Source: a virus. From it: a stretch of 63,189 nucleotides of DNA. The stretch covers positions 1 to 63,189 of IMG/VR virus record IMGVR_UViG_3300042923_000815. One strand, 5' to 3'. The translations under genes were made by a program, and so were the position numbers. Shown piece after piece: positions 1-63,189 of the stretch. The first letter of the stretch is position 1. Every line of letters begins with the position of its first letter. Under the pieces are notes generated by a model that was not told the origin of the DNA, searched no databases, and was given only the letters and a program-made list of their open reading frames with translations.

Positions 1-351
1 AACAATCGGAACGATACTATTGGCAATACATTTTGCAACTAATTGCTGAAAATTACTTTTTGATTGAGCGAGTATCACTCCTTTTTCAGGATGATAGGCA
101 TCATTGATACCACCCATGATAATACAATGTGTTGGTTTGTTCCCCAATACGTCTTCATCAAATCTCGCTAGCATTTCAGTTGTCGTTTGTCCACCAAAGC
201 CTTTATTTATGACTTTAACACCCAAAACAGTTCTAATTATATTGGTCCATGAAATAGTATCTTGGGATTCTTGCGGAGCTGGGATATCTGTTGTTACACC
301 TGCAGTAATAGAATCACCTAAACAAACAATAATTGAATTTTTTACTTCCAT
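1..351 (-). CDS. SGNH/GDSL hydrolase, C-terminus cut by the window edge
   Basis: An open frame of 117 codons runs off the window edge and starts at an ATG preceded by GGAGG at good spacing. The translation shows the SGNH block I motif LGDSIT near residues 11-16 with the nucleophile Ser, the block II Gly in GFGGQT and a block III-like GGIND. The block V Asp-His pair would lie outside. It is clearly paralogous to the SGNH gene among the tail fibres at about 5 kb (shared GG-T-T-ML-RF pattern). Such esterases in phage ends may deacylate surface polysaccharide; substrate unknown. Confidence 0.85.
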   Translation of the reverse strand, partial: MEVKNSIIVCLGDSITAGVTTDIPAPQESQDTISWTNIIRTVLGVKVINKGFGGQTTTEMLARFDEDVLGNKPTHCIIMGGINDAYHPEKGVILAQSKSNFQQLVAKCIANSIVPIV

Positions 352-414
352 TATGAATTACCTCCGTTAAATTATTTGTCTTTACTAGTCTGCATGATCG
401 ACTTTCACTAACAT

Positions 415-451
415 ACATTCCGTAGTAACGGTAAATTATACTACTGAATGT
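415..451. repeat. 13-bp inverted repeat with one mismatch, 11-nt loop
   Basis: Arms 415-427 (ACATTCCGTAGTA) and 439-451 (TACTACTGAATGT) pair at 12 of 13 positions around an AT-rich centre. It lies in the untranslated leader of the truncated SGNH gene. It has no T-tract, so it is not an obvious terminator. It could be an operator, a leader hairpin, or part of a recombinase site; nothing visible decides between these. Confidence 0.45.
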
Positions 452-506
452 GAATTTATTTCTTACTCTTTATCCGTACATATAATCTGAGCTATGGATA
501 GGTACA

Positions 507-545
507 AACAAAACAGCCGTCCACCTAGTTAAAAGGTAGACGGCT
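507..545 (-). terminator. Intrinsic terminator after the lysis cassette
   Basis: On the minus strand a 12-bp stem (AGCCGTCTACCT pairing with AGGTGGACGGCT, one G-U) is followed by GTTTTGTTTG. It lies directly downstream of the spanin-like gene and closes the long late transcript. Confidence 0.85.
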
Positions 546-556
546 CTCTAGTATAC

Positions 557-1207
557 TTAAAACTTAAATCCTGCACCAACATAAGCAGCCGACTGACTGC
601 CAGCCAATTGATAAGCACCAACTTTGCTAATACTGCCAGTATAACCAGCACCTGGTTCAATCTTACCTTTAGTGAACATCGCACCCGCCGTGATCACGTT
701 GTGCCTTGTTAAATCAATCGTAGGAATTTCAGCTTTAATTGTGATTGTGCTGGTCTGTTTTAAATCGATCATATTTTTATCAAATACAAATTGTTCATCA
801 TCGGCTTTATCGAATTTACCGACTTTGCCATTTACCATGTAAATGAAGCTTTGTTTTCCAATATCAAATTTGCCATCTAACTTTGCAGGAGTAGCACCAG
901 GTGTATTTTTATCAACTGGCGTTACTAGTACCTCTTTTACCTCTCCTGGCAGATACACGGTTTCCCCTGGAACATACTGAAGCTTCGTATCTGTAATGGT
1001 TTTAACTGTCTCCTTAACCGTAGGAGGCTTATTTTTTTCTACCGCCAAGGCTTGTCTATCACCTTCTCCCAAGACATGCCCTATGGCTAATCCTGTAACG
1101 ATGCCTATAATTAAAGAGATTACGGCAACGATTATGAGAGTTCTAAGTGTATATTTTCCTGTGCCAAGTTTGGAGTTAATAAAGCTTAAAAGTTCTTCCT
1201 CACTCAT
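557..1207 (-). CDS. Membrane-anchored lysis-cassette protein, spanin-like candidate (copy 1)
   Basis: 216 aa. A short cytoplasmic N-terminus (MSEEELLSF) is followed by one transmembrane helix near residues 20-42 (LIIVAVISLIIGIVTG). The remainder is a beta-rich outer domain ending in G-A-G-F-K-F, reminiscent of a C-terminal outer-membrane strand. It overlaps the amidase stop as TAATG, so it is translationally coupled, and it is the last gene before the terminator. Position after holin and endolysin, single anchor and periplasmic domain suggest a role in disrupting the outer envelope in a diderm host; this is inference, as no spanin family is recognised. A second copy, 203 of 216 residues identical, lies at the right end of the window. 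The start was chosen by the TAATG overlap and by copy 2, not the upstream in-frame TTG. Confidence 0.85.
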   Translation of the reverse strand: MSEEELLSFINSKLGTGKYTLRTLIIVAVISLIIGIVTGLAIGHVLGEGDRQALAVEKNKPPTVKETVKTITDTKLQYVPGETVYLPGEVKEVLVTPVDKNTPGATPAKLDGKFDIGKQSFIYMVNGKVGKFDKADDEQFVFDKNMIDLKQTSTITIKAEIPTIDLTRHNVITAGAMFTKGKIEPGAGYTGSISKVGAYQLAGSQSAAYVGAGFKF

Positions 1208-1767
1208 TACGCACTCACCTGCCAATCCGTTACACCCCTAGCAATTGCTGCCGCAAACATACGCTTACCTTCATCACTTGCTAGAATAGTCTCTTCCTTT
1301 GGATTGGATATGAATGCAAGCTCAACCAATACTGCAGGTGCATCGGTATGAATTAATACATATAAACCTGCTTCCTTGTCCACATCACCATCAGACCAAT
1401 CACCACGAACTGGCAAGGTCGGAAAATCACCAGCCATTTGCGACATAATGTAGGTAGCCAAACTATCAGCTCTAGTTTGTCCTCTGCTGGTCCATATCTC
1501 CATACCAGTGGCTGTAGGTGCAGAAAAGGAATTACAATGGATACTAACTACAGCATCGGCTCCCCAGGCATTGGCTCGATCGCAAATATCTTGCAAACTA
1601 TCCGACTGATATACTATAACCTCGCAGCCAGCGGCTCTTAAATAATCTGCAACCATTGCGCCCACATCGGCAGCAACGTCCGATTCACGCAATCCAGATG
1701 GGCCAACTGCTCCTGGATCAGGATATCCCCCTGGTGCATGTCCAGGATTAATGAATATTTTAGCCAT
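1207..1767 (-). CDS. N-acetylmuramoyl-L-alanine amidase (Amidase_3), phage endolysin
   Basis: 186 aa. It cleaves the amide bond between muramic acid and the peptide stem at the end of infection. Zinc ligands and catalytic residues of the Amidase_3 fold are visible: His10 in INPGH, Glu28 in LRESD, His77 in SIHCN and the catalytic Glu149 in VELAFISN. It has no signal peptide, SH3 or LysM wall-binding domain, so it is a single-domain lysin that needs the adjacent holin for export. The start follows GGGGAGG and overlaps the holin by 8 bases. Confidence 0.97.
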   Translation of the reverse strand: MAKIFINPGHAPGGYPDPGAVGPSGLRESDVAADVGAMVADYLRAAGCEVIVYQSDSLQDICDRANAWGADAVVSIHCNSFSAPTATGMEIWTSRGQTRADSLATYIMSQMAGDFPTLPVRGDWSDGDVDKEAGLYVLIHTDAPAVLVELAFISNPKEETILASDEGKRMFAAAIARGVTDWQVSA

Positions 1768-2116
1768 TTATTTTATCCTCCCCGTGTAAATTTGGTGTAT
1801 TTGTAGTTGCTTGCATCTTTCTTATTACTGCCACTTCTGCGTCAATTACCCAACCAATCAGCGCACCAGGAATAATAAATTTTCTCCATCCTAAAACATC
1901 GTTTATCTGCTGGATTGCAGAACGGCGTTTTTCAATATTCTCCATGTTATCGGCGAAACGATCAATTTCGAAAATGATACTTCGAATGGAATCTTTTAGC
2001 CGTCCATTTTTTAGTTTTGCAAACAATACAAATAAAGTCATGGATAAAAGATTCGCCGCTAGGATTACCCCAGCGGCATATAACGCGATTTGGTATTCAT
2101 TTGTTGATATTATCAC
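1760..2116 (-). CDS. Phage holin, LL-H-like
   Basis: 118 aa. An N-terminal transmembrane helix near residues 9-33 is followed by a charged amphipathic stretch and a conserved-looking segment (NDVLGWRKFIIPGALIGWVIDAE) with a second hydrophobic helix near residues 80-95. This layout and position immediately upstream of the amidase match LL-H-type holins that form the membrane lesion releasing endolysin. The ATGA overlap with the XhlA-like gene indicates coupled translation. The family assignment is by resemblance. Confidence 0.8.
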   Translation of the reverse strand: MIISTNEYQIALYAAGVILAANLLSMTLFVLFAKLKNGRLKDSIRSIIFEIDRFADNMENIEKRRSAIQQINDVLGWRKFIIPGALIGWVIDAEVAVIRKMQATTNTPNLHGEDKING

Positions 2117-2379
2117 CCATGCCCACCCCCTTTCCCTATAAGAGACGTGATAAAATTAGCCACCCAACCAGCAGCACCGCCTAATATACCCGCCCCCCAG
2201 AAAATACCGTCAATACGGTGATGCGCTGACCTTGCCCTCGAATTTACGTCAGCAATTGTAACACTATGCTGTGTAATGCATTTTGCATGATCGGCTACGG
2301 TGATTGTCGTTGCATCTTGTTTCGTTTCGATCCGTGCTAGTCGGTCAATTACTTCGCGCTGAAAATCAATCTGTACCAA
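2113..2379 (-). CDS. XhlA-like hemolysin/holin accessory protein
   Basis: 88 aa. The N-terminal half is a predicted coiled coil (FQREVIDRLARIETKQD and following heptads). The C-terminal half is one transmembrane segment rich in Gly and Ala (GIFWGAGILGGAAGWVANFI) ending in GKGGGHG. This is the XhlA arrangement: cytoplasmic coil plus single C-terminal anchor, acting with a holin in lysis. The start is a TTG right after a G-rich ribosome binding site. Confidence 0.85.
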   Translation of the reverse strand: MVQIDFQREVIDRLARIETKQDATTITVADHAKCITQHSVTIADVNSRARSAHHRIDGIFWGAGILGGAAGWVANFITSLIGKGGGHG

Positions 2380-2409
2380 GCCCCCACCCCCAAATTAATT
2401 ATAAAAATA

Positions 2410-2423
2410 GAGCCTCATGGCTC
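2410..2423 (-). terminator. Short hairpin with T-tract before the lysis genes
   Basis: The minus strand reads GAGCC-ATGA-GGCTC then TATTTTTATAA. The 5-bp stem is weak. It sits between the tail-end genes and the XhlA-like gene, where it may attenuate lysis-gene expression. Confidence 0.45.
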
Positions 2424-2507
2424 CTACTTGCTCCGGCTACATTCTTGATTTGTGCATTTGCCCTCTTCGGTTTCTTTATGCCCACAAACGAAACATCGTT
2501 TAACCAT
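2424..2507 (-). CDS. 27-aa Cys-rich mini-protein
   Basis: The ORF has ATG, a GAGGTGAG ribosome binding site and four cysteines (C5-x2-C8, C18, C23) with a His, compatible with one bound metal ion. It overlaps the end of the preceding tail gene by 8 bases (ATGGTTAA), the same coupling style as its neighbours. No family is recognised. It is the last gene before the short hairpin preceding the lysis genes. Confidence 0.55.
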   Translation of the reverse strand: MVKRCFVCGHKETEEGKCTNQECSRSK

Positions 2508-2874
2508 CTATCTCACCTCGTTTTGTATCATACTCAGCTTTTAAATCCGCGTAATCGGCTTTTATACTGGCAATCAAGTCGGTGCTATCAGATAGCGTTG
2601 CAACACCTAAAGCGTTTACTAGTTCGGCAAATTGCGGCTGATATTGCCAGTCCAAATCTTGTAACTTTTGGGTTTTGATCTCGGCTGCAGTTGGTTGTGG
2701 TGGTTCTGGTGGTGGAATCACTGGTATGTCTTTGAGCACACCATTGACACGCTTTTGTTTGCTCCAGTCTACAACGTCTACGCCAAAGGTAACAAAGCCA
2801 CCAGAGGTGTCACCGTTAGTCCTGGTTTCATATGGGCGTTCATCGGTTGCGTTCGCAAATTTATATGAGTACAT
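2500..2874 (-). CDS. Phage tail-end protein with Pro-rich hinge, unknown function
   Basis: 124 aa. The N-terminal part (MYSYKFANATDERPYETRTNGD) and the C-terminal helical part (residues about 65-124) are separated by a proline-rich linker (IPPPEPPQPT). The linker and the position after the tail fibre and propeller genes suggest a fibre-associated or fibre-assembly protein. The start was chosen by TAATG overlap with the preceding stop and GGGAGG upstream, rather than an ATG 21 bases earlier. Confidence 0.75.
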   Translation of the reverse strand: MYSYKFANATDERPYETRTNGDTSGGFVTFGVDVVDWSKQKRVNGVLKDIPVIPPPEPPQPTAAEIKTQKLQDLDWQYQPQFAELVNALGVATLSDSTDLIASIKADYADLKAEYDTKRGEIDG

Positions 2875-3827
2875 TACATTCCTCCCATCATGCATTGTGG
2901 CGGTTTATGCTGTTGATTATCATGTGGCGTAGGGATTAGTACTATCCTAGATATCCTACCTCCACTTACGCCAAACAGACTATTGGCAGTAGTAGTCCCT
3001 GCGTTTATTTTATAAATATAATCGGTTGTACTCGAAATCGCAGAAACAAAAATATTTCCCAAATAATCTGACCCAATTGCAGAGATATAAGTACTAGTCG
3101 TAATTTCTGCCACAACAAACGTAGTCCCCGCATTTATCTTATACACTTTAGAATTTGTATTTTCATTAGCGATGTATATGTTACCGAATGGATCAGAGCA
3201 TATGTACAAACAATTCGCACCAAGTCCTGTAATGGGGATAAGGGGCGTACTCCCAGCGGCTATTTTATAGGCCCCTGACGATCCATATATTAAGTATATA
3301 TTGTCGAATGGATCCGCATGTATTGCACCAGGAGAGTTTCCACCCGCTATAGTCACAAAAATTACCGCCGAATTAGTTCCTGCAGCTATTTTATAAATAT
3401 AACTATTAGTACCGTTGGATTCCACGGTGTAATAAATATTCCCAGATGAATCCGAGCACATCCCTTTAATAACCCCAGTAACTGTAATAAAAGCAGTTGC
3501 AATTATTGTTCCTGCACTTATTTTATAGATTTTACTATCGCCGCGGCTATAAATGTAAATATTATCAAAAGGATCTGAACACATAAGTAGCAATAGGCTG
3601 CCAAATGGAATCGTGTTAGATATAACAATAGATCCTGTATCTACTTTATATACAAAACCGCTTGAAGCTCGATAATCCAAAGCAAATACATTGCCTTGAT
3701 AGTCGGTACACATGTCATAAGGATTCCCAATTCCTGTAATTGTCGCAGCAATCACTGTTCCACCAGCATTAACCTTATAAATACAATTTTTATTCTGATC
3801 TGCTAAATAAATATCTCCAACAGCCAT
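2874..3827 (-). CDS. Beta-propeller (NHL-like repeat) tail protein
   Basis: 317 aa made of about seven repeats of roughly 42 residues with the pattern I-Y-K-[IV]-x-A-G-T ... [CG]-[ST]-D-x-x-G/D-N-[IV]-[YF], for example CSDPFGNIYIANE and VYKINAGT. This is typical of NHL/SMP-30-like blades, so a closed propeller is likely. Placement between the second tail fibre and the lysis genes suggests a virion-tip or receptor-binding component. The C-terminal tail (HDNQQHKPPQCMMGGM) lies outside the repeats. Confidence 0.8.
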   Translation of the reverse strand: MAVGDIYLADQNKNCIYKVNAGGTVIAATITGIGNPYDMCTDYQGNVFALDYRASSGFVYKVDTGSIVISNTIPFGSLLLLMCSDPFDNIYIYSRGDSKIYKISAGTIIATAFITVTGVIKGMCSDSSGNIYYTVESNGTNSYIYKIAAGTNSAVIFVTIAGGNSPGAIHADPFDNIYLIYGSSGAYKIAAGSTPLIPITGLGANCLYICSDPFGNIYIANENTNSKVYKINAGTTFVVAEITTSTYISAIGSDYLGNIFVSAISSTTDYIYKINAGTTTANSLFGVSGGRISRIVLIPTPHDNQQHKPPQCMMGGM

Positions 3828-4963
3828 TACCTATTCCCCCACTTTTGATTACAAACTATTGCACTGGTAGACAATCCTGCACCAGCAACCGAATAGGTAA
3901 ACAAATCATCGGTCACTCCTGTAACAGGCGTAGAAAAGGTCAGTGTAGTTTTACCAACTGCACTGCCTAATGTGACAGTCGGTGTTAGAGCTACCCCATT
4001 TTTCTTTACTGTTATTACCACATTTGATCCGGCAGTTTGTACATAAAAATCCATGGTTGTCATGGTGCCATTGCGGCTCAGTGGTAATGGAAGCGATACG
4101 TAGCCATCAGAAGGGTTGAACATAATAAATTTTTCAGTCCACTTTAAAGCCCATAACGACCTCTGGCTGATATTCCATGGCTGATCTAATACAATCCTCC
4201 ACAATCCACCGCCACCAGACACCAATTCAATTACATCACCAGATATAAGACTTAGGCTAGATAATCCACCAGGAATTAAAATGTTCGAACTACCCATAAT
4301 TGTGAAGGATGAAGAAGCCCTCATAAATCTCCTTGACCCAGGCTGGGCTGAATCAAATGCCGTAATTGTAGTAGTTCCAGTTACGATGATATAATTTCCT
4401 GATGCAGAGCCTATATTCATAGTTGCGGCACTTGCCATTGTTACCAGATTTTCATTGAAAGCCCCAAATAAATTAGCCCCCGATATCAAGGTTGTTGAAC
4501 TATCAGCCAGTCTAGTCCTATCTACTTTGTTGGCATTGGTTGTAACGCCTGTGTCGTAGTCGTTTTTCAGCATATCACCAGCAATATAAAACTCTAATCC
4601 ATCATTCGTTGTTTTAACCCTTATCGCTTTACCTGCCTGTCCAGTATATACATGTGGAGCATCCGATAAATCTATAAATCTTTTTGGATAATCTTCCGTC
4701 AACGCGATATGATTTAATACCGTAACAAGTCCTGCATAGTCGGAATCGTCTAGGGTAAATCCCTTATTTGCTAATACTTCAGCTAGTGCCGACACCATTA
4801 CAGAGGATTGGTGAAATATTTTATTGTGGAAAGCAGGATCAGCAATCCCATTTCCCACCCCACTTTGCCTTTGCGGGCTAAGAGCAAAATCGGAATCACT
4901 CATTGCATTAGTTAAATTAATATCAACAGGTAAAAAGTTACTTGACCCCGCCAAATTAAGCAC
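3827..4963 (-). CDS. Tail fibre protein 2
   Basis: 378 aa. The first about 80 residues (SSNFLPVDINLTN ... FHNKIFHQSSVMVSALAEVLANKGF) match the N-terminus of tail fibre 1, which identifies the shared baseplate-attachment domain. The remainder is unrelated: a segment containing IRVKTTNDGLEFY as in other fibres, then beta-rich repeats and a C-terminal beta-sandwich-like region (about 280-378). It overlaps the SGNH gene by 8 bases. It is probably a receptor-binding fibre alternative to, or assembled with, fibre 1. Confidence 0.85.
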   Translation of the reverse strand: MLNLAGSSNFLPVDINLTNAMSDSDFALSPQRQSGVGNGIADPAFHNKIFHQSSVMVSALAEVLANKGFTLDDSDYAGLVTVLNHIALTEDYPKRFIDLSDAPHVYTGQAGKAIRVKTTNDGLEFYIAGDMLKNDYDTGVTTNANKVDRTRLADSSTTLISGANLFGAFNENLVTMASAATMNIGSASGNYIIVTGTTTITAFDSAQPGSRRFMRASSSFTIMGSSNILIPGGLSSLSLISGDVIELVSGGGGLWRIVLDQPWNISQRSLWALKWTEKFIMFNPSDGYVSLPLPLSRNGTMTTMDFYVQTAGSNVVITVKKNGVALTPTVTLGSAVGKTTLTFSTPVTGVTDDLFTYSVAGAGLSTSAIVCNQKWGNR

Positions 4964-5636
4964 CTCCTATCAACGGCTGCAAGGTATCTATCACAACTTT
5001 TGCTATCACATCATACCCTTTTATGCTTTGATGTAACTTGTCAGATGCATAGAGTGTTAAATTCTGGCTAGTTGGAGTTAATAAAAATGGATGATATACG
5101 TCAATATAAACTATGCCCTGTTCGGTGCATAGCTTCTGTTCGGCCGTTCTTATTGTCGGTAATTTGTCGATATCTTCCGGGTACACACCATAAGATTGAT
5201 TAAGCATTGAATCAAATTCAGGGGGGGAACACATGATCATGGGAATTATATTATTTTGCTTACACAAACTAACCATTGTAGCAATGTTCCGCATAGTTAT
5301 ATCAGTCGCTATATGCTGGTATGAGTCATTTACACTCTGCTCAATAATGCAATAATCAGGTGCTCTATCTAGTACATCATTTTGAAATCTAGTTAGCATC
5401 ATTGTGCTGGTATTGCCGCCAATTCCTGCATTTATCATCTGTATCCCTAATTGGTTGTTAACTGTAACAGTCCAATTTCTTGCATCGTTACATTCTTCTA
5501 AATACCATTGAATAAAAGCAGTGATTGAATCACCAATGCATACTACCTTAATATTTTTTTTGCTTGTAGGGCGGATAAACAATGTTGATAGCATTTTAAT
5601 ACCCCTTTTTATCCAGTCAATAACTTTTTTAATCAT
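4956..5636 (-). CDS. SGNH/GDSL hydrolase associated with tail fibres
   Basis: 226 aa. Block I is CIGDSIT (nucleophile Ser), block II GIGGNTST, block III SVND (first Gly of the usual GxND replaced) and block V DKLH with the catalytic Asp and His. An N-terminal amphipathic Lys-rich stretch precedes the fold. Located between two fibre genes, it probably deacylates a host surface glycan during adsorption. The start is at TATAATG coupled to the fibre 1 stop; an alternative ATG at 5594 has a better ribosome binding site (AAAGGGG). Confidence 0.9.
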   Translation of the reverse strand: MIKKVIDWIKRGIKMLSTLFIRPTSKKNIKVVCIGDSITAFIQWYLEECNDARNWTVTVNNQLGIQMINAGIGGNTSTMMLTRFQNDVLDRAPDYCIIEQSVNDSYQHIATDITMRNIATMVSLCKQNNIIPMIMCSPPEFDSMLNQSYGVYPEDIDKLPTIRTAEQKLCTEQGIVYIDVYHPFLLTPTSQNLTLYASDKLHQSIKGYDVIAKVVIDTLQPLIGGA

Positions 5637-6583
5637 TATATAAACCACTCTACGATTATTAACCCATTTGCACCGTTTCCACCATTAGAGGTAATGTAAT
5701 TAGAAGTTGCATCCTTGAAATCTTCTGCACCGCCGCCGCCGCCAGAACCGTAACCCTGACCGTTTTCTCCATTTGTCCTTGTCAATGTTGTACCATTAGC
5801 AGCCCCCTCATTTACCCCTCCTCTACCGCCTACGCCAAATAAACTATCTCCGCCTACTCCGCCAGTACGTAATACATCTCCACCTTTAACTACTGTAGCT
5901 GAACTCATATTACTAATTGATGCCAGATTACCTCTTGTTCCTCCTAGCCCTCCTGCTAGTCCACTATATGCCGTATCTACAGTGACAACAGGAGCTTTGC
6001 CACTAATCAGTGTTTTATGCGATCCGAAAATAGTATTAGTACCGTCTGTCCCCCTTGCGGTAGTCACTGGATAAGCGGAATGGTCATATGTTCCAGAAAA
6101 TCCAAGACCTCCATTACCACCTACTCCAATAGTTACAGTGATAACTTCGCCGGGAGATACCGTTACAGGGAAAAGCATAACGCTTTCTCCTGCCCCGCCA
6201 GACGCACCCCAAATTCCAGCACCTCCAGCACCTGCAGCACATCCACTTAGAAAAACTTGACTAACGCCAGCAGGGACGGTAAATGTTCCGCTTGTTGTAA
6301 AAACTTGTCTCTGCAATGTTGGCGTATGCGTTCCTAATGCATCAGATATTACAGAAACTAGTGTATCAAAATCATAATCTGTCACATCAAAACCCTTATT
6401 AGCAATTACTTTAGCATAAGCCGCAACAAACATTGATGATTGATAAAATATTTTATTATGTATTGCGCTAGGTGCTATTCCGGTCCTAGCTCCATTAACT
6501 CTATAATCGCTAGATAAATACGTCGCATCATTTACCATGTTTGTTTTACTCGGGTTAAACGGCAAGAAATTTGTACTTCCCAT
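5636..6583 (-). CDS. Tail fibre protein 1, Gly-rich tip
   Basis: 315 aa. An N-terminal attachment domain shared with fibre 2 is followed from about residue 105 by a phage-fibre module (TTSGTFTVPAGVSQVFLSG) and long glycine-rich stretches (GGAG, GVGGNGG, GGRGG, GSGGGGG) ending in GLIIVEWFI. Such polyglycine regions are seen in adhesin tips that bind receptors through glycine-rich loops. The start at MGSTNFLPF follows AAGGAGG; an upstream in-frame ATG lacks this site. Confidence 0.9.
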   Translation of the reverse strand: MGSTNFLPFNPSKTNMVNDATYLSSDYRVNGARTGIAPSAIHNKIFYQSSMFVAAYAKVIANKGFDVTDYDFDTLVSVISDALGTHTPTLQRQVFTTSGTFTVPAGVSQVFLSGCAAGAGGAGIWGASGGAGESVMLFPVTVSPGEVITVTIGVGGNGGLGFSGTYDHSAYPVTTARGTDGTNTIFGSHKTLISGKAPVVTVDTAYSGLAGGLGGTRGNLASISNMSSATVVKGGDVLRTGGVGGDSLFGVGGRGGVNEGAANGTTLTRTNGENGQGYGSGGGGGAEDFKDATSNYITSNGGNGANGLIIVEWFI

Positions 6584-6599
6584 ATTAATGATCCTCCTT

Positions 6600-7244
6600 T
6601 TATGTAATCCAATAGCCAATATCGTATCCTGCTAATGAATCTCCTTCCATGTCATAACTAAATCCAATATTTTGTTTTGTTTCTGCCCACTGACCTTCTT
6701 CGTACCCTGAAATACTTGAAGTTTCGAGATCATAACCAAAGAAAGGTTCAGTTCCAAAATAATAGTTAATTAGTACACCTTGCGGCTTTGGAACTATATA
6801 TGCATGCTCTAACAAGTCTCTTTCTAGCGGTGTAGTTGCGCTGATAATAATATCCATGCTCATATCTTGATTATCTCGTACAATGAAAACGCTATTAGGA
6901 AAAAGGATACTCCATTGCGGAGAAATGCTTTGCAACAACCCGTCCCAATGATTAATTAATATTTTTGCTTTTAATACAAGCCTATAATAATTATCTTCTA
7001 ACACGGGACTTACGCCATCGGATGGCTGAAAGGTCAGCGTTCTACTTCTGCCTAAAATCACACCTAATGCATCCAATTGAACTCCAATTGCTGCATCAAT
7101 ATCAAATACTGCATCCAACATGTCGGTGATTTGGCTATTGTTATCCAGGTATTTAAGATTGGCGGTTATCCATGCATTAAATTTAACACTATTTTTATAC
7201 TCAGATGTAATTAACCCCTGATAATAGCTAAATGGCTTAGACAT
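6600..7244 (-). CDS. DUF2612-like baseplate/tail protein
   Basis: 214 aa. The N-terminal region (LDAVFDIDAAIGVQLDALGVILGRSR) and the motif NYYRLVLKAKI are typical of the DUF2612/Mu gp48-like wedge proteins that follow baseplate J. The last 50 residues hold repeats of the type GYD-[LM]-E-[TG]-x-S-[IL]-[SA]-GY. Its place between baseplate J and the first fibre supports a role linking the wedge to the fibre. Confidence 0.85.
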   Translation of the reverse strand: MSKPFSYYQGLITSEYKNSVKFNAWITANLKYLDNNSQITDMLDAVFDIDAAIGVQLDALGVILGRSRTLTFQPSDGVSPVLEDNYYRLVLKAKILINHWDGLLQSISPQWSILFPNSVFIVRDNQDMSMDIIISATTPLERDLLEHAYIVPKPQGVLINYYFGTEPFFGYDLETSSISGYEEGQWAETKQNIGFSYDMEGDSLAGYDIGYWIT

Positions 7245-7256
7245 TTTTTCACCTTC

Positions 7257-8429
7257 TTACACCACATTTACGACGATATTAGCTATGTCGTTTTGAGTTA
7301 CTTGATTAAAAGCAGCGTAAATATCGGATGTTCCTTGCAATACAGAATTAGTGCCGACTAGCACGCTTCTCAATGAAAATATAGGCTGTTTTAAATTTGG
7401 AGTTGCTGACATTGCAGTTGCCCAAACAGCGGATATAGTTAAACTCTCCCCTATTTGGAGAGAGTTTAGATAGCTGTTAATAGCTGATTTAATATTGTCG
7501 GTTGTCGCAGAGGTATAGCCGGCTAATGCATGTACTGTTAGAGTACAAAATATAGGTAAATAGGTTGGTTTGTAAAAGCGTATCGTAGTCACTCCGTATT
7601 GATCCGGAATGTCTACTGCCGTAGTACCATTCGTATAGCATCCTATATTTTTGCGTGCATAAATTTGTTGCGCTATATCAGAATCTGACCCGCCCTCGGC
7701 AACGACAGTCACACTATGGGGAGGCAACCCGTTATAATCAAATTCACTAGTATCATTTTCGTATGTTTTGTAACGGCTTACCCCCGTTACAGAGGCTACT
7801 CCAGCATTAGTCCCCTGCAGGAGCGTCTGTGACGGCAATTCAGTGCTAATCGCCTGTCTTGACTTAAGTTGCGAATCCTCTTCCACTGGAAGACCTACAA
7901 CGGCAGCAACATTGTTAGTTACTGATATCCAACCATAGGTAGGAGTAGAAATGTTGCTAATATTCCCTCTCTGTGCCGTTATGGCGCCAATTACCCTACA
8001 AGTCGCTACTGCATCCACCGTGCCGCTTATACCAATAGTAACGGCTACTGGCAAATCCCATATGTTGCCGCTTATATCACTTACAGCACCATTCAGTATA
8101 GTGATTCCTGCTGTTCCTGTTATTGTGACTACGCAGGTAGAATAAGATGCTATCTTACGCTTTATACCATTTAGTTTTACTATGCCATCAAGACCGCTGC
8201 CTTTAGCTGTGCTGGGACTCCGGTTGTTATACGCTAATTGGACAGCTTGTAGATCATCGGAATATTTTAAGGCTAACGCTGAAATCAGTTGATAGTCCAA
8301 GCTATCATTACCAAGATAAATATCACTGCCATAAATTGCTTTTGCTTGTGCTATAAGATCATCACGGATATCTAGATATGCAGGAATATGCAATCCTGCG
8401 CTGTCAACGTAAGGAGAAAAATATGCCAA
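7257..8429 (-). CDS. Baseplate J-like wedge protein
   Basis: 390 aa. The N-terminus (AYLDIRDDLIAQAKAIYGSDIYLGNDSLDYQLISALA) and the central EEDSQLKSRQ ... GTNAGVASVTGV block are characteristic of baseplate J/Mu gp47 proteins, which form the inner wedge of contractile tails. Length is normal for the family. It directly abuts the gp46-like gene (stop and start adjacent), as in other myovirus tail operons. Confidence 0.93.
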   Translation of the reverse strand: MAYFSPYVDSAGLHIPAYLDIRDDLIAQAKAIYGSDIYLGNDSLDYQLISALALKYSDDLQAVQLAYNNRSPSTAKGSGLDGIVKLNGIKRKIASYSTCVVTITGTAGITILNGAVSDISGNIWDLPVAVTIGISGTVDAVATCRVIGAITAQRGNISNISTPTYGWISVTNNVAAVVGLPVEEDSQLKSRQAISTELPSQTLLQGTNAGVASVTGVSRYKTYENDTSEFDYNGLPPHSVTVVAEGGSDSDIAQQIYARKNIGCYTNGTTAVDIPDQYGVTTIRFYKPTYLPIFCTLTVHALAGYTSATTDNIKSAINSYLNSLQIGESLTISAVWATAMSATPNLKQPIFSLRSVLVGTNSVLQGTSDIYAAFNQVTQNDIANIVVNVV

Positions 8430-8888
8430 TTAGAACGTCACATCCCCTATGTTTATTTGTCCATATACGGTGTCTATGTTGCAGGTAAAAGTGTAGGTTC
8501 GAGTCTTGCTATCAAAAACACTCTGAAAGGTTGATATTCCAGTTACGTTTAAAGTGTTTTGGATACGGTCCTGAACAATTTTATCAACTAGCTGTTTATT
8601 GTTTCCCGTTGCAGGGACAGCAAGAATTTGCTCAAATAGCGGCAATCCGTCCTCAATATCCTCCCACCACTCCGAATATAAAAGCTTCAACCTTGTTTTA
8701 ACGGCCTGCCCTACTGCTTCCCTTGTATTTACAAAGTTTTGTTTGTTTTGACCAAAGGAATAATCACCTTCTGCATTGACGGGACCATCTGACCACCAAC
8801 TATTCTGGCCATACCCATTCCACTCCGTACCGGTTCCATATCCAAATGCTTTCAATGTACCTGAATCAGATAATCTTCGATAGATCAT
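8430..8888 (-). CDS. Baseplate wedge protein, gp46/gp25-like
   Basis: 152 aa. The pattern NTREAVGQAVKTRLKLLYSEWWED ... GLPLFEQIL followed by a beta-rich C-terminus (TYTFTCNIDTVYGQINI) fits the GPW/gp25 and Mu gp46-like wedge group. It lies between spike and baseplate J, as expected. Overlap ATGA with the spike gene. Confidence 0.8.
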   Translation of the reverse strand: MIYRRLSDSGTLKAFGYGTGTEWNGYGQNSWWSDGPVNAEGDYSFGQNKQNFVNTREAVGQAVKTRLKLLYSEWWEDIEDGLPLFEQILAVPATGNNKQLVDKIVQDRIQNTLNVTGISTFQSVFDSKTRTYTFTCNIDTVYGQINIGDVTF

Positions 8889-9496
8889 GTTACACCGCCA
8901 GTTGTTCCACCGCCTGGTTCTACCCCACCATGAGTGTGACCCAGGAAACTTCTACCGTCAATCGTGGTATCGCTACCTATATTGATGTTTCCACCAATAA
9001 TATTAATGGTTGGTCCATTTACCTCTACCATAGAGCTTCCACTTTCGTTTCTAAGTTGAATACCTTCCGTTGGGTAATTTGCTATTTTTTTTGGCTGACT
9101 AAAAAGAGAAGGAATAAAAAAAGAATCAGATAGATCATGCCTGCGCTTATCGATCTGGTTCTGTATCCCTCCGCTTTGCCATGTTGCATCAATACACATA
9201 TCTGCAAACCATACCCAACATTCATCATCTTCATGAATTGCCGTTACTATTAGGTGACCCCCTCCTTTTATTGTTCCAAGCGGAACATCTACAAGAGGCG
9301 GTATTTCTGTCCACGTAAGATTACCATTGATGTTAATTTTTTCCCTGATGGATAGTTGTATAGTGGCGGTTTGAGTAGATGGATTAAAACTTCTAATAAT
9401 TCCAGGCATTGAAACTCTGACACCTGCAATTTGTTCATCCATCATACGCCTATATAATTCAGTTTTATCTTTCAGCCTTTCGGGTATCGTTAGCAT
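8885..9496 (-). CDS. Tail spike, Gp138-type membrane-puncturing protein
   Basis: 203 aa. The N-terminal OB-fold-like region (MPGIIRSFNPSTQTATIQLSI ... PLVDVPLGT) matches the Gp138/gpV spike family. The C-terminus carries short beta-helix repeats (INIIGGNINIGSDTTI) and the tip motif GHTHGG, whose HxH pair binds a metal ion at the apex of gpV-like spikes. It acts as the needle at the centre of the baseplate. Confidence 0.9.
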   Translation of the reverse strand: MLTIPERLKDKTELYRRMMDEQIAGVRVSMPGIIRSFNPSTQTATIQLSIREKININGNLTWTEIPPLVDVPLGTIKGGGHLIVTAIHEDDECWVWFADMCIDATWQSGGIQNQIDKRRHDLSDSFFIPSLFSQPKKIANYPTEGIQLRNESGSSMVEVNGPTINIIGGNINIGSDTTIDGRSFLGHTHGGVEPGGGTTGGVT

Positions 9497-9510
9497 ATTT
9501 AATTCACCAC

Positions 9511-10476
9511 CTAGTTAGGATTCTGAATAGGTGCGGAAAGCAAAGTAGGAGCGTTTTTACCATTACGTCCTATACCTTCGCATTCGGTATACCATTCATC
9601 GCCGCGAGTATCACCGTAATGAGATAGCTTGTAAACTTGATACTGTCCGTCTTTATCCAGCATAGTAGGCAATTGTCCTACATGTTGCTTAATTTGACGG
9701 ACCATTGTATTATCCAACTTAATCATAGACATTAGTTTAATGTTTGGATTCAGCAGGCACTTAAAACTAGCACCGTCTTGAGTTTGTTGCGGCACTCCTA
9801 TAAGTCCAGTTTGTGGCGTTAATACTAATGCTTGACCCGGTGGGATATCAGTTGCTTTTGCAATATATACCTGTCCATCGTCTATCCAAAAATTAGCGTT
9901 ATTGTCACTTGCAATGTTTTTTAAATACTGTTTTGGAGTACCAAAAAAGACCTTACCGCGCGGTAAATTCTGCGCAGAAAGGTCTGGTGATATTCTACCT
10001 ATGTCAGTTGGTGTATCGGCATTCGAAACGATTGTTTCTACAAGTTGTCGTTGATTTTGACCTGCGCCAACTGATAACTTTATAATGTTATTAGCCAGGA
10101 AACTATCTCCATCCATGCAGACAAGAGTTAATTTATAGCTTACATTATCTTCCTTGTCTCTAATGGCTTGTATAACAAGACCATCAAATATAACGCCATA
10201 TTGTTTAGGGCTTGGATTTTCTATTGTTGTTCCGTCTGTGTTCGCGGTAAGAAAACCCTGATAACCGGCTTCTATTATAACCCTATCGCCTTCTTTTATT
10301 ATTTCTGCTTCCGTACCTGCGGAGAGGTTATATATGGATACTTCCGCATAATTAGCGGTTTGCATAGCCACTTTTTCTATCCTAAATGCGCATTTTAAAT
10401 TAGATACGTCAAGAGCCGTATTATCTATTTTTGACACCAATACCCGATACTTCCTGCCATATAAAAAGTTACTCAA
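9511..10476 (-). CDS. Baseplate hub protein (gpD-like)
   Basis: 321 aa. The order of segments (beta-barrel start YRVLVSK, then VSIYNLSAGTEAEIIKEGDRVIIEAGY, then GKVFFGTPKQYLKNIASDNNANFWIDDGQVYI) resembles gpD/late-control-D and other hub proteins that receive the spike. It is followed by the spike gene and preceded by a plug-like gene, the usual hub arrangement. No lysozyme domain is fused to it. Confidence 0.85.
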   Translation of the reverse strand: MSNFLYGRKYRVLVSKIDNTALDVSNLKCAFRIEKVAMQTANYAEVSIYNLSAGTEAEIIKEGDRVIIEAGYQGFLTANTDGTTIENPSPKQYGVIFDGLVIQAIRDKEDNVSYKLTLVCMDGDSFLANNIIKLSVGAGQNQRQLVETIVSNADTPTDIGRISPDLSAQNLPRGKVFFGTPKQYLKNIASDNNANFWIDDGQVYIAKATDIPPGQALVLTPQTGLIGVPQQTQDGASFKCLLNPNIKLMSMIKLDNTMVRQIKQHVGQLPTMLDKDGQYQVYKLSHYGDTRGDEWYTECEGIGRNGKNAPTLLSAPIQNPN

Positions 10477-10814
10477 AGGGTATCACCCCATATTAATAAA
10501 AAATCAGTACCTAAATTATTATCATCTGGATAATCTGCCGATACGCTACTTGATTTAACAATAAACGCGCTGCCTATTCCAAGATAGCTATATTGATCTA
10601 AAATATTATCAGCAGGATAGCCACCGGGTATAAGAGGAATAGAGTCAACCAACACGGTATTATTAACTGTCTCTGTCAGCTTCATTACCCAGTACCCTGC
10701 AATCTCGTTATACCTAAGATTAAATTCAAGGGTTATGTTCTTCGAATCAACTGATAAAGTAGATTGGAAGGTTTGATTTGGTGTTGCATTAAGAGGAATT
10801 AATTGTACGCTCAT
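10473..10814 (-). CDS. Baseplate hub plug-like protein (Pam3 gp18-like)
   Basis: 113 aa. The compact beta protein pattern (ITLEFNLRYNEIAGYWVMKLTET ... LIPGGYPADNIL ... LGIGSAFIV) matches the small conserved protein next to phage hubs, described structurally as the plug of cyanophage Pam3. It overlaps the hub gene start by 4 bases. Confidence 0.78.
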   Translation of the reverse strand: MSVQLIPLNATPNQTFQSTLSVDSKNITLEFNLRYNEIAGYWVMKLTETVNNTVLVDSIPLIPGGYPADNILDQYSYLGIGSAFIVKSSSVSADYPDDNNLGTDFLLIWGDTL

Positions 10815-11474
10815 TTATTTAAACCTATCCTCTATAGATTTTGCCACCGTTGGTAATGGCTCCGGTTGTATAGAGCCTTTACTTGTAGATCCAGTGCTTT
10901 GCGGCCTTGCGGAAACTGTAGTAGTTGACACTTCAACGACAAATATTTCTTTCATCGTTACTGTACATCTCAATCCAAACTGCGTTTTAAAATCATCAGG
11001 AGCCGTTATTTCTTCTATTAGCATATTTTTATAAAGATTAAGGCGAGTATGTACCTGTAAAGGTAATCTCGCCTGTTGTAAATCAAGAAGAGTTTGATAT
11101 GCGCTTACTGATTTTGTGTATCTACTAGTAAATTGACCACTAACCATTGTATCCATTGCATCAGACATGCCTATTTCCATCACTACCATAGCAGGCTCCA
11201 TATAGGCATGATCTACTATGTTTGCGCCAGTTTGTACGGGATGTTCAGTAATTTTAAGCATGGAAGTGTGTTCGGTTCGAATAATTGCATCGAAGAAAAA
11301 ACCGCCTATATTGGTTTTGATATACATAAGCTGATTCACATCATCTACAGGAAGTCCCTTCCAGTTAGGCGGTCTATACGGTGTTTTACTGGTTTCTGCT
11401 ACTACAGGTTTTTTCTTTTTTAATAATGTCCTTCCTATATTATAAGCAAACCAAACATCTTGTAAGTTAGCCAT
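10815..11474 (-). CDS. Dit-like tail protein
   Basis: 219 aa. The core (GFFFDAIIRTEHTSMLKITEHPVQTGANIVDHAY) is the signature of the N-terminal domain of Dit-like proteins in contractile tails. A Ser/Thr-rich C-terminal tail follows. It lies immediately after the tape measure and before the hub, the expected place for a protein connecting tail tube and baseplate. ATG chosen after GAGGGG; it overlaps the tape-measure stop by 8 bases. Confidence 0.85.
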   Translation of the reverse strand: MANLQDVWFAYNIGRTLLKKKKPVVAETSKTPYRPPNWKGLPVDDVNQLMYIKTNIGGFFFDAIIRTEHTSMLKITEHPVQTGANIVDHAYMEPAMVVMEIGMSDAMDTMVSGQFTSRYTKSVSAYQTLLDLQQARLPLQVHTRLNLYKNMLIEEITAPDDFKTQFGLRCTVTMKEIFVVEVSTTTVSARPQSTGSTSKGSIQPEPLPTVAKSIEDRFK

Positions 11475-13563
11475 ACACACCCCTCAACTCACGCATATTA
11501 CGCGCGACTTGTCGTTCTTGAGCTTGCGTAATTCCATCCGTAACGGCAGTAGATATTTGGTCTGTAGTTGCAGTGGTGCCACCAATATATAGGTTTATAT
11601 CACCGAATGCTAATGAATTTCCGGCTGATGAATATGTAGACGGTTTCGGTTGATATGTAGACGCTAGATTTTGATTAAACATATTATAGTTTTCTCTTGC
11701 GTTTGCAAGCCCGGAATAATTAACGGGGGGCGCAGAACTATAGTTTGTTGTAGAGTCCCCCATTCTTTCTAATATAGCGTTTGCATACTCATTCATGCTT
11801 GGTTCATCACCATTGCCTTGCTTGCGATTTTTAGCATACTCAGAATAATCCACTGCACCCTCACCAGCATACCATGCTATTGCAGCACCCCTTGCGCCAT
11901 ATTTAGTATAATACTCATGCAATTTATACTGAGCAACAATTTCTTGATTTCCTGGTGTCATAGGAGAGTTAGGCGGAAGTCCTGCCTGTTCTGACCACGA
12001 AGGCCAGTTCTCAGGCATTATCTGATATTTACCTGCTGCTCCGGTACGACCATTAACAGCTTCATAATCACCACCAGATTCTTGTCCGCTAATTGCATTC
12101 AAGAATCTTTGGAACCCTGTACCACCCGTAGAATCTGTACGTTCCCCTTTGACTGCGCTAGTCATTCCTTTAGTAAAATCTGATAGTATTCTTTTCCCTC
12201 TCATTGCCGCTTCTGTAAATTTACCTTGCATAGCTAATGCAACAACATCAATAATCCCAAGTATACCTCTACCAAGCGTAGCAATCATTTTAACATTAAA
12301 GGAAATCATTTCTTTAAACCATTGCCAAACCTTTTTAGCAGTGGCAGTCCCCATTGCTTCGCGCCAGAACTTCCGCATTTCTTTAGACATGTTTACAATG
12401 CCTAAGAATAAATCAGATATAGTATCAAGTAGGTCAGTGAACAACTGTACCACCATAGCCAATGCTCCACTATCTAGCAACTCATTGAATATGTCTTCGA
12501 ATATATCTAACACGCCAACGAGAATATCCCATATTAAAGATATCATTTCTTTTAAAAACTCAAAATATGAATTAATTAATTTCATTGATGATTTTACAAT
12601 GCTTGAATCAGCTATTGTGTCCCATAACTCTTGAATATCATCTTTTGTTACTGTAATTAAATTGCTAGTATTGTTAAACCAGTCAATTAATTTTTGCCAA
12701 ATAGGGGCAAGAGTAGAGCTTGATTCCCTGCCATCTAGATAACCATAAAAATCTTCGAGCAATATTAATACTGCTGTTATCGCTGTCATTATTAAGCCAA
12801 CAGGTGACATTCTAAGCAACGCCCAAGCAGCAAGTATAGCAACAGTAGCCTTTTGTATGCCCTTTGGTAATGAATCAAATACACGCTCAATTCCATTATA
12901 TAAATCTTTTACAAACCTTAATCCCGCCATGCCCACATTCATAATTATGGCTAATACTTGTGCGACTTTTTTAGTCCACTCCGGCATTGCCTGTGTTATC
13001 TTCTGATTAAAGTCAGATAGCTGTTTCTTTATATTAGTTAATGGTCCACCTAAATACTTCCCTAAGTAGTATGCTACCCACTCCATAGCATAGGCAACTT
13101 CAAGCTTTAGCTTCTTAAATTCAAACATAATGCTTCGAATATTCTTAAGTTGATCTCCTGAATCGGTTGGCGTGTTCATTTGTCTGCCTAGTGCTATCAG
13201 TTCGCCATATTGCGATCTTAACTCGGGAGTAAAGGCAATATCCTCCATGCTTTCTCCAAGAGCATCCATAGACATTTTCATTTCTTTAGCTGCAGCTTTA
13301 GAAGTCCACATTCGATTTGCAAATTTCTGATATTCGAGATCAGCTTTTGCAACCTCCGTTACCAATCCCGCAACACTGGCTGTAATGGCAGTAATGGCAC
13401 CAACTACTGCCGTACTAGCAATAGCAAAGTTTTTAGCCATGCCAGTGGTTTGAGACTGAACAACGCGCCCTAGCTCATTTATGGTTCGCGTAGCTTGATT
13501 ATATTCATCATTATTAACTTGAAATCCTAGACCAACCAAGTAACTTTTAATGGTATCTAACAC
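11467..13563 (-). CDS. Tail tape measure protein with lytic transglycosylase domain
   Basis: About 698 aa. The N-terminal helical region, central hydrophobic helices (about 205-265 and 340-420) and long alpha-helical parts fit a tape measure that sets tail length. Residues about 485-605 form a lysozyme-like transglycosylase domain: ISGQESGGDY holds the catalytic Glu, followed by GAAGKYQIMP and AIAWYAGEG. It would locally open peptidoglycan during genome entry. The GTG start has a proper AAGGGG spacing; a TTG nine bases upstream directly abuts the ribosome binding site. Confidence 0.92.
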   Translation of the reverse strand: MLDTIKSYLVGLGFQVNNDEYNQATRTINELGRVVQSQTTGMAKNFAIASTAVVGAITAITASVAGLVTEVAKADLEYQKFANRMWTSKAAAKEMKMSMDALGESMEDIAFTPELRSQYGELIALGRQMNTPTDSGDQLKNIRSIMFEFKKLKLEVAYAMEWVAYYLGKYLGGPLTNIKKQLSDFNQKITQAMPEWTKKVAQVLAIIMNVGMAGLRFVKDLYNGIERVFDSLPKGIQKATVAILAAWALLRMSPVGLIMTAITAVLILLEDFYGYLDGRESSSTLAPIWQKLIDWFNNTSNLITVTKDDIQELWDTIADSSIVKSSMKLINSYFEFLKEMISLIWDILVGVLDIFEDIFNELLDSGALAMVVQLFTDLLDTISDLFLGIVNMSKEMRKFWREAMGTATAKKVWQWFKEMISFNVKMIATLGRGILGIIDVVALAMQGKFTEAAMRGKRILSDFTKGMTSAVKGERTDSTGGTGFQRFLNAISGQESGGDYEAVNGRTGAAGKYQIMPENWPSWSEQAGLPPNSPMTPGNQEIVAQYKLHEYYTKYGARGAAIAWYAGEGAVDYSEYAKNRKQGNGDEPSMNEYANAILERMGDSTTNYSSAPPVNYSGLANARENYNMFNQNLASTYQPKPSTYSSAGNSLAFGDINLYIGGTTATTDQISTAVTDGITQAQERQVARNMRELRGVYG

Positions 13564-13564
13564 G

Positions 13565-13798
13565 TTATCCAACCCCTTTCTTGCTGGCTTGGTCTGCTCT
13601 TAATTTATTTTCATTCATTACTGTTGCCATTTCGTGCCAGTCCAACAAATCATCAAGACAGTATGTCCCGTCAAAGACTTCACGCTGCTTCCAATCTTTA
13701 GCCATTACGGGAGCATACGCAAACTCATTTAGATTGACACACCTGCAAGCTTCATACCCCGAAATGATTCTAGTAAGTCCTTCAATGCGTTTCCTTCG
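13565..13798 (-). CDS. Tail assembly chaperone C-terminal extension, reached by -1 frameshift
   Basis: A 77-codon frame, -1 relative to the upstream chaperone, has no start codon of its own near its beginning but is clearly coding (IIEGL-type start, then YEACRCVNLNEFAYAPVMAK, DWKQREVFDG, DLLDWHEMATVMNENKL). Joining at the slippery heptamer gives a fusion of about 198 aa. This is the gpG/gpGT or P2 E/E' arrangement that recruits tube protein to the tape measure, and it sits exactly between tube and tape-measure genes. Confidence 0.85.
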   Translation of the reverse strand, partial: RRKRIEGLTRIISGYEACRCVNLNEFAYAPVMAKDWKQREVFDGTYCLDDLLDWHEMATVMNENKLRADQASKKGVG

Positions 13799-14160
13799 AA
13801 AAAACCTGCCACATTATGAATCAAGGCATGAATTGTAAGAGATATTACTAATACCATATCATCCTCAATGTCAGCCACGCCCCATGCGTTATTATCTCCT
13901 ATTACAGGAGCCTTGCCTGCCTTTAAATCTTCATAGCATACCTTTAAGCATTCAATTTGTAGATCTTTAAACTCTTCTTTACTCATAAACGACCGTCCTT
14001 TTGGCAGATTAGATATTCCCATTTGTTTCTCCATGCCGCCAGGCAAGGACGTTGCCATCAGTTTAGCCGCTATATAACTACCTGTCAGTGCATCAAATTT
14101 ACCAATAATCCAATCCCTTTCGCCTAGCTTTATGTATTTAAACTTTTCTTTGATAGCCAT
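13729..14160 (-). CDS. Tail assembly chaperone, unshifted form (gpG/XkdN-like)
   Basis: 143 aa. The sequence MAIKEKFKYIKLGERDWIIGKFDALTGS ... ALIHNVAGFFEGNALKDLLESF corresponds to the short form of the tail chaperone pair. Start chosen at the ATG after GGGGGGTAAC; a longer in-frame ATG lies inside the tube gene. The slippery T_TTT_TTC lies at codons 120-121, so ribosomes can continue into the extension frame. Confidence 0.88.
   Translation of the reverse strand: MAIKEKFKYIKLGERDWIIGKFDALTGSYIAAKLMATSLPGGMEKQMGISNLPKGRSFMSKEEFKDLQIECLKVCYEDLKAGKAPVIGDNNAWGVADIEDDMVLVISLTIHALIHNVAGFFEGNALKDLLESFRGMKLAGVSI
13798..13804 (-). promoter_or_regulatory. Programmed -1 frameshift site T_TTT_TTC
   Basis: On the minus strand the zero-frame codons GGT TTT TTC contain the canonical heptamer U_UUU_UUC. 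A -1 slip continues in an open frame of 77 codons. P2-type phages use the closely similar T_TTT_TTG at the same gene position. No clear downstream pseudoknot was worked out. Confidence 0.82.
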
Positions 14161-14171
14161 AGTTACCCCCC

Positions 14172-14609
14172 CTATATTGGTATATATTTTAAATCCGCGC
14201 ACATCAGTGTCCATGTTACGCGTTGACCTTGCGCCTGGTATGGTGTATCGCTTTGTTTCTGCGGTGTAACGCCAGTAGCAACATGGCTGCGCCCCATTTT
14301 AGGCGCACGAATCAAAATAGCTGATTGTGCAAATTCATCAGTATCGGCAATTTGCAAGTACGCATACCATTTGATAAGCCAATTATGTAAAGCAGATGTT
14401 TGCTGCGCTTGTATCGTAATGGTTCCAGCAGGGGCGGCCATCTTGCTAATCATAACAGTACCATCTGCAGCTACATCGTGAGCCGTTACATCGCCAGTTT
14501 GTGCTACTGTCATTTCTCCGATGCCTTCACCAGTAAAAGTATAAGCGCCTACGCTAGGATGTGCTATACTGCCAGTCAAGTCTAAAAATGAATAGGTATT
14601 GTATCCCAT
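14172..14609 (-). CDS. Tail tube protein (DUF3277-like)
   Basis: 145 aa. The sequence YSFLDLTGSIAHPSVGAYTFTGEGIGEMTV ... GTITIQAQQTSALHNWL matches the DUF3277 structural proteins found after sheath genes, which form the inner tube of contractile tails. It sits directly after the sheath and before the chaperone. Confidence 0.88.
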   Translation of the reverse strand: MGYNTYSFLDLTGSIAHPSVGAYTFTGEGIGEMTVAQTGDVTAHDVAADGTVMISKMAAPAGTITIQAQQTSALHNWLIKWYAYLQIADTDEFAQSAILIRAPKMGRSHVATGVTPQKQSDTPYQAQGQRVTWTLMCADLKYIPI

Positions 14610-14621
14610 CTGTTTACCTCC

Positions 14622-15977
14622 TTATCTATTTACGTCAACGCGAATTACTACAAACTCAATAGCACCAGCAAGCTTAACAGCTACATAAATATAAGGTGCT
14701 TTTCTTGCGTCCCTGTCGGCTTGCGTTTGGCTATTGATACTTTCAGCTTGAATTAAAAATCCTTCTTGCAATACATCACCAGTATTTAGGTTTAGAATAG
14801 GTTGACCTTTCCACAGACCAGGTGCAATAAATCCTACATTAACCGCCTGTCTGCAAGGTTCGCTGATCGCATTAATTAGCTGAGTTACGCCAGCCTCTGT
14901 CTGCGGGATCTTAGGAGCTTGATACAATGCATCCATGACCGCCAGTTGAATGTCATTCGCTAATTTATCAAGGTTAATTAATTCATCAAAACTGGTACCG
15001 TTTGACATATGACCTTGTTCGAAAACTTCGTATTGACCGCCACGACTAATATACACATTACCATTTTTCGCTTTAATGTTAATTACTTGTGTGTTTGTAA
15101 GGTTGGATACAGTAACGCCTGGCATTTGCTTATAAGCTAATGTATATGCTGAATTACGTGTACCGTTATTTGCTCCCATTGCATATCCCTGAATCGAAGC
15201 CACTACATTTGCAGATTCATGATACATGCATAATGTTCTTCTGTAATTTAAAGCTTCTAAGGATTCAATAACATTTCCATCTAACATATCTCTAGCATCA
15301 ATATCATTAGTAAGAGCGAAATGCGCAGAATGAGGTGTGCATGATTCGATATATTGTGCTATTGCGAGGATGTCATTCTTTGCTAAACTACAAGTAAAAA
15401 CAGAATACCAGTCTGCATTTGCTAATCTACAAGCCACAATCGACATTAAAGCATCTTCGCCAACGGCAGACACATCAATTGTGCATCCAGTTCCACCTAC
15501 GGGAAGAACTGTAGTTGCTTTACCTGTTGCAACGGTATATCCAGTACCATGCGTTAAAATAGACACTCCGGTAATTACACCGCCAGTGTCTATAGAATCA
15601 ACTCTTAGCATCCCTCCTGATGCTCCACTTTGGACTACCGTTAATATGTCATTTACGGCATATCCAGTGCCAGCAGTTTTTAGCGCAATAGTTCTTAAAG
15701 ATCCGTTAGTTGAATCTTGCCTACCAATTGCGATCCTGGTAGGTTGTCCTGGTGATGCAAAATATAATTGAGCTGCCAAATATTCTGGAGAAGTCAATGT
15801 GAATCCATCTTCTAACATGCTGTCAGTATCTGTGTATATTTTGATGCGGTCAGCACTTGGGATAACAGATGAAGTACCTATGATTAACCCTAAATCAAAG
15901 GCGTTTCGAATTGCCGACAATGGCGATAAGTTAATAATTACATTAACAATCGGGTTAAGGCTTAACGTTGTTGCCAA
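14622..15977 (-). CDS. Contractile tail sheath protein (DUF3383-like)
   Basis: 451 aa. The N-terminus (LNPIVNVIINLSPLSAIRNAFDLGLIIGTS) and C-terminal GFLIQAESINSQTQADRDARKAPYIYVAVKLAGAIEFVVI are typical DUF3383 sheath features. Between residues about 118 and 180 an inserted module holds two related units (AGTGYAVNDILTV, HGTGYTVATGKAT) with Gly-rich loops, likely an exposed surface domain. It identifies the phage as a myovirus. Confidence 0.92.
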   Translation of the reverse strand: MATTLSLNPIVNVIINLSPLSAIRNAFDLGLIIGTSSVIPSADRIKIYTDTDSMLEDGFTLTSPEYLAAQLYFASPGQPTRIAIGRQDSTNGSLRTIALKTAGTGYAVNDILTVVQSGASGGMLRVDSIDTGGVITGVSILTHGTGYTVATGKATTVLPVGGTGCTIDVSAVGEDALMSIVACRLANADWYSVFTCSLAKNDILAIAQYIESCTPHSAHFALTNDIDARDMLDGNVIESLEALNYRRTLCMYHESANVVASIQGYAMGANNGTRNSAYTLAYKQMPGVTVSNLTNTQVINIKAKNGNVYISRGGQYEVFEQGHMSNGTSFDELINLDKLANDIQLAVMDALYQAPKIPQTEAGVTQLINAISEPCRQAVNVGFIAPGLWKGQPILNLNTGDVLQEGFLIQAESINSQTQADRDARKAPYIYVAVKLAGAIEFVVIRVDVNR

Positions 15978-15989
15978 TAAAATCCCTCC

Positions 15990-16571
15990 TTAGTTTTCTT
16001 TGATATCAACAATAACCGTATTGCTGTTTTGATCTGTAACTTGTACCGTAGCTGATTTAAGATAAGGTACCGTAGTGTCAAATGCTACAGGTAAATTGAA
16101 TTTTGCATTTAGATTTGATCGATCCCACCATTGTCCATTAAATAACTCAGGCGATCTTATAGGTGAATCAATTTTAGGAATTAAAAAAACCTGCTGATTA
16201 TTCAGCAAGTCTCGTATTGTTTGGCTATATAATTTGTTCCGAATCATAAAGGCGTTATCATTACTATTAGGCCCATAACAAACCCAATGTACATTCATTA
16301 CGCGAGTATAAGATGTTTCTTGGTTAGCATTGTCATTATCTAAAGTAGAATATGTTGTGTCACGGAGCAAGGAGAAAGGATCTTCTTCGTCACCTATCCG
16401 CAGAAAAGTAATATCTTCAGTTATCTTCCATGCAGGAGCTCCATCTACTGGCCAGCTTATTCTTACTTTATTGGCGTTAACAGGGTTAGCAGGATCAAAA
16501 CCTAGCATGATAGTAGTTGCTTTCCAAAATAACTTCTCAATTTCTTTTATTTTTAAAAATACATCTGCCAA
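15990..16571 (-). CDS. Neck/tail terminator-like protein
   Basis: 193 aa. It lies immediately upstream of the sheath. The pattern KVRISWPVDGAPAWK ... VMNVHWVCYGPNSNDNAFMIRNKLY ... FNGQWWDRSNLNAKFNLPV matches a family of neck-terminator proteins of contractile and siphovirus tails (gp12-like). It probably caps the tube and sheath at the head-proximal end. Confidence 0.75.
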   Translation of the reverse strand: MADVFLKIKEIEKLFWKATTIMLGFDPANPVNANKVRISWPVDGAPAWKITEDITFLRIGDEEDPFSLLRDTTYSTLDNDNANQETSYTRVMNVHWVCYGPNSNDNAFMIRNKLYSQTIRDLLNNQQVFLIPKIDSPIRSPELFNGQWWDRSNLNAKFNLPVAFDTTVPYLKSATVQVTDQNSNTVIVDIKEN

Positions 16572-16940
16572 TCAATCACCTGCTTTCCTAGTTGCAATTG
16601 CTTTTACATAGCCGTAATCGTTATATGCATATACCTGCATTACCCGGTACCTTTCACTGCGCCATTCTAATTCATCACTGGTTCCTGTATCGCTATCTAG
16701 GTTTCTGGTAATAAAAATAGGATTGTCGGCGGTTGAATAAAACACCATCAATCCTGCTATGCGGTCACCCTCTGGTAACATATTAATATCTCGCGAGTTA
16801 GCGGCAATGATCGTACCATAAAAATTTACTACTACCTCGGTTTGCTCAAATACGCCATCTACCCATACACCTGATTTACGATGTCCTATATATGATTGAG
16901 CAAAATCAGGATCAATTACAATTTCATCTATTGATATCAT
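16572..16940 (-). CDS. Head-tail connector (stopper-like) protein
   Basis: 122 aa, beta-rich, with IIAANSRDINMLPEGDRIAGLMVFYS and ERYRVMQVYAYNDYGYVKAIATR, a pattern common in proteins between connector and tail-completion genes. The order connector, tail completion, this gene, terminator and sheath supports a stopper or collar role. It overlaps the next gene upstream by 4 bases. Confidence 0.7.
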   Translation of the reverse strand: MISIDEIVIDPDFAQSYIGHRKSGVWVDGVFEQTEVVVNFYGTIIAANSRDINMLPEGDRIAGLMVFYSTADNPIFITRNLDSDTGTSDELEWRSERYRVMQVYAYNDYGYVKAIATRKAGD

Positions 16941-17410
16941 GTTTTTTCACCTACTAAATAGGTTATTGATTTTCGCATTTCTCCCGTGTCAATCAATGGC
17001 TTATCGCTGCCTTTTAATGCAACCGTCAAAGGAGAATTATCTTCCCATCCATTATCAGGATCAGTGAAGTATTCTCTAGCCTTTCCACTAGCAAAATCAC
17101 CTACATTTTCTAGCTGCCGTCTTGCTTCCTGTGCTTTACCATCCAGAGCAAGCTTTGCAGCTACCTGTAATTCTTTTGCTATTGCCTCTTTATTTTTTTC
17201 TATTGATGGCTCTATGGATGGCCTTGCAGGTATTCCCTTTAAAGGTGAACCATTAGTATGGATAAACAATAGTTCTGCATTGTTTGCATCTTCTCCCGGT
17301 CTTGATGCTTCTGCTTCTGGTATTCCTATATAAACCTCTAATTTGCTAACGCTATTGATTAGGTCGTGAAGTCTAGACATGTTGTCGGTTACTTGTACTC
17401 TAGCGGACAT
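16937..17410 (-). CDS. Tail completion / virion morphogenesis protein (HK97 gp10-like)
   Basis: 157 aa. The fold is suggested by VYIGIPEAEASRPG ... NAELLFIHTNGSPLKGIPARPSIEPSI ... LIDTGEMRKSITYLV, the conserved core of gp10/Mu gpG-like proteins. The ending with IDTG-x-[ML]-x-x-S-I is diagnostic. The ATG was chosen after AAGGGTGG; the gene overlaps the preceding stop by 11 bases. Confidence 0.88.
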   Translation of the reverse strand: MSARVQVTDNMSRLHDLINSVSKLEVYIGIPEAEASRPGEDANNAELLFIHTNGSPLKGIPARPSIEPSIEKNKEAIAKELQVAAKLALDGKAQEARRQLENVGDFASGKAREYFTDPDNGWEDNSPLTVALKGSDKPLIDTGEMRKSITYLVGEKT

Positions 17411-17933
17411 ACATGCCACCCTTTCCGTATATTTTACCCATCGTTGCAAGCTGTTGCCCGTATGCAGTTAGCTTCCATGCTGCCCATCCATCTAAATCAC
17501 TAGCTATAGAATTAAAATCATAACTAACCGATACATCACCTACAGATTTAGAGGACATTAACCCCTTTGTTTGTCCTTTTGCAATTACCTGTGCTGCTGT
17601 GCTGTTTGCATCAGCCATGCTTTGCAAATATAAAGTAGCGAAATGTGCTACAAACCAACCCATGGCAATATGCCACGCGGAGTGCCAACGTGCTTCTTTA
17701 ATACTTGCATTAGCCAAGTCTATATACATTTGCAAAATTACAGGATTAATTAAATAGGTTATTGTCGGTGGATCAGATGAAGGAGGTATTGGTGGAATCT
17801 CTCTAGGACCAAAAGCCGCATATTCCAGGTAAAAATCCTCTAAGGCATAAGAAGGGTTATCTCCAATACGGATATTGGATGCAGCAGAAATGATTCCACA
17901 TACATCCAATGACTGGCCATCTGTTAATGACAT
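17400..17933 (-). CDS. Head-tail connector protein (DUF4054)
   Basis: 177 aa. It has the DUF4054 pattern: mostly helical, WHSAWHIAMGWFVAHFATLYL, then GDVSVSYDF and the terminal TAYGQQLATMGKIYGKGGMYVR. It lies next to the capsid block and is thought to act as a head-completion adaptor. Confidence 0.88.
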   Translation of the reverse strand: MSLTDGQSLDVCGIISAASNIRIGDNPSYALEDFYLEYAAFGPREIPPIPPSSDPPTITYLINPVILQMYIDLANASIKEARWHSAWHIAMGWFVAHFATLYLQSMADANSTAAQVIAKGQTKGLMSSKSVGDVSVSYDFNSIASDLDGWAAWKLTAYGQQLATMGKIYGKGGMYVR

Positions 17934-17950
17934 TTAAGTCACCTGCTTTA

Positions 17951-18226
17951 TTATTGTTCTTTGGTTTCTTCGCTTTGTCCATCAGTTTGTACGGCCGTAG
18001 CAGCATCTTTAATTTCTTTTGGTTTTTGGGTTCTCTTACCTTTTTCAATATCAGTTTCATCTTTTTTATCAGCGATTAATTCAATATCTCCATCTTCAAG
18101 AGCCCATTTAAACATATTATCTTCAGTAGACCAATCAGGAATATCGGCAAAAGATAAAGGAGAAGTTGTTACGCTTCCCCCTTCACTATTTTTAAATTCG
18201 AATGCCTTCTTAGCAAAAATTCTCAT
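17951..18226 (-). CDS. Small conserved phage head-region protein
   Basis: 91 aa. A folded-looking first half (FEFKNSEGGSVTTSPLSFADIPDWSTEDNMFKWALEDGDIELI) is followed by a Lys/Glu/Thr-rich, probably disordered tail. Similar small proteins lie between capsid and connector genes in many phages; the function is unknown. Confidence 0.75.
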   Translation of the reverse strand: MRIFAKKAFEFKNSEGGSVTTSPLSFADIPDWSTEDNMFKWALEDGDIELIADKKDETDIEKGKRTQKPKEIKDAATAVQTDGQSEETKEQ

Positions 18227-18240
18227 AAATACCTTCCCCC

Positions 18241-19263
18241 TTATATTCCATCTACATATTTTGCTGGTTGTAAATACAGGAATTTAACCTGACCAAATTG
18301 GCTTGCATAAGCGGTCAAGTAAGCAACTTCTTTTACGTCGGGTTGAGTCATTATGCGGTTCAAAGGAACAGTATGATCAAAATGTACTCGATCTTCATCG
18401 TTTGCATATGCTGCCATTCTATCTGTACCACCCTGACCTGCGCCAATTGTCCACCGAGAAGGTCCAATAAATAAATCAATCCCCTGATTCTTGCCAATGT
18501 TGTTTTCAAGCAAGAAATTGAGGATTGAAATGTTACCAGCACTAGATACTTTTTCTCTTACTAGTCTTGCATATTTTGCAGGAGGAATAAGAATGTGATT
18601 AGCCATACCAGTAAGATCATATTCGGACGCTGCCCAAGTATCGTTCATAACTTGATTAACATCAGCTAAAATTTCATCTGCTGTTTTAGTATCCCATCCT
18701 GGAGTACCCCCAGCACCATTTGCGGCAGCTGCGCGAGCTACAGAAGGGTTATTTATTAGACCATATGTACCAAGGCTAGGAAATCCAAGATATACATTCT
18801 GATCCATTGTTTTATCATGATTTAGACGGATACCTTTATCAAGAATATCATCAAGAGAACGGCCAATATTTTGTAATTTACTTTGATCGACAAAAGGAAC
18901 CTTTAAGATATGGGCCCAAGAGAATACTTTGTAAACATCTTTGCCAATATCAGCCTGCATAATTGGAATATTATTTGTTTGGCCTCCAATAATTCCACCA
19001 TCGGCACCTGCAGTACTTGCATAACTAACATTATTCGCTGAAGTTGACTCTACCCAACCTCCACCAGTTCTAGCGACGATATCCCGGGGCCATGTGATAG
19101 ATGTTAATGGTTCCCGAAGTTTAGGATCACGTTTTTCTAATTCACCAACTAAAAAAGCAAGACCGCCAGCAGTTGCCGCGTCTTGCGCTTTTAATGTTCT
19201 AGGTACTTCAAACCCTTTTGGAGTTACTATTGGAGCTGAACCAATTACGTTTGATAAATTCAT
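18241..19263 (-). CDS. Major capsid protein (DUF2184)
   Basis: 340 aa. The sequence has the DUF2184 major capsid pattern (VGELEKRDPKLREPLTSITWPRDI ... QADIGKDVYKVFSWAHILKVPF ... HDKTMDQNVYLGFPSLGTYGLIN ... HILIPPAKYARL). The HK97-like shell protein follows the cement gene. The absence of a long N-terminal delta domain agrees with a separate scaffold encoded upstream. Confidence 0.92.
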   Translation of the reverse strand: MNLSNVIGSAPIVTPKGFEVPRTLKAQDAATAGGLAFLVGELEKRDPKLREPLTSITWPRDIVARTGGGWVESTSANNVSYASTAGADGGIIGGQTNNIPIMQADIGKDVYKVFSWAHILKVPFVDQSKLQNIGRSLDDILDKGIRLNHDKTMDQNVYLGFPSLGTYGLINNPSVARAAAANGAGGTPGWDTKTADEILADVNQVMNDTWAASEYDLTGMANHILIPPAKYARLVREKVSSAGNISILNFLLENNIGKNQGIDLFIGPSRWTIGAGQGGTDRMAAYANDEDRVHFDHTVPLNRIMTQPDVKEVAYLTAYASQFGQVKFLYLQPAKYVDGI

Positions 19264-19278
19264 AAATTCATATCCTCC

Positions 19279-19785
19279 TTATGCATTCCGCGTCAAAATA
19301 GTTACTTCAACACATTTATTGCTGTCCATCTTACCAGTAGTGAATTTAGCATTTGTTAACAGAATAGTATTTGTGCTATCTGCTACAGCCTCAAACCCGC
19401 CAATAATCGTATTCGCTCCATTTGCTACTACACGAATATAAACATTACCGCCAGCAGTAGGCGTACCAACGTTACAAGTTACAACTGCAGCACCACGTAC
19501 TAAAACATCAGCAGGTGTCCCTGGCAGATAAGCACCAGCAGGATTGAAATAATCCGTTGACTGTTTAACCTCTCTACTTGCAATACCAACAAATTGCGCA
19601 GCCGTATTACTGGCACCAAATTTAGAATAAGTATTATCGGTATTTAAAATAACTGGATCACCAAAATTAATATTTACTAGGTCTGTAGCTTTTACTGCAC
19701 GATTAACGATTACGCAATCAGCGTTCCTTGCAAAAGATCCAGGGTAACCTATGTTCATCATTGTTCCAATTGCTTGTCCTGGCAT
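19279..19785 (-). CDS. Capsid cement/decoration protein
   Basis: 168 aa. A beta-rich small protein (GYPGSFARNADCVIVNRAV ... GDPVILNTDNTYSKFGASN ... FVGIASREVKQSTDYF ... ADVLVRGAAVVTC) similar to phage structural cement proteins that stabilise expanded heads. It lies between protease/scaffold and capsid, the usual location. Confidence 0.85.
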   Translation of the reverse strand: MPGQAIGTMMNIGYPGSFARNADCVIVNRAVKATDLVNINFGDPVILNTDNTYSKFGASNTAAQFVGIASREVKQSTDYFNPAGAYLPGTPADVLVRGAAVVTCNVGTPTAGGNVYIRVVANGANTIIGGFEAVADSTNTILLTNAKFTTGKMDSNKCVEVTILTRNA

Positions 19786-19802
19786 ATTATTATTTCCTCC
19801 TA

Positions 19803-20501
19803 TTATTGTTTATTTTTATAGTGTGGGTTAAATTTTTTGGCAATGTTGCTGCCAATTGTTGATTCATCAAACGTTTCAGGTTTAGCATCCTTTGCTTGTT
19901 TTAATTTTGTCATAGCCGCATAAGGATCTTTAAATCCTACTGTGATTTTCATTTGATCACGGAATGTTTTTTCAATGCTATCACAAGCCGTTTTTCTTTC
20001 TATAGGATCACTAATCTTGGCAACGATAGGTCTAATCGCTTTCAATGCTGTCAGCATTGCTCCGCGGCTATCTGCTCCCGGGATAGGGTTTTCGGGTCTA
20101 TCTGACTCAGCAGATACAACACCGCTGACATCTGAATCCATAGTTTCAACAGGAACCGTCATTGCTTCCTCATTGTCAATACTGTTAGGAACCAGTAATT
20201 CAGCTTCAAGTTTATCCAAAGCTTCCTCAGGTTTGCTTCCTTCTGCAGCTTCCGATTTTTCTAAAGCAGTCAACCTGGTAGTGATCCCCTGTAATGCTTG
20301 TAATATTTGTTCCATGGCTTGGGCATGTTCATTTGGTGCTTGTTGTACTGGTGGTTCAGCATCAGTACCCTCTTTTTTAACAACAGGTTCATTTGCTTCG
20401 TTCATAGCATCCATGGCGGCTGCTAACTCTTCCGGTTCTGCATCAACGGCGAAAACTTTTAGCATTTTACCCCATAATGTTTTTTTATCTGTCTTTGGCA
20501 T
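19803..20501 (-). CDS. Nested scaffold protein from internal start
   Basis: The internal in-frame ATG (codon 192) is preceded by AAAGGAGATAAAAGA, a much better ribosome binding site than that of the full-length gene. It would give a 232-aa scaffold beginning MPKTDKKTLW. This nested layout is that of lambda C/Nu3. Nine adenines just upstream of the site could also allow slippage. Confidence 0.65.
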   Translation of the reverse strand: MPKTDKKTLWGKMLKVFAVDAEPEELAAAMDAMNEANEPVVKKEGTDAEPPVQQAPNEHAQAMEQILQALQGITTRLTALEKSEAAEGSKPEEALDKLEAELLVPNSIDNEEAMTVPVETMDSDVSGVVSAESDRPENPIPGADSRGAMLTALKAIRPIVAKISDPIERKTACDSIEKTFRDQMKITVGFKDPYAAMTKLKQAKDAKPETFDESTIGSNIAKKFNPHYKNKQ

Positions 20502-21074
20502 TCTTTTATCTCCTTTTTTTTTGGTATCGATTGGTATTGAATCTTTAATAGCAACACGGCTCCCCGCCCTGCCATTTTCAACAATGGCAACATGGTTACC
20601 ACGGATTTTTTTTTGAGAATATTGCCCTGTTTCATTAGGCTCACACATAAAGTCATAACCGCATGAAACTTCCCGTTTACCTTGTTCTATAGCTTTAATT
20701 AATCCAGATTCTTGAATAATCAAATCAGCTAATAGCAGGTCGTTTTCTTGATCAATTCCGCGCCTAACATTGGTTGTGATCCCTCTAGAATATGTAGACC
20801 AATTAGAAGGATCAACATCATTAATAGGATGATCACTTGTCACTGGCTTTCCTTCAAAGGACGCTATCGTTTCAGGGCTGAATACCTCTGATTCATCACG
20901 ATTTACTGTAATTTTTTCATCTGGTTTATCCATTAAACCAAGTTCTCTTCCTAGGTAATCCTGCTGACCAGTCCTTGCAATTGGCACGTTATGCAGTATT
21001 AAGTACCCTTCAGGTGTTTTAGTTTGATTAGGGCTTATTCGAGAACCGTAATATGATCTCGCTATCTTTTTCAC
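19803..21074 (-). CDS. DUF2213 prohead protease with C-terminal scaffold domain
   Basis: 423 aa. Residues about 1-175 form the DUF2213 domain. Candidate catalytic residues sit in TSDHPIND (His), REVSCGYD (Ser) and GNHVAIVENGRAG (His), consistent with a serine prohead protease. Residues 192-423 are acidic, coiled-coil-rich and Glu/Ala-rich, as in scaffolds. The annotated start is a GTG embedded in GGGAGGTG; no better in-frame start is visible. A second strong start inside the gene would make the scaffold half separately. Confidence 0.88.
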   Translation of the reverse strand: MKKIARSYYGSRISPNQTKTPEGYLILHNVPIARTGQQDYLGRELGLMDKPDEKITVNRDESEVFSPETIASFEGKPVTSDHPINDVDPSNWSTYSRGITTNVRRGIDQENDLLLADLIIQESGLIKAIEQGKREVSCGYDFMCEPNETGQYSQKKIRGNHVAIVENGRAGSRVAIKDSIPIDTKKKGDKRMPKTDKKTLWGKMLKVFAVDAEPEELAAAMDAMNEANEPVVKKEGTDAEPPVQQAPNEHAQAMEQILQALQGITTRLTALEKSEAAEGSKPEEALDKLEAELLVPNSIDNEEAMTVPVETMDSDVSGVVSAESDRPENPIPGADSRGAMLTALKAIRPIVAKISDPIERKTACDSIEKTFRDQMKITVGFKDPYAAMTKLKQAKDAKPETFDESTIGSNIAKKFNPHYKNKQ

Positions 21075-21097
21075 CTCCCTTCACCGAAAATAGGCAT

Positions 21098-21126
21098 AAA
21101 AAATACAACTAACATTGTGCTAGTTG
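21098..21126 (-). terminator. Intrinsic terminator upstream of the head protease
   Basis: On the minus strand CAACTA, a 9-nt loop and TAGTTG are followed by TATTTTTT. It is short. It lies between a 6-codon ORF and the DUF2213 gene, so it may attenuate head-gene transcription. Confidence 0.6.
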
Positions 21127-21137
21127 CCACATAGAGA

Positions 21138-21173
21138 CTATTTACCATGATTTCTCATGGTGATCACCTCCTT
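21138..21173 (-). promoter_or_regulatory. Perfect Shine-Dalgarno (12 nt) driving a 6-codon ORF in a GAAA hairpin
   Basis: AAGGAGGTGATC at 21162-21173 is complementary to the usual 3' end of Firmicute 16S rRNA over 12 bases. Eight bases after GGAGG an ATG opens a six-codon frame (MRNHGK, stop TAG at 21138). The ATG lies in a 7-bp stem ACCATGA/TCATGGT closed by GAAA. Followed by the hairpin with T-tract, this looks like a leader or attenuator. Confidence 0.55.
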
Positions 21174-21357
21174 ATTTATGATTAGGCTTCAAAGTGGGAA
21201 GGTCATTATAATGTCTAGTTTCATTAACTTTTTCGCATTGTAATGATTTCTTACTATTTTCATGATCTTCAATAGCTTTAATTAGTGAAATTATCTCACT
21301 AGGACTATCAGCTTCATACGTTATTGAGATGTCACCTACTGTTTTAGTACATTTCAT
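21172..21357 (-). CDS. Small hypothetical phage protein (61 aa)
   Basis: 61 aa. MKCTKTVGDISITYEADSPSEIISLIKAIED forms a beta-beta-helix pattern followed by a polar tail. It overlaps the upstream gene by ATGA and its stop touches the extreme Shine-Dalgarno. No family recognised; it belongs to a group of three small inserted genes between head morphogenesis and scaffold. Confidence 0.65.
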   Translation of the reverse strand: MKCTKTVGDISITYEADSPSEIISLIKAIEDHENSKKSLQCEKVNETRHYNDLPTLKPNHK

Positions 21358-21692
21358 AATTCACACTCGCCCTTCAATATATTGCAAGCTTCTATTCTCC
21401 ATTCTGCACCTATGTTACTATCTTGCGCTATTTCTCTTAACATTTGAATAGCTAAATCATAGTTAGATATTTCAGGTTTTCTTTTGTAAAGTTTATTATA
21501 GATAGCTTCTTGTAATTTATCTTTAATCTGTTCCGCTGTTACGTCACTATTAACATTAATTACAATCGATTCACCTGTTGGAAAATAGAACGGTACACCA
21601 GGAACGCCACTACCAGTTCTAGGCGGTTCACCTTTAAATTCACTAGGGTCTGGTCTATATCCATGCATTGGGGTATTTTTCACTTCAATCAT
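21354..21692 (-). CDS. Hypothetical phage protein (112 aa)
   Basis: 112 aa. The N-terminus is Pro/Gly-rich (YRPDPSEFKGEPPRTGSGVPGVPF), then a beta hairpin (ESIVINVNSDVT) and helices (AEQIKDKLQEAIYNKLY, ISNYDLAIQMLREIAQD). The ribosome binding site is GAAAGGATG. Function not recognised. Confidence 0.65.
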   Translation of the reverse strand: MIEVKNTPMHGYRPDPSEFKGEPPRTGSGVPGVPFYFPTGESIVINVNSDVTAEQIKDKLQEAIYNKLYKRKPEISNYDLAIQMLREIAQDSNIGAEWRIEACNILKGECEL

Positions 21693-21721
21693 CCTTTCTA
21701 TTTAAAAATAGACATAAAGAA

Positions 21722-21749
21722 AAGACCATGAAATTAATCATCGTCTTTA
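21722..21749 (-). terminator. Hairpin downstream of the 92-aa ORF
   Basis: On the minus strand AAAGACGATGA and TCATGGTCTTT pair apart from one G-G mismatch, and TCTTT follows. Terminator-like, weak tail. Confidence 0.5.
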
Positions 21750-21759
21750 AATAAATCAA

Positions 21760-22038
21760 CTATTTTATAAAATTATACTTAGTAACAGTGCTTATCTCTA
21801 TAGGGATCGCTTTAAATCCTTTTAGCCAGTATCTCATTCTATCGGAGTTTTCAAAGTAATATGTAGCTTCATGAGGGTTAAACAAATCATCTTCACTGTT
21901 CACGCCAAATCTTTTTGCTTCTAATGGATCATCAGTAACAAAAGGACTAGTCGTATGTTGTGTTTCTTTTAACCCAAAGTATTTCCCATCACCATTAACC
22001 GCTACCAAACACCGTATATTACTTAATTTACCTTCCAT
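21760..22038 (-). CDS. Hypothetical protein (92 aa)
   Basis: 92 aa, beginning MEGKLSNIRCLVAVNGDGKYFGL. Residues such as YYFENSDRMRYWLKGFKAIPIEI suggest a small alpha/beta fold; no family recognised. The leader (GGCGGTGCTGTG then ATG) is nearly the same as that of the next gene upstream, suggesting they came together. Confidence 0.6.
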   Translation of the reverse strand: MEGKLSNIRCLVAVNGDGKYFGLKETQHTTSPFVTDDPLEAKRFGVNSEDDLFNPHEATYYFENSDRMRYWLKGFKAIPIEISTVTKYNFIK

Positions 22039-22081
22039 CACAGCACCGCCTTATCAGCATAATGTATTATTAGTTGAATTT

Positions 22082-22363
22082 CTAATGCCCAAAATTAAAC
22101 CCAAATTTAACAACTGTTCCACTCTTCAAAATTATCTCATCATCATAAAATCCACAACAACCATTGCTGTGTGCGTTATTATAATTTTCATCATTTTTAC
22201 CATCTACTGAAAGTCTAAAATTATCGCAACAATCCTTGTCTCCACATTGCCTGATGGCATTAGAAATTTTATTTACAACATAACTTGCTTCATTTTCTGA
22301 TAAACCTTGCTCAATTAAGCGTACATATGTTGATTTTTGCTGATATTTATAATCTTTATTCAT
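22082..22363 (-). CDS. Hypothetical protein (93 aa)
   Basis: 93 aa. A helical first half (YVRLIEQGLSENEASYVVNKISNAIRQ) and a second half with paired cysteines (CGDKDCCDNF, NGCCGFYDD) and beta segments. Translation starts at ATG after GGCGGCACTGTG. It lies directly downstream of the 23-bp inverted repeat. Function unknown. Confidence 0.6.
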   Translation of the reverse strand: MNKDYKYQQKSTYVRLIEQGLSENEASYVVNKISNAIRQCGDKDCCDNFRLSVDGKNDENYNNAHSNGCCGFYDDEIILKSGTVVKFGFNFGH

Positions 22364-22397
22364 CACAGTGCCGCCTCAGTATTATTTGCCTAATTCA

Positions 22398-22544
22398 TAC
22401 ACATAAAACATTGCTTGATATCATGTATCTACTGTTTCAGTTGCTAACTTAATAACCCGTCTTTCATGCGATTGTCCGACACGCCTCCACAGCACAACTT
22501 TTGGTTTTTCAGTCCTTCGTTTATCAAGCAATGTTTTATGTGTA
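22398..22544 (-). ncRNA. Candidate structured RNA or mini-element bounded by a perfect 23-bp inverted repeat
   Basis: Arms 22398-22420 and 22522-22544 are exact reverse complements and enclose about 101 nt without a convincing ORF. On the minus strand a TATAAT box (22598-22603) lies about 55 nt upstream of the first arm, so a leftward transcript would fold into a long helix with an internal domain. It lacks flanking target-site duplications, which argues against a simple MITE. No known RNA family was recognised. Confidence 0.5.
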
Positions 22545-22606
22545 CACGGCAGGAGCTAGGCTTGCTCTTTTCGATCCGTCAATCTATCCGCATGTTTATT
22601 ATACTA

Positions 22607-22759
22607 TTATTTAAAATAATCATATATAAAATATATTAAATATCCTATAAATATAATGCTAACTATACTTACTTTACTAAAACCAATCAAGAATAATATA
22701 CTCGCTAATATAGGCGGTAATATCCATATCATAAATTCTTCTTTATCTCTCCAATTCAT
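22607..22759 (-). CDS. 50-aa membrane protein
   Basis: MNWRDKEEFM is followed by two hydrophobic segments (IWILPPILASILFLIGF and IVSIIFIGYLIYFIY), so it is likely a two-helix membrane peptide. The ATG lies three bases after the upstream TGA, coupled to the head morphogenesis gene, with GAGGCGG as likely binding site. Function unknown. Confidence 0.6.
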   Translation of the reverse strand: MNWRDKEEFMIWILPPILASILFLIGFSKVSIVSIIFIGYLIYFIYDYFK

Positions 22760-22762
22760 GCC

Positions 22763-23587
22763 TCACATCACCGCCTCAAACTGGCTTCTAGTCATCGTAA
22801 CTATTCTACCACCATAATAAACCTTTGCAGGAAACGTAATGTAATCTAAGAAGATAACAGGCTGCGCAAAACACCTGCAATTCCATATATCACCCGCATT
22901 ATACTTCCCTACGCTTTTTTCTCCTATTAATAGCTCGGGTGAAGGTGGATCATCCCAATGAACTAATACACCATCCATATGATCATGTGAGCTTCTTACC
23001 CGCCCATCTTTAGAAGTACGCCAGATGTACCAATTCTTATTCCTACTCTGCGCTCTCGTTCGAGTTAATGCGGTACTAGCCTTACTTGTTTCAGTCCTGG
23101 CAATCAACTTTGCAGATGCAGCAGACTTTTCTGGAAACATCTTTCTTATTTCGTCTTCCATGCCAGCAGCGCGTCTGCCCTTCAATGCCTCTTCTTTGAT
23201 ATGATTTGTGATTTTATCGGCAATATCAATAGGCAATGTGCTAATCATCTTCGCATTATACTCAATCAACGATTGCATTTCACCGCCCAGTCTACCTTGT
23301 AATTCGTTTTGCAATAACTTGTACGACTTATTGCCCTGCATACCTTCTAATGCAGCCTCTCTCCACGTTCTGCTATTGTCTGTATTAGCCTTAACAACCA
23401 TGTTATGCGCCAGTTTATATGATAACTCTTTAAAAGACTTGCTACGTGCTATTTTGCGAACCATAGAGAGCATTTCTTTAGGATCTACATTATTAGCGGA
23501 TTCATATATTTTATTTAACAGCCGCGTTAGTTCTCTTTGATATGATAACTCAAGCCGTCTTTTCAACTTCCAGCGGTTTATCTTCAT
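22763..23587 (-). CDS. Phage head morphogenesis protein (Mu F / SPP1 gp7-like)
   Basis: 274 aa. The hallmark C-terminal Mu-F domain is visible: LIARTETSKASTALTRTRAQ, WYIWRTSKDGRVRSSHDHMDG and GDIWNCRCFAQPV with conserved His and Cys residues. The N-terminal 130 residues are helical. It is a minor head protein injected with or bound to the portal; the gene overlaps the portal gene by 38 bases. Confidence 0.92.
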   Translation of the reverse strand: MKINRWKLKRRLELSYQRELTRLLNKIYESANNVDPKEMLSMVRKIARSKSFKELSYKLAHNMVVKANTDNSRTWREAALEGMQGNKSYKLLQNELQGRLGGEMQSLIEYNAKMISTLPIDIADKITNHIKEEALKGRRAAGMEDEIRKMFPEKSAASAKLIARTETSKASTALTRTRAQSRNKNWYIWRTSKDGRVRSSHDHMDGVLVHWDDPPSPELLIGEKSVGKYNAGDIWNCRCFAQPVIFLDYITFPAKVYYGGRIVTMTRSQFEAVM

Positions 23588-25013
23588 TTAGATCACCATC
23601 CAAATCAAGAAGCGGTAAATCATTTTCCACGGGCGGGATATCACCAGTATTAAAATCATTACTAGCAGCTTCGATATCTTCGTCAGTAATATTGCTACCA
23701 ATACCAGTAATGTCCTTCTGCTGCCTAATCTCTTTCAATGACATCTTTTGGCTAAAGAGACCTACATTATAGTATCCTGTAATTGTTTCGCTTGTGCTCT
23801 TAGCTAAATCTGACATTTCCTTGTTATTCGGCTTCCTAATCGGATTAAGTTTATAATTTAAATCATCAGGAATCATTCCCCACTCGCTAACAGACATAAC
23901 CGGAACTAATTTATCTAATACAGGTGCTAAATCGGCTTGTTGTTGACTTTCTATTGTTTCGTAATAGTTTTGTTCATCAGATTCACCTGTCGCGTTCATT
24001 CCGGCGGGAGAACGTCCAAACAATTTAGTAACAGGTATGCCGCATGATCCGGATATATCCATCATAAAAGATTGATAAATATCATTAAGCCCCGAAAATG
24101 TATATTGATGTGTTTCAAACGAATCTTTAGGACCAAGAATTTGAACCCCCATATTTGACATGAGTTTATTTTGCGCTGAAACGGTATTATACAGATCATT
24201 CTGCGCTCGTTGATCTCCAATAGAAAATATTTCTTCCATTCCTTCCATTTTCATCACTCTTAAATTAGCCATAAATACTAGTTGAGCAATGTTCCAAGAT
24301 GTATTGTCACGTTTCTTTATTTCTTCAAATACCATTTCTACTTCAGAAGCTCCCCAGTACATTTCAGCTTGTCTTTCAATCTGCGGCAAGTCTCTACCTA
24401 CAAACCTAAGAACACGGCTGTGATGCACCGTAAATACATCTGCTTCCGATGTAGTCACTTGATAATATTTCGGCAAACCATATTCAGGATCGTTTATATC
24501 TGTTACTAAATCACTTCCTGGTGTAATTCCAGACCATCGATCAAGTACCAGCAATCCTTTATATGATCCCGGCATAATCATGTCATAGTTTAATGGCTGT
24601 TCTAACATTTGCTCATGTCCACTTATCAGTATGATAGCGGCCGCTCCACCAAATAATCTACCCCAACGCAACCCTTCCATGATTTTAGCCTTTGTACGTG
24701 TCTTTCGTTCCATTTTCGTATAGCGGTCTAGCATATCAGGTTGTACTTGGCTTGTGATATTGTACCAGTTCTTACACATATCTTCTGGTATGGTATCTAT
24801 AATGCGCCTAATAATCCAATGGGAACGATACAAGCTGTTCATTAATTGGTAATTCTGCGTAAGCCTTGTTAATGGGTATTGCGTTCCCTCCATTATGTTC
24901 TCTTGATTCATTCCAAGTCTAGCTAATGCATTTTGGAAAGCATCTATTCCTCTTACGGTTCTAGGTTCCTGCACAGATGCGGCAGGTTTTTTATTACGCT
25001 TGCTTTTTCTCAT
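23550..25013 (-). CDS. Portal protein (DUF1073 / Acb1-like N-terminal family)
   Basis: 487 aa. The DUF1073 pattern is clear: DAFQNALARLGM, YRSHWIIRRIIDTIPEDMCKNW, RWGRLFGGAAAII, FTVHHSRVLRFVGRDLP, GIPVTKLFGRSPAGMNATGESDEQNYYE. It forms the dodecameric DNA gate for packaging. Start chosen at MRKSKRNKK; the longer frame extends back over the terminase stop without a binding site. The acidic C-terminal tail is normal. Confidence 0.93.
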   Translation of the reverse strand: MRKSKRNKKPAASVQEPRTVRGIDAFQNALARLGMNQENIMEGTQYPLTRLTQNYQLMNSLYRSHWIIRRIIDTIPEDMCKNWYNITSQVQPDMLDRYTKMERKTRTKAKIMEGLRWGRLFGGAAAIILISGHEQMLEQPLNYDMIMPGSYKGLLVLDRWSGITPGSDLVTDINDPEYGLPKYYQVTTSEADVFTVHHSRVLRFVGRDLPQIERQAEMYWGASEVEMVFEEIKKRDNTSWNIAQLVFMANLRVMKMEGMEEIFSIGDQRAQNDLYNTVSAQNKLMSNMGVQILGPKDSFETHQYTFSGLNDIYQSFMMDISGSCGIPVTKLFGRSPAGMNATGESDEQNYYETIESQQQADLAPVLDKLVPVMSVSEWGMIPDDLNYKLNPIRKPNNKEMSDLAKSTSETITGYYNVGLFSQKMSLKEIRQQKDITGIGSNITDEDIEAASNDFNTGDIPPVENDLPLLDLDGDLNEDKPLEVEKTA

Positions 25014-25044
25014 GCAGGTAAACCCCTTCCTTACTAGTAAAATT

Positions 25045-26325
25045 CTACCTTCTAATGTATTTGATGATTGTTTTGCAGAAGTAACGCAATGCATCTAAAG
25101 CATGATCGAAAGCTTTTACAGGTTCTTCAACTCCATGATCTGAAGCTTTCGCATTCCATATATAACTTAGAAATTCGTCTAATAGGTTTTTGCATTTTGT
25201 TTTATTGACCTTAAGTTTAACCATACGCAAAAGAGATGCTAATAAGCGAATGCCATCAAGCACTTCGTTATCAGCATCTTTAAGACGTATTCCTTTATTC
25301 CTAGCAGCTACCTTAAAACTAGCCGCGCTCGGATCAATAATAACTCTTGCATACTCTTTCCCATTGATAAAACTAATTAGGTCCTCGACATACTCACTAT
25401 CTTCTTTTTGGCGATTATGTTTCTTGGAGTCATAGTAATATTCATCTTCTACGAAGTACTCTTTTATGTTTGTAAGATAGTTAACTTGTTCTATTATCTC
25501 AAGTATGACAAATGGATTCGTTGTCCCATAGTCAATCGTGTAATAACGGTTGTAATATAAATCGTAGTTAGGTCCATTACCATCTTCATATTGATTCTTA
25601 GGACCAAACATATCATAAATAATACCCTCGGCATTGGTTCTTTTTCCCATGATATCTCGTAAATACCATACTGTATTCTTAGCATAGGTTCGAATGATGG
25701 CTTTTATTTTCTCAGTAGTAAAACTGAAATTATCGTATAAAGTGAAGTGCTCATAATTTAAACCATAGTCTTCATACTTGTATGAGTTTGCAGTATGAAA
25801 ATCAAGTATATCTTTATAAAACCAATGGTTAGGAGCCTTAGGATTCAGGTCAAAGAACAGCTTTCTATTTTGGCTTGACAGTGTTCTATCGAATGTCTCT
25901 TTAACAAATGTCTTACAGCATTCATTTACCTCAGTGATGTACGCGGTACCGTAAGTATTTCCCTTAATGTACCGTTCATCACCTTCCTTGCCACCACCGC
26001 TGATCAGTACAATCTTTTCACCAGTCGAAGTATTAATATAAAGAGCGTCCCGTTCCTGGTATTTACCAGCACGACAACGCCCTTCAAACCAATTGCTAAC
26101 TCCAAACCCATTGCTGTCTATTATATTAAGCTTTGCAGATGCTACAGAGACACCAGCAGCTAAGTGGAGCTTATCTGGATGTACTTCTAATATCTCACAC
26201 CATGCCATAATGTTCAGGACGTTTTTCCCCGCCCTTTTGCCACCTTCGGCAATGTTTAACCAGTTCTTATAACATCGTTTCAGATATTCAACTTGCTTAA
26301 CGCAAAATGGTGCGTATTGTGTCAT
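25045..26325 (-). CDS. terL: Terminase large subunit
   Basis: 426 aa. The ATPase shows a variant Walker A GGKRAGKN near residues 28-35, Walker B-like TAYITEVNE with the catalytic Glu, and coupling motif region FFDLNPKAP. The nuclease half has YYTIDYGTTNPF (metal-binding Asp), VIIDPSAASFK and HALDALRYF. It is the packaging motor cleaving concatemers. Complete, family-typical length. Confidence 0.95.
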   Translation of the reverse strand: MTQYAPFCVKQVEYLKRCYKNWLNIAEGGKRAGKNVLNIMAWCEILEVHPDKLHLAAGVSVASAKLNIIDSNGFGVSNWFEGRCRAGKYQERDALYINTSTGEKIVLISGGGKEGDERYIKGNTYGTAYITEVNECCKTFVKETFDRTLSSQNRKLFFDLNPKAPNHWFYKDILDFHTANSYKYEDYGLNYEHFTLYDNFSFTTEKIKAIIRTYAKNTVWYLRDIMGKRTNAEGIIYDMFGPKNQYEDGNGPNYDLYYNRYYTIDYGTTNPFVILEIIEQVNYLTNIKEYFVEDEYYYDSKKHNRQKEDSEYVEDLISFINGKEYARVIIDPSAASFKVAARNKGIRLKDADNEVLDGIRLLASLLRMVKLKVNKTKCKNLLDEFLSYIWNAKASDHGVEEPVKAFDHALDALRYFCKTIIKYIRR

Positions 26326-26336
26326 ATCATCACCTT

Positions 26337-26555
26337 TTATTTAATCCAGTATGTTCTTACACCACGCCACCAGCTGTAAGTATAGAAAAAACATAAAATA
26401 AATATGCCCCGCTGCTGATTTACATAGGCGGTATAAAACCAAAACGGCTGACCTATCAATCCAAACAATGGAGCGTATTTTCTTTTTGATGGTTCTTTAT
26501 CTTGGCTTAACCATGTGGCAGTTACACCAAAGATTGCTAATGCTATTTGTTCCAA
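26337..26555 (-). CDS. Small membrane protein next to terminase
   Basis: 72 aa. Two or three hydrophobic segments (QIALAIFGVTATWL, LFGLIGQPFWFYTAYV, GIFILCFFYTYSWWRGV) with a charged loop (SQDKEPSKRKYA). This short aromatic-rich protein is often seen beside phage terminases; role unknown. TTG start after GGTGATAAA. Confidence 0.7.
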   Translation of the reverse strand: MEQIALAIFGVTATWLSQDKEPSKRKYAPLFGLIGQPFWFYTAYVNQQRGIFILCFFYTYSWWRGVRTYWIK

Positions 26556-26626
26556 TTTATCACCAACATTTTGCCGATATTTTACATCTCAATGTTCATG
26601 CATTCTTATTGGACATTGAGAATTAG

Positions 26627-26809
26627 TTATTTTTGTTCTTTTTTCGCCTTATCAATCAACCGTTGAACCATCTTCTTATTAGAGCAGAACATAAGAAACG
26701 TTCCGTATTCATCTAATTCCTTACCAACTGCTTCAACTAATAATTTATTAATATCTCTGATTTCTTCTCTAGCATATTTTAACGCTACTTCATAATTGAT
26801 GGAGTTCAT
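26627..26809 (-). CDS. Small helical protein (60 aa)
   Basis: 60 aa, entirely predicted helical (YEVALKYAREEIRDINKLLVEAVGKEL). It overlaps the small terminase by ATGA and is therefore co-translated with it; unknown function, perhaps a terminase accessory factor. Confidence 0.65.
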   Translation of the reverse strand: MNSINYEVALKYAREEIRDINKLLVEAVGKELDEYGTFLMFCSNKKMVQRLIDKAKKEQK

Positions 26810-27468
26810 GATTCATCATCCTCTTCAAAGTCTTCGATCTTCCTATCCTCAACAGGATTATTCAGTAATTCAGCAATCGTCATGACTCGCTCATTTGATT
26901 TTTTAATAGCATCATCACTATTGCCTGATTTCATTTCGAGTAAGGCAAGTTTCTTACTTTCAATATCCATCTTATGCCGTTCATACTCGCTTACGATGCT
27001 TTCAGAAAGCCTTTGTCCTTTTTGGATCTTTTCAAGAGCTGACGTGAGATAAGTTAAACCTTGACGATCAACAATCCCCTTAATGATTTCTTTTGTTTCT
27101 TCTTCAACGATTACTTCTTTAGATGGCTTTTTATTATCTTCATCATAAGTAATGGTTTTAGTTTTAATACGATTAGTAACAATATAATCTTCTAACTGAT
27201 CAACAGCACTCTCTATTTTGTCAGCTATTTTATCAGTTATACTTAATATCCTGGCATTTCTATCTGCAATTTTCACCACAGCTTTTTGTAGTGTGGTGGT
27301 TGCGATTTTGTGGTGGGTTTTTTCTTTTGCCTTTGCCCACTCTTCGCGCTTTGCTCTATCTTTTAATGTGTTGAAGCTAACACCATATTTTTCAGCTATT
27401 TTACGATATGAGGTGTTAGTTGTCTCATACTCTACTTTTATCTTTATCCAGTCGGCGGATTTCGCCAC
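26806..27468 (-). CDS. terS: Terminase small subunit
   Basis: 220 aa. An N-terminal helix-turn-helix (SYRKIAEKYGVSFNTLKDRAKREEW, about residues 19-43) is followed by a long helical oligomerisation region and an acidic C-terminus (EDRKIEDFEEDDES). This organisation matches YqaS-like small terminases that bind the packaging site. GTG start after GAGGTGAT. Confidence 0.9.
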   Translation of the reverse strand: MAKSADWIKIKVEYETTNTSYRKIAEKYGVSFNTLKDRAKREEWAKAKEKTHHKIATTTLQKAVVKIADRNARILSITDKIADKIESAVDQLEDYIVTNRIKTKTITYDEDNKKPSKEVIVEEETKEIIKGIVDRQGLTYLTSALEKIQKGQRLSESIVSEYERHKMDIESKKLALLEMKSGNSDDAIKKSNERVMTIAELLNNPVEDRKIEDFEEDDES

Positions 27469-27519
27469 ATCACCTCACCTACTTACCACATGTAATAATA
27501 TAAAATGTTTTTAGAATGT

Positions 27520-27633
27520 TTAACTAAGTTCAATGCTAACAGCAAATAATCCGATAAATATCTCTAATTGTTCGTGAGGTGTAAAACTGAATCCAACCAT
27601 AAAGTTACCTGGATTTAAAATATAGACAGTCAC
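27520..27633 (-). CDS. 37-aa mini-protein upstream of terS
   Basis: The ORF starts at GTG after GAGGTGGTTAA and reads MTVYILNPGNFMVGFSFTPH then a hydrophobic helix. The binding site and coding-like composition support it; no homology recognised. It fills the gap between the coiled-coil protein and the small terminase. Confidence 0.5.
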   Translation of the reverse strand: MTVYILNPGNFMVGFSFTPHEQLEIFIGLFAVSIELS

Positions 27634-27649
27634 TTAACCACCTCACTCA

Positions 27650-28045
27650 TTATCCTTTAAATGTCCTTAATTCCTGAACTTTAAGATCAATAATCTTTTT
27701 CACCATCGTGTATTGCTTATCCTGGCCATCTAACTCTGCCTTACCCATAAGCAGCAAAGCCTCGGCACATTGCAAGTCGTTACCAGCAACTATCACGCTC
27801 TCAGTTGTTTCTGCAATTGCGTTAATCATAGTTGGCTGCATCCTAGCATCTTTATACAGCACCTTGGCTTTAGCGAGTTCTAGCTTGTATATCTTAGTCT
27901 TAATAGCAAAGTCACTTTCGTATCCAGCAACGACTTTCCCTAATTTGTTAACTTCACTTGCAAGCTTCGCCCCTAATTGACTCAACTGTGAAGGGGTTAG
28001 TTCTTCGATTATGTATTCTCCTAACTCTTTAGGATCGCACTGCAT
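27650..28045 (-). CDS. Hypothetical helical phage protein (131 aa)
   Basis: 131 aa, almost all alpha helical (ELTPSQLSQLGAKLASEVNKLGKVV, KIYKLELAKAKVLYKDARMQ). It overlaps the HNH gene by 17 bases and precedes the packaging genes. A role in packaging-site recognition is possible but unsupported. Confidence 0.65.
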   Translation of the reverse strand: MQCDPKELGEYIIEELTPSQLSQLGAKLASEVNKLGKVVAGYESDFAIKTKIYKLELAKAKVLYKDARMQPTMINAIAETTESVIVAGNDLQCAEALLLMGKAELDGQDKQYTMVKKIIDLKVQELRTFKG

Positions 28046-28355
28046 AACCCATAGCCCTCCTTGTTCTTATCCTACACTCGGCTGCTGTTATCCCTTCACG
28101 CCTACCGACTAACTCATAAAGTTCTTCCTGAGATATCTTTCCTTTGTGTGCCGCCCCGTGACACCCCATCCCCATACTGGCAGGTCCGCAAAGTTTTAAT
28201 AGGTTCTCTCTTATATCCGGTCCCCCTGCTCCCTTGCTAGTTATATGAGCCACTTCTAAAGAAAAACGACTGTTGCATCGTTCGCAACAGTCACTTTCTT
28301 TTCTAAATTCTCTTATTAATTTCGGATTGCGCGGTTTAACCTTTTGCATTATCAT
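28029..28355 (-). CDS. HNH endonuclease-like protein of the packaging module
   Basis: 108 aa. The pattern CERCNSRFSLEVAHITSKGAGG ... NLLKLCG ... CHGAAHKGKI gives two Cys pairs and the His residues of an HNH (beta-beta-alpha metal) nuclease. HNH genes beside terminase assist specific cos cleavage in many Firmicute phages, and the location here supports that. Coupled by ATGA to the next Cys-rich gene upstream. Confidence 0.85.
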   Translation of the reverse strand: MIMQKVKPRNPKLIREFRKESDCCERCNSRFSLEVAHITSKGAGGPDIRENLLKLCGPASMGMGCHGAAHKGKISQEELYELVGRREGITAAECRIRTRRAMGYAVRS

Positions 28356-28555
28356 TTCAGAATGCCCGTTACCCGACTAGTTTTATACTTACTGCCCGAT
28401 TTATAGCAATTTGAGTTAAATTGTTCCATGCTCTTTTTATAATTCGGATCATAACACATTACCTTCCCGTCATGATCTACTTCTATCCCCTTTGCTATAC
28501 ATATTTCATATCCATGATTTTTACAATCATTCAACGCACAAGTAACGGTGGGCAT
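28352..28555 (-). CDS. Small Cys-rich protein (67 aa)
   Basis: 67 aa. Cysteines in CALNDCKNHGYEIC, a later MCYD and NCYK, with a GKVMC turn, suggest a small metal-binding domain similar in style to DUF1540. ATGA overlap with the HNH gene suggests a functional link; otherwise unknown. Confidence 0.7.
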   Translation of the reverse strand: MPTVTCALNDCKNHGYEICIAKGIEVDHDGKVMCYDPNYKKSMEQFNSNCYKSGSKYKTSRVTGILK

Positions 28556-28582
28556 GTTTATATCCTCCTCATTTTAAGCAAT

Positions 28583-28616
28583 AAAAAAAGAAGCCCAACC
28601 GCAATGGCCGAGCTTC
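28583..28616 (-). terminator. Intrinsic terminator
   Basis: On the minus strand an 11-bp stem (GAAGCTCGGCC with GGTTGGGCTTC, two or three G-U pairs) and 5-nt loop are followed by TTTTTTTATT. It would stop transcription coming from the small regulatory genes before the packaging module unless antiterminated. Confidence 0.85.
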
Positions 28617-28722
28617 CCACTTCCGTATTTGTATAAAGCACCACGTTATGTAAACTTCGTCTTCATACCTCTTAACCACATATTAGCACTTTGTCAAGTA
28701 TATTGCAACTATTATTTAAAAT

Positions 28723-28745
28723 AAAAACCGCCTTTTAAGACGGTT
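28723..28745 (-). terminator. Intrinsic terminator
   Basis: The minus strand AACCGTCTT-AA-AAGGCGGTT is followed by TTTTATTTT. It overlaps the stop of the frameshifted small gene. With the terminator 110 bp further on it forms a tandem barrier. Confidence 0.75.
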
Positions 28746-28868
28746 AATGTGCCATTGTAGACCATATTTCTTCATGAACTTCTTTTGCTTCTACGTATCC
28801 TTTTTCTTCCCACTCTTTATATACCCATCTACCACAAGGATTACCACCATAGCGCGATTGTTAATCAT
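28744..28868 (-). pseudogene. Small gene broken by a 2-bp duplication
   Basis: ATG-initiated MINNR continues in a different frame as YGGNPCGRWVYKEWEE then KGYVEAKEVHEEIWSTMAH and a stop. Removing one CG pair from the CGCGC at the junction restores a 41-codon frame with good protein-like sequence. So it is either a frameshifted remnant or a sequencing error. Confidence 0.5.
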
Positions 28869-28874
28869 AGCAAA

Positions 28875-29048
28875 CTACTTACTTAGTTCAGAAAGGTAAT
28901 CATCAACTAAATCCCGATGGTCACCATTCATATTCCCGATAAGACGTGAACATTCATACTCCTTTGGGAAATACCCTTTTCTTGTGCACCATTTGGCATA
29001 AGCTTTGATAAGGGTTTTATCCTCTTGCTTTATTTTAACTTTTCTCAT
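28875..29048 (-). CDS. Small basic hypothetical protein (57 aa)
   Basis: 57 aa (MRKVKIKQEDKTLIKAYAKW ... GDHRDLVDDYLSELSK), alpha helical. The start after GGAGAGGTTGAAG is preferred over a longer frame. It follows the leftward promoter at the mid-prophage switch and precedes the tandem terminators; function unknown. Confidence 0.65.
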   Translation of the reverse strand: MRKVKIKQEDKTLIKAYAKWCTRKGYFPKEYECSRLIGNMNGDHRDLVDDYLSELSK

Positions 29049-29103
29049 CTTCAACCTCTCCTTTTTACTTGGCTCTCGGTGGTTGTGACCGTCTGCCTGT
29101 CGA

Positions 29104-29397
29104 TTAAATGGGCTTATATTCATTTACAATTTGATCAAGACTTGATTTTTCAATTTCCAGTTCTTCAAGGCGCGCTCTTGCTTGTAAATACCGTTCCTTT
29201 GCCGCCAATTCTCTTTCAGCCTGGTCAATACGTTCATAATGTTTTTGCTTCTTTAAGAGGGTTTCAAGGCCGACCGCATCAATAATTTTGCAAAAATCAT
29301 CTTTATGTAAGTCAAGCAGGATATACAGAGAGTTTAACGCCCAAAGCTGGTCTTGATTTATTTCCGTTTTCTTTAATCGAGTTTGCGCTTCTTCCAA
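29104..29397 (-). CDS. Coiled-coil protein, first gene of the leftward mid-promoter
   Basis: 97 aa. The C-terminal half is a strong coiled coil (KKQKHYERIDQAERELAAKERYL). TTG start, 14 bases from GGAGG; coding-like sequence continues upstream in frame to the promoter but without another start. It is the first gene after the operator-controlled promoter, so it may be a control factor (for example for late transcription); this is inference. Confidence 0.65.
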   Translation of the reverse strand: MEEAQTRLKKTEINQDQLWALNSLYILLDLHKDDFCKIIDAVGLETLLKKQKHYERIDQAERELAAKERYLQARARLEELEIEKSSLDQIVNEYKPI

Positions 29398-29422
29398 GTT
29401 CGTCTTTACCGCCTCCGCAATA

Positions 29423-29440
29423 TTTAACTCTATAGTTAAA
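29423..29440. promoter_or_regulatory. Operator 1 of mid-prophage switch, TTTAACT-CTAT-AGTTAAA
   Basis: A perfect 7+7 palindrome with a 4-bp centre. It abuts the -10 box of the leftward promoter on the transcription start side, where a bound repressor would block initiation. Its twin lies 52 bp away. Confidence 0.75.
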
Positions 29441-29468
29441 TTATAAGCTTTATGATTAACTATGTCAA
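29440..29468 (-). promoter_or_regulatory. Consensus sigma-A promoter, leftward
   Basis: TTGACA (29463-29468), 17-bp spacer and TATAAT (29440-29445) on the minus strand: a perfect consensus. It drives the coiled-coil gene and is bracketed by the two operators. Confidence 0.85.
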
Positions 29469-29474
29469 CAACTT

Positions 29475-29492
29475 TTTAACTGTATAGTTAAA
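29475..29492. promoter_or_regulatory. Operator 2 of mid-prophage switch, TTTAACT-GTAT-AGTTAAA
   Basis: Same palindrome arms as operator 1, located between the leftward -35 and the rightward -35. Binding here could influence both divergent promoters. A degenerate half-site (TTAAGTTAA) follows at about 29503. Confidence 0.75.
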
Positions 29493-29496
29493 TTTA

Positions 29497-29525
29497 TTGC
29501 TTTTAAGTTAATTTTTTATTATAAT
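29497..29525 (+). promoter_or_regulatory. Rightward promoter of the mini-regulator
   Basis: TTGCTT, 17-bp spacer and TATAAT (29520-29525), 25 bp before the regulator's ATG. It is divergent from the leftward consensus promoter. Confidence 0.7.
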
Positions 29526-29550
29526 TTACTCATGGAAAGGATGTGCGGAA

Positions 29551-29757
29551 ATGAGTTTAAATATCGTAAAGTCTAAAATAGTAGAAGCTGGTCTTACAAT
29601 GTCAAAAGTGGTTGAAGAGTTAAACCAAACAAGCGACTTTGGTACTTTGCAAAACCTTAGTCAGAAAATAACAAGAGGCACACTAAAATATGTAGAGGCC
29701 GAACAAATAGCAGATGTTATTGGTTATGAAATAGTTTGGAGGAAGAAAGGAGAATAA
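29551..29757 (+). CDS. Mini DNA-binding regulator (HTH-like, 68 aa)
   Basis: 68 aa. The pattern IVKSKIVEAGLTMSKVVEELN ... NLSQKITRGTLKYVEAEQIADVIGYEIVW resembles small XRE-like proteins reduced to the helix-turn-helix core. It is one of few rightward genes and is flanked by palindromic operators, so autoregulation and repression of the leftward promoter are likely. Binding site AAGGATGTGCGG precedes the ATG. Confidence 0.75.
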   Translation: MSLNIVKSKIVEAGLTMSKVVEELNQTSDFGTLQNLSQKITRGTLKYVEAEQIADVIGYEIVWRKKGE

Positions 29758-29762
29758 CCACT

Positions 29763-29966
29763 TTGCGCGATACTGGTTTAATTGATATTAATAATAATGT
29801 TATATCCGAAGGAGATAAGATGACTAATGCGCTATCTAAAGGATTTACTGTATACGATGTTAAATTCTATAAAGGCAATTGGTGGTTATTTGATAAAGAT
29901 CTCCCTTGGATGATGTTAATACCGTCATGTAATAGCAATAAAATAGCTCAATATAAAGTTGTTTAG
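29763..29966 (+). CDS. Small protein with YopX-like core
   Basis: 67 aa. The segment DTGLIDINNNVISEGDKM with FTVYDVKFYKGNWWLFD resembles the YopX fold (TGLxDxxGxxIxEGD). Start TTG after AGGAGAATAAC; a second possible ATG at 29821 has the perfect site GGAGATAAG, but would lose the conserved motif. Cotranscribed with the mini-regulator. Confidence 0.65.
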   Translation: MRDTGLIDINNNVISEGDKMTNALSKGFTVYDVKFYKGNWWLFDKDLPWMMLIPSCNSNKIAQYKVV

Positions 29967-29967
29967 C

Positions 29968-30005
29968 GAAAGAACCGTCCACCAATTAAGGTAGGCGGTT
30001 CTTTC
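29968..30005. terminator. Bidirectional terminator between converging operons
   Basis: A stem of up to 16 bp (GAAAGAACCGTCCACC with GGTAGGCGGTTCTTTC, one mismatch) has A/T-rich flanks on both sides. It lies between the end of the rightward mini-operon and the end of the leftward early operon. Confidence 0.85.
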
Positions 30006-30007
30006 TG

Positions 30008-30418
30008 TTATTTAGCTAATTCTTTATATAATTGAGTAGTAGATTTCTTATTCATTAATCCCTTCTTACTGCTACCTTTGCTCTTACTGCCGCTTCCTGG
30101 TCCCTTAGTATGCATCATCACACTTGATACATCGGTGTTTCTAGCGCACGGCAGATGCTTTTCAAATTCTTGCCTTACCGCTTTTTTGTCGCTAATTTCC
30201 GTAGCAAAGGGTGATACCCACGTTCCGCAATCGGGACATTCTAAATGTGCAGTCTTTGCGTAATATATCATTCCTGATTGGCAACTAGGAACTGGGCACT
30301 GCATATCACGAGGTACAAAGTTATTCCGTGTAACACCGCATGGTTTGCATCTTTCATGTTCTTTATGGTTAGGACTCCAAAATATACAATTACTACAACT
30401 TTTTTTTAATATAGACAT
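30008..30418 (-). CDS. Zinc-ribbon protein, last gene of the early operon
   Basis: 136 aa. Three Cys clusters are present: CSNCIFW ... CKPCG, MQCPVPSC and ECPDCGTW, so it probably binds two zincs. The C-terminal third is Lys/Ser/Gly-rich and probably disordered (GPGSGSKSKGSSKKG). Function unknown; possibly a transcription-related factor. Confidence 0.75.
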   Translation of the reverse strand: MSILKKSCSNCIFWSPNHKEHERCKPCGVTRNNFVPRDMQCPVPSCQSGMIYYAKTAHLECPDCGTWVSPFATEISDKKAVRQEFEKHLPCARNTDVSSVMMHTKGPGSGSKSKGSSKKGLMNKKSTTQLYKELAK

Positions 30419-30469
30419 CCTCTTACCCCCATATTTTATTTTAGGTAGGTCTTACGCCTATCTTTATAA

Positions 30470-30898
30470 TTATCTTGTTAATTCTAATAATTCAGGATTA
30501 TCATGAACATTACCGACAACTTGGCAATAAACACTACTGGTATCAAGGGCAGATATGGTATATGTTCCTTGTCGCCCGCAGCATAATCTGTTTTTATAAT
30601 AAACTCCTAAGTCGTATCCTCCTGGACAATTTTCAACAACAAATCTGTTATTGGTCTGATCTATAATAGACCCTACGTAAATATCTACATCATTAGATTT
30701 AAGTCCTATGTATTGACCGACTGTTTCAGGATCAACTTCACACGATACAATTTTTAAGCATCCTTCTTCACCTATTCTTTCGCTTTCATCAACACTTAGA
30801 GCAATGTAATGCTTTCCTGATACTCCATCTACTATTAAACTTCCATAAATAAACTGATCATTATCAAGGCGTTTACCACGGAATTTTATCTTATGCAT
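30470..30898 (-). CDS. YopX family protein
   Basis: 142 aa. The start HKIKFRGKRLDNDQFIYGSLIVDG, the middle DPETVGQYIGLKSNDVDIYVGSI and the end VVGNVHDNPELL are the YopX signature common in Firmicute and Bacteroides prophages. Biochemical role unknown. ATG at GAGGTAG spacing; overlaps the preceding stop. Confidence 0.9.
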   Translation of the reverse strand: MHKIKFRGKRLDNDQFIYGSLIVDGVSGKHYIALSVDESERIGEEGCLKIVSCEVDPETVGQYIGLKSNDVDIYVGSIIDQTNNRFVVENCPGGYDLGVYYKNRLCCGRQGTYTISALDTSSVYCQVVGNVHDNPELLELTR

Positions 30899-31112
30899 TG
30901 CCAACTACCTCTACACCGTCTACCCAGCATCCTTCGTCGTGGTCAAAGCGATAGCTGTAAAAATCCCCTTCCTCATCTATCTCTGGTATCGTATAACTGT
31001 CATATGGTCCACCATAGGTCTGAACTAATCCCAATATAGGATGTTCTATCTCCATGAAAAGCGGTAAATTTGTTATCGGGCATTTATCTGGATATTTACT
31101 CTCTTCACTCAC
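30891..31112 (-). CDS. Hypothetical protein (73 aa)
   Basis: 73 aa. MSEESKYPDKCPITNLPLF then GLVQTYGGPYDSYTIPEIDEEGDFYSYRFDHDEGCW: mixed acidic and aromatic, probably a small beta fold. It overlaps both neighbours by 8 bases. No family recognised. Confidence 0.65.
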   Translation of the reverse strand: MSEESKYPDKCPITNLPLFMEIEHPILGLVQTYGGPYDSYTIPEIDEEGDFYSYRFDHDEGCWVDGVEVVGNA

Positions 31113-31437
31113 TGATATTTCCCCCTTTTAGTAATTCGGCTCGTTTTTGGCAAAATCTATAATTAGTGCAATGGTGCTCACAAACATTCCCACGCTTGAT
31201 AAAGTCATTATTGCTGCATACCATTGCCCTGGTTGTTAATGATAACCGCCCAAACTCAGCGTATTTTTTTAACTCTGCCACATCTAGAGGATGTATAAAT
31301 TCTCTGACTTTTGATTTTAACCGAATAATTTCTTCTTCTTGCTGCTCGATGAAGTCGGCAATCAATTTTGTTTCTTCAACACTAAATAAATTTATATAAT
31401 CACCTTTAAATGATGCAGAACAACGATTTAATAACAT
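31105..31437 (-). CDS. Early protein with C-terminal Cys motif, paralogue A
   Basis: 110 aa. Central coiled coil (FIEQQEEEIIRLKSKVREF) then ELKKYAEFGRLSLTTRAMVC and a Cys-rich end (CEHHCTNYRFCQKRAELL). The same AEFGRL/AELGRL block and CQKRAELL ending occur in the gene at 38919, so the two are paralogues within one prophage. Function unknown. Confidence 0.7.
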   Translation of the reverse strand: MLLNRCSASFKGDYINLFSVEETKLIADFIEQQEEEIIRLKSKVREFIHPLDVAELKKYAEFGRLSLTTRAMVCSNNDFIKRGNVCEHHCTNYRFCQKRAELLKGGNISE

Positions 31438-31457
31438 TTCTACTGCTGTTTTAGTAT

Positions 31458-31721
31458 CTATTCACTCTCCTTGTGAAATTTACAAGGCTTGTCGGTTCTG
31501 CCAGTACATGACCGCCATGTGCTAATATCACGATCACAAGTAACGTCATAGACATTTCCCAATCCAACGACTGCAAGACCAATAAATATACATGTTTTGC
31601 ATTGTACTCTGCGTTGAAATGTCCCTTTTTTATTTTTAAACTTAACGCGCTTGGTAACGTTACGACCTTTCATGGTTATACTTATATTGGTTTCTATAAA
31701 TGATTTTTCCTTAGCATCCAT
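31458..31721 (-). CDS. Hypothetical Cys-containing protein (87 aa)
   Basis: 87 aa. A basic first half (MKGRNVTKRVKFKNKKGTFQRR) and a second half with five cysteines (CKTC, TCD, SCTG, CKFH), consistent with metal binding. Overlaps the ASCH gene by 11 bases. Function not recognised. Confidence 0.65.
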   Translation of the reverse strand: MDAKEKSFIETNISITMKGRNVTKRVKFKNKKGTFQRRVQCKTCIFIGLAVVGLGNVYDVTCDRDISTWRSCTGRTDKPCKFHKESE

Positions 31722-32136
31722 TATCTAGATCACCCACCCAATTCCAAATCCTTTGCATGCCCTTTGCTGGTACTGGCTTGATTGCTTGTATGTTATCTAA
31801 TATCCAGGCATAACGCCCTGGGGTGAAGTCGCCAAAAGCTAATTCTTTACTTTTATCTTTTTCTAGATAATAAATTTGGCTCTCATTGATTTTTAAGCAG
31901 TGGGTTAAGGTAGCAATGGCGATAATAGCACCAAAATGCATTTCTGGAATGATAATGCCGTATTGTTCAGCTCTAGCCACTATATGACGGATACGTTCAC
32001 CTTTTTTATCCTGATCTTTGGCTGCATGTATGGCGATTCGACCTCTATACTGAGTAGCCCATGATCTTGTCTCTATCCTCTTTGCACCGCAGGCGATTAA
32101 ACTCGCCCACGGCTGTAATATGGTTATTGCTTTCAT
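31711..32136 (-). CDS. ASCH domain protein
   Basis: 141 aa. The N-terminus ITILQPWASLIACGAKRIETRSW and RGRIAIHAAKD are the ASCH/PUA-like RNA-binding signature; GRYAWILDNIQAIKPVPAKGMQRIWNW completes the fold. Members bind RNA or hydrolyse modified nucleosides; phage copies are common near methyltransferases, as here. Confidence 0.88.
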   Translation of the reverse strand: MKAITILQPWASLIACGAKRIETRSWATQYRGRIAIHAAKDQDKKGERIRHIVARAEQYGIIIPEMHFGAIIAIATLTHCLKINESQIYYLEKDKSKELAFGDFTPGRYAWILDNIQAIKPVPAKGMQRIWNWVGDLDNGC

Positions 32137-32600
32137 TGCCGTTCACCTAGCGTGAATGGCAATTCTGCCTGCAGCAATCTGTCAATCTCTGCTGCTATTA
32201 ATGCACCCGCCTTTGCCAGTTCTCGAATGCGGTCATCTGATGTAGGTTTCCACCACATTGGATGCCAAGGCCAGAAATGTGGCGTTCCATCATCGAATTT
32301 TATTCTTCTGTCGCCCGGTGTTGCATAACAAACCGCTGCTTTAGCTAATTCACTATCGTAATGTTGTTGGTCATGTTCCGGAGTCCATCCCTCTTGTTCT
32401 ATCTGCCGTTGACGTTCTCTAAATATCATTCCAGTGCCATTTAGCTTATATATCGCTCTCACTTCCTGGTCTAATCTATCAAAATGGTAAATTAATTCAG
32501 CTAAATCTTTCCTACGGACTAATGCTAAATCTACCCTGCGTCCTGGCTGCCTTATTGAAGCAGCTTCCTTTAATTGTGTTAATCGCTCTTTGAAACTCAT
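32133..32600 (-). CDS. Conserved phage protein with WPW/WWKP motif
   Basis: 155 aa. Residues QIEQEGWTPEHDQQHYDSELAKAAVCYATP ... WPWHPMWWKP ... RELAKAGALIAAEIDRLL match a widespread phage family. The EHDxxH and E/D-rich helices suggest a metal-dependent nucleotide pyrophosphohydrolase-like role, but this is not proven. Coupled by ATGA to its neighbours. Confidence 0.78.
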   Translation of the reverse strand: MSFKERLTQLKEAASIRQPGRRVDLALVRRKDLAELIYHFDRLDQEVRAIYKLNGTGMIFRERQRQIEQEGWTPEHDQQHYDSELAKAAVCYATPGDRRIKFDDGTPHFWPWHPMWWKPTSDDRIRELAKAGALIAAEIDRLLQAELPFTLGERQ

Positions 32601-33370
32601 GTTATCCCGCCCCTCTCATTATCTTGTACGATCTGCTCCGTATCAGTTAAAAACTGCTGCATGTTACGTCTTACCGTACCTAGTAGGCTATAGGACTCCG
32701 TTAACCCTATTTGCTGCACTATTTTAACAGCCTTGCCTAAATTTTCACCGTTATAAGTGTTTATTGGAATGCCTGATATTTCTTCAAATGATTTTATTGA
32801 TTCTCGTAAAGCATTGTGCCGTTCACTCATTCTTTCTCTTTCTGCTTTAAGATTTTCTTCATGTTTTTGCCTTAATTCGGTTATTCTTTGCTCAGAAAGG
32901 CTTTCCACTTGTTGTGCAATATTTTTCGCATATGCTTCATCCTCGCGCCTGAGAATAGCAGCTACAAATTCCTTTGTTATGGGCTGGCAAGATAACTTAT
33001 CCGGCTTTTTTGTCTGGCGTAATGATCCATTGTTATATTCCAATATGCCCCATGCTGCAGGAATGATATCTGTATCTTTAATCAAGCCTTTTGGCACTAC
33101 TAAGTACCAGTGGTTACAAAAGCATCCTACTGCTTCCGCTTTCTTAGGTTGTTCTAATTCTTTTTTAAGGTCATTGCGGCTTACCTTGATCTCAAAACCG
33201 ACAATAGCAAGCCCTCTAGAAGGATACATATTCATTGCTAGGGCATCAGCCCAACGTTTTAAATTTCCAGCAGTGCCGTTGCCTACCTCGAAGAATAACG
33301 CCCATTCTGGTCTAGTAAATTTCTTGCGTAGTGACTCGCGGATCTCTTCCGCTGTTACCTTATCGCTCAT
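32597..33370 (-). CDS. Predicted PD-(D/E)XK-like nuclease (MmcB-like)
   Basis: 257 aa. The N-terminal core RWADALAMNMYPSRGLAIVG followed by FEIKVSRNDLKKELEQPKKAE gives D-x(n)-ExK of a PD-(D/E)XK fold, as in MmcB-type DNA repair proteins. A C-terminal coiled coil (QRITELRQKHEENLKAERERM) is added. Likely DNA repair or recombination; the activity is inferred. Confidence 0.78.
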   Translation of the reverse strand: MSDKVTAEEIRESLRKKFTRPEWALFFEVGNGTAGNLKRWADALAMNMYPSRGLAIVGFEIKVSRNDLKKELEQPKKAEAVGCFCNHWYLVVPKGLIKDTDIIPAAWGILEYNNGSLRQTKKPDKLSCQPITKEFVAAILRREDEAYAKNIAQQVESLSEQRITELRQKHEENLKAERERMSERHNALRESIKSFEEISGIPINTYNGENLGKAVKIVQQIGLTESYSLLGTVRRNMQQFLTDTEQIVQDNERGGIT

Positions 33371-33762
33371 GTTATCCCGCCCTTTCTTTTGATCGGTATC
33401 ACTTCCGCCATTTTCTTTTCTCCCTGGTCAGTAAACTCGGAATTATCGTAGTAATAAAATGAGACTTTACACGCTAAAGCAATTGTCCTTTGGGTTATCC
33501 ATTGTACAGGTATAACCTTTGTGAATTTAATTGGGCTGTCTTGGTCTTCTAGTGTAAAATCGTCTGTCCATTTTCCTATGATCGGTATTTTATCGCTTAC
33601 CGATATTATCATTTCAGAGTTTTCCTCATATCCGATCTTTCCGCGCGGATCTTGCTTAAACCCCAGGCAAGGAATGTTACTGGTTTTCATTTTCTGATTG
33701 CAATTGCCGCCGTGAGTGGTATTCTGTTCGCAATACTCACACTCTGCCCATGTTGGTATCAC
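33367..33762 (-). CDS. Hypothetical protein with N-terminal Cys cluster (131 aa)
   Basis: 131 aa. CEYCEQNTTHGGNCNQ and PCLGF provide a possible zinc site; the rest is beta-rich (IPIIGKWTDDFTLED, ITQRTIALACKVSFYYYD). GTG start. No family recognised. Confidence 0.62.
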   Translation of the reverse strand: MIPTWAECEYCEQNTTHGGNCNQKMKTSNIPCLGFKQDPRGKIGYEENSEMIISVSDKIPIIGKWTDDFTLEDQDSPIKFTKVIPVQWITQRTIALACKVSFYYYDNSEFTDQGEKKMAEVIPIKRKGGIT

Positions 33763-33812
33763 ACTTATCCCGCCCTCCCCAATATTACCTCTCTACTACC
33801 AAACTTCTTAAA

Positions 33813-34658
33813 TCATGCTATTATCAATTTTCTCATTACATCGCTCATATGCGCTTTCGTGGCTGCTGGTCTTTGCCATGTTCTCTGGAAATCTTCCCAT
33901 TGCTTGCTATATTTTTTCTTCTTTAATTCAAAAGGCTGATATAACTGTGCAAAAGGCAATGCACCTGCTAAGAATATTTGACGTAATCTATTTTCATTCT
34001 CTTCCATGTCGTCTCCGATCAGCGCATAACATCGGATTTTTTCTTGATTAAATCCAGCAGCATATAACTTTTCGCAGGCTCGTTTTAAAAGATCAATTTT
34101 CCCCTTCGTGTCACACGCAAGCCACAACTCATTAACGCTACCTTTAGCGTTTAGTAGCCTCATTTGCTCAATATCCCAATCGCTTAAGATAGCAACTTCA
34201 AGACCGCCTTTAAACTGTATCTTTTTTTGCGTTTTAAGCATTTCATAGACCTTTTGCCGATGATCTTTAGAGCAAGCTAGAAAATTATTATCCTGAATAA
34301 TGTTTCCTGGCACTATCGGCAATTCCCTAAGTGCTCCCTCGCGCCTCGGTACAGCGCAAAATGAGCAATTGTTAGGGCAACCTCGACTTGTGAACACTAT
34401 CCCTTTGCCTATATACATTCCTGGGATGAAGTCCTCGCCAGCATCATCATAGGCGGGTCCACCAATTAAAACAGGTTTATTGGTTTTAGCTTCCCATTGT
34501 CTTTTTAAATACTCACAATGAGGTATGTCCCAAGTAAACACGCAACAAATATGTACCTCGTCATGTTCTGGTATAAATAGCCCTGGGACATCAAAGAAGC
34601 AATAATCATCATCGGGAGTATATGAATTCCTTTTTGGAAACACACGAATCACGTTCAA
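33813..34658 (-). CDS. Radical SAM protein
   Basis: 281 aa. The cluster-binding motif C94-x3-C98-x2-C101 is visible in SRGCPNNCSFCAVP, preceded by GGPAYDD and IPGMYIGKG typical of a B12-lacking radical SAM barrel. The Leu/Ala-rich second half completes the barrel. Substrate unknown. It lies immediately downstream of a PAPS-reductase-like gene and a DNA methyltransferase, so DNA or RNA modification is plausible. TTG start. Confidence 0.88.
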   Translation of the reverse strand: MNVIRVFPKRNSYTPDDDYCFFDVPGLFIPEHDEVHICCVFTWDIPHCEYLKRQWEAKTNKPVLIGGPAYDDAGEDFIPGMYIGKGIVFTSRGCPNNCSFCAVPRREGALRELPIVPGNIIQDNNFLACSKDHRQKVYEMLKTQKKIQFKGGLEVAILSDWDIEQMRLLNAKGSVNELWLACDTKGKIDLLKRACEKLYAAGFNQEKIRCYALIGDDMEENENRLRQIFLAGALPFAQLYQPFELKKKKYSKQWEDFQRTWQRPAATKAHMSDVMRKLIIA

Positions 34659-34670
34659 TTGCTTATCACC

Positions 34671-35453
34671 TCACTCAAAGATAACTGTCTGATCTGGATT
34701 TTCTTTTGCTACTGGTTTTGATGTCCACCAGTTAAACCAATCGTCAGCATTTTTCCACGTAATAGCTATTCCTTTTTCTTTTTTTCTTTCAATCATCCGT
34801 GGAAAAGCTTTAGTCATGGTGCGCTTGTATGATTCCGCTAGTTTCGGCCATCGGTTAATTTCTTTTGCGTGATTACTGCTCATTGGACAAAGAACGCAGC
34901 CTAAACGCTTAAAACCTTCATCGTATAGAGAGCAGTACGGTATTTGATGGCTTTTTATGTATTCCCAAATTTCGTATTCATCCCAATCTATAATTGGATG
35001 CAAAAATCTTTTTGAATTATCGGTGTAACACTGTTCTACCATTTTTCTTTTTGATCGCCTGGCACTCTCTGCCCATCTAACACCAGTTACTACTAATCGC
35101 CCTGATCCTCCACCTTCTTTAAGTACCGCACAACACCAGCGGTAAAACCGAGTAGGTACATCTGCTTTTCTTTCAATGAGCTGCCACATTGTTTCTTTAG
35201 GCTTATGTATTTCAACTTCTGAATGGTGCTCACGAATAAAATATACTAACTCAGGAGGATCAACCGTAGTAAGGTTATAGTGAGCGTCATATTTCACGCC
35301 AGCACGCTTGACTAAATCTAGTATGACTATGCTATCCTTCCCGCCCGAAAATGCTACATAATAGCCCTCTGGAGGCTCAAACTGCCTAATTCTATCAATT
35401 GCTATTTTGACTTTATCCTGTATACCAAATAAGGTATGTTCCACTAATGCCAT
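34671..35453 (-). CDS. PAPS-reductase-fold ATP-pyrophosphatase (DndC-like)
   Basis: 260 aa. The PP-loop SGGKDS lies at residues 36-41, followed by NLTTVDPPELV; RFYRWCCAVLKEG and VVTGVRWAESARRSKR follow, and RLGCVLCPM supplies a C-terminal Cys pair. The C-terminal Trp-rich segment is family typical. Relatives include sulfate-activating reductases and DndC. Phage copies are of unknown function. A 36-aa ORF lies between it and the methyltransferase. Confidence 0.88.
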   Translation of the reverse strand: MALVEHTLFGIQDKVKIAIDRIRQFEPPEGYYVAFSGGKDSIVILDLVKRAGVKYDAHYNLTTVDPPELVYFIREHHSEVEIHKPKETMWQLIERKADVPTRFYRWCCAVLKEGGGSGRLVVTGVRWAESARRSKRKMVEQCYTDNSKRFLHPIIDWDEYEIWEYIKSHQIPYCSLYDEGFKRLGCVLCPMSSNHAKEINRWPKLAESYKRTMTKAFPRMIERKKEKGIAITWKNADDWFNWWTSKPVAKENPDQTVIFE

Positions 35454-35460
35454 ATCTACC

Positions 35461-35571
35461 TCACTTCCCCATTACTACGGATCTACTACCATCCTCATAG
35501 ACTATATAGGCTAGGATACGGTAGTTTCGCCGTATCCATTTCCATGTTGAATTTACGCTAATCTGTCTCAT
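35461..35571 (-). CDS. 36-aa basic mini-protein
   Basis: MRQISVNSTWKWIRRNYRIL then AYIVYEDGSRSVV, with GGCGGTGTAAT upstream. It starts one base after the methyltransferase stop and ends just before the binding site of the PAPS-reductase-like gene. Basic and aromatic; no family recognised. Confidence 0.55.
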   Translation of the reverse strand: MRQISVNSTWKWIRRNYRILAYIVYEDGSRSVVMGK

Positions 35572-35572
35572 A

Positions 35573-37327
35573 TTACACCGCCTGTTCGGTAGCAACTTCG
35601 CCGTAACCGTCGCATATTTCAGGTAAATTCGCTCTTACAAGTGCTTCCGCGAATGGTGGAGGCACTGCATTACCACACCTGGCTACTTGTGCTGATTTAG
35701 AATACTTTTTCCCGTTATAATCTCGATCAATAACATAATCCTTTGGAAATCCTTGTGCCGCGAATAATTCATGAGGTTCTAGCATTCTCATACCTATATC
35801 TACAATCTGATAATCTTGACCGTGAATAGTAACTAATCCGAATCTATCCTTAGTAGTAACGGTGTGCATTGGCTCTTTTAGAGATTGCCCCTCACCTGTA
35901 CCGTAGTATTTAAGCAGAAACGTTCTAACCTCTCCAAAGTGTAATCCGCCGGCTGTAATTGTCTGAATCGGTTCGGTTACTTGATGTCCAATATTTGTAC
36001 CTTTCATTTTTATTAAATGACTGGTAACAAGTGCATTATGATCGACTGTTGTAACCGTAGGAGCCGGCTTCTTTAAATTTGCTCCTGGTCCCGAATAACC
36101 GCCCCCATAATGTTTAGCTAGAAAACTGGCTACAAGAGCATATCTTGGTGAAGCATCAACCACCATTAATGGTCTTTCTAAATCCTGCCCTCTTACTTCA
36201 CTTCCTGACTGTTCGCCATGATACTGAATTAAAGTAGGAGCTACTAGAATATGCTGATTTCCTGTTGTAATGGTTTTTATTGGTTTGTCTACTTGGCTTC
36301 CTGGGTGACCTGTTGTATTTACCACCAGTGTAGGCGTAACTAATAAACGCTCTGCCTTTGTAGTTACTGTCGTAAGCGGATCATCAATGTCATACTGCAA
36401 CCTATCCCCACCGAATCCAGTCTGACCAATTCGGGCAATATATGGAGTAACTATTCCCCATCCGTTTTTTGCTGTAATTGTTTGCAAAGGATCACCAATA
36501 CCCTGCCCTCTAAAATCAATACTATGGTGATTCACCTTGATGATAAAAGGATCAGCATTATCTATTACAAACTTTTGTATTCCTCTGGCAATCCTTCGCA
36601 TGGTGTTTTCAGCTAACTCTTTTTTACGCTCAAATATGGACGGGCAAGGCAGTGACCAGTCAATACATTCAGCAGCGGTTCTCCAAGGCTTAAGCTTACC
36701 TGTTTTAACCGCTTCACCATTTGGGTCTCCATATGTTTGCTTGGGCCAAACAATATTTTTACCATCACGTCTAGCAATCAGAAATAATCTTTTCCGTATC
36801 GTAGGAGCACCATAATCACACGCTTTTAGCTCTCGCCAATCTACCTGGTAACCTTGCCGCTTTAAAGCATTTACAAAAGCATGGAAAGTGCGTCCTTTCT
36901 GGCTAGTATCTGGCATCCCATTTTCAAGTAGTGGACCCCATGTTTTAAACTCTTCCACATTTTCAAGAATAATTACCCTAGGTTTTATTACAGCCGCCCA
37001 TCGAATGGCCACCCAAGCCAACCCTCTAATTTTCTTTTCAACTGGTTTCCCGCCCTTGGCTTTGCTAAAGTGTTTGCAGTCTGGACTAAACCAACATAAC
37101 GCCACTTGTCTGCCGCCTGTAATTGTTCTTGGGTCAATGTCCCATACTGACTCACAATAATGTTCCGTGTCTGGATGATTAACCTTATGCATTGCTATTG
37201 CAGCAGGGTCATGATTGATTGCTATATCTACGGATCGCCCAATTGCTAAACCTATACCTGTACTAGCACCGCCTCCACCCGCGAAGTTGTCCACGATAAT
37301 TTCACGGAATAATGAAGCTTGTTTCAT
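35573..37327 (-). CDS. DNA cytosine-C5 methyltransferase with repeat-built target domain
   Basis: 584 aa. Motif I is DNFAGGGGAS, motif IV has SPDC with the catalytic Cys (usually PPC, here PDC), motif VI is LENVEEF and motif X GNAVPPPFAEAL. Between about residues 278 and 512 lie seven units of 29-37 aa with core [DEK]P[LIM]xT[IV]T[TA]x(5-6)LV[TA]xxL, replacing an ordinary target recognition domain. It probably methylates phage DNA against host restriction. Start after GGGAGGGGTGAGT. Confidence 0.93.
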   Translation of the reverse strand: MKQASLFREIIVDNFAGGGGASTGIGLAIGRSVDIAINHDPAAIAMHKVNHPDTEHYCESVWDIDPRTITGGRQVALCWFSPDCKHFSKAKGGKPVEKKIRGLAWVAIRWAAVIKPRVIILENVEEFKTWGPLLENGMPDTSQKGRTFHAFVNALKRQGYQVDWRELKACDYGAPTIRKRLFLIARRDGKNIVWPKQTYGDPNGEAVKTGKLKPWRTAAECIDWSLPCPSIFERKKELAENTMRRIARGIQKFVIDNADPFIIKVNHHSIDFRGQGIGDPLQTITAKNGWGIVTPYIARIGQTGFGGDRLQYDIDDPLTTVTTKAERLLVTPTLVVNTTGHPGSQVDKPIKTITTGNQHILVAPTLIQYHGEQSGSEVRGQDLERPLMVVDASPRYALVASFLAKHYGGGYSGPGANLKKPAPTVTTVDHNALVTSHLIKMKGTNIGHQVTEPIQTITAGGLHFGEVRTFLLKYYGTGEGQSLKEPMHTVTTKDRFGLVTIHGQDYQIVDIGMRMLEPHELFAAQGFPKDYVIDRDYNGKKYSKSAQVARCGNAVPPPFAEALVRANLPEICDGYGEVATEQAV

Positions 37328-37340
37328 ACTCACCCCTCCC

Positions 37341-37673
37341 TCAAAATAAACTAAGCTGTTCTTGTGCTGCCTCGGCAATACTTTCAGTGCGAATATTGAT
37401 TTTTACAGCTTGTCCAATAAGTTTTCTGGAATTCGCCATATAATTATTATCAACTTTAGGCGGTGTGTCTTGGTAATAGGCTTCTGGATAGTCACTATTT
37501 GGATATAATTCTTCGATTTGTTTTTTGTAGTGTGAAATATGGTTTCTGATCAGATTTAAATTGCATCCGTCACTCCAAAAAGGGTCACTGCAACCATTTT
37601 GATAAATTGATTTCCAGCGGTTTAGCCTTTCCTGTAATTTATCTTCAATTGGCTTTTCTTTTTCCTTTGCCAT
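37341..37673 (-). CDS. Hypothetical protein upstream of the methyltransferase (110 aa)
   Basis: 110 aa. A charged helical start (AKEKEKPIEDKLQERLNRWKSI), then SDPFWSDGCNLNLIRNHISHYKKQIEELYP, and an acidic C-terminus ending EQLSLF, a QLxLF-like clamp-binding peptide. The family is unknown. The gene precedes the methyltransferase by 14 bases and is co-transcribed. Confidence 0.72.
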   Translation of the reverse strand: MAKEKEKPIEDKLQERLNRWKSIYQNGCSDPFWSDGCNLNLIRNHISHYKKQIEELYPNSDYPEAYYQDTPPKVDNNYMANSRKLIGQAVKINIRTESIAEAAQEQLSLF

Positions 37674-37707
37674 TACTGACCCCTCCCTTACGCTCTAATA
37701 ACAAATC

Positions 37708-37995
37708 CTAGCTTGCTTTAAAATACTCGTCATATTCACCAAAACAATTCTTATAATCACTTATATCTAACCCATCGTCTTCAAAAATCTCGTTAAGTTC
37801 AACACAAATTGTTTTATCAAACATGCGTACTTCAATCCCGCCCTCATCGAAGCGACCAGTACCAACAATCTTTACAAATTTATCTAAATCAATGAAATCA
37901 ATATGTACATATGCTCTTACTTCTTGACTCTTTTTTTCTTTGAATAATCCAGTCTCATTTACTTTAAGAAAATCATATAAATCAGCATCAACCAT
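37708..37995 (-). CDS. Hypothetical acidic protein (95 aa)
   Basis: 95 aa. Residues YDFLKVNETGLFKEKKSQEVRAYVHIDFIDLDKFVKIVG then an acidic end. Beta-alpha pattern, no motif recognised. Ribosome binding site GAGGCGGTGTGAG; RusA-like gene three bases upstream. Confidence 0.65.
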   Translation of the reverse strand: MVDADLYDFLKVNETGLFKEKKSQEVRAYVHIDFIDLDKFVKIVGTGRFDEGGIEVRMFDKTICVELNEIFEDDGLDISDYKNCFGEYDEYFKAS

Positions 37996-37998
37996 ATC

Positions 37999-38361
37999 TC
38001 ACACCGCCTCAATAAATATTTCCACTCTCGGATTAACCTTATCTAACCCCACTATCCGGCTGCCATCGTAATTAGCAATAAATTTATCATTTTCGATGAT
38101 TCCCGCCTTTTCCAGTATGTCGGAAGTAGCTTGCAATAAACCTATTAGATCCGGCCACCATTGTTTATTTGGTAACCAGTATAAGCAGCATACTTGTACA
38201 GGTCCTTCAAACTTCTGCTTGTACTTCTTCAAGTGCCAAAGTGCTTCAACTTGATATTTTTCAAATGCCTCACTAGGTATAAGCGATGTCCTTTTACCGA
38301 ATTTCACTATCCTGCTGGAATTTTTCTTCGTTGCCGGTCTTCCCGGGATAACTAGCTTCAT
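37999..38361 (-). CDS. RusA-like Holliday junction resolvase
   Basis: 120 aa. IPGRPATKKNSSRIV at the N-terminus and PDLIGLLQATSDILEKAGIIENDKFI with the conserved Asp residues are the RusA/YqaN signature. It resolves recombination or replication intermediates before packaging. Full family length. Confidence 0.92.
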   Translation of the reverse strand: MKLVIPGRPATKKNSSRIVKFGKRTSLIPSEAFEKYQVEALWHLKKYKQKFEGPVQVCCLYWLPNKQWWPDLIGLLQATSDILEKAGIIENDKFIANYDGSRIVGLDKVNPRVEIFIEAV

Positions 38362-38585
38362 GTCTCAGCTCCGCTTTCATATACCCACGGCTTTTCCCAC
38401 TTCTCGGCAATGCTCTTAGGATATATTTCATACGATCCATGCCCCATACTAACAACTACCATAGGCTTGTTATCTCGTAATGCCATATCATTGGCAGTCT
38501 TCTTTTTCTTACTTAATATTGGATTGTAAGGCTTGGGTTCATGGAAAAGTTCTAACACAGGTTGATCATTTGTAAAGTCTGTCAT
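38358..38585 (-). CDS. Hypothetical protein (75 aa)
   Basis: 75 aa. MTDFTNDQPVLELFHEPKP ... NDMALRDNKPMVVVSMGHGSYEIYPKSIAEKWEKPWVYE. It overlaps RusA and the following mini-gene by ATGA-type junctions. Not recognised. Confidence 0.65.
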   Translation of the reverse strand: MTDFTNDQPVLELFHEPKPYNPILSKKKKTANDMALRDNKPMVVVSMGHGSYEIYPKSIAEKWEKPWVYESGAET

Positions 38586-38731
38586 AGTGGTTCCTCTAGT
38601 GCTTTAATCCAGCATCCTTCACAACCATGCTTTTTAAGGTGTCTATCTTTTAATCCATGGTTACTCGGGCAATCCTCTTTCCAATTGATCCCCATATCTT
38701 CAATTACCTGCAATTTATCATCATCGTTCAT
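38582..38731 (-). CDS. 49-aa Cys/His mini-protein
   Basis: MNDDDKLQVIEDMGINWKED then CPSNHGLKDRHLKKHGCEGCW: three cysteines plus histidines arranged as a zinc knuckle. GGAGGTAAAAAT precedes the ATG, and both ends overlap their neighbours. Coding is well supported; function unknown. Confidence 0.75.
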   Translation of the reverse strand: MNDDDKLQVIEDMGINWKEDCPSNHGLKDRHLKKHGCEGCWIKALEEPL

Positions 38732-38922
38732 ATTTTTACCTCCTGACCAAGTGCTTCCCTAGCAATTACACCTTCATCCAACAAATCAGCATCTGGCCCC
38801 TCACCATATAATTCCGCGCATCTCTTAGAGTTAGGATTAAATAAAAATACACAACCGTCACCGCTAACACTGCAAGAATAACGTCCCTCTTCAGGATCAA
38901 ATGTAGCGCATTTACAACTCAT
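38728..38922 (-). CDS. Small Cys-rich protein (64 aa)
   Basis: 64 aa. MSCKCATFDPEEGRYSCSVSGDGCVFLF ... RCAELYGEG: six cysteines in the first 36 residues, likely metal-binding or disulfide. Overlaps the 49-aa gene and paralogue B by 4 bases each. Function unknown. Confidence 0.72.
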   Translation of the reverse strand: MSCKCATFDPEEGRYSCSVSGDGCVFLFNPNSKRCAELYGEGPDADLLDEGVIAREALGQEVKI

Positions 38923-39317
38923 TTCCGCACCTTCACTAGCAATTCGGCTCGTTTTTGGCAGAAACTACGCCAAGGACATTTAACTGTAAGACAAAAAGCA
39001 TCTGTGCCGTGATATTTCTTCTGATATTCTGTTTTACAAAAAGAAGTAATTGCAGGATTTGTGTTACTTACTTCTAATGCCAACCGCCCCAACTCAGCGT
39101 ATTTAATCATAGAAACATACTCACGTCTTAAAACTGCTAACTCAAGAGGTATTCCTTGTTCGTCTCTTACTTTTAATGACTCAGATTCACAACCATCGTC
39201 AGTTTTTTCATCAAATTTCTTTTTTAGTTTTTCTAACTCAATACGAAGATCTTTATTTTCTTGTTCTAAGTCAAAAAATGCTGTTTCTATATCAGACAAA
39301 CTATATTTTTCAATCAT
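38919..39317 (-). CDS. Early protein with C-terminal Cys motif, paralogue B
   Basis: 132 aa. Coiled coil in the first half (ETAFFDLEQENKDLRIELEKLKKKF), then YAELGRLALEVSN and a Cys-rich end (CKTEY ... CLTVKCPWRSFCQKRAELL). It shares the last two blocks with paralogue A at 31.1 kb. Unknown role; the coil suggests a scaffold or dimer with a zinc site. Confidence 0.72.
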   Translation of the reverse strand: MIEKYSLSDIETAFFDLEQENKDLRIELEKLKKKFDEKTDDGCESESLKVRDEQGIPLELAVLRREYVSMIKYAELGRLALEVSNTNPAITSFCKTEYQKKYHGTDAFCLTVKCPWRSFCQKRAELLVKVRK

Positions 39318-39618
39318 TGTTTATTACCACCTCTTTATAAGCGCAATAGATATACTCCAATGAAATATTTTCTACTGTATTTAAAATTATTCTGATTTTG
39401 CAATAGTCACATGTCCTACAATTTTTAACGATAATTAATTTATTTTCTGCCGGGCATTCGACCGCTTTTTCTACTGGCAATACTGTAATATCTTTTGCCA
39501 GCATCGTATTAAGGCGAAGTCTTAATTTTTCGTTTTCTTCTTTAAGATGTTGGTTTTCTGTTTCATGATTAATAGGTTTATTCAGCATGTAATGTAAATC
39601 TCTTGCATATGCCATCAT
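39310..39618 (-). CDS. Coiled-coil protein with Cys cluster (102 aa)
   Basis: 102 aa. A short leucine-rich coil (ENQHLKEENEKLRLRLNTML) precedes CPAENKLIIVKNCRTCDYCKIR. The same theme of coil plus Cys module as its neighbours. GGGGAGG precedes ATGATG. Function unknown. Confidence 0.68.
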   Translation of the reverse strand: MMAYARDLHYMLNKPINHETENQHLKEENEKLRLRLNTMLAKDITVLPVEKAVECPAENKLIIVKNCRTCDYCKIRIILNTVENISLEYIYCAYKEVVINND

Positions 39619-39947
39619 TCACCCTCCCCAGGATTCGGCGGTAAGGGTAACGACATCCATCTACGCGCTAATTGCACCCGATTGTCGCTATACGATGCGC
39701 CGTTCCAATATATTGAAATATACGCTTTTGTTCTCAAGTATGGAGTTAGATATTCAATAACAATCCATCTGCGATCATTCGGAGCGAACGCTGGCGGCAC
39801 ACCATCTGTCCACTGCATACGCTGTCCTAGTTTGGCGAGGCGAATAAGTTCAATTTCGGCTTGCTCGTTATATTCTTTTGGGAATCCACCTTTATTCATT
39901 TCATATACTGCAAGTTCACCTTTTTTAAATAGTTCCAGTACGTCCAT
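39615..39947 (-). CDS. DUF551-like protein (110 aa)
   Basis: 110 aa. The C-terminal part ends with ARRWMSLPLPPNPGEG, the HWMPLPxPP-like signature of DUF551, preceded by beta strands (RWIVIEYLT, KAYISIYWNG). N-terminal helical region IELIRLAKLGQRM. DUF551 proteins are common in phages and of unknown function. Confidence 0.75.
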   Translation of the reverse strand: MDVLELFKKGELAVYEMNKGGFPKEYNEQAEIELIRLAKLGQRMQWTDGVPPAFAPNDRRWIVIEYLTPYLRTKAYISIYWNGASYSDNRVQLARRWMSLPLPPNPGEGE

Positions 39948-40140
39948 TATTAACCTCCTCCCATCCCATGTTTACATATCCCTGAATCTTAACTTCTTGC
40001 GCCTCTACAGTGACTACAGCCCGAATCATCTTATCTTTACGCTTGGCTTGATACTCGTCTATATAAATCGCTAATTCCTGGTTTGTAATTTCGCCGTGGA
40101 CTGTAACTGTGACATTATCAATGATTGTGTTTCTGGTCAT
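39925..40140 (-). CDS. Hypothetical protein (71 aa)
   Basis: 71 aa. NTIIDNVTVTVHGEITNQELAIYIDEYQAKRKDKMIRAVVTVEAQEVKIQGYV: beta-helix-beta pattern resembling a small DNA-binding or dimerisation fold; not recognised. Overlaps the DUF551 gene by 23 bases. Confidence 0.65.
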   Translation of the reverse strand: MTRNTIIDNVTVTVHGEITNQELAIYIDEYQAKRKDKMIRAVVTVEAQEVKIQGYVNMGWEEVNNGRTGTI

Positions 40141-40514
40141 GATTGCACCGCCCGATTGTTTACTACTACATCACACCATCTAATAAATCCATCAATAAAA
40201 GGCTGAGTATTACGAGTAGATGCCCATCCAGCAAAACCTATAAAACCACTATCGCTGAAAGTTATAGCTTCACGATCTTTAAAATATGTGCCTTTTACTG
40301 TTAAGGCTAAGTTGCTGAATTTGTTTGATTGTCGTTGCTTCTTAGTGAAGCGATATCTATTTATCTTGATTAAAATACAATCATCTGACTCCGACATTGC
40401 CTTTTCAATCTCTTCTTGCAAGAAAAGTTCTAAGAGCTTAACACTTTCAATGTTAAGGAAATCATACGTTAACCCTTTGTCTTTAAAATACTGCCGTGCT
40501 TGACAATTATCCAT
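40137..40514 (-). CDS. Hypothetical protein (125 aa)
   Basis: 125 aa. MDNCQARQYFKDKGLTYDFL ... LLELFLQEEIEKAMSESDDC, then beta-rich FSNLALTVKGTYFKDREAITFSDSGFIGFAGWAST and FIRWCDVVV. Probably a single alpha/beta domain. No family recognised. Confidence 0.65.
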   Translation of the reverse strand: MDNCQARQYFKDKGLTYDFLNIESVKLLELFLQEEIEKAMSESDDCILIKINRYRFTKKQRQSNKFSNLALTVKGTYFKDREAITFSDSGFIGFAGWASTRNTQPFIDGFIRWCDVVVNNRAVQS

Positions 40515-40519
40515 TGTCC

Positions 40520-40627
40520 CTATCCCCTCCGCTTCATAAACTCTCTAATCCAAGACAAGTAAATTCCCGCTGTAACCGCCACGTAACAAACTACCAACAC
40601 CCCGACCATGTGTATAATAGTTGCCAT
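40520..40627 (-). CDS. 35-aa single-pass membrane peptide
   Basis: One hydrophobic helix (IIHMVGVLVVCYVAVTAGIY) is followed by a basic tail (REFMKRRG), so the C-terminus is probably cytoplasmic. AAAGGAG lies 11 bases upstream of the ATG. It fills the gap downstream of SSB. Confidence 0.6.
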   Translation of the reverse strand: MATIIHMVGVLVVCYVAVTAGIYLSWIREFMKRRG

Positions 40628-40647
40628 TTATGCGAGCTCCTTTTACT

Positions 40648-41052
40648 CTAAAATGGAATCTCCTCTTCAGGGAAGACCTCGGTACCAAATGAACTTAAAT
40701 CATATCCGCTTCCGCTTTCTGGTGGTTTATTTGTATGCCCATTTTGATCCTTACTATCTAAAAACTCTATATTCTGAGCCACTACGTCCGCAGCTCTACG
40801 TTTCTGACCGTCCTTTTCATAATCACGAATCTGAAGACGACCTTCAACCAATACTCTGCGACCTTTCGTAAGGTTATTGCCACAAACCTCTGCCAGCTTA
40901 TCCCACACAACTACAGGGATGAAATCAGTATGCTTGTTTTCGCCAAATCCTGTATCTACTGCTAGGCTGAAAGTGGTTACTGCTTTACCTGTTTGGGTAT
41001 AGCGTACTTCGGGGTCACGGGTTAGACGGCCAACTATAATGACTTTATTCAT
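40648..41052 (-). CDS. ssb: Single-stranded DNA-binding protein
   Basis: 134 aa. MNKVIIVGRLTRDPEVRYTQ and the OB-fold body (VDTGFGENKHTDFIPVVVWDKLAEVC, GRRVLVEGRLQIRDYEKDGQKR) are classic SSB. The acidic C-terminal tip EEEIPF recruits partner enzymes. Start at GGGGGTTGATATC-ATG. Binds ssDNA during phage replication and recombination. Confidence 0.96.
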   Translation of the reverse strand: MNKVIIVGRLTRDPEVRYTQTGKAVTTFSLAVDTGFGENKHTDFIPVVVWDKLAEVCGNNLTKGRRVLVEGRLQIRDYEKDGQKRRAADVVAQNIEFLDSKDQNGHTNKPPESGSGYDLSSFGTEVFPEEEIPF

Positions 41053-41056
41053 GATA

Positions 41057-41530
41057 TCAACCCCCGACAGTAGGTCTAATGCATTCCCACATGTAATCAT
41101 CAAAATTAATCTCTTCGTTTTTCACTATTTGACCACCAACAATCTCTACATCGTGATTAAATTCCATGCCTCTTTCAAATCCTAATATTTTAAAATCAAC
41201 CTCAAATTCTTGTGATAATTTTACAAGTCCTTCTACATCAATTCCCCATGCTGTTTTATAATCTTCTAAAACAAATACCGTAGTTTCTAATTCATTATCA
41301 GGATAATCAAACACAATGCAATCGGCATCTACAAAGCTTCTTTGTGTTCCTTTTAAATAAATATTCCCCTTTATATCCTTAATGGTAATTCCGTACTCAT
41401 TTTTTGTTATTATAGGGGATTTTTCTTTGTGTCCAAATAAATCAACTGGCGTTAACGCTTCAATTAAAAATTTTTCAATATTACTTTTTATCCCTCTTAT
41501 TTTTAAATCACCAACAATCCAATTAGGCAT
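41057..41530 (-). CDS. Api92/DUF1281-like protein (157 aa)
   Basis: 157 aa. The start MPNWIVGDLKIRGIKSNIEKFL is the MPNWxxNxxxIxG hallmark of phage Api92-like proteins with a ferredoxin-like fold. The rest (TAWGIDVEGLVKLSQEFEVDFKILGFERG) agrees with that family, whose function is unknown. Confidence 0.75.
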   Translation of the reverse strand: MPNWIVGDLKIRGIKSNIEKFLIEALTPVDLFGHKEKSPIITKNEYGITIKDIKGNIYLKGTQRSFVDADCIVFDYPDNELETTVFVLEDYKTAWGIDVEGLVKLSQEFEVDFKILGFERGMEFNHDVEIVGGQIVKNEEINFDDYMWECIRPTVGG

Positions 41531-41543
41531 CCATATCGCTCCC

Positions 41544-42071
41544 TCATATCTTAGTTTTCAAAAATCGAAACTCACCATCAACAGCACCCTTTACATTCTG
41601 CTTACTATCTCCAAAAGGACATTCTGCATCGGTATCACTAATAGGTACACACAACCTGAACATGATTTCCCGATACTTACAACCAATAATCTCATGTCCA
41701 GTTTTAACGCATGACTTGCATTGCTCCACCGCAAACTCAGCTAGATCATAAATATCATCTGTTGACACCGTTATCTTGGCATCATCTTGAGACTCAGGAT
41801 CAAACCGCTCCGTGTCATTGCAGGAAACATACATATTCATCTTTTGGTATCGCCTATCATGAGCCTTCTGCTGTTCGTGGTCTAATGTTGCATATCGGGT
41901 ATCCATGACATTTTTGATATAAGTAGAGGCGCAATTCAGTTTTCTAGACCAATCAATTCTGCCTTTATCTTGGTAAAACTTAGCTGCATTCCCCATTAGC
42001 TGCGTAACGGTTCCCATCATGACTAGAATTGTCATTTCTCCTTTATTCGCGTAGGATGGTAATTTACTCAT
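41544..42071 (-). CDS. DUF5651-like phage protein (175 aa)
   Basis: 175 aa. MTILVMMGTVTQLMGNAAKFYQDKGRIDWSRKLNCAS ... ISDTDAECPFGD with cysteines in CKSCVKTGHEIIGCKYREIMFRLC. It resembles conserved phage early proteins of unknown function; the four-Cys patch may bind a metal. AAGGAGG precedes the ATG. Confidence 0.7.
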   Translation of the reverse strand: MSKLPSYANKGEMTILVMMGTVTQLMGNAAKFYQDKGRIDWSRKLNCASTYIKNVMDTRYATLDHEQQKAHDRRYQKMNMYVSCNDTERFDPESQDDAKITVSTDDIYDLAEFAVEQCKSCVKTGHEIIGCKYREIMFRLCVPISDTDAECPFGDSKQNVKGAVDGEFRFLKTKI

Positions 42072-42081
42072 AAGTACCTCC

Positions 42082-42999
42082 TTATTGGTTTATTTTGCAG
42101 CACTCGCAGGTAACTTCGGTTACTCCTTGCGTTAAATGATCTAGGTACTTTATCTTTCCGGATCCATTGCAATGAGGGCAATCTACTTTTGCCTGTCTCT
42201 TTAAGATTGACTCTTTCTTTAAAGCATCAAAATTATATTTCGGTCTACCATCCTGATTCATTTTGCTTTCTAACTGATCAAATTTTTCACGTAGCTTTTT
42301 AATACTTAAGATATTAGATTGCCAAAACGAATCTTTCTGACACCACTTAATTACCTTTTCGATCTGTTCATAAGATCGCTTATCGTTTTCCATCATCAGC
42401 CTTACTTCGTTAGCCCAATTATCAATATTATCTGGAGATTTAAAATTTGGCTTATTTCCCGTTATCTGATCTATTAATAATTTTGCCAGTTGCGAATGCA
42501 ACGAAGAATATATATATTTCTTATTCTTCTTTACATTCTTTACATTCTTGTTTATATCCACGACCTGTTTCTCTACTGTTACTTTGGCGTTACCTAACTG
42601 TTTCTCTACTGTTACTTTGACGTTACCCTCAATATCTTTTGTCTGGTACACATCCCAATTTATAAGGGTTATTAAGGTATACTGTCTGTTACCCTTACCA
42701 TATCCTACTAAAATCATATGATTTTTTTGTAACCAGCTTATAATAGTAGATACTGTTTTTGGATTTGGCTCTATCCACTTATGTCCTTCATACCAACCAA
42801 TACCCTTTGCAATGTTCCTAGTACTGGTTAATTTTTGTCCAGATTTGATTAACAAGCTTGTTCCGTCTCTCATTGGAATTTCAGCATCAGCGTGATTAAC
42901 ATTGTATTTTAACCATTGCCACAATCTGTGATATAAAGGAGGCATCAGCCATATATTGCTTTCTACCTCCCTTCTATAGTCTTTAATCCATCCTGACAA
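42082..42999 (-). CDS. Replication initiator (O/DnaD-like) with C-terminal zinc finger
   Basis: 305 aa. The N-terminal winged-helix region (residues about 1-115: NIWLMPPLYHRLWQWLKYNVNHADAEIP ... NPKTVSTIISWLQKN) fits phage replication proteins; a DnaD-like second domain follows (TGNKPNFKSPDNIDNWANEVRLM ... SIKKLREKFDQL). The end has CPHCNGSGKIKY and CECC, a DnaJ-like zinc finger. Between the domains two 30-bp direct repeats encode VTVEKQ twice and may be origin iterons. TTG start. Confidence 0.83.
   Translation of the reverse strand: MSGWIKDYRREVESNIWLMPPLYHRLWQWLKYNVNHADAEIPMRDGTSLLIKSGQKLTSTRNIAKGIGWYEGHKWIEPNPKTVSTIISWLQKNHMILVGYGKGNRQYTLITLINWDVYQTKDIEGNVKVTVEKQLGNAKVTVEKQVVDINKNVKNVKKNKKYIYSSLHSQLAKLLIDQITGNKPNFKSPDNIDNWANEVRLMMENDKRSYEQIEKVIKWCQKDSFWQSNILSIKKLREKFDQLESKMNQDGRPKYNFDALKKESILKRQAKVDCPHCNGSGKIKYLDHLTQGVTEVTCECCKINQ
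42565..42627. repeat. Two 30-bp direct repeats in the initiator gene, candidate origin
   Basis: Copies 42565-42594 and 42598-42627 differ at one base and are spaced 33 bp apart (three helical turns). An AT-rich stretch with repeated TTCTTTACATTC lies just left (about 42505-42560). In lambda-type phages iterons inside the initiator gene form the replication origin. Confidence 0.6.
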
Positions 43000-43032
43000 T
43001 CACACCACCCCACCACTTGCAAATTACAATAA

Positions 43033-43611
43033 TTAAATTTCAGTACGAATTGGAGTCAACACTGCTAAAACTTTTTTATCTGCAGTAAATTTCATAGGTT
43101 CAAATGGTCCGTTATAACTTATAGTGAAATTTTCAACATTTGCATCTTTGAAAAATACTAAAATATCTCGTATATACTTTGCGCTAAAGAAAATATCTTT
43201 AGGATCACCCTTGATACATTTCCCTGGTAGTAAAGTTTCATATGTAGACTCAATCTTTTTAACTCTTAGCTTTACGGAACTGCCAACAACCTTTAAGCAA
43301 ATGGTATCGTAATCATATTTACCACATACAGCCATAGCTGTTTTTAATAAACCTATCCACTCAGTAATCAAATTACACTCAATAATATTTGCAGTCTCTT
43401 TAGGGATAACTTTATCTACATCAGGAAATGTATCCTTGATTTCCTCCCCTGTCTTGTAATGAATTAACGCTTTCTTTGCTGGAAATGTTGCAGCTATCAA
43501 TACATGTGTATTTGTGGCAATAGCCCTTTTACCATCAAAGTAAATCCCTGCAAATTGCGGTCTACCATCTTTTTCTACAAAATTCTTTACATTATTGAAA
43601 AATGCTAACAT
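43033..43611 (-). CDS. Possible phage sliding clamp (DnaN-like)
   Basis: 192 aa. The start resembles a clamp domain (GIYFDGKRAIATNTHVLIAA) and the end EPMKFTADKKVLAVLTPIR resembles the C-terminal strand of DnaN (PxxFxxx ... VLMPxR). It is about half the length of bacterial DnaN, so it would form a ring of more subunits, as phage clamps can. Adjacent replication genes support this; the assignment rests on these short resemblances only. Confidence 0.62.
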   Translation of the reverse strand: MLAFFNNVKNFVEKDGRPQFAGIYFDGKRAIATNTHVLIAATFPAKKALIHYKTGEEIKDTFPDVDKVIPKETANIIECNLITEWIGLLKTAMAVCGKYDYDTICLKVVGSSVKLRVKKIESTYETLLPGKCIKGDPKDIFFSAKYIRDILVFFKDANVENFTISYNGPFEPMKFTADKKVLAVLTPIRTEI

Positions 43612-43675
43612 GTTATTTCACTCCTTTTCATTCAAATAACATCTAAAACAAATTCAGGACAACGAAAGTCTGGTT

Positions 43676-43864
43676 TCACTCAAATAACCTCCGTCCTAAA
43701 GATTCAGTTAAACTTATCCCTGCATCGATCACGCTAAAATTAACGCAGTCCTGCGGTTCGTACATCCAATCCTCAGGGATTGACACTATACGGTTATTAG
43801 GGCAATCATCCGGCAATACCGCTTGATGTCTGCAACCATGACAAGGAATATTGTATTTATCCAT
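43676..43864 (-). CDS. Small Cys-rich protein (62 aa)
   Basis: 62 aa. MDKYNIPCHGCRHQAVLPDDCPNNRIVSIPEDW ... CVNFSVID. Four cysteines and a His suggest one metal site. Start chosen after GAGGCGTTGAAA; the longer frame has no site. Function unknown. Confidence 0.68.
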   Translation of the reverse strand: MDKYNIPCHGCRHQAVLPDDCPNNRIVSIPEDWMYEPQDCVNFSVIDAGISLTESLGRRLFE

Positions 43865-43910
43865 TTTCAACGCCTCGCGTATATTTAGTGAGAATCTGGG
43901 GAACATATCC

Positions 43911-45692
43911 CTATAAAGTCTGTGACATTTCCGCTATAAAACTACTAACCTTACCCGTAGATAAAGATCCATTCCATCCCTTTACTAACCTTGGATATGT
44001 AATAAATAACCTGTTCTTTGCTCGGGTAACAGCTACATAAGCAAGTCTACGTTCTTCTTCGATATCGCCGCGTTTTGAGGGAAATACATCTTGATTCATG
44101 CCAGCGATAAAAACGTTATCGAACTCAAGGCCTTTAGATGCATGTACTGTCATTAATTTGACTGCATCCCGTTCTTCGATTAACTTTTCTTGGATGTCTC
44201 GGTATCTCAGGTATTTGAGAAAGGCTTGTACTGTGTGGAGCTCACCAAGATGCTTCTTTTGGTCTTCCCACATTGTTATTGATTCTAATGCCCTTTGAAT
44301 ATCTTTCTGTTCTTCCGTTATTTCTAAAAAATCTAGAAGTATTTTAAAGCACGATCCTGGTCCATTTATTTCATATTCAAATTCAGCAGTATGCCACTCG
44401 TTCATAAATTCTTTAAATACAGCTACTCCAAACTGCATTGCAAGTTCGTACAATGAAATATTAGATTCAAGAGACTTTACTTCTAGCTCATATATGTGCA
44501 GGTCACTAGATCCAAATGACTTATATACCTTTTTAAAAGCAATGTTATCTTTACGATTATAAAGGAAGTACATCCAGTTCATAATTGGTCTTACTGCTGG
44601 TGTTTTATATGGATCATCCTTGCCGGCTACACGATGTACCGGAATCCCTTTGTCTTCGAGTACCCATTGTAGATATCCGACTTGTGTATTCGTTCTAGTA
44701 AGGATTGCAATGTCTTTATAGATGGTTCCTTTGCTATGCAGTGATTGAATCATTGTTGCTATGTTGACCGCTTCCGTATTCGGATCTTCTAGCTCACAAA
44801 TTACAATCTCAGCTCCGCTTTTGTGTGCTATTAACTTTTTATCCGTTCGGTTGATATTATGGGCTATCAAATTATTTGCAGCCTTTACAATTGATTCTGT
44901 TGATCTGTAGTTGTCTTCTAATTTGATTACTTCGCAATGAGGATTAATCTTTGAAAAATCCAAAATGTATTCTACTCTTGCATTACGCCAACCATATATA
45001 GCCTGATAATCATCACCTACGATAAAAATATTTTCAGCGTTTAACATTGATATTAATTCCATTTGATCAGCAGAAGTATCTTGAAATTCATCGACAAATA
45101 AATGAGTAAAATTGTGCTGATATTCTTCCAATGCTTCCGGATATGATCGCCATATTAAAACAACTGAGTAGATTAATTTATCTAGATCTAAAGCGTTATT
45201 CTGTGCACATCTATAGCGATATTCCTTAATAACCCTATCCTCTTCTTCGGTTCTACTGGTAGCGAATAAATACACATCCATAACTCTTTTTAAATTGGTC
45301 TTATTGCCGTATTCATCAATAATCTTTTTAATAATTTCTTCTCGATCTTCTTGATCATAAATAGTAAAGTTTTCATCAATGCCAATCTTATGTCCCCACC
45401 GCTTCAGTACAGATACAGCAAAGGCGTGAAACGTGCCAATCAGTAACTTCTTGCCTTGTTCCTCGCCTATGAGTTTTATTATGCGCTCCTTCATTTCCTT
45501 TGCTGCGAGGCGGCTAAATGTAAGACATAGCATGTTAGTAGTTCCGACTCGGTGCTCAATATGTAGATGCGCTATACGCTTTGTAAGTACTGTCGTTTTA
45601 CCGCTTCCGGCTCCTGCAAGCGTGAGTATGGTGGAGGCGGTAGATGTTACCGCCTGTAGTTGTTGTTCGTTGAGTCCTTCAAGAAGGTTGCT
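43911..45692 (-). CDS. UvrD/Rep-family superfamily 1A DNA helicase
   Basis: 593 aa. All motifs are readable: Q motif GLNEQQLQAV, Walker A AGAGSGKT (27-34), Ia TFSRLAAKEM, II FVDEFQDTS, III VGDDYQAIYGWRNA, IV NYRSTE, V LMTVHASKGLEFD, VI RRLAYVAVTRAK. A 3'-5' helicase for phage DNA replication or repair. The start follows GGAGGGCAACGTG; a longer frame runs back over the previous gene. Somewhat shorter than host UvrD. Confidence 0.95.
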   Translation of the reverse strand, partial: SNLLEGLNEQQLQAVTSTASTILTLAGAGSGKTTVLTKRIAHLHIEHRVGTTNMLCLTFSRLAAKEMKERIIKLIGEEQGKKLLIGTFHAFAVSVLKRWGHKIGIDENFTIYDQEDREEIIKKIIDEYGNKTNLKRVMDVYLFATSRTEEEDRVIKEYRYRCAQNNALDLDKLIYSVVLIWRSYPEALEEYQHNFTHLFVDEFQDTSADQMELISMLNAENIFIVGDDYQAIYGWRNARVEYILDFSKINPHCEVIKLEDNYRSTESIVKAANNLIAHNINRTDKKLIAHKSGAEIVICELEDPNTEAVNIATMIQSLHSKGTIYKDIAILTRTNTQVGYLQWVLEDKGIPVHRVAGKDDPYKTPAVRPIMNWMYFLYNRKDNIAFKKVYKSFGSSDLHIYELEVKSLESNISLYELAMQFGVAVFKEFMNEWHTAEFEYEINGPGSCFKILLDFLEITEEQKDIQRALESITMWEDQKKHLGELHTVQAFLKYLRYRDIQEKLIEERDAVKLMTVHASKGLEFDNVFIAGMNQDVFPSKRGDIEEERRLAYVAVTRAKNRLFITYPRLVKGWNGSLSTGKVSSFIAEMSQTL

Positions 45693-46170
45693 CATCACGT
45701 TGCCCTCCAATAATAGCTGGTTTTGGTAGACCACATATTTTGCAAAAGTTATGATGTGATTCAAATTCTTCATTTCCGCATCTTGGACAAACAAAAACGA
45801 CTCCATTGGGAATTAATTTTTCAAATTCAAATTTTTTCATAGCTTCACCTATGATTTTTAGAAAAGGAATCTTTTGAGTCTTTTCATTTGCTTTTGATAC
45901 TTTTGGTGAATTAATTTTGTTTGCTACGCTTTTTTGTTCTTGTTTTTCTTGCCATTGTTTATTTCGTAAATCAAATTGTTCTTGAGTAATTTCTTTTAGG
46001 TGGCCTCTGACCATTGTCGAAAGAATATCAAAGACATATTCAACTTGTTCTGGTGTATGGAATCTGAATTGATCGTTTGGTGGTTCGCCGATTATCTTTT
46101 CAAAGCAACGTTGAGCAATTAAAGATAGTTCTTTTACTTTACGAGGATTTGCAATAGAAATTTTAGGCAC
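45679..46170 (-). CDS. Zinc-ribbon protein upstream of the helicase (163 aa)
   Basis: 163 aa. Helical N-terminus, a Lys/Gln-rich linker (QEKQEQKSVANKINSPKVSK), and a C-terminal ribbon CPRCGNEEFESHHNFCKICGL. GTG start. It overlaps the helicase by 14 bases. It may be a DNA-binding partner of the helicase; no family recognised. Confidence 0.75.
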   Translation of the reverse strand: MPKISIANPRKVKELSLIAQRCFEKIIGEPPNDQFRFHTPEQVEYVFDILSTMVRGHLKEITQEQFDLRNKQWQEKQEQKSVANKINSPKVSKANEKTQKIPFLKIIGEAMKKFEFEKLIPNGVVFVCPRCGNEEFESHHNFCKICGLPKPAIIGGQRDEQPS

Positions 46171-46437
46171 TTACTTTTCCCTCCTTACTGATTTTCTAAG
46201 ATTTTCTTTAAACTCTTCAGCATTACAAATACCATTGTTGATAAGATCATCTCTATAATTCCACCAACCAATTACACGGCTTTCATAAATAGCTTTAATC
46301 CCTATTACATATTCTTCTTTACTTCCAACAGTAGCGTATATATCCGCATCTTCAATATCAAACCGATGATTTCTCAAAAATCTAGCTTGATCAATCATTT
46401 GAAGTAGATCACCTTTATTAAAATAATATCTAGGCAC
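46171..46437 (-). CDS. Hypothetical protein (88 aa)
   Basis: 88 aa beginning MPRYYFNKGDLLQMIDQARFL; residues YVIGIKAIYESRVIGWWNYRDDL follow. Start chosen as GTG nine bases after GGAGG, inside the end of the ATPase gene. Unknown function. Confidence 0.68.
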   Translation of the reverse strand: MPRYYFNKGDLLQMIDQARFLRNHRFDIEDADIYATVGSKEEYVIGIKAIYESRVIGWWNYRDDLINNGICNAEEFKENLRKSVRREK

Positions 46438-48613
46438 CGATAAGCACCTCCGAATTAACAAGATTGCTTAATTCTTCAGTAAAAGTATTAATCTTATTAG
46501 CTCCACCGCCAAGGTCACATATATTCCAACCATCTGCCACAAAATCAAATGCTATGGCTCCGGCTAAGATAATGTTATCCAGTTTGTCTTTTACTTTGGC
46601 CAGCCCATCAACCGCTAACTGGAAATTCACTTTATCCAGGTGATTCATATCATCAATTACTAATATTCTAAGTTTCGGCTGCGCCCGATCAATAATGACT
46701 AACATGAGAGCTGCCAGAAATATAGTCTGCTGTCCGGTGGAAAGTGCATCAAAATTAACATAGTGACCTTTTTCATTGATCCAACCGAATTGGAATATTT
46801 CTTTACCAGTATCGCTTTCAGTTTGAAAGAATGGTTCTTGATCAAATCCCATTAGTTTTAAATAGCTTCCTAAGTTCTGACGAATCGGTTCTAACAAGCT
46901 CTTAACAATTTCCCCTTGTATACCCTTGGCGCCTAATTTTTCAGAAATAGACTTCAAGCAGATGCTTTTGTATTCTGCTTTTTTATTTTCAAGGTTGGAT
47001 TGCTGCAATAAAAGTAATGATTGTTTCGCTTTGTCTTTAGCTGCGATTGTGGTGTTTAATTCTGCAATCTGGTTACGAACACCAACAGCAGTTTTTTCAA
47101 GAAATTCAATACCCGTTACAGCTTCAACAGGTTCATTGGTAAGGCGTTCTACTTCTTCCTGATACATTTTAAGTTTGTTGTCAGCATCTTTCACTTCTGA
47201 TTCTGCTGATGTTTTTTTACTAGTTAGAGAAGTAATGCTGGAATTGATAGTTGCATTCTTTTGATTTACTTCATTTTGCTGATTCATAAGTTTATTCATT
47301 TCAGCGGTTATACTAGTTTCTTCCGTTTCTAGGTCCGCAATTTTCTTGCTAAGTTTATCAATCTCAACTTGCATTTCTTTCTGCAACTTTTCTGCTTCTA
47401 ATTTCTTAGTATCAACAAAACCACCAAATCCAGAGAAATCCTTTGTGCAAGTTATCATTTTATGAACAATGCATTGACCAGCTAATTTGCCAGTACTCTT
47501 CAGCGCAGCTTCCAATGATGTTACAGTTGATTTAATATTGCTGATTTCGTTTTCCATGATACGCTTTGCTGATTCAGTAGCCTTAATATTCTTTCTTATC
47601 TCTGCTTGCTTGTCAGTGTAAGGTTTTAAATCAAGCGGTTTTAATTCGACTAATTGAACTTTAAGAGCATCAATTTGACTTACATAATCGGTTTTATCCG
47701 GTTCGAATGATTGTATTTTTTTGATCAGTTCCGCTAATTCAGCTAATCGATTTGTGCGCTTATCAATTGCCTTTTTCTTTTCAATATCAGCAGTAATTAG
47801 TTTCTCAGTCTGAATTAATTGGTCTTGTAATTTAGCAAGTTCTTCTTTCATTGCCGAAATGTTACGGTCCGTTTCTTGTAATTCATTTTTCATTTCACTG
47901 AGCTGCCGTACTGCTCCCTGAGAGTCTTTTTGCTTTTGGCTCCATAGTTTACTTTCACGATCCACCCAATCAAGCATACTTTGCAATCCATCTTGAATAC
48001 CGTATCCTTCCGGATACTCAGCTAATGCCGTGTTAATCAATTCATGCATGATAGAGTATTGATCATAATTATTTGTTTTTAAAGTTAAGGTTAATAGGTT
48101 ATCAGCTAGATAATCGCCTATTCTATTCCGATCCCATGCGTCTGATGTAATCGGCGATAAGCTATAAATGAAATCTCTACGTTTTGCATCAGACAGCGAA
48201 AGGAATTCATTAAAATCCAGTAGAACAGGAAAGTTCCCCACTTCCTCAACAATTCTTGCCTTACGTGCTGTATCGTTTGATTCACCTTTACCAGGTGAAA
48301 CTGTAATAGTTTCCTTAATCTTGATGGATGTTTCGCCTGTTTTGCTATTTAACTTTTCCTCTTTAATGAAAGACCGAATGAACTTGAATTTATCAGTACG
48401 CAGCCCTACGCTCATTTCATCACCAGTAGCCAATTTAAAAGTCTCTGCAGTTGTTTTACCGTTCTTTGGAACATAACCTAATAGCGATAATCCCAAGGCT
48501 TGATTACGGGTTGTTTTCCCTATGCCGTTACGACCTGTAAATATATCCATACCAGTAAGGGGTTGAATGTCAGTCTGTCCTTTAAAGTTTTTAAACTCAA
48601 TTGCAGTTATCAT
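46430..48613 (-). CDS. SMC/SbcC/RecF-type ATPase
   Basis: 727 aa. N-terminal FKNFKGQTDIQPLTGMDIFTGRNGIGKTT with Walker A GRNGIGKT (27-34); long antiparallel coiled coils (about 220-600) with an apex containing CIVHKMITC (C-x7-C rather than a CxxC zinc hook); C-terminal signature ALSTGQQTIFLAAL and Walker B ILVIDDMNHL. It likely acts in recombination or DNA-end processing, but no SbcD/Mre11-type nuclease partner is visible nearby. Confidence 0.9.
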   Translation of the reverse strand: MITAIEFKNFKGQTDIQPLTGMDIFTGRNGIGKTTRNQALGLSLLGYVPKNGKTTAETFKLATGDEMSVGLRTDKFKFIRSFIKEEKLNSKTGETSIKIKETITVSPGKGESNDTARKARIVEEVGNFPVLLDFNEFLSLSDAKRRDFIYSLSPITSDAWDRNRIGDYLADNLLTLTLKTNNYDQYSIMHELINTALAEYPEGYGIQDGLQSMLDWVDRESKLWSQKQKDSQGAVRQLSEMKNELQETDRNISAMKEELAKLQDQLIQTEKLITADIEKKKAIDKRTNRLAELAELIKKIQSFEPDKTDYVSQIDALKVQLVELKPLDLKPYTDKQAEIRKNIKATESAKRIMENEISNIKSTVTSLEAALKSTGKLAGQCIVHKMITCTKDFSGFGGFVDTKKLEAEKLQKEMQVEIDKLSKKIADLETEETSITAEMNKLMNQQNEVNQKNATINSSITSLTSKKTSAESEVKDADNKLKMYQEEVERLTNEPVEAVTGIEFLEKTAVGVRNQIAELNTTIAAKDKAKQSLLLLQQSNLENKKAEYKSICLKSISEKLGAKGIQGEIVKSLLEPIRQNLGSYLKLMGFDQEPFFQTESDTGKEIFQFGWINEKGHYVNFDALSTGQQTIFLAALMLVIIDRAQPKLRILVIDDMNHLDKVNFQLAVDGLAKVKDKLDNIILAGAIAFDFVADGWNICDLGGGANKINTFTEELSNLVNSEVLIGA

Positions 48614-48614
48614 A

Positions 48615-49595
48615 TTAGAAAGTACCTCCTAAACTTGTTTGAACTGTAGGTTCATGGCTACCTTGAATTTGCTTTTCTTCATCATCAGCATCTACGGTCA
48701 TATCATCCAAACTAGCAACGCCTGTAGTTTCAATCACTTCTGCTTTAGCTCCATCAATTACAAGTTCCTCGCCTCGTTCAGCTTGAGCAGCAATATCTAA
48801 TAATTGTTTTTGTGAGAAATCAGGAACGAACCCTACCATTGTTACTTGTGCTCTATGTGCCTTATCATCACCGATAGCATTTACATAGGCGATATGAGCC
48901 ATGGCAGGATGCTTTTGTAAGGCAACCCGTTCCGCGATTGTCTGAGCGTTTCGTTCGGCAAACTGTTTTTTATTTACCAATGTATCAATGCATTTGATAA
49001 TTTCTTTATGGCTAAAATTAGCCCACACTCCCAATATCCCATCAATTTTATAAAACATTCCTGTTTTGCGTTCATCATCTGTGATCATATTTTCCATACA
49101 AATACGTCCAGCGCCAGCATTAAACTGCACTTTTTTAATTAAATCTTGGATGAAGTACATATTCATGTCATAAAGAAGAGTCGCGCTTGTTACTACCATC
49201 ACACCCGTAGGGCTATATCCAATTGCAAGCTTCTTAACCCATATCTTACGGATCGTTCCACTTTCGGTATCGATTATGGGGAATGGGTTTACTACAACTT
49301 GTCCATCGGGCAGAGTTAGCTTTTCAGGAGTGATAATTGACAGACCGACTATTTTATTAGCATGATAAAACCCCTTGGCAGTAACCATTGTTTTACCTTG
49401 GATATGAGCTAATTCACCGTTTTTTTCTTCCAATACTACAGGAGCCTTAACTGATCTTACTTGGCCGTGTTCTGTTCTCCTTACAAATACTTCACCGTCG
49501 CCTAGATACGAAATGCTATTTTTCTTCAACAGTTCCAATTGTTTTTCAAGCGGCAATTCATTTACTGCCGGCAATTTGTTTTCAGGTGTTACCAA
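48615..49595 (-). CDS. Phage recombination-module protein, possible annealing protein
   Basis: About 326 aa, paired directly with the SMC-like gene. Segments GDGEVFVRRTEHGQVRSVKAPVV, MYFIQDLIKKVQFNAGAGRI and ALQKHPAMAHIAYVNAIGDDKAHRAQVTMVGF are distinctive but not RecT or Erf as I know them. The C-terminus is acidic. TTG nine bases after GGAGG is preferred to the ATG that abuts it. Position suggests an ssDNA annealing or ATPase accessory role. Confidence 0.72.
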   Translation of the reverse strand: MVTPENKLPAVNELPLEKQLELLKKNSISYLGDGEVFVRRTEHGQVRSVKAPVVLEEKNGELAHIQGKTMVTAKGFYHANKIVGLSIITPEKLTLPDGQVVVNPFPIIDTESGTIRKIWVKKLAIGYSPTGVMVVTSATLLYDMNMYFIQDLIKKVQFNAGAGRICMENMITDDERKTGMFYKIDGILGVWANFSHKEIIKCIDTLVNKKQFAERNAQTIAERVALQKHPAMAHIAYVNAIGDDKAHRAQVTMVGFVPDFSQKQLLDIAAQAERGEELVIDGAKAEVIETTGVASLDDMTVDADDEEKQIQGSHEPTVQTSLGGTF

Positions 49596-49613
49596 TTTGA
49601 TCATCCTCCATGT

Positions 49614-49754
49614 TTATCTATACTTTAACCATTCATTCGCTTCCGCACATTTTTGTTCAGGGCATGTATTAATTTGATCGCATTCCATGCAGCATTTTTT
49701 GACTGGATCATTTTTTGGTATGGTTTTACAGGGGTAATATTTTTCATGAAACAT
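49614..49754 (-). CDS. 46-aa Cys-rich mini-protein
   Basis: MFHEKYYPCKTIPKNDPVKK then CCMECDQINTCPEQKCAEAN: six cysteines, so probably a zinc-binding peptide. GGAGGTACAT gives ideal spacing to the ATG. Part of the run of tiny genes preceding the recombination module. Confidence 0.75.
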   Translation of the reverse strand: MFHEKYYPCKTIPKNDPVKKCCMECDQINTCPEQKCAEANEWLKYR

Positions 49755-49765
49755 ATGTACCTCCT

Positions 49766-49963
49766 TCATAATGCAAACCGATTAGCAATTTCATTTATCC
49801 TGGGCAATTTTTTATCTCGCAAAGGATTGAGTTTTTTATTGATCTGGGTATGACAAAGCCGATCATCATAACATGTAGGTACTGGAATAGTTTTATGAGG
49901 TAATACGGTCCATGTTAATGGATCTCCGCGATTAATGGTCTTTCCACATCGGGCGCAGTACAT
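49766..49963 (-). CDS. Small zinc-finger protein (65 aa)
   Basis: 65 aa. MYCARCGKTINRGDPLTWTV then CYDDRLCHTQI provides a four-Cys treble-clef or ribbon. Start overlaps the preceding gene with GGTGGTGAG upstream. Function unknown. Confidence 0.73.
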   Translation of the reverse strand: MYCARCGKTINRGDPLTWTVLPHKTIPVPTCYDDRLCHTQINKKLNPLRDKKLPRINEIANRFAL

Positions 49964-50103
49964 TTGCACTCACCACCTTCTAGACGCTGAATTAATTCTT
50001 GCATAATGTCATCAGTGATATGTTCCCGGATATGTGGAAATCTCGTATTGAAATCTGCATCACAAATTACGGCCATTGCGTTTGATAGTGCAAATAAATC
50101 CAT
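49915..50103 (-). CDS. Small acidic protein (62 aa)
   Basis: 62 aa. MDLFALSNAMAVICDADFNT then FPHIREHITDDIMQELIQRLEGGECKC: mainly helical. AAAGGGAGGTAC precedes the ATG. It overlaps the zinc-finger gene by 49 bases. Not recognised. Confidence 0.65.
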   Translation of the reverse strand: MDLFALSNAMAVICDADFNTRFPHIREHITDDIMQELIQRLEGGECKCTAPDVERPLIAEIH

Positions 50104-50125
50104 AAAAGTACCTCCCTTTAAATTT

Positions 50126-50260
50126 CTATTTCCGCAGCGCATGATCTAAGAACATTTTGAAACTAGGATCGTTTTTCTTACCTTTAGGTTTATAATTTTC
50201 CAAGTTCTTTTTAAAATTAGCATTCGTTCCTACATTAAATACCGCGATTACTTTTGACAT
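50126..50260 (-). CDS. 44-aa basic mini-protein
   Basis: MSKVIAVFNVGTNANFKKNL then ENYKPKGKKNDPSFKMFLDH and ALRK, with ACGGAGGTAGATTT before the ATG. Basic; possibly nucleic-acid binding. No family recognised. Confidence 0.68.
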   Translation of the reverse strand: MSKVIAVFNVGTNANFKKNLENYKPKGKKNDPSFKMFLDHALRK

Positions 50261-50300
50261 AAATCTACCTCCGTAGTACAATAATAGTAATCAAATTTTC

Positions 50301-50618
50301 TTAGTTCCCAATCGTCTGCATTTGCCGTGCAGGCGATTTTATTTGTCTAAATTTAGCTATCTCTAATTCAACTCTTTTCATAATTAGCTCGGGCATATCC
50401 AACGCTTCTGCCATTGCCACTGTGGATTCTATCTTCGGAAGACCTTTGCCTGACAGCCACTTTTGCAACGATCTCGGGCTAAAGACTTCCCGCCCATCTG
50501 CAGATAGCACATTGGATTGCACATATAACATGGTCGGTGTCCATTGTTTTTCGCCCAAGCACTGGTTTAAATTAGATGCGAAATTTTGTTCGTCAGTAAC
50601 TGCAGCACTTTTGTGCAC
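50301..50618 (-). CDS. XRE-like helix-turn-helix regulator (105 aa)
   Basis: 105 aa. The HTH-like core is LNQCLGEKQWTPTMLYVQSNV ... EVFSPRSLQKWLSGKGLPKIESTVAMAEALDMP, similar to XRE family domains with a variant turn. It may control early genes. GTG start after GGAGG. Its leader is overlapped by a possible rightward RNA. Confidence 0.72.
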   Translation of the reverse strand: MHKSAAVTDEQNFASNLNQCLGEKQWTPTMLYVQSNVLSADGREVFSPRSLQKWLSGKGLPKIESTVAMAEALDMPELIMKRVELEIAKFRQIKSPARQMQTIGN

Positions 50619-50651
50619 CTCTTATTCCTCCTTTCACGCTATAATAAGCAC

Positions 50652-50716
50652 AAGAGGTTAACACACACGCCTCTTACCCCACATTTAGCCTGTCCTGCAA
50701 GACAGGTTCTTTTTTT
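50652..50716 (+). ncRNA. Candidate short rightward RNA, antisense to the leader of the HTH gene
   Basis: A TATAAT box (50640-50645) is followed by hairpin 1 (AAGAGG/CCTCTT, 50652-50675) and hairpin 2 (CCTGTC/GACAGG, 50689-50706) with TTCTTTTTTT. No rightward gene explains this terminator. The -35 region is poor, so the promoter is uncertain. Confidence 0.4.
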
Positions 50717-50849
50717 ACCATTTACCAGGAATGATAATCACTACACCTATTAAAGCTGCTCCAAACAACACGCAACCTATAATTGCCTTTAATTTAGCTG
50801 CTTGTCGCGCACTCCGTTGTGTATACGTATCAAACAGGAACTTGTCCAA
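50715..50849 (-). CDS. 44-aa single-pass membrane peptide
   Basis: A charged N-terminus (DKFLFDTYTQRSARQAAKLK) then one hydrophobic helix (AIIGCVLFGAALIGVVIIIP). TTG start with AGGTG upstream. Unknown role in early infection. Confidence 0.55.
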   Translation of the reverse strand: MDKFLFDTYTQRSARQAAKLKAIIGCVLFGAALIGVVIIIPGKW

Positions 50850-50888
50850 CCCATTTCACCTGCCTGTACATTATTTATGCAAGCCAGA

Positions 50889-51023
50889 TTAACTGGCTCT
50901 ATCCTTTTTCCGCTTGTTAATGTTGATTGCAATTTGTACCACCGTCTTATACCCTGCTGCTTTTTTAACTAAGTCTTCTCCCTCAGAATAACTGACGATT
51001 ACGTTGTACTGTTGTTTTGCCAT
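50889..51023 (-). CDS. 44-aa hypothetical protein
   Basis: MAKQQYNVIVSYSEGEDLVK then KAAGYKTVVQIAININKRKK: a strand followed by a helix with basic end. ATGATG after GGGAGGGG. A small hairpin overlaps its stop. Function unknown. Confidence 0.65.
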   Translation of the reverse strand: MAKQQYNVIVSYSEGEDLVKKAAGYKTVVQIAININKRKKDRAS

Positions 51024-51070
51024 CATCACCCCTCCCATATAAGGTATGACTGGTGTTTTGTCCAAGATTA

Positions 51071-51817
51071 CTAGATTGCTACCTGTTTATTTAGTAGCTT
51101 ATTTACGAAGTATATTTGTCCAATACCAGTCACTTTTGGAGTCCGACTAATATGTATCTGTCCGCTAGATCGATGAATTACCGTTTTTTTGATCTCAAAC
51201 AATCCTAAGTCCATTGATTTTTGAGTCGGAAGATTGTAGTTATCACCAAACTTCTTACCTAAGTATCCTTGCTCACGCAGCCATCCGAAGAATCGATTCT
51301 GTCCTATGTCTACACCTTTCTGCCTTATGATCTTTGCCATTTCGCCGATTAGGATTGAATTTTCACTTGTTGATACTGCCTCGGCGAATAGAACCTTTGG
51401 TTTATCCATAGTGATTTGCGATTGCAGTTCGATGACTTTCTTTTCAGATTCTATGGCCAGTTCTAATATTTCTAATCTAGATAGTTCCTGTGGATGTTTC
51501 ACTGAATATGTTCCTGTTTTACGAATTGCCGGAAGAATTTCATCAGCTACTTTAATCTGAAATTCTTCTGCAGTTTGGTTTTGAGCTTTCATAGCTAACC
51601 GGTAAAAAATGTTTTCGGGAATAAATTCTTTCTCAACAAGTTGGGAAACACCAAAATCGTTTAAATAACCGTTGACCGTTGACCATCTAACATATTCGGT
51701 TCCGTTTTTTATCTGGACAAATCCTAATCCCCTAGAGATATCTTCTTTATTAAGTTGCGCTGTACCATTTTCATCAATAAAACCTCTTACATTTGCGATT
51801 GTGATTAATGAACTCAC
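51071..51817 (-). CDS. Phage antirepressor (BRO-N plus KilA-C domains)
   Basis: 248 aa. The N-terminal BRO-like domain is about 1-100 (VRWSTVNGYLNDF ... EFQIKVADEILPAIRKTGTYSV); the C-terminal ANT/KilAC domain has AEAVSTSENSILIGEMAKIIRQKGVDIGQNRFFGWLREQGYLG. It would counter the repressor to favour lytic growth. It lies immediately downstream of the Cro-like gene on the operator-controlled leftward promoter. GTG start. Confidence 0.93.
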   Translation of the reverse strand: MSSLITIANVRGFIDENGTAQLNKEDISRGLGFVQIKNGTEYVRWSTVNGYLNDFGVSQLVEKEFIPENIFYRLAMKAQNQTAEEFQIKVADEILPAIRKTGTYSVKHPQELSRLEILELAIESEKKVIELQSQITMDKPKVLFAEAVSTSENSILIGEMAKIIRQKGVDIGQNRFFGWLREQGYLGKKFGDNYNLPTQKSMDLGLFEIKKTVIHRSSGQIHISRTPKVTGIGQIYFVNKLLNKQVAI

Positions 51818-51843
51818 ACAATCCCCTTCCTTTTTTTATTTTT

Positions 51844-52116
51844 TTAGCCAGTCTTACATAAAGTTGCAGCTTGATCATCTTCATCTTGGTTTACTTTAGA
51901 TTTTAACTTCAATTTGTAGTTGAAATTATTAAAAAAAATAACTTCCATCGGTACATCAAAATCAAATTCCATTTTAAGCATTGTTTCATGGTCTGGTAAG
52001 GTACGTCCGACTTCCCAAGAGCTCCAAGTTTGTTGACTCACGTTAAATCTATTTGACATTTCAGTTTGCGTCCTGCTACCGCGAAGTATTTCTAATAAAT
52101 TAGTTCTCAAAATCAC
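51844..52116 (-). CDS. Cro-like XRE regulator
   Basis: 90 aa. HTH TQTEMSNRFNVSQQTWSSWEVGRTLPDHETML is close to the repressor's own recognition motif (QQT-I-GSWEVGRT), so both probably bind the same operators. Start GTG or the TTG two codons later, which has better spacing to GGGGG. First gene of the leftward early operon. Confidence 0.85.
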   Translation of the reverse strand: MILRTNLLEILRGSRTQTEMSNRFNVSQQTWSSWEVGRTLPDHETMLKMEFDFDVPMEVIFFNNFNYKLKLKSKVNQDEDDQAATLCKTG

Positions 52117-52124
52117 ACCCCCTT

Positions 52125-52204
52125 ACTACATTATGTGGTTTATCTTGTCTTAATAATACTACTACATTTTGTGGTTGTCAATAGTTTGTACTAAGTTTTG
52201 TGGT
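52125..52204. promoter_or_regulatory. Immunity operators OR1-3
   Basis: Three related 15-bp sites: ACTACATTATGTGGT (52125-52139), ACTACATTTTGTGGT (52161-52175) and ACTAAGTTTTGTGGT (52190-52204), all approximations to ACCACA-N3-TGTGGT. The second fills the spacer of the leftward promoter. Unequal sequence suggests graded affinity, as in lambda. Confidence 0.82.
52153..52181 (-). promoter_or_regulatory. Leftward early promoter
   Basis: TTGACA (52176-52181), 17-bp spacer, TATTAT (52153-52158) on the minus strand. The operator in the spacer would make it repressor-controlled. It drives the cro-like and antirepressor genes and probably the early operon. Confidence 0.85.
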
Positions 52205-52256
52205 AAAAATTTGATTTAACTACGAAGCGTTGTAAAATATGGTTAGAGGTGAAAAA

Positions 52257-52703
52257 ATGCTACATGAAAGAATAAAAAAAGAGAGAGAAAAAAAGAATAT
52301 ATCTCAATCTAAATTAGGTAAAATTATAGGAGTTTCGCAACAGACTATAGGTAGTTGGGAAGTGGGGAGAACTGCTCCAGCTCAAGAAATGATTTCTAGT
52401 CTTGCAGTATTTTTTGGTGTTACTACAGATTATCTTTACGGTTTAACAGATGTCCGTATTTCAACTGCACCTGTTGATTATGCAAAACAAGCAAAAAAAT
52501 TACTTCCAAAAGTCATGGAAGCATATGAAACCATGGAAATGAACTCCCAAGAGAAAAAAGCATATGAATATTTAAAGAACATGCCAAAAGACGAAGCAGA
52601 AGAAGAATTGCAACGACTAATAGATAAAATAAAAGACCTTTCACACGAACAGCGAAAGGCCATCGAAGCACTTATTGATTCTCTCTTTCCATCTTTAAAA
52701 TAA
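52257..52703 (+). CDS. Phage repressor, XRE family
   Basis: 148 aa. N-terminal HTH (ERIKKEREKKNISQSKLGKIIGVSQQTIGSWEVGRTAP), then FFGVTTDYLYGLTD. The C-terminal half is helical and acidic, without the Ser-Lys dyad of an autocleaving LexA-like domain, so induction probably depends on the antirepressor rather than RecA. ATG after AGAGGTG; an in-frame ATG 18 bases earlier is less likely. Confidence 0.9.
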   Translation: MLHERIKKEREKKNISQSKLGKIIGVSQQTIGSWEVGRTAPAQEMISSLAVFFGVTTDYLYGLTDVRISTAPVDYAKQAKKLLPKVMEAYETMEMNSQEKKAYEYLKNMPKDEAEEELQRLIDKIKDLSHEQRKAIEALIDSLFPSLK

Positions 52704-52836
52704 TTTCATGTAAAAATTGTCTAGCTAACGACTCGATGTCAAATATTTCCTTGCAAGCTATTTGGGTTACTTTTTGTTCCAAATCTGTATTATTTACCTT
52801 TACATATAAATCACAGCATTTATTACTTCTAGGCAT
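52672..52836 (-). CDS. Small protein convergent to the repressor (54 aa)
   Basis: 54 aa. MPRSNKCCDLYVKVNNTDLEQKVTQIACKEIFDIESL then a helix. GGGGGAGG precedes the ATG. Its end overlaps the repressor's end tail to tail by 32 bp. Possibly a modulator of immunity, but unrecognised. Confidence 0.55.
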   Translation of the reverse strand: MPRSNKCCDLYVKVNNTDLEQKVTQIACKEIFDIESLARQFLHEIILKMERENQ

Positions 52837-52929
52837 TGCAAGAACCTCCCCCATATTCTCTCCATATCAAGTACATATAATAATTAAACTATAATTTCTC
52901 ATAATATTCTGTTTTTCGACAAACTAAAT

Positions 52930-52955
52930 AAAAAAACCAGTCCAAACGGACTGGC
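52930..52955 (-). terminator. Intrinsic terminator
   Basis: On the minus strand GCCAGTCC-GTTT-GGACTGGT is followed by TTTTTTATT. It terminates the 109-aa HTH gene. GTACATATA/TATATGTAC repeats flank it at about 52872 and 52966. Confidence 0.88.
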
Positions 52956-52994
52956 TATTGTGAAAAATATATGTACATAATATTAATCTCCTTT

Positions 52995-53324
52995 CTATGG
53001 TATTTTCATTGTATTGATAGATTTGATCGTGCACCACTGCATCTGCCAATCCCACCAGGCACATTTTTGCCTGCAACATAAAAACTGTTTATCCCTGCCG
53101 GCACTGAGCAAAGGGCAAATTACTTCCATTACGCTGCCAAGATCGATATAAAGATCATCTACCGATTTTTTTAACAGAATCGCAATAATCTCCATTTCAT
53201 CAGCATGTATAAAAGATTGTCCGTTAATAATCTCAGATGCTCTTTTACTACTCATTCTTAATCCAGCTTCTTCGCAGGCCTTGATTAACGCTTTTGGCTT
53301 TAATCCCATATCCCTAAGTCGCAT
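52995..53324 (-). CDS. HTH protein with Cys-rich tail (109 aa)
   Basis: 109 aa. N-terminal XRE-like core (LKPKALIKACEEAGLRMSSKRASEIINGQSFIHADEMEIIAILL). The C-terminal part holds CPLL and CCRQKCAWWDWQMQWC, a possible metal-binding patch. It is an independent leftward unit with its own terminator, perhaps an extra regulator of lysogeny. Confidence 0.75.
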   Translation of the reverse strand: MRLRDMGLKPKALIKACEEAGLRMSSKRASEIINGQSFIHADEMEIIAILLKKSVDDLYIDLGSVMEVICPLLSAGRDKQFLCCRQKCAWWDWQMQWCTIKSINTMKIP

Positions 53325-53514
53325 TCATCCGCCCTCCTGGTAATTGTTGCAGTTAGTATTTACAAAGCAACGCTATTTTACCAAGACGGATATATCACCT
53401 TCTTAAAAGTATTTTAACTAAATCTATATTTGGGAGAATTAATTTTTTACCTGCTACTCATCCATATGTATTTTGTATACAATTTTTAAAAAATATAAAA
53501 AAGGAGCGCTTTTA

Positions 53515-54111
53515 ATGAAGAAAATATTTTTTACATCATTATTATTTTCGTTATTGTTTATGTATAATAGTGCATATGCTTTTCAAAACGAACCAGATGG
53601 ATTTAGAGGAATAGCGTGGGAAAGTGTATTAACCCAATATACTAAGCCAAGTCAAGGATATTACGTTAATATAAATTCACTGCAGGCAAAGCAACAGTAC
53701 CCTGAAATATTATTTTATAATCCTTCAGATACCTTGCAACTCGGAGAATCGAAAGTCACATCATTAACATATTATAGTTATCAAAAAAACGAACGAACTC
53801 CCCCTGTATTTTCAAAAGTGAATTTATATTTTGAAGGGGAAAACAATGTAAAAATTTTAGAATCATTTTTACTAGAGACATTTGGAAAACCTACAGAAAA
53901 TAATACATTTATCAAAGATAATAATAATTTAGGAACATGGGAACTTATGTTTTGGAAAGGAAATAATACGATGCTAGAATTTTCGGTATTACGTCCTGGA
54001 GAAAACACTAATTATTATGCAACATTATGGATAATGAGCACAAAATTATTTGATGAAATAGAAAGCAAAAGACCACAAGCAAAACCAATTATATCTAATA
54101 ATGGTTTTTAA
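53515..54111 (+). CDS. Secreted protein, probable lysogenic-conversion moron
   Basis: 198 aa. A clear signal peptide (MKKIFFTSLLFSLLFMYNSA then AYA before FQN). The mature part begins DGFRGIAWESVL and includes beta segments (VNLYFEGENN, TMLEFSVLR). It lies rightward between repressor and integrase, outside the lytic operons, so it is likely expressed from the prophage. Base composition is more AT-rich than neighbours. GGAGCG precedes ATG. Function unknown. Confidence 0.8.
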   Translation: MKKIFFTSLLFSLLFMYNSAYAFQNEPDGFRGIAWESVLTQYTKPSQGYYVNINSLQAKQQYPEILFYNPSDTLQLGESKVTSLTYYSYQKNERTPPVFSKVNLYFEGENNVKILESFLLETFGKPTENNTFIKDNNNLGTWELMFWKGNNTMLEFSVLRPGENTNYYATLWIMSTKLFDEIESKRPQAKPIISNNGF

Positions 54112-54172
54112 GATTAAAATGGACATTGTGTATATTTTTGGTATATATTAGTATTCAAAAGGGGGAATATCT

Positions 54173-54304
54173 CTGGATGCTAATATAGAGCAAAACCAAA
54201 CCATACTCATTAAATATAAAAAGCATATTATTTATGGTTCCATTGCGGTAAAGCTTCAGATGGTATCATACTTAAAAGATAAAATTAATTCATATTGCGA
54301 GTAA
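54173..54304 (+). CDS. Small ORF upstream of integrase with CTG start
   Basis: 43 codons reading DANIEQNQTILIKYKKHIIY then GSIAVKLQMVSYLKDKINSY. No ATG, GTG or TTG start exists, but a CTG lies seven bases after AAAAGGGGG. Protein-like, partly amphipathic. It could be a genuine rare-start gene or a remnant; a terminator overlaps its stop. Confidence 0.4.
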   Translation: MDANIEQNQTILIKYKKHIIYGSIAVKLQMVSYLKDKINSYCE

Positions 54305-54331
54305 ATCCCCCTTATAAAGGGGATTTATTTT
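54303..54331 (+). terminator. Intrinsic terminator before the integrase
   Basis: AAATCCCC, 8-nt loop, GGGGATTT then ATTTTTA. It separates the moron and CTG ORF from the integrase gene. Confidence 0.75.
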
Positions 54332-54360
54332 TACCTACTACACTATCAGGAGGAATCAAC

Positions 54361-55824
54361 ATGATAAGAGCAGCCGGTTACATCCGAGTAAGCACAGACG
54401 AACAAGCAGAACACGGGGTATCGCTCCCCTCTCAAAAATCCAGGATAATCGCTTACTGTCAATCTCAAGGCTGGAGCTTACATGATTTATATGTAGATGA
54501 TGGATACAGCGGTAAAAATCTAACCCGTCCAGCAATGTCTAAACTAATAGATGATGCAAAAGAACATAAAATAGATGCAGTGATAGTTATCAAGTTAGAT
54601 CGTCTATCCAGAAGACAAAAAGATGTTCTCTATCTTCTAGAAGATGTTTTTGAACCTAATCAAGTTGGTTTTAAGTCTGTAAGCGAGCCATTTGACACTA
54701 CAACGCCTTTTGGCAAGGCAGCCATAGGAATGATGGCGGTATTCGCTCAACTCGAAAGAGAGACGATTGTGGAGCGTGTGCGTGATGGCAAAAAAGAAGC
54801 TGCCAAACAAGGTAGATTTATGGGAGGGCCTATTGCACTTGGATATCAATTTAATAAAGACACTCATAAGTTAGAAATAGATGAACTGGGAGCTGAAACG
54901 ATTCGCTTTATCTTTAAAGAGTATCTTACTTGCGGCAAAGGATACCAATACATAGCTGATCAATTAAACGAGAAAGGTGTTCCTACATCTGGTAAATCTC
55001 CAGAATGGTCTAGAGGGGCAATTAAGTCAATTACTCGGAATGCTTTTTTTGCTGGTTTAGTAGAACATAAAGGTAAAATTAATAAAGGGCAACATCCTGC
55101 AATCATTAGCGAAGAAGACTACTATGCTGCGCAAAAGATAAAATCAGTTCGCAGTAGTTACAACCCTGAAAAACCGCGTGCTCTTTTAACTGGTATTATC
55201 TATTGCGGTGAATGTGGTGCCAGAATGAGGATGAAAAAAGTATTTATGAATCCACGAAAACCGACATATCCAAAGGTAGGATATTATTTATGCTATTCTC
55301 AAGATGGGGCGGCTAAATCCATGATAAGAAATATAGACTGTCGATCCGGACACAAACGCGCTCCCGAGCTAGAAGCTAAAATTGTAGAATATTTACATCA
55401 ATACAAGAAGAATCCTAAACTATTGAAAGAAACAATGGATAAGCTTTTAAGCACTAGTACGAATAAACACATTATTAAAGCACAATCACAGGCCATAAAA
55501 GAACTAGATGGAATCAAGAGGAAATTAGATAAATGGTATGATGCCTTTGAGAACAATATTATATCTGCCGATGATCTAGTTAGTCGAATAAAAGACCTTC
55601 GTGAGCAGCGAGTATATCTAGAAGGGAAAATCGTTGAATATGATGCTGAGATGAAAAGCAATATTGATAAAGCAGTAACCGCCAATGATATAATTGAAAC
55701 GTTGAAGAACTTTGATACTATATGGGAAAACGCAACTAATGAGGAACAACGTCAAATATTATTAAGCTTTGTTGATCGAGTTACAGTATATAAAAATAAT
55801 ACGATAGAAATTACTTTTGGGTAA
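54361..55824 (+). CDS. int: Large serine recombinase (phage integrase)
   Basis: 487 aa. The resolvase domain starts with AAGYIRVSTDEQ (catalytic Ser11), then VIKLDRLSRRQKDVL and QLERETIVERVRDGKK. A recombinase domain (ALGYQFNKDTHKLEI, FIFKEYLTCGKGYQYIADQLNEKGVPT) and zinc ribbon CGECGARM ... CYSQ follow, with a C-terminal coiled coil (EQRVYLEGKIVEYDAEM). It integrates and excises the prophage between short att sites. Start after GGAGGAATCAAC. No directionality factor is recognised. Confidence 0.96.
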   Translation: MIRAAGYIRVSTDEQAEHGVSLPSQKSRIIAYCQSQGWSLHDLYVDDGYSGKNLTRPAMSKLIDDAKEHKIDAVIVIKLDRLSRRQKDVLYLLEDVFEPNQVGFKSVSEPFDTTTPFGKAAIGMMAVFAQLERETIVERVRDGKKEAAKQGRFMGGPIALGYQFNKDTHKLEIDELGAETIRFIFKEYLTCGKGYQYIADQLNEKGVPTSGKSPEWSRGAIKSITRNAFFAGLVEHKGKINKGQHPAIISEEDYYAAQKIKSVRSSYNPEKPRALLTGIIYCGECGARMRMKKVFMNPRKPTYPKVGYYLCYSQDGAAKSMIRNIDCRSGHKRAPELEAKIVEYLHQYKKNPKLLKETMDKLLSTSTNKHIIKAQSQAIKELDGIKRKLDKWYDAFENNIISADDLVSRIKDLREQRVYLEGKIVEYDAEMKSNIDKAVTANDIIETLKNFDTIWENATNEEQRQILLSFVDRVTVYKNNTIEITFG

Positions 55825-55917
55825 TTGCATATCTTTTTGTACACCATGCTACAGCGTAATATACAATATGATATGACAGAATAGTTTCCTTCATTAAATA
55901 TACAACTAGTGATTAAA

Positions 55918-55945
55918 TAAAAAATACCAAGCAATTAAGCCTGGT
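55918..55945. terminator. Terminator between integrase and the TPR gene
   Basis: The minus strand ACCAGGC-TTAATT-GCTTGGT (one G-U) with ATTTTTT closes the TPR gene. The plus strand version has one mismatch and TTTTTTATTT, so it may serve both directions. Confidence 0.8.
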
Positions 55946-55946
55946 T

Positions 55947-56002
55947 TTTTATTTACTTAGAATTTTATCATTTTTATTGCTATTTTATTTACTTAGAATT
56001 TT
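55947..56002. repeat. 20-bp direct repeat pair
   Basis: TTTTATTTACTTAGAATTTT occurs at 55947-55966 and 55983-56002, 36 bp apart. It is AT-rich, just right of the integrase and after the terminator. It may be a trace near the attachment site or a chance low-complexity repeat. Confidence 0.5.
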
Positions 56003-56019
56003 TTAATTTTTTCCTAGCA

Positions 56020-57564
56020 CTACTCTTTAACTGCTAGTTGTAAAAAAGATATTACCTCTGCAATCACGTCGGACCAATTCCCTGGCGATTGTTGACGAAA
56101 AAGGCGCATAGTTGGATACCAAGGGGAAATGCTTATTTTAGTAAGCCACCGCCACTCTGATTTAAATGGTAGAAGTAGAAATGTTTGTTTACCTAACGCT
56201 CCAGCTAAATGAGCAACAGCCGTATCAACAGTAATAATAATATCTAAATTAGAAATAGCACCTGCTGTTTCAAGAAAATCATCCAAATAAGGACCAAAAT
56301 CTAGAAGGTTAGATGAGCTAAGTGCTTCTTCAATTGATTGTCCTTTTTGCAAGCTAACAAATGATACACCTGGGATTCTAATTAAAGATTGAAATTCTTC
56401 AAAGGGTATTGACTTCTCAGGAAAGGGTTGTGGTTTCGCCCCCCATACAATGCCAACTTTTATTGATTTTAGATGATCAACCCTTTTCTCCCATTTTTGG
56501 ACAATAGCAGGATTAACTGTTATATAGGGAACTTCACTAGGAATAGAGTCTAATGTTGTTTTTAAAAGATGCGGAAGACTGAGTAATGGAACCCCGTAAT
56601 CGTAATTTTTTAAATTTTTTTCCCCAGTAACAATTTCGTCTACTCCTTTGAAATCTTTAAATAAGCGATATAACGGTTCCGTACACCATAAGGATACTAA
56701 TCCTCCAAGCTCTTTAACCTTAGGAATATAACGAATAAACTGTATACAATCACCAAAACCTTGCTCACAAAATACTAGCAACCTCTTATCCTTAAAAGAT
56801 CCTCCATGCCATTGTGGAATCATTTTAGTGTATGTATAGTCATCTGCTCGCCACTGTAAACGCTTCTCATATTCTTGAAAACCTTCTTGCAAATGACCCG
56901 ATTGCAAGAGAGATTGAGCAAGATTAAATCTATTTATCAATTCATTTGGCGCAAGACTAATCGCGTGTTTATAGTATTTTACCGCCTCTTCTTGACGGTT
57001 TTGATTATCAAGTAACCTTCCTAAGTTTTGATATCCTAGATGGAATTTGGGTAGCAAGCGAATACATTCTCTGTAAGCAAATTCTGCTTCTTTCCACATG
57101 TTTAAGTGCGAAAATGCATTCCCAATATTATAATAATAATAAGCATTATCAGGTTGATTTTTTATTGCAAATTTATATAACTCTAATGCCTCTATTACTT
57201 TCCCTTGTGCCTTACTTATCATACCTAACAAAGCAAATCCTTCTGCATATGTAGGATTCTTATCAATAATTTTTAAGCATAACTGTTTGGATTCTTCTAG
57301 CTTACCTTGATCCCAATAAATTTTGGCTATAATAAGCAGGGCATCTGGGTGATCCTCTTCTCTTTTTAGCACCGATAATGCTAAATTATAAGCTTCTGCT
57401 TTTTTGCCTAGTTTTAGTAATATTTCGCCAGATAATAATGCTTTTTCTATTGATTCTGGCTTTAATTTATGAAGTTTTTGGCAATATGCTAAAGCTTCAT
57501 TATATTTTCCTTGCTTATCGCATAATCTTGCTAATTCTAAATATTTCTTAAATTTTTTTTCCAT
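56020..57564 (-). CDS. TPR protein with glycosyltransferase-like C-terminus
   Basis: 514 aa. Residues about 1-240 contain six or seven tetratricopeptide repeats (ALAYCQKLHKLKPES, YNIGNAFSHLNMWKEAEFAY, QNLGRLLDNQNRQEEAVKYY). The C-terminal about 250 residues (LLVFCEQGFGDCIQFIRYIP, VGIVWGAKPQP, IITVDTAVAHLAGALGKQTFLLLPFKSEWRW) resemble GT9/heptosyltransferase-fold domains of TPR proteins. Probably a chromosomal gene for glycan or flagellin modification. Not phage-like in composition or orientation. Confidence 0.9.
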   Translation of the reverse strand: MEKKFKKYLELARLCDKQGKYNEALAYCQKLHKLKPESIEKALLSGEILLKLGKKAEAYNLALSVLKREEDHPDALLIIAKIYWDQGKLEESKQLCLKIIDKNPTYAEGFALLGMISKAQGKVIEALELYKFAIKNQPDNAYYYYNIGNAFSHLNMWKEAEFAYRECIRLLPKFHLGYQNLGRLLDNQNRQEEAVKYYKHAISLAPNELINRFNLAQSLLQSGHLQEGFQEYEKRLQWRADDYTYTKMIPQWHGGSFKDKRLLVFCEQGFGDCIQFIRYIPKVKELGGLVSLWCTEPLYRLFKDFKGVDEIVTGEKNLKNYDYGVPLLSLPHLLKTTLDSIPSEVPYITVNPAIVQKWEKRVDHLKSIKVGIVWGAKPQPFPEKSIPFEEFQSLIRIPGVSFVSLQKGQSIEEALSSSNLLDFGPYLDDFLETAGAISNLDIIITVDTAVAHLAGALGKQTFLLLPFKSEWRWLTKISISPWYPTMRLFRQQSPGNWSDVIAEVISFLQLAVKE

Positions 57565-57837
57565 CTATTTGCACCTTCATTATGAAATATTTTAATATTT
57601 TTTACTAAAACTTCTGCTATTTGTATATTTTTTAGAAAAGTAATTTATCATATAATTACTTAATTCTCCAAATTATGAATCTTCCCTTTCTAATTTTTAT
57701 AATATAATAAAAGAATCTCCTACCAATTATATGGAGGAATCTTGAAATATTTACTAGCACAGCCATATCCTTATTTATGATATAATAATAACTATTATTA
57801 TGTAAACTAAATTATTATAAATAGAAAGGGTGATATT

Positions 57838-58656
57838 ATGCGCCCAGTATGGAAAGGTATGCTGTCTTTTGGTCTTGTAAATGTACCTGTAACTCTTTAC
57901 AAGGCTACCCGCTCCAAAACTATTAGTTTTAACCAGTTGCGGAAAAGTGATTATAGCAGGATTCAATACAAAAAAGTGGCTACTGATGGCACGGAAGTCA
58001 AGGCAGACGAAATTGTTAAAGGCTATGAAATTTCCCAAGATCGTTATGTTGTTATAACAAAAAATGATCTAGAAGCAATTGCACCAAAATCAAGTAGAAT
58101 TATAGAAATCTCCGATTTCGTTAGAATTGAAGAAATTGATAATCGCTTTTTCGATAGCTCATATTACCTACTGCCCGATCAAGGAGCGAGTAAAGCATAT
58201 TCATTGTTGCTGAAAAGCATGGAAGAGGAAAAGGTAGTCGGCATTGCTCGCTTTGTACTCCGCGATAAAGAGTATCTTGCAGCTATTCGCCCCACTGGGC
58301 AAGCAATTACACTTACGACTATGCGTTTTGCAGATGAAGTGGTCGACGTACGTGAAATTGAAAATGATTTGCCAGCAAATATTGAGCTAACCGACAAAGA
58401 AATGAAAATGGCTAAAACTCTAATTAATTCATTAGTTACCAATTTTGATGCTACCAAATATGAAAACGAATACCATAAGCAAGTCCTTGAAATGATCAAT
58501 AAAAAGGCAGGCAATGAGCAAACCGTAATTGCAACTGCTGATACGTCACCATACTATCATGATTTAATGGCTGCTATAGAGGCAAGTTTGGCCGAAATCA
58601 AGAAAAATGATAGCAAGAAGAAAGCACCTAAAAAACCTAAATCTAAAACAGCATAA
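57838..58656 (+). CDS. ku: Bacterial Ku protein (non-homologous end joining)
   Basis: 272 aa. RPVWKGMLSFGLVNVPVTLY at the start, then VVKGYEISQDRYVVITKNDLEAIAPKSSRIIEISDFV and TDKEMKMAKTLINSLV are the bacterial Ku signature. A homodimer threads onto DNA ends and recruits LigD. The Lys/Pro-rich tail is typical. No ligD is in the window. Likely host, lying between two prophages. AAGGGTGATATT precedes the ATG. Confidence 0.96.
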   Translation: MRPVWKGMLSFGLVNVPVTLYKATRSKTISFNQLRKSDYSRIQYKKVATDGTEVKADEIVKGYEISQDRYVVITKNDLEAIAPKSSRIIEISDFVRIEEIDNRFFDSSYYLLPDQGASKAYSLLLKSMEEEKVVGIARFVLRDKEYLAAIRPTGQAITLTTMRFADEVVDVREIENDLPANIELTDKEMKMAKTLINSLVTNFDATKYENEYHKQVLEMINKKAGNEQTVIATADTSPYYHDLMAAIEASLAEIKKNDSKKKAPKKPKSKTA

Positions 58657-58660
58657 AGAA

Positions 58661-58686
58661 ACTCCCTATAAGTTTAGGGAGTTTTT
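58661..58686. terminator. Two-sided terminator after ku
   Basis: ACTCCCTA, 6-nt loop, TAGGGAGT then TTTTTC on the plus strand; it also serves the convergent small gene on the minus strand (AAACTCCC flank). Confidence 0.85.
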
Positions 58687-58687
58687 C

Positions 58688-58927
58688 TTATTTCCTTTCC
58701 ATGAACCATTTACCTTCATCATCGAATAAATGAACCTGCTTGCCCATGATCTTACAGGTATAGCGTATACCAACACCGCCACCCTTTAATGATGCAGCTT
58801 GGCGCACATCTATAAGACGGTCCACTTCAAAGACTCTTCCGTCTTCCCATTTGATTGATAATGGACGCACATTGCCGTATGTATCATGTTTTGCTATGAC
58901 TTCTACAAATACCTTGTAATCACTCAT
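58688..58927 (-). CDS. Conserved small protein, probably chromosomal (79 aa)
   Basis: 79 aa. MSDYKVFVEVIAKHDTYGNVRPLSIKWEDGRVFEVDRLIDVRQAASLKGGGVGIRYTCKIMGKQVHLF resembles a widespread single-domain beta protein of Firmicute chromosomes. Start after GAGGTGTTAAAA. Function unknown. It lies outside the prophage cassette terminator, so I take it as host. Confidence 0.72.
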   Translation of the reverse strand: MSDYKVFVEVIAKHDTYGNVRPLSIKWEDGRVFEVDRLIDVRQAASLKGGGVGIRYTCKIMGKQVHLFDDEGKWFMERK

Positions 58928-59007
58928 TTTTAACACCTCTAAACAGAACATATGTTTGCTTTTATTTTATGATTTAGCGAGGTAAAAAACAAGTTGTAAA
59001 TGTTGGG

Positions 59008-59030
59008 AAAAAACCGCCTCAATTGGCGGC
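59008..59030 (-). terminator. Intrinsic terminator of the accessory cassette
   Basis: On the minus strand CCGCC-AATTGA-GGCGG is followed by TTTTTT. It closes the leftward cassette. Confidence 0.85.
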
Positions 59031-59075
59031 TACTATTTATCGGCACTTATCACAATATCCCTTATTCCCGACTTA

Positions 59076-59552
59076 TTACTTTCTAATTTTTTCAGGTGCT
59101 AAGCAAATCCACCCCATACATTTAGAAAAGCTTCCTGTCCATTTTAATGAATCTAAAAACATTTCAGATCCGACCTCTAGCCGATCTGCTATATATGGTA
59201 GTTGAATTTTATCGGTCGACTTCGAAACTAACGGTATTGTAGATGTAGAATGCAATAGCTCCCATAATTCTCCTGTGTCATCAATGCTGCATCCAACAGT
59301 TAGAATTGGTACTTTATCACCTTCATATTCCCCAAATAGAGTAATCAATGACCCTATAGGTGTTTCGGTGCTTTTAATGCTATATCCATTATGCAAATCA
59401 GTCTCTTCTCTTAGTGATTTTTTAAATAGTCCCCTTAACTCAAAATATAAATCCTTATCGATTTCTTCTGGATAAGTCTTGCGACAATGACCAGTAGTTA
59501 AGGTTATGTGATTTAAATAGCTTATGGTCATATCTCTTTTTCTACTGTTCAT
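59076..59552 (-). CDS. Phage-type hypothetical protein (158 aa)
   Basis: 158 aa. MTISYLNHITLTTGHCRKTYPEEI followed by ELRGLFKKSLREETDL matches phage proteins with the TLTTGH(T/C)R motif; the C-terminus VGSEMFLDSLKWTGSFSKCMGW is conserved-looking. The start follows GGGGGAG and overlaps the HTH gene by 11 bases. Last gene of the cassette; unknown function. Confidence 0.7.
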   Translation of the reverse strand: MNSRKRDMTISYLNHITLTTGHCRKTYPEEIDKDLYFELRGLFKKSLREETDLHNGYSIKSTETPIGSLITLFGEYEGDKVPILTVGCSIDDTGELWELLHSTSTIPLVSKSTDKIQLPYIADRLEVGSEMFLDSLKWTGSFSKCMGWICLAPEKIRK

Positions 59553-59757
59553 TAATTCGACTCCCCCACAACCTTTTAGCTGCATCAGGACTAATAAGCC
59601 ATCCTAGACAAGTTTCCACGGCTTCATTTTCTGTAAAACGTCCGGATTTGCAAGCAAGAAAAACATTCTGCCGAGCTAAATTATATTTTTCAGCAACTTT
59701 ACTAGTGGAAGGCCATTCTTTTAGATCTTGCAATTTAAACTTTTTGTTTTCGCTCAT
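59542..59757 (-). CDS. Small HTH-like DNA-binding protein (71 aa)
   Basis: 71 aa. The stretch EWPSTSKVAEKYNLARQNVFLACKSGRFTENEAVETCLGWLI looks like a helix-turn-helix with excisionase-like wing. Possibly the cassette's regulator or a directionality factor of prophage 2. GGGAGATATAAA precedes ATG. Confidence 0.65.
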   Translation of the reverse strand: MSENKKFKLQDLKEWPSTSKVAEKYNLARQNVFLACKSGRFTENEAVETCLGWLISPDAAKRLWGSRINEQ

Positions 59758-59758
59758 T

Positions 59759-60382
59759 TTATATCTCCCACGCTTCCGAAAATTCTTTATCTGCAAACAT
59801 TTCAGCAAGTCCAGATATTTGTTTTAATCTCAACACTTCATCTGCTTCCATGCCTAACTCTTTGGCAATCTTTTCCTCGCTCCAATTACGCTTAGACAGA
59901 TCTTGAATTATCGCACTCATACCATCAACCGAGTGTTTACCTCTGGCTCTGTTGTGCCGAATAGTAGATGCCATCCGGTCCGTTTTATCTTGCCGATTAT
60001 CATTAATTATAGTTACTGGTAAATAACCATGAATACGCTCTTTTATATCCTTGCATTCTCTACCAACTCGATTCCGATGAAATCCGTCAATAACTTCATA
60101 GTGCCCATTATCACCAAAAGCAACTATAGGTTGCGTATAACCATCCTCGCGAATTGATAATTGTAATAGTTTCATTTCGGGAGGAGCTACACTGTTTGGA
60201 TTATAATCATTTGCAAAAACTTCATCTGCTAAAACCCATTGGATGCAATCCACTGGTTCATTTACAAAGGGGCTAATTTTATGTAATTCTCGACGTACTA
60301 AATTAAGTGCCTCAACTTTTTCTTTGTCGTCGAGAGATTGTATTTCTTTTAATATCACTTCTAAATTTGTTAATATCCCCAA
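59759..60382 (-). CDS. IbrB-like protein with ParB/Srx domain
   Basis: 207 aa. Residues about 70-145 hold the ParB/Srx-type fold (LLQLSIREDGYTQPIVAFGDNGHYEVIDGFHRNRVGRECK), with a HTH segment downstream (WSEEKIAKELGMEADEVLRLKQ). It overlaps the PAPS-reductase-like gene by 13 bases. The ParB-like plus PAPS-like pair is the IbrB-IbrA arrangement seen in enterobacterial prophages. Some ParB/Srx domains bind or cleave nucleotides or DNA; activity here is unknown. Confidence 0.85.
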   Translation of the reverse strand: MGILTNLEVILKEIQSLDDKEKVEALNLVRRELHKISPFVNEPVDCIQWVLADEVFANDYNPNSVAPPEMKLLQLSIREDGYTQPIVAFGDNGHYEVIDGFHRNRVGRECKDIKERIHGYLPVTIINDNRQDKTDRMASTIRHNRARGKHSVDGMSAIIQDLSKRNWSEEKIAKELGMEADEVLRLKQISGLAEMFADKEFSEAWEI

Positions 60383-61569
60383 TGCTCACGCCTCCGCTTC
60401 ATTAGTTTTTTATATTTTTCATATGATTCCGATTTGGTTTGACTAAATGAAAGCCCTTTACACCAATAGTCGTTACGCAATAATGATTTACAAATTCTGC
60501 GCCAAGAAGGAACTTTTTTACTAGCCTCTTCCTTTGATGGAGCTTCATCTAGTATACCATTCGGATATCCTCTATCTTTATACCATTTTAAGAATACTGC
60601 TATTTTATTGCGGAAGTGCTCCTGCGTTAGTCCTGGCATACTACCAACTAACAGCATAGCAAATGATTCCCATGTATGTCCTGGTGGTTTCGCTATTTTA
60701 ATATTACCTAAAATATTACCAGACTCTTGAGCATATAATGCCCCGCCATTCGCTCCATTGACTCTCGCTACGATCTTGCTCCATGTTTCTGGTTCTATTA
60801 AATGAAAAAGCCATAACCCTTTTTTCTGATCATCGCCATACGGCTGGCAAATGCGTTGCTGGTGAATAGATAATCCAGCTTTATGCATATAATCGTAAAG
60901 CCTGTTATATTTCTTTCCGAATTTCCCATTATAGGTCCAAATATCTTCTGTTTTCCAGTCGTAAATAGGATATATATTAAAAAGGCCTTCACCGCACCAC
61001 GTCGTGTAGCTTTTATCCTTAAACATGCTTTTCCTTTTTGATGCAATTGTGCGGTATCTGTTTAAAGATTCGTCAGACCTAATACCGACAAAGCAAGCTG
61101 TAGCTTGTCCTTGCCCATACCACTTTCCAAAAGCAGGAACAAATTCCTCGAATTCCATATCGTAATGATAGAAAGAGAAATATTTGCGGTCTGTAATAGC
61201 TATTTCTGGAGGTTTTCGAACCCAGTCAACATTATCTCCCCAACATGTCCATTTAGGTTGATACTGCGATACTGCATTTCTAAGCGCAATCGGTAACGAT
61301 ATCCAATAAGGTTCTATATTGTCAACGTAAAGTTCATACATCTCAAGCGCATGTTGAATTGTTATTTTATATTGAGCCTCTAAATCAACTAGCAATACAC
61401 CAACTTTCCTATTACGTTTTATTGCTTCTGCCATTACTAAATGAAGCATTACGGATGAATCTTTACCACCAGAGAAGGAAACATAAATTTTAGGAAAAGT
61501 ATCAAACGTCCATGAAATACGTTCTTGTGATGCAGATAAAACATTTATTCCGATTGGTCGTTTAGCCAT
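60370..61569 (-). CDS. IbrA-like PAPS-reductase-fold protein (DUF3440)
   Basis: 399 aa. PP-loop SFSGGKDSSVMLHLVM near residues 33-48, then QATACFVGIRSDESLNRYRTIASKRK and YPIYDWKTEDIWTYNGK characteristic of IbrA/DUF3440 proteins, much longer than the 260-aa paralogue at 35 kb. DndC-like relatives modify DNA with sulfur; IbrA was reported as a regulator. The pair with a ParB-like gene suggests a nucleic-acid-directed system. Start after GGAGGAAGC. Confidence 0.88.
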   Translation of the reverse strand: MAKRPIGINVLSASQERISWTFDTFPKIYVSFSGGKDSSVMLHLVMAEAIKRNRKVGVLLVDLEAQYKITIQHALEMYELYVDNIEPYWISLPIALRNAVSQYQPKWTCWGDNVDWVRKPPEIAITDRKYFSFYHYDMEFEEFVPAFGKWYGQGQATACFVGIRSDESLNRYRTIASKRKSMFKDKSYTTWCGEGLFNIYPIYDWKTEDIWTYNGKFGKKYNRLYDYMHKAGLSIHQQRICQPYGDDQKKGLWLFHLIEPETWSKIVARVNGANGGALYAQESGNILGNIKIAKPPGHTWESFAMLLVGSMPGLTQEHFRNKIAVFLKWYKDRGYPNGILDEAPSKEEASKKVPSWRRICKSLLRNDYWCKGLSFSQTKSESYEKYKKLMKRRREHWGY

Positions 61570-61910
61570 ATCATAGCTTCCTCCTTTGTTACGCGCCACA
61601 ATTCACCGTTCTCTATGTAAGCAAAATAACGATCATTTGTTTTCCATGATTGTGGAGAGTTGATTTCATACATGCCATCTTCTAAAAAATAATGTTTATA
61701 TACTCCACGTGTTCCTGCTCCATTTGAATCTGCATAATCCTTATTTGCTTTACAAAATTCCCGTTCAACGTAGTTTCCTCGAATACTTTTAATATTTGCA
61801 ACCCATGCTCTAGATGGAGGTTTGCCAAAGAGCATGGCGGCAATTCCGCCATTTACCCCTTTTAATCCCCCACCTTCTCCAATACATTCCAAAGCTATAT
61901 GATATACCAA
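61545..61910 (-). CDS. Cassette protein upstream of ibrA-like gene (121 aa)
   Basis: 121 aa. GEGGGLKGVNGGIAAMLFGKPPSRAWVANI, then KDYADSNGAGTRGVYKHYFLEDGMYEINSPQSW and YFAYIENGELWRVTKEE. The middle block is distinctive; the family was not recognised. TTG start after GGAGG. The overlap of 25 bases with the IbrA-like gene argues for a common function. Confidence 0.75.
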   Translation of the reverse strand: MVYHIALECIGEGGGLKGVNGGIAAMLFGKPPSRAWVANIKSIRGNYVEREFCKANKDYADSNGAGTRGVYKHYFLEDGMYEINSPQSWKTNDRYFAYIENGELWRVTKEEAMIWLNDQSE

Positions 61911-61946
61911 CTATCAAAACCTCCTTAATAATATGTCCAATCTGCA

Positions 61947-62345
61947 TTATTCATCCAATGTCCACGATATCGGTTTTGGGGTATATCCTGAATCTCTCGT
62001 CGCCCATTCTCTTGCCTTTTCACCAGCTTCTAGATAATCTGCAGTAATTTGTCTATCTGCAAATTCCAGCATAGTAACTAAGTCCCAATTATATTCTGCT
62101 TTTGCCTTGTCTATCATTTCATTTTTAACCTTTAATAATTTCAACAAGCGGTAATATCCTAGACTTTGTAAATTTTCTTCCCGATATTTTTCATACAACT
62201 CTTTACATGCTTTTTCTTTATTCTTTTTTAGTAATTCTGTTTTGCATTCAGGACTACATGCCATCTCTTCCAAATCTTCTTCTTTAAAAAATGATTTAAA
62301 TTCACTAGTTTCTATTTCTTTACCGCAAAATTTACATATTTTCAT
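61947..62345 (-). CDS. Zinc-finger protein, first gene of the accessory cassette
   Basis: 132 aa. MKICKFCGKEIETSEF with a second Cys pair in ACSPECKTELLKK forms a four-Cys site. Long helices follow (EKACKELYEKYREENLQSLGYYRLLKLLKVKNEMI). Directly downstream of a consensus promoter with an internal palindrome. Possibly a regulator or partner of the IbrAB-like pair. Confidence 0.75.
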   Translation of the reverse strand: MKICKFCGKEIETSEFKSFFKEEDLEEMACSPECKTELLKKNKEKACKELYEKYREENLQSLGYYRLLKLLKVKNEMIDKAKAEYNWDLVTMLEFADRQITADYLEAGEKAREWATRDSGYTPKPISWTLDE

Positions 62346-62401
62346 TTTGAAAAACTCCTCCATTTTGTTATTTCCCGACGCCGAATCTTTAACTTGTCTT
62401 A

Positions 62402-62430
62402 ATTATAACATTACATACGTAACGTGTCAA
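62402..62430 (-). promoter_or_regulatory. Consensus promoter of the accessory cassette with internal operator
   Basis: TTGACA (62425-62430), 17-bp spacer and TATAAT (62402-62407). The spacer contains TTAC-GTAT-GTAA (62411-62422 region), and CGTTAC is repeated just upstream, so a repressor probably binds here. Confidence 0.85.
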
Positions 62431-62451
62431 TAGTAACGTCATAATATTTAT

Positions 62452-62499
62452 ACAAATAAAAAAGACCGCATTACTCTTAATTGAGTGATGCGGTCTTTT
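62452..62499 (-). terminator. Terminator after spanin-like copy 2
   Basis: A stem of about 16 bp (AAAGACCGCATTACTC with GAGTGATGCGGTCTTT, one G-U) with T-tract CTTTTTT on the minus strand. Sequence differs from the terminator of copy 1, although the genes are near-identical. Confidence 0.88.
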
Positions 62500-62531
62500 G
62501 TGGATAATTCTATCTAATTTGTAGCGACCGT

Positions 62532-63182
62532 TTAAAACTTAATGCCAGCACCAGCATAAGCAGCGGATCGACTGCCTGCCAGTTGATAGGCACCAATTTT
62601 ACCGAGACTACCAGTATAACCAGCAGCCGGCTCAACCTTGCCTTTAGTAAACATTGCTCCGGCTGTTATAACATTGTGTCTCGTCAAATCAACCGTAGGG
62701 ATTTCAGCTTGAATTGTGATTGTGCTGGTCTGTTTTAAGTCGATCATATTTTTATCAAATACAAATTGTTCATCATCGGCTTTATCGAATTTACCGACTT
62801 TGCCATTTACCATGTAAATAAAGCTTTGTTTGCCAATATCAAATTTACCGTCTAACTTTGCAGGAGTAGCACCATGTGTATTTTTATCAACTGGCGTTAC
62901 TAGTACCTCTTTTACCTCTCCTGGCAGATACACGGTTTCCCCTGGAACATACTGAAGCTTTGTATCTGTAATGGTTTTAACTGTCTCCTTAACCATAGGA
63001 GGCTTATTTTTTTCTACCGCCAAGGCTTGTCTATCACCTTCTCCCAAAACATGCCCTATGGATAATCCTGTAACGATGCCTATAATTAAAGAGATTACGG
63101 CAACGATTATGAGAGTTCTAAGTGTATATTTTCCTGTGCCAAGTTTGGAGTTAATAAAGCTTAAAAGTTCTTCCTCACTCAT
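62532..63182 (-). CDS. Membrane-anchored lysis-cassette protein, spanin-like candidate (copy 2)
   Basis: 216 aa with the same layout as copy 1 (N-terminal anchor, periplasmic beta-rich domain, end G-A-G-I-K-F). It differs at 13 positions, ten of them in the last 70 residues. The TAATG junction with an upstream gene is kept, and the last bases of the window match the amidase end of prophage 1, so an amidase should follow to the right. Confidence 0.88.
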   Translation of the reverse strand: MSEEELLSFINSKLGTGKYTLRTLIIVAVISLIIGIVTGLSIGHVLGEGDRQALAVEKNKPPMVKETVKTITDTKLQYVPGETVYLPGEVKEVLVTPVDKNTHGATPAKLDGKFDIGKQSFIYMVNGKVGKFDKADDEQFVFDKNMIDLKQTSTITIQAEIPTVDLTRHNVITAGAMFTKGKVEPAAGYTGSLGKIGAYQLAGSRSAAYAGAGIKF

Positions 63183-63189
63183 TACGCAC

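What the first reader, a model, noticed from the sequence alone, without database searches (positions are those of the whole stretch)
59009..62430. Self-contained IbrA/IbrB-like accessory cassette at the end of a second prophage
Seen: six leftward overlapping or closely spaced genes (zinc finger, 121-aa unknown, DUF3440 PAPS-reductase fold, ParB/Srx domain, HTH, TLTTGH protein) start at a perfect TTGACA-N17-TATAAT promoter with a palindrome in its spacer, and end at an intrinsic terminator. Established: IbrA/IbrB pairs occur in enterobacterial prophages; DndC-type PP-loop enzymes take part in DNA phosphorothioation. Inference: the cassette is a moron that modifies or senses nucleic acid, perhaps for defence or superinfection control, and the zinc-finger and 121-aa proteins are unrecognised subunits. 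The combination with those two partners is not one I know.
Basis: partly seen in the sequence, partly recalled or inferred. Interest (0 to 1): 0.72.

Follow-up and report, generated by a model that had tools for sequence, protein, structure and literature searches.

The report
Phage IbrA/IbrB cassette with third subunit
A small self-contained gene cassette at the end of a prophage turns out to be one form of a widespread three-gene phage system, in which the known IbrA/IbrB enzyme pair travels with one of two unrelated small partner proteins that no database recognises, which suggests that a common but uncharacterised bacterial and phage enzyme system has been missing a component.

Summary
In detail: six leftward, mostly overlapping genes run from a 12/12 sigma-70 promoter (62402-62430) to an intrinsic terminator (59006-59031), and a strong terminator lies just upstream, which is textbook moron architecture. 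The main result is comparative. In 80 viral loci found with IbrA alone, IbrB is present in essentially all. Exactly one of two small proteins also accompanies the pair: relatives of the window's 121-aa protein (U, 17 loci) or an unrelated ~128-aa protein (S, 62 loci); only one locus has neither. U and S never occur together. They differ in predicted fold (U beta-rich, S all-alpha) and have no confident Pfam family or PDB fold match. In the reverse direction, 18 of 19 U loci and 72 of 73 S loci carry IbrA. One phage fuses S to IbrB. E. coli chromosomal IbrAB and streptococcal phage IbrAB lack both. The zinc-finger gene recurs only in the nearest relatives, the HTH slot recurs as varied small DNA-binding proteins, and the sixth gene is a passenger. 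So the 121-aa protein is a dedicated third component, probably subunit-like. Nucleic-acid modification is the likeliest chemistry (SGGKDS PP-loop, three conserved Cys, ParB/Srx partner) but is untested.

The parts
62460..62499 (-). intrinsic terminator of the preceding phage gene, directly upstream of the cassette promoter
   Evidence: hairpin -22.7 kcal/mol, z -8.1, followed by a U-run
62402..62430 (-). cassette promoter TTGACA-N17-TATAAT with an imperfect inverted repeat in the spacer (62408-62425, possible operator)
   Evidence: 12/12 match; 0.15 expected in the window; the spacer element TTGACACG(T/C)TA..CGTAT recurs at the cassette promoter of L012 and L183
61947..62345 (-). gene 1: 132-aa zinc-finger (treble-clef-like) protein, clade-specific accessory
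   Evidence: Cys motifs in sequence; N-terminal relatives as first gene in L004, L005, L012, L183 and a similar zinc ribbon in L003; no curated family passes its cut-off
61545..61910 (-). gene 2: U, the 121-aa third component
   Evidence: U family present with IbrA+IbrB in 18 of 19 loci found from U; beta-rich AF2 model, pLDDT 83.7; no Pfam family; overlaps ibrA by 25 nt
60370..61569 (-). gene 3: IbrA, PAPS-reductase-fold PP-loop protein with DUF3440
   Evidence: PF11922 112.2 bits, PF01507 63.3 bits; SGGKDS motif; three Cys conserved together in 104 of 131 relatives
59759..60382 (-). gene 4: IbrB, ParB/Srx-fold protein with a DGFHR motif and a C-terminal HTH-like region
   Evidence: phrog_2159 6e-75; present in essentially every IbrA locus; DGFHR or DGYHR in 174 of 176 relatives
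59542..59757 (-). gene 5: 71-aa HTH/excisionase-like protein, possible autoregulator
   Evidence: phrog_2655 excisionase 3.6e-4; small HTH or other basic DNA-binding-like ORFs occupy the same slot in most U loci, HTH_59 in L012
59076..59552 (-). gene 6: 158-aa 'TLTTGH' protein, probably a passenger
   Evidence: no family; one viral relative (L093), without IbrA in its record
59006..59031 (-). intrinsic terminator of the cassette
   Evidence: hairpin plus U6, -11.6 kcal/mol, z -3.3

Best explanation
The cassette is a phage moron that encodes a three-component IbrA/IbrB system plus accessory genes. Shown by comparison: IbrA, IbrB and one small third component (U here, S in most other phages) form a conserved unit; U and S are alternatives. 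Inferred: IbrA, a PP-loop ATP pyrophosphatase, activates its substrate with ATP and handles sulfur or a redox step through its three conserved cysteines; IbrB, a ParB/Srx-fold NTP-binding protein with an HTH, places or gates the complex on DNA; the third component is an adaptor that binds IbrA and selects the target. The most likely product is a modified nucleic acid (DNA or tRNA) that protects phage DNA and/or alters prophage transcription. In this prophage the set is expressed on its own from a terminator-insulated promoter, perhaps autoregulated by the small HTH protein.
For: Bidirectional, mutually exclusive association of IbrA-IbrB with U or S. Third gene next to ibrA and mostly overlapping it, median -36 nt for U and -19 nt for S. 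IbrB-S fusion in L081. Same order U-IbrA-IbrB-HTH in the sequenced Chlorobiaceae phage CV-1-33. PP-loop SGGKDS and the GIRxxES/YPIYDW motifs invariant or nearly so. Cys at three positions together in 104 of 131 IbrA. DGFHR/DGYHR motif in 174 of 176 IbrB. S-type neighbours rich in replication and recombination genes: DnaB, YqaJ, PD-(D/E)XK nuclease, ERF/RecT, Toprim. Own promoter and flanking terminators.
Against: No modification has been shown for any IbrA in the sources read here. The only experimental role found in citations is activation of prophage eib genes (Sandt 2002, cited in PMC7649339). E. coli chromosomal IbrAB has neither U nor S, so the third component is not universal. About a fifth of IbrA lack one of the three Cys. 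No cysteine desulfurase or Dnd/Ssp partner appears among the most frequent neighbour families. No complex was modelled.
Confidence: 0.45

Rival explanations
1. A transcriptional co-activator system: IbrA/IbrB switch prophage genes on (as reported for eib) by DNA binding and NTP sensing, without covalent modification of nucleic acid; U or S tunes the target.
For: The only published role found is activation of prophage eib genes (Sandt 2002, via PMC7649339); IbrB carries an HTH-like C-terminus; small HTH proteins occupy the downstream slot.
Against: A PP-loop catalytic protein with invariant SGGKDS and three conserved Cys is more than a pure regulator needs; S-type cassettes sit in replication/recombination modules of phages of many phyla.
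Confidence: 0.25
2. A defence or superinfection-exclusion cassette of the lysogen, or a counter-defence cassette of the phage, with IbrA-IbrB-U as sensor and effector.
For: Moron position with its own promoter; relatives of PP-loop enzymes work in Dnd, Ssp and BREX type 4 (PMC12839542); the ParB/Srx superfamily includes nucleases (PMC5512222).
Against: No nuclease or toxin-like component recognised in the cassette; only weak PADLOC matches (best 9e-8 to DndC); frequent location among replication genes in S-type phages argues for a role in the phage's own DNA metabolism.
Confidence: 0.2
3. An auxiliary metabolic PAPS reductase for sulfate assimilation, as such phage genes are often annotated.
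For: PF01507 domain.
Against: Far below the CysH/PAPS reductase cut-offs (41.5 against 254.2 bits); constant pairing with IbrB and U or S is unexplained by sulfate assimilation.
Confidence: 0.03
4. Mere co-transcription: the 121-aa and zinc-finger proteins are unrelated passengers of an IbrA/IbrB moron.
For: The zinc finger and the sixth gene are not conserved across the family.
Against: For the 121-aa protein: 18 of 19 reverse co-occurrence, including an isolated Chlorobiaceae phage and a Bacillota MAG.
Confidence: 0.07

Closest known systems
IbrA/IbrB of Escherichia coli (IbrAB island; annotated in phage PhiR5_2)
   Same: homologous IbrA (50% identity) and IbrB, same order ibrA-ibrB
   Different: no U or S, no zinc finger; chromosomal loci seen here are two-gene
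YbdN/YbdM of E. coli K-12
   Same: named DUF3440/PAPS-reductase and ParB-like proteins in PMC9068703
   Different: described there as a two-gene operon repressed by the LysR-type regulator YbdO/CitR; no third gene described; not compared by sequence here
Chlorobiaceae phage CV-1-33 genes 5-9
   Same: U-IbrA-IbrB followed by a small HTH protein, all overlapping
   Different: no zinc finger; a different small protein in the first slot; all annotated hypothetical
S-type IbrA/IbrB cassettes (e.g. Microcystis phage Mwe-JY13, mycobacteriophage Gaia, Pseudoalteromonas phage XCL1123, Pseudomonas phage Amjad_SA)
   Same: IbrA, IbrB and a small third gene close to the pair
   Different: the third gene is an all-alpha protein unrelated to U
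DndC/SspD/BrxP of DNA phosphorothioation systems
   Same: PP-loop PAPS-reductase fold; a ParB-superfamily protein (DndB) also occurs in Dnd systems (PMC12839542)
   Different: IbrA is not DndC by curated cut-off; no DndD/E or SspB/C partner in the cassette

Membership tests
DUF3440 / IbrA family | PF11922 above gathering score next to a PAPS-reductase domain | tested here: met
   112.2 against 25 bits; PF01507 63.3 against 22.5 bits
IbrA/IbrB pair | IbrB-type ParB/Srx protein encoded directly beside IbrA | tested here: met
   ibrB overlaps ibrA by 13 nt; phrog_2159 6e-75
IbrA/IbrB as prophage co-activator | activates transcription of prophage genes | not testable with these tools
   no expression data for this genome
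DNA phosphorothioation (Dnd) | DndC above the NCBIfam cut-off | tested here: not met
   TIGR03183 23.5 against 290.4 bits
DNA phosphorothioation (Dnd/Ssp/BREX-4) | DndB/D/E or SspB/C or BREX partners next to it | tested here: not met
   only weak PADLOC hits: DndC and BrxP for IbrA, PglXI (1.2e-4) for the zinc finger, NsnC (0.031) for the sixth gene
Assimilatory PAPS reductase (CysH) | NCBIfam cut-off | tested here: not met
   TIGR02057 41.5 against 254.2; TIGR00434 38 against 165.1 bits
Chromosome/plasmid partition ParB | ParB_N or TIGR00180 above cut-off, with parA nearby | tested here: not met
   PF02195 21.2 against 26.3; TIGR00180 18.6 against 58.45 bits; no parA in the cassette
Moron | own promoter and terminator, inserted next to a phage operon | tested here: met
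   terminators also precede the cassette promoter in L003 and L187
Moron | expressed in the lysogen | not testable with these tools
   no RNA data

The most novel reading that the evidence does not exclude
Phage IbrA/IbrB systems are three-component nucleic-acid-modifying complexes whose target is set by an exchangeable small component, of which two unrelated solutions (beta-rich U and all-alpha S) have evolved; the two-gene IbrAB found in about a third of complete E. coli genomes is a reduced or differently partnered form.
Probability: 0.3. Interest if true: 0.8.

Novelty: new variant of a known kind. Interest (0 to 1): 0.56.

Why it matters
IbrA/IbrB genes are common (a match in 1918 of 5426 complete E. 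coli genomes, and in many phages) but have no known biochemistry in the sources read here. A dedicated third component that no database names gives a testable missing part: past two-gene experiments may have lacked the component that sets the target. Two unrelated proteins filling one slot also points to where the system may meet its substrate. If the chemistry is nucleic-acid modification, this would be a further phage-borne system beside the known phosphorothioation systems.

Tried and rejected
Single-protein viral scans with the window's 121-aa and zinc-finger proteins found nothing; searching from IbrA and with a profile was needed. U and S as one diverged family: rejected by hhalign (probability below 1%) and by predicted folds. 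Known folds for U and S in the PDB: none at E<=0.001; U has two viral structural relatives at E<=0.001, neither with a known function. The window as one circular phage genome: rejected, because joining the ends would truncate an SGNH-hydrolase-like ORF. An att repeat between 52.9 and 63.2 kb: none convincing. The spacer palindrome as an RNA hairpin: not above shuffles. The TLTTGH protein as a subunit: rejected. Full alignment A1 as a search query failed for lack of conserved stretches; a subset was used. Literature: the 2002 IbrAB paper and a 2013 paper on predicted DNA-modification systems are not held; no held paper found describes U or S.
Full report
Observation. The window is a 63,189-base viral record. 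Between 59006 and 62430 lie six leftward genes: a zinc-finger protein, a 121-aa protein (here U), IbrA (PF11922 and PF01507), IbrB (phrog_2159), a 71-aa HTH protein and a 158-aa 'TLTTGH' protein. The last five overlap or abut. The promoter is a 12/12 sigma-70 consensus, of which 0.15 are expected in the window and two occur. The cassette ends in a hairpin plus U-run. A second, very stable terminator ends the gene just upstream. The cassette is therefore insulated on both sides, which is how morons are built. The inverted repeat in the promoter spacer is imperfect. A similar element, TTGACACG(T/C)TA..CGTAT, sits at the same place in front of the related cassettes of L012 and L183; matches with up to two mismatches are not clearly more common than in shuffles (10 hits, some from duplicate loci, against 3-8), so only the exact matches at cassette promoters carry weight.

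Position. The genes of the first 56 kb that were scanned belong to one contractile-tailed prophage with a serine integrase. TPR and Ku genes follow, then the cassette, then a gene (62532-63182) paralogous to 557-1225 of the first prophage. A relative of that gene also precedes the cassette in L005. This fits the end of a second prophage but does not prove it. In L003 the contig ends about 150 bases after ibrB.

Who travels with IbrA. A search with IbrA alone gave 80 viral loci. IbrB is present in essentially all. A U relative lies next upstream of ibrA in 17 loci; a second, different family of about 128 aa (S) accounts for 62; one (L026) has neither; no locus has both. Many of these loci are near-duplicates: among 84 IbrA at no more than 85% identity the split is 59 S, 19 U, 6 neither, the last including E. 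coli, streptococcal, lactobacillus and fusobacterial phages taken from another collection. The next most widespread neighbour family was found in only 25 loci. Searching the other way, U-derived loci carry IbrA and IbrB in 18 of 19 (the exception, L109, is a weak partial hit), and S-derived loci carry IbrA in 72 of 73 (the exception, L120, is cut by the contig end). S and IbrB are fused in L081. Orders over the loci are S-A-B 86, B-S-A 33, U-A-B 24, A-B-S 2, fusion 1. The association is therefore specific and not a matter of position alone.

U and S are not one family. Profile comparison gives a probability below 1%. AlphaFold2 models are beta-rich for U (pLDDT 83.7) and all-alpha for S (94.3). 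Neither has a confident Pfam or PDB match; U matches phrog_26647, of unknown function. On a quick IbrA tree, U-type sequences lie nested among S-type ones, and the three states need 7 changes against a shuffled mean of 23. The simplest reading is that S is older and U replaced it, with a few later switches. The tree is a quick one with several open forks.

The other genes. The zinc-finger gene recurs as first gene in L004, L005, L012 and L183 (similarity is mostly in the N-terminal zinc motif), and L003 begins with another small zinc-ribbon protein. Most other U loci have different small proteins there. The slot after ibrB often holds a small HTH or other basic DNA-binding-like ORF. The TLTTGH gene has one viral relative, in a record without IbrA. 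Streptococcus and Lactobacillus phages have a SNF2-type helicase directly upstream of ibrA, and a Fusobacterium phage has one downstream, with no U or S. The E. coli chromosomal loci inspected here are two-gene.

Mechanism. Shown: the PP-loop SGGKDS is essentially invariant; three Cys positions are all Cys in 104 of 131 IbrA; IbrB has DGFHR or DGYHR in 174 of 176, of the GxxR type that contacts nucleotide phosphates in the ParB fold (PMC12704722; that paper also warns that nucleotide preference cannot be predicted from sequence). S-type cassettes often lie among replication and recombination genes. Inferred: ATP-dependent activation by IbrA, sulfur or redox handling by its Cys, DNA placement by IbrB, target choice by U or S, a modified nucleic acid as product. 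The three-Cys arrangement recalls PP-loop tRNA-thiolation enzymes with a three-Cys iron-sulfur cluster (from general knowledge, not tested). The only experimental role found for IbrA/IbrB is activation of prophage eib genes (Sandt 2002, cited in PMC7649339). Membership in Dnd or CysH families was tested and not met.

Verdict. The IbrA/IbrB pair is known, and I found no record of the third component in the sources available. I rate this a new variant of a known kind, with a well-supported three-component architecture and an unproven chemistry.

Noticed in passing
57838-58656 (+): A Ku gene (PF02735, 7e-49) lies between the integrase-bearing prophage and the cassette; whether it is host or phage was not settled.
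   Followed up: no
33813-37378 (-): The first prophage carries a second PAPS-reductase protein (phrog_424; PADLOC BrxP 6e-26) next to a radical-SAM protein and a 601-aa DNA methyltransferase, a possible separate DNA-modification cluster.
   Followed up: partly
557-1225 and 62532-63182 (-): Two paralogous phage proteins at opposite ends of the record.
   Followed up: partly
29440-29468 (-): A second 12/12 sigma-70 promoter in the window.
   Followed up: no
L081:4832-5974: Natural fusion of IbrB to S in one 380-aa ORF.
   Followed up: yes
L006:5246-6055, L010:1787-2596, L011:5246-6055: U fused to an extra C-terminal region of about 130 aa.
   Followed up: partly
L085:2758-3996, L088:2836-4005, L091:6171-7367: SNF2/SF2-like helicase next to IbrA/IbrB in Streptococcus, Lactobacillus and Fusobacterium phages that lack U and S, perhaps a third alternative partner (Pfam checked for L085 and L091).
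   Followed up: partly
E. coli genome collection; L185, L186: A match to IbrAB in 1918 of 5426 complete E. coli genomes; in strain NB4833 ibrB has an internal stop.
   Followed up: partly
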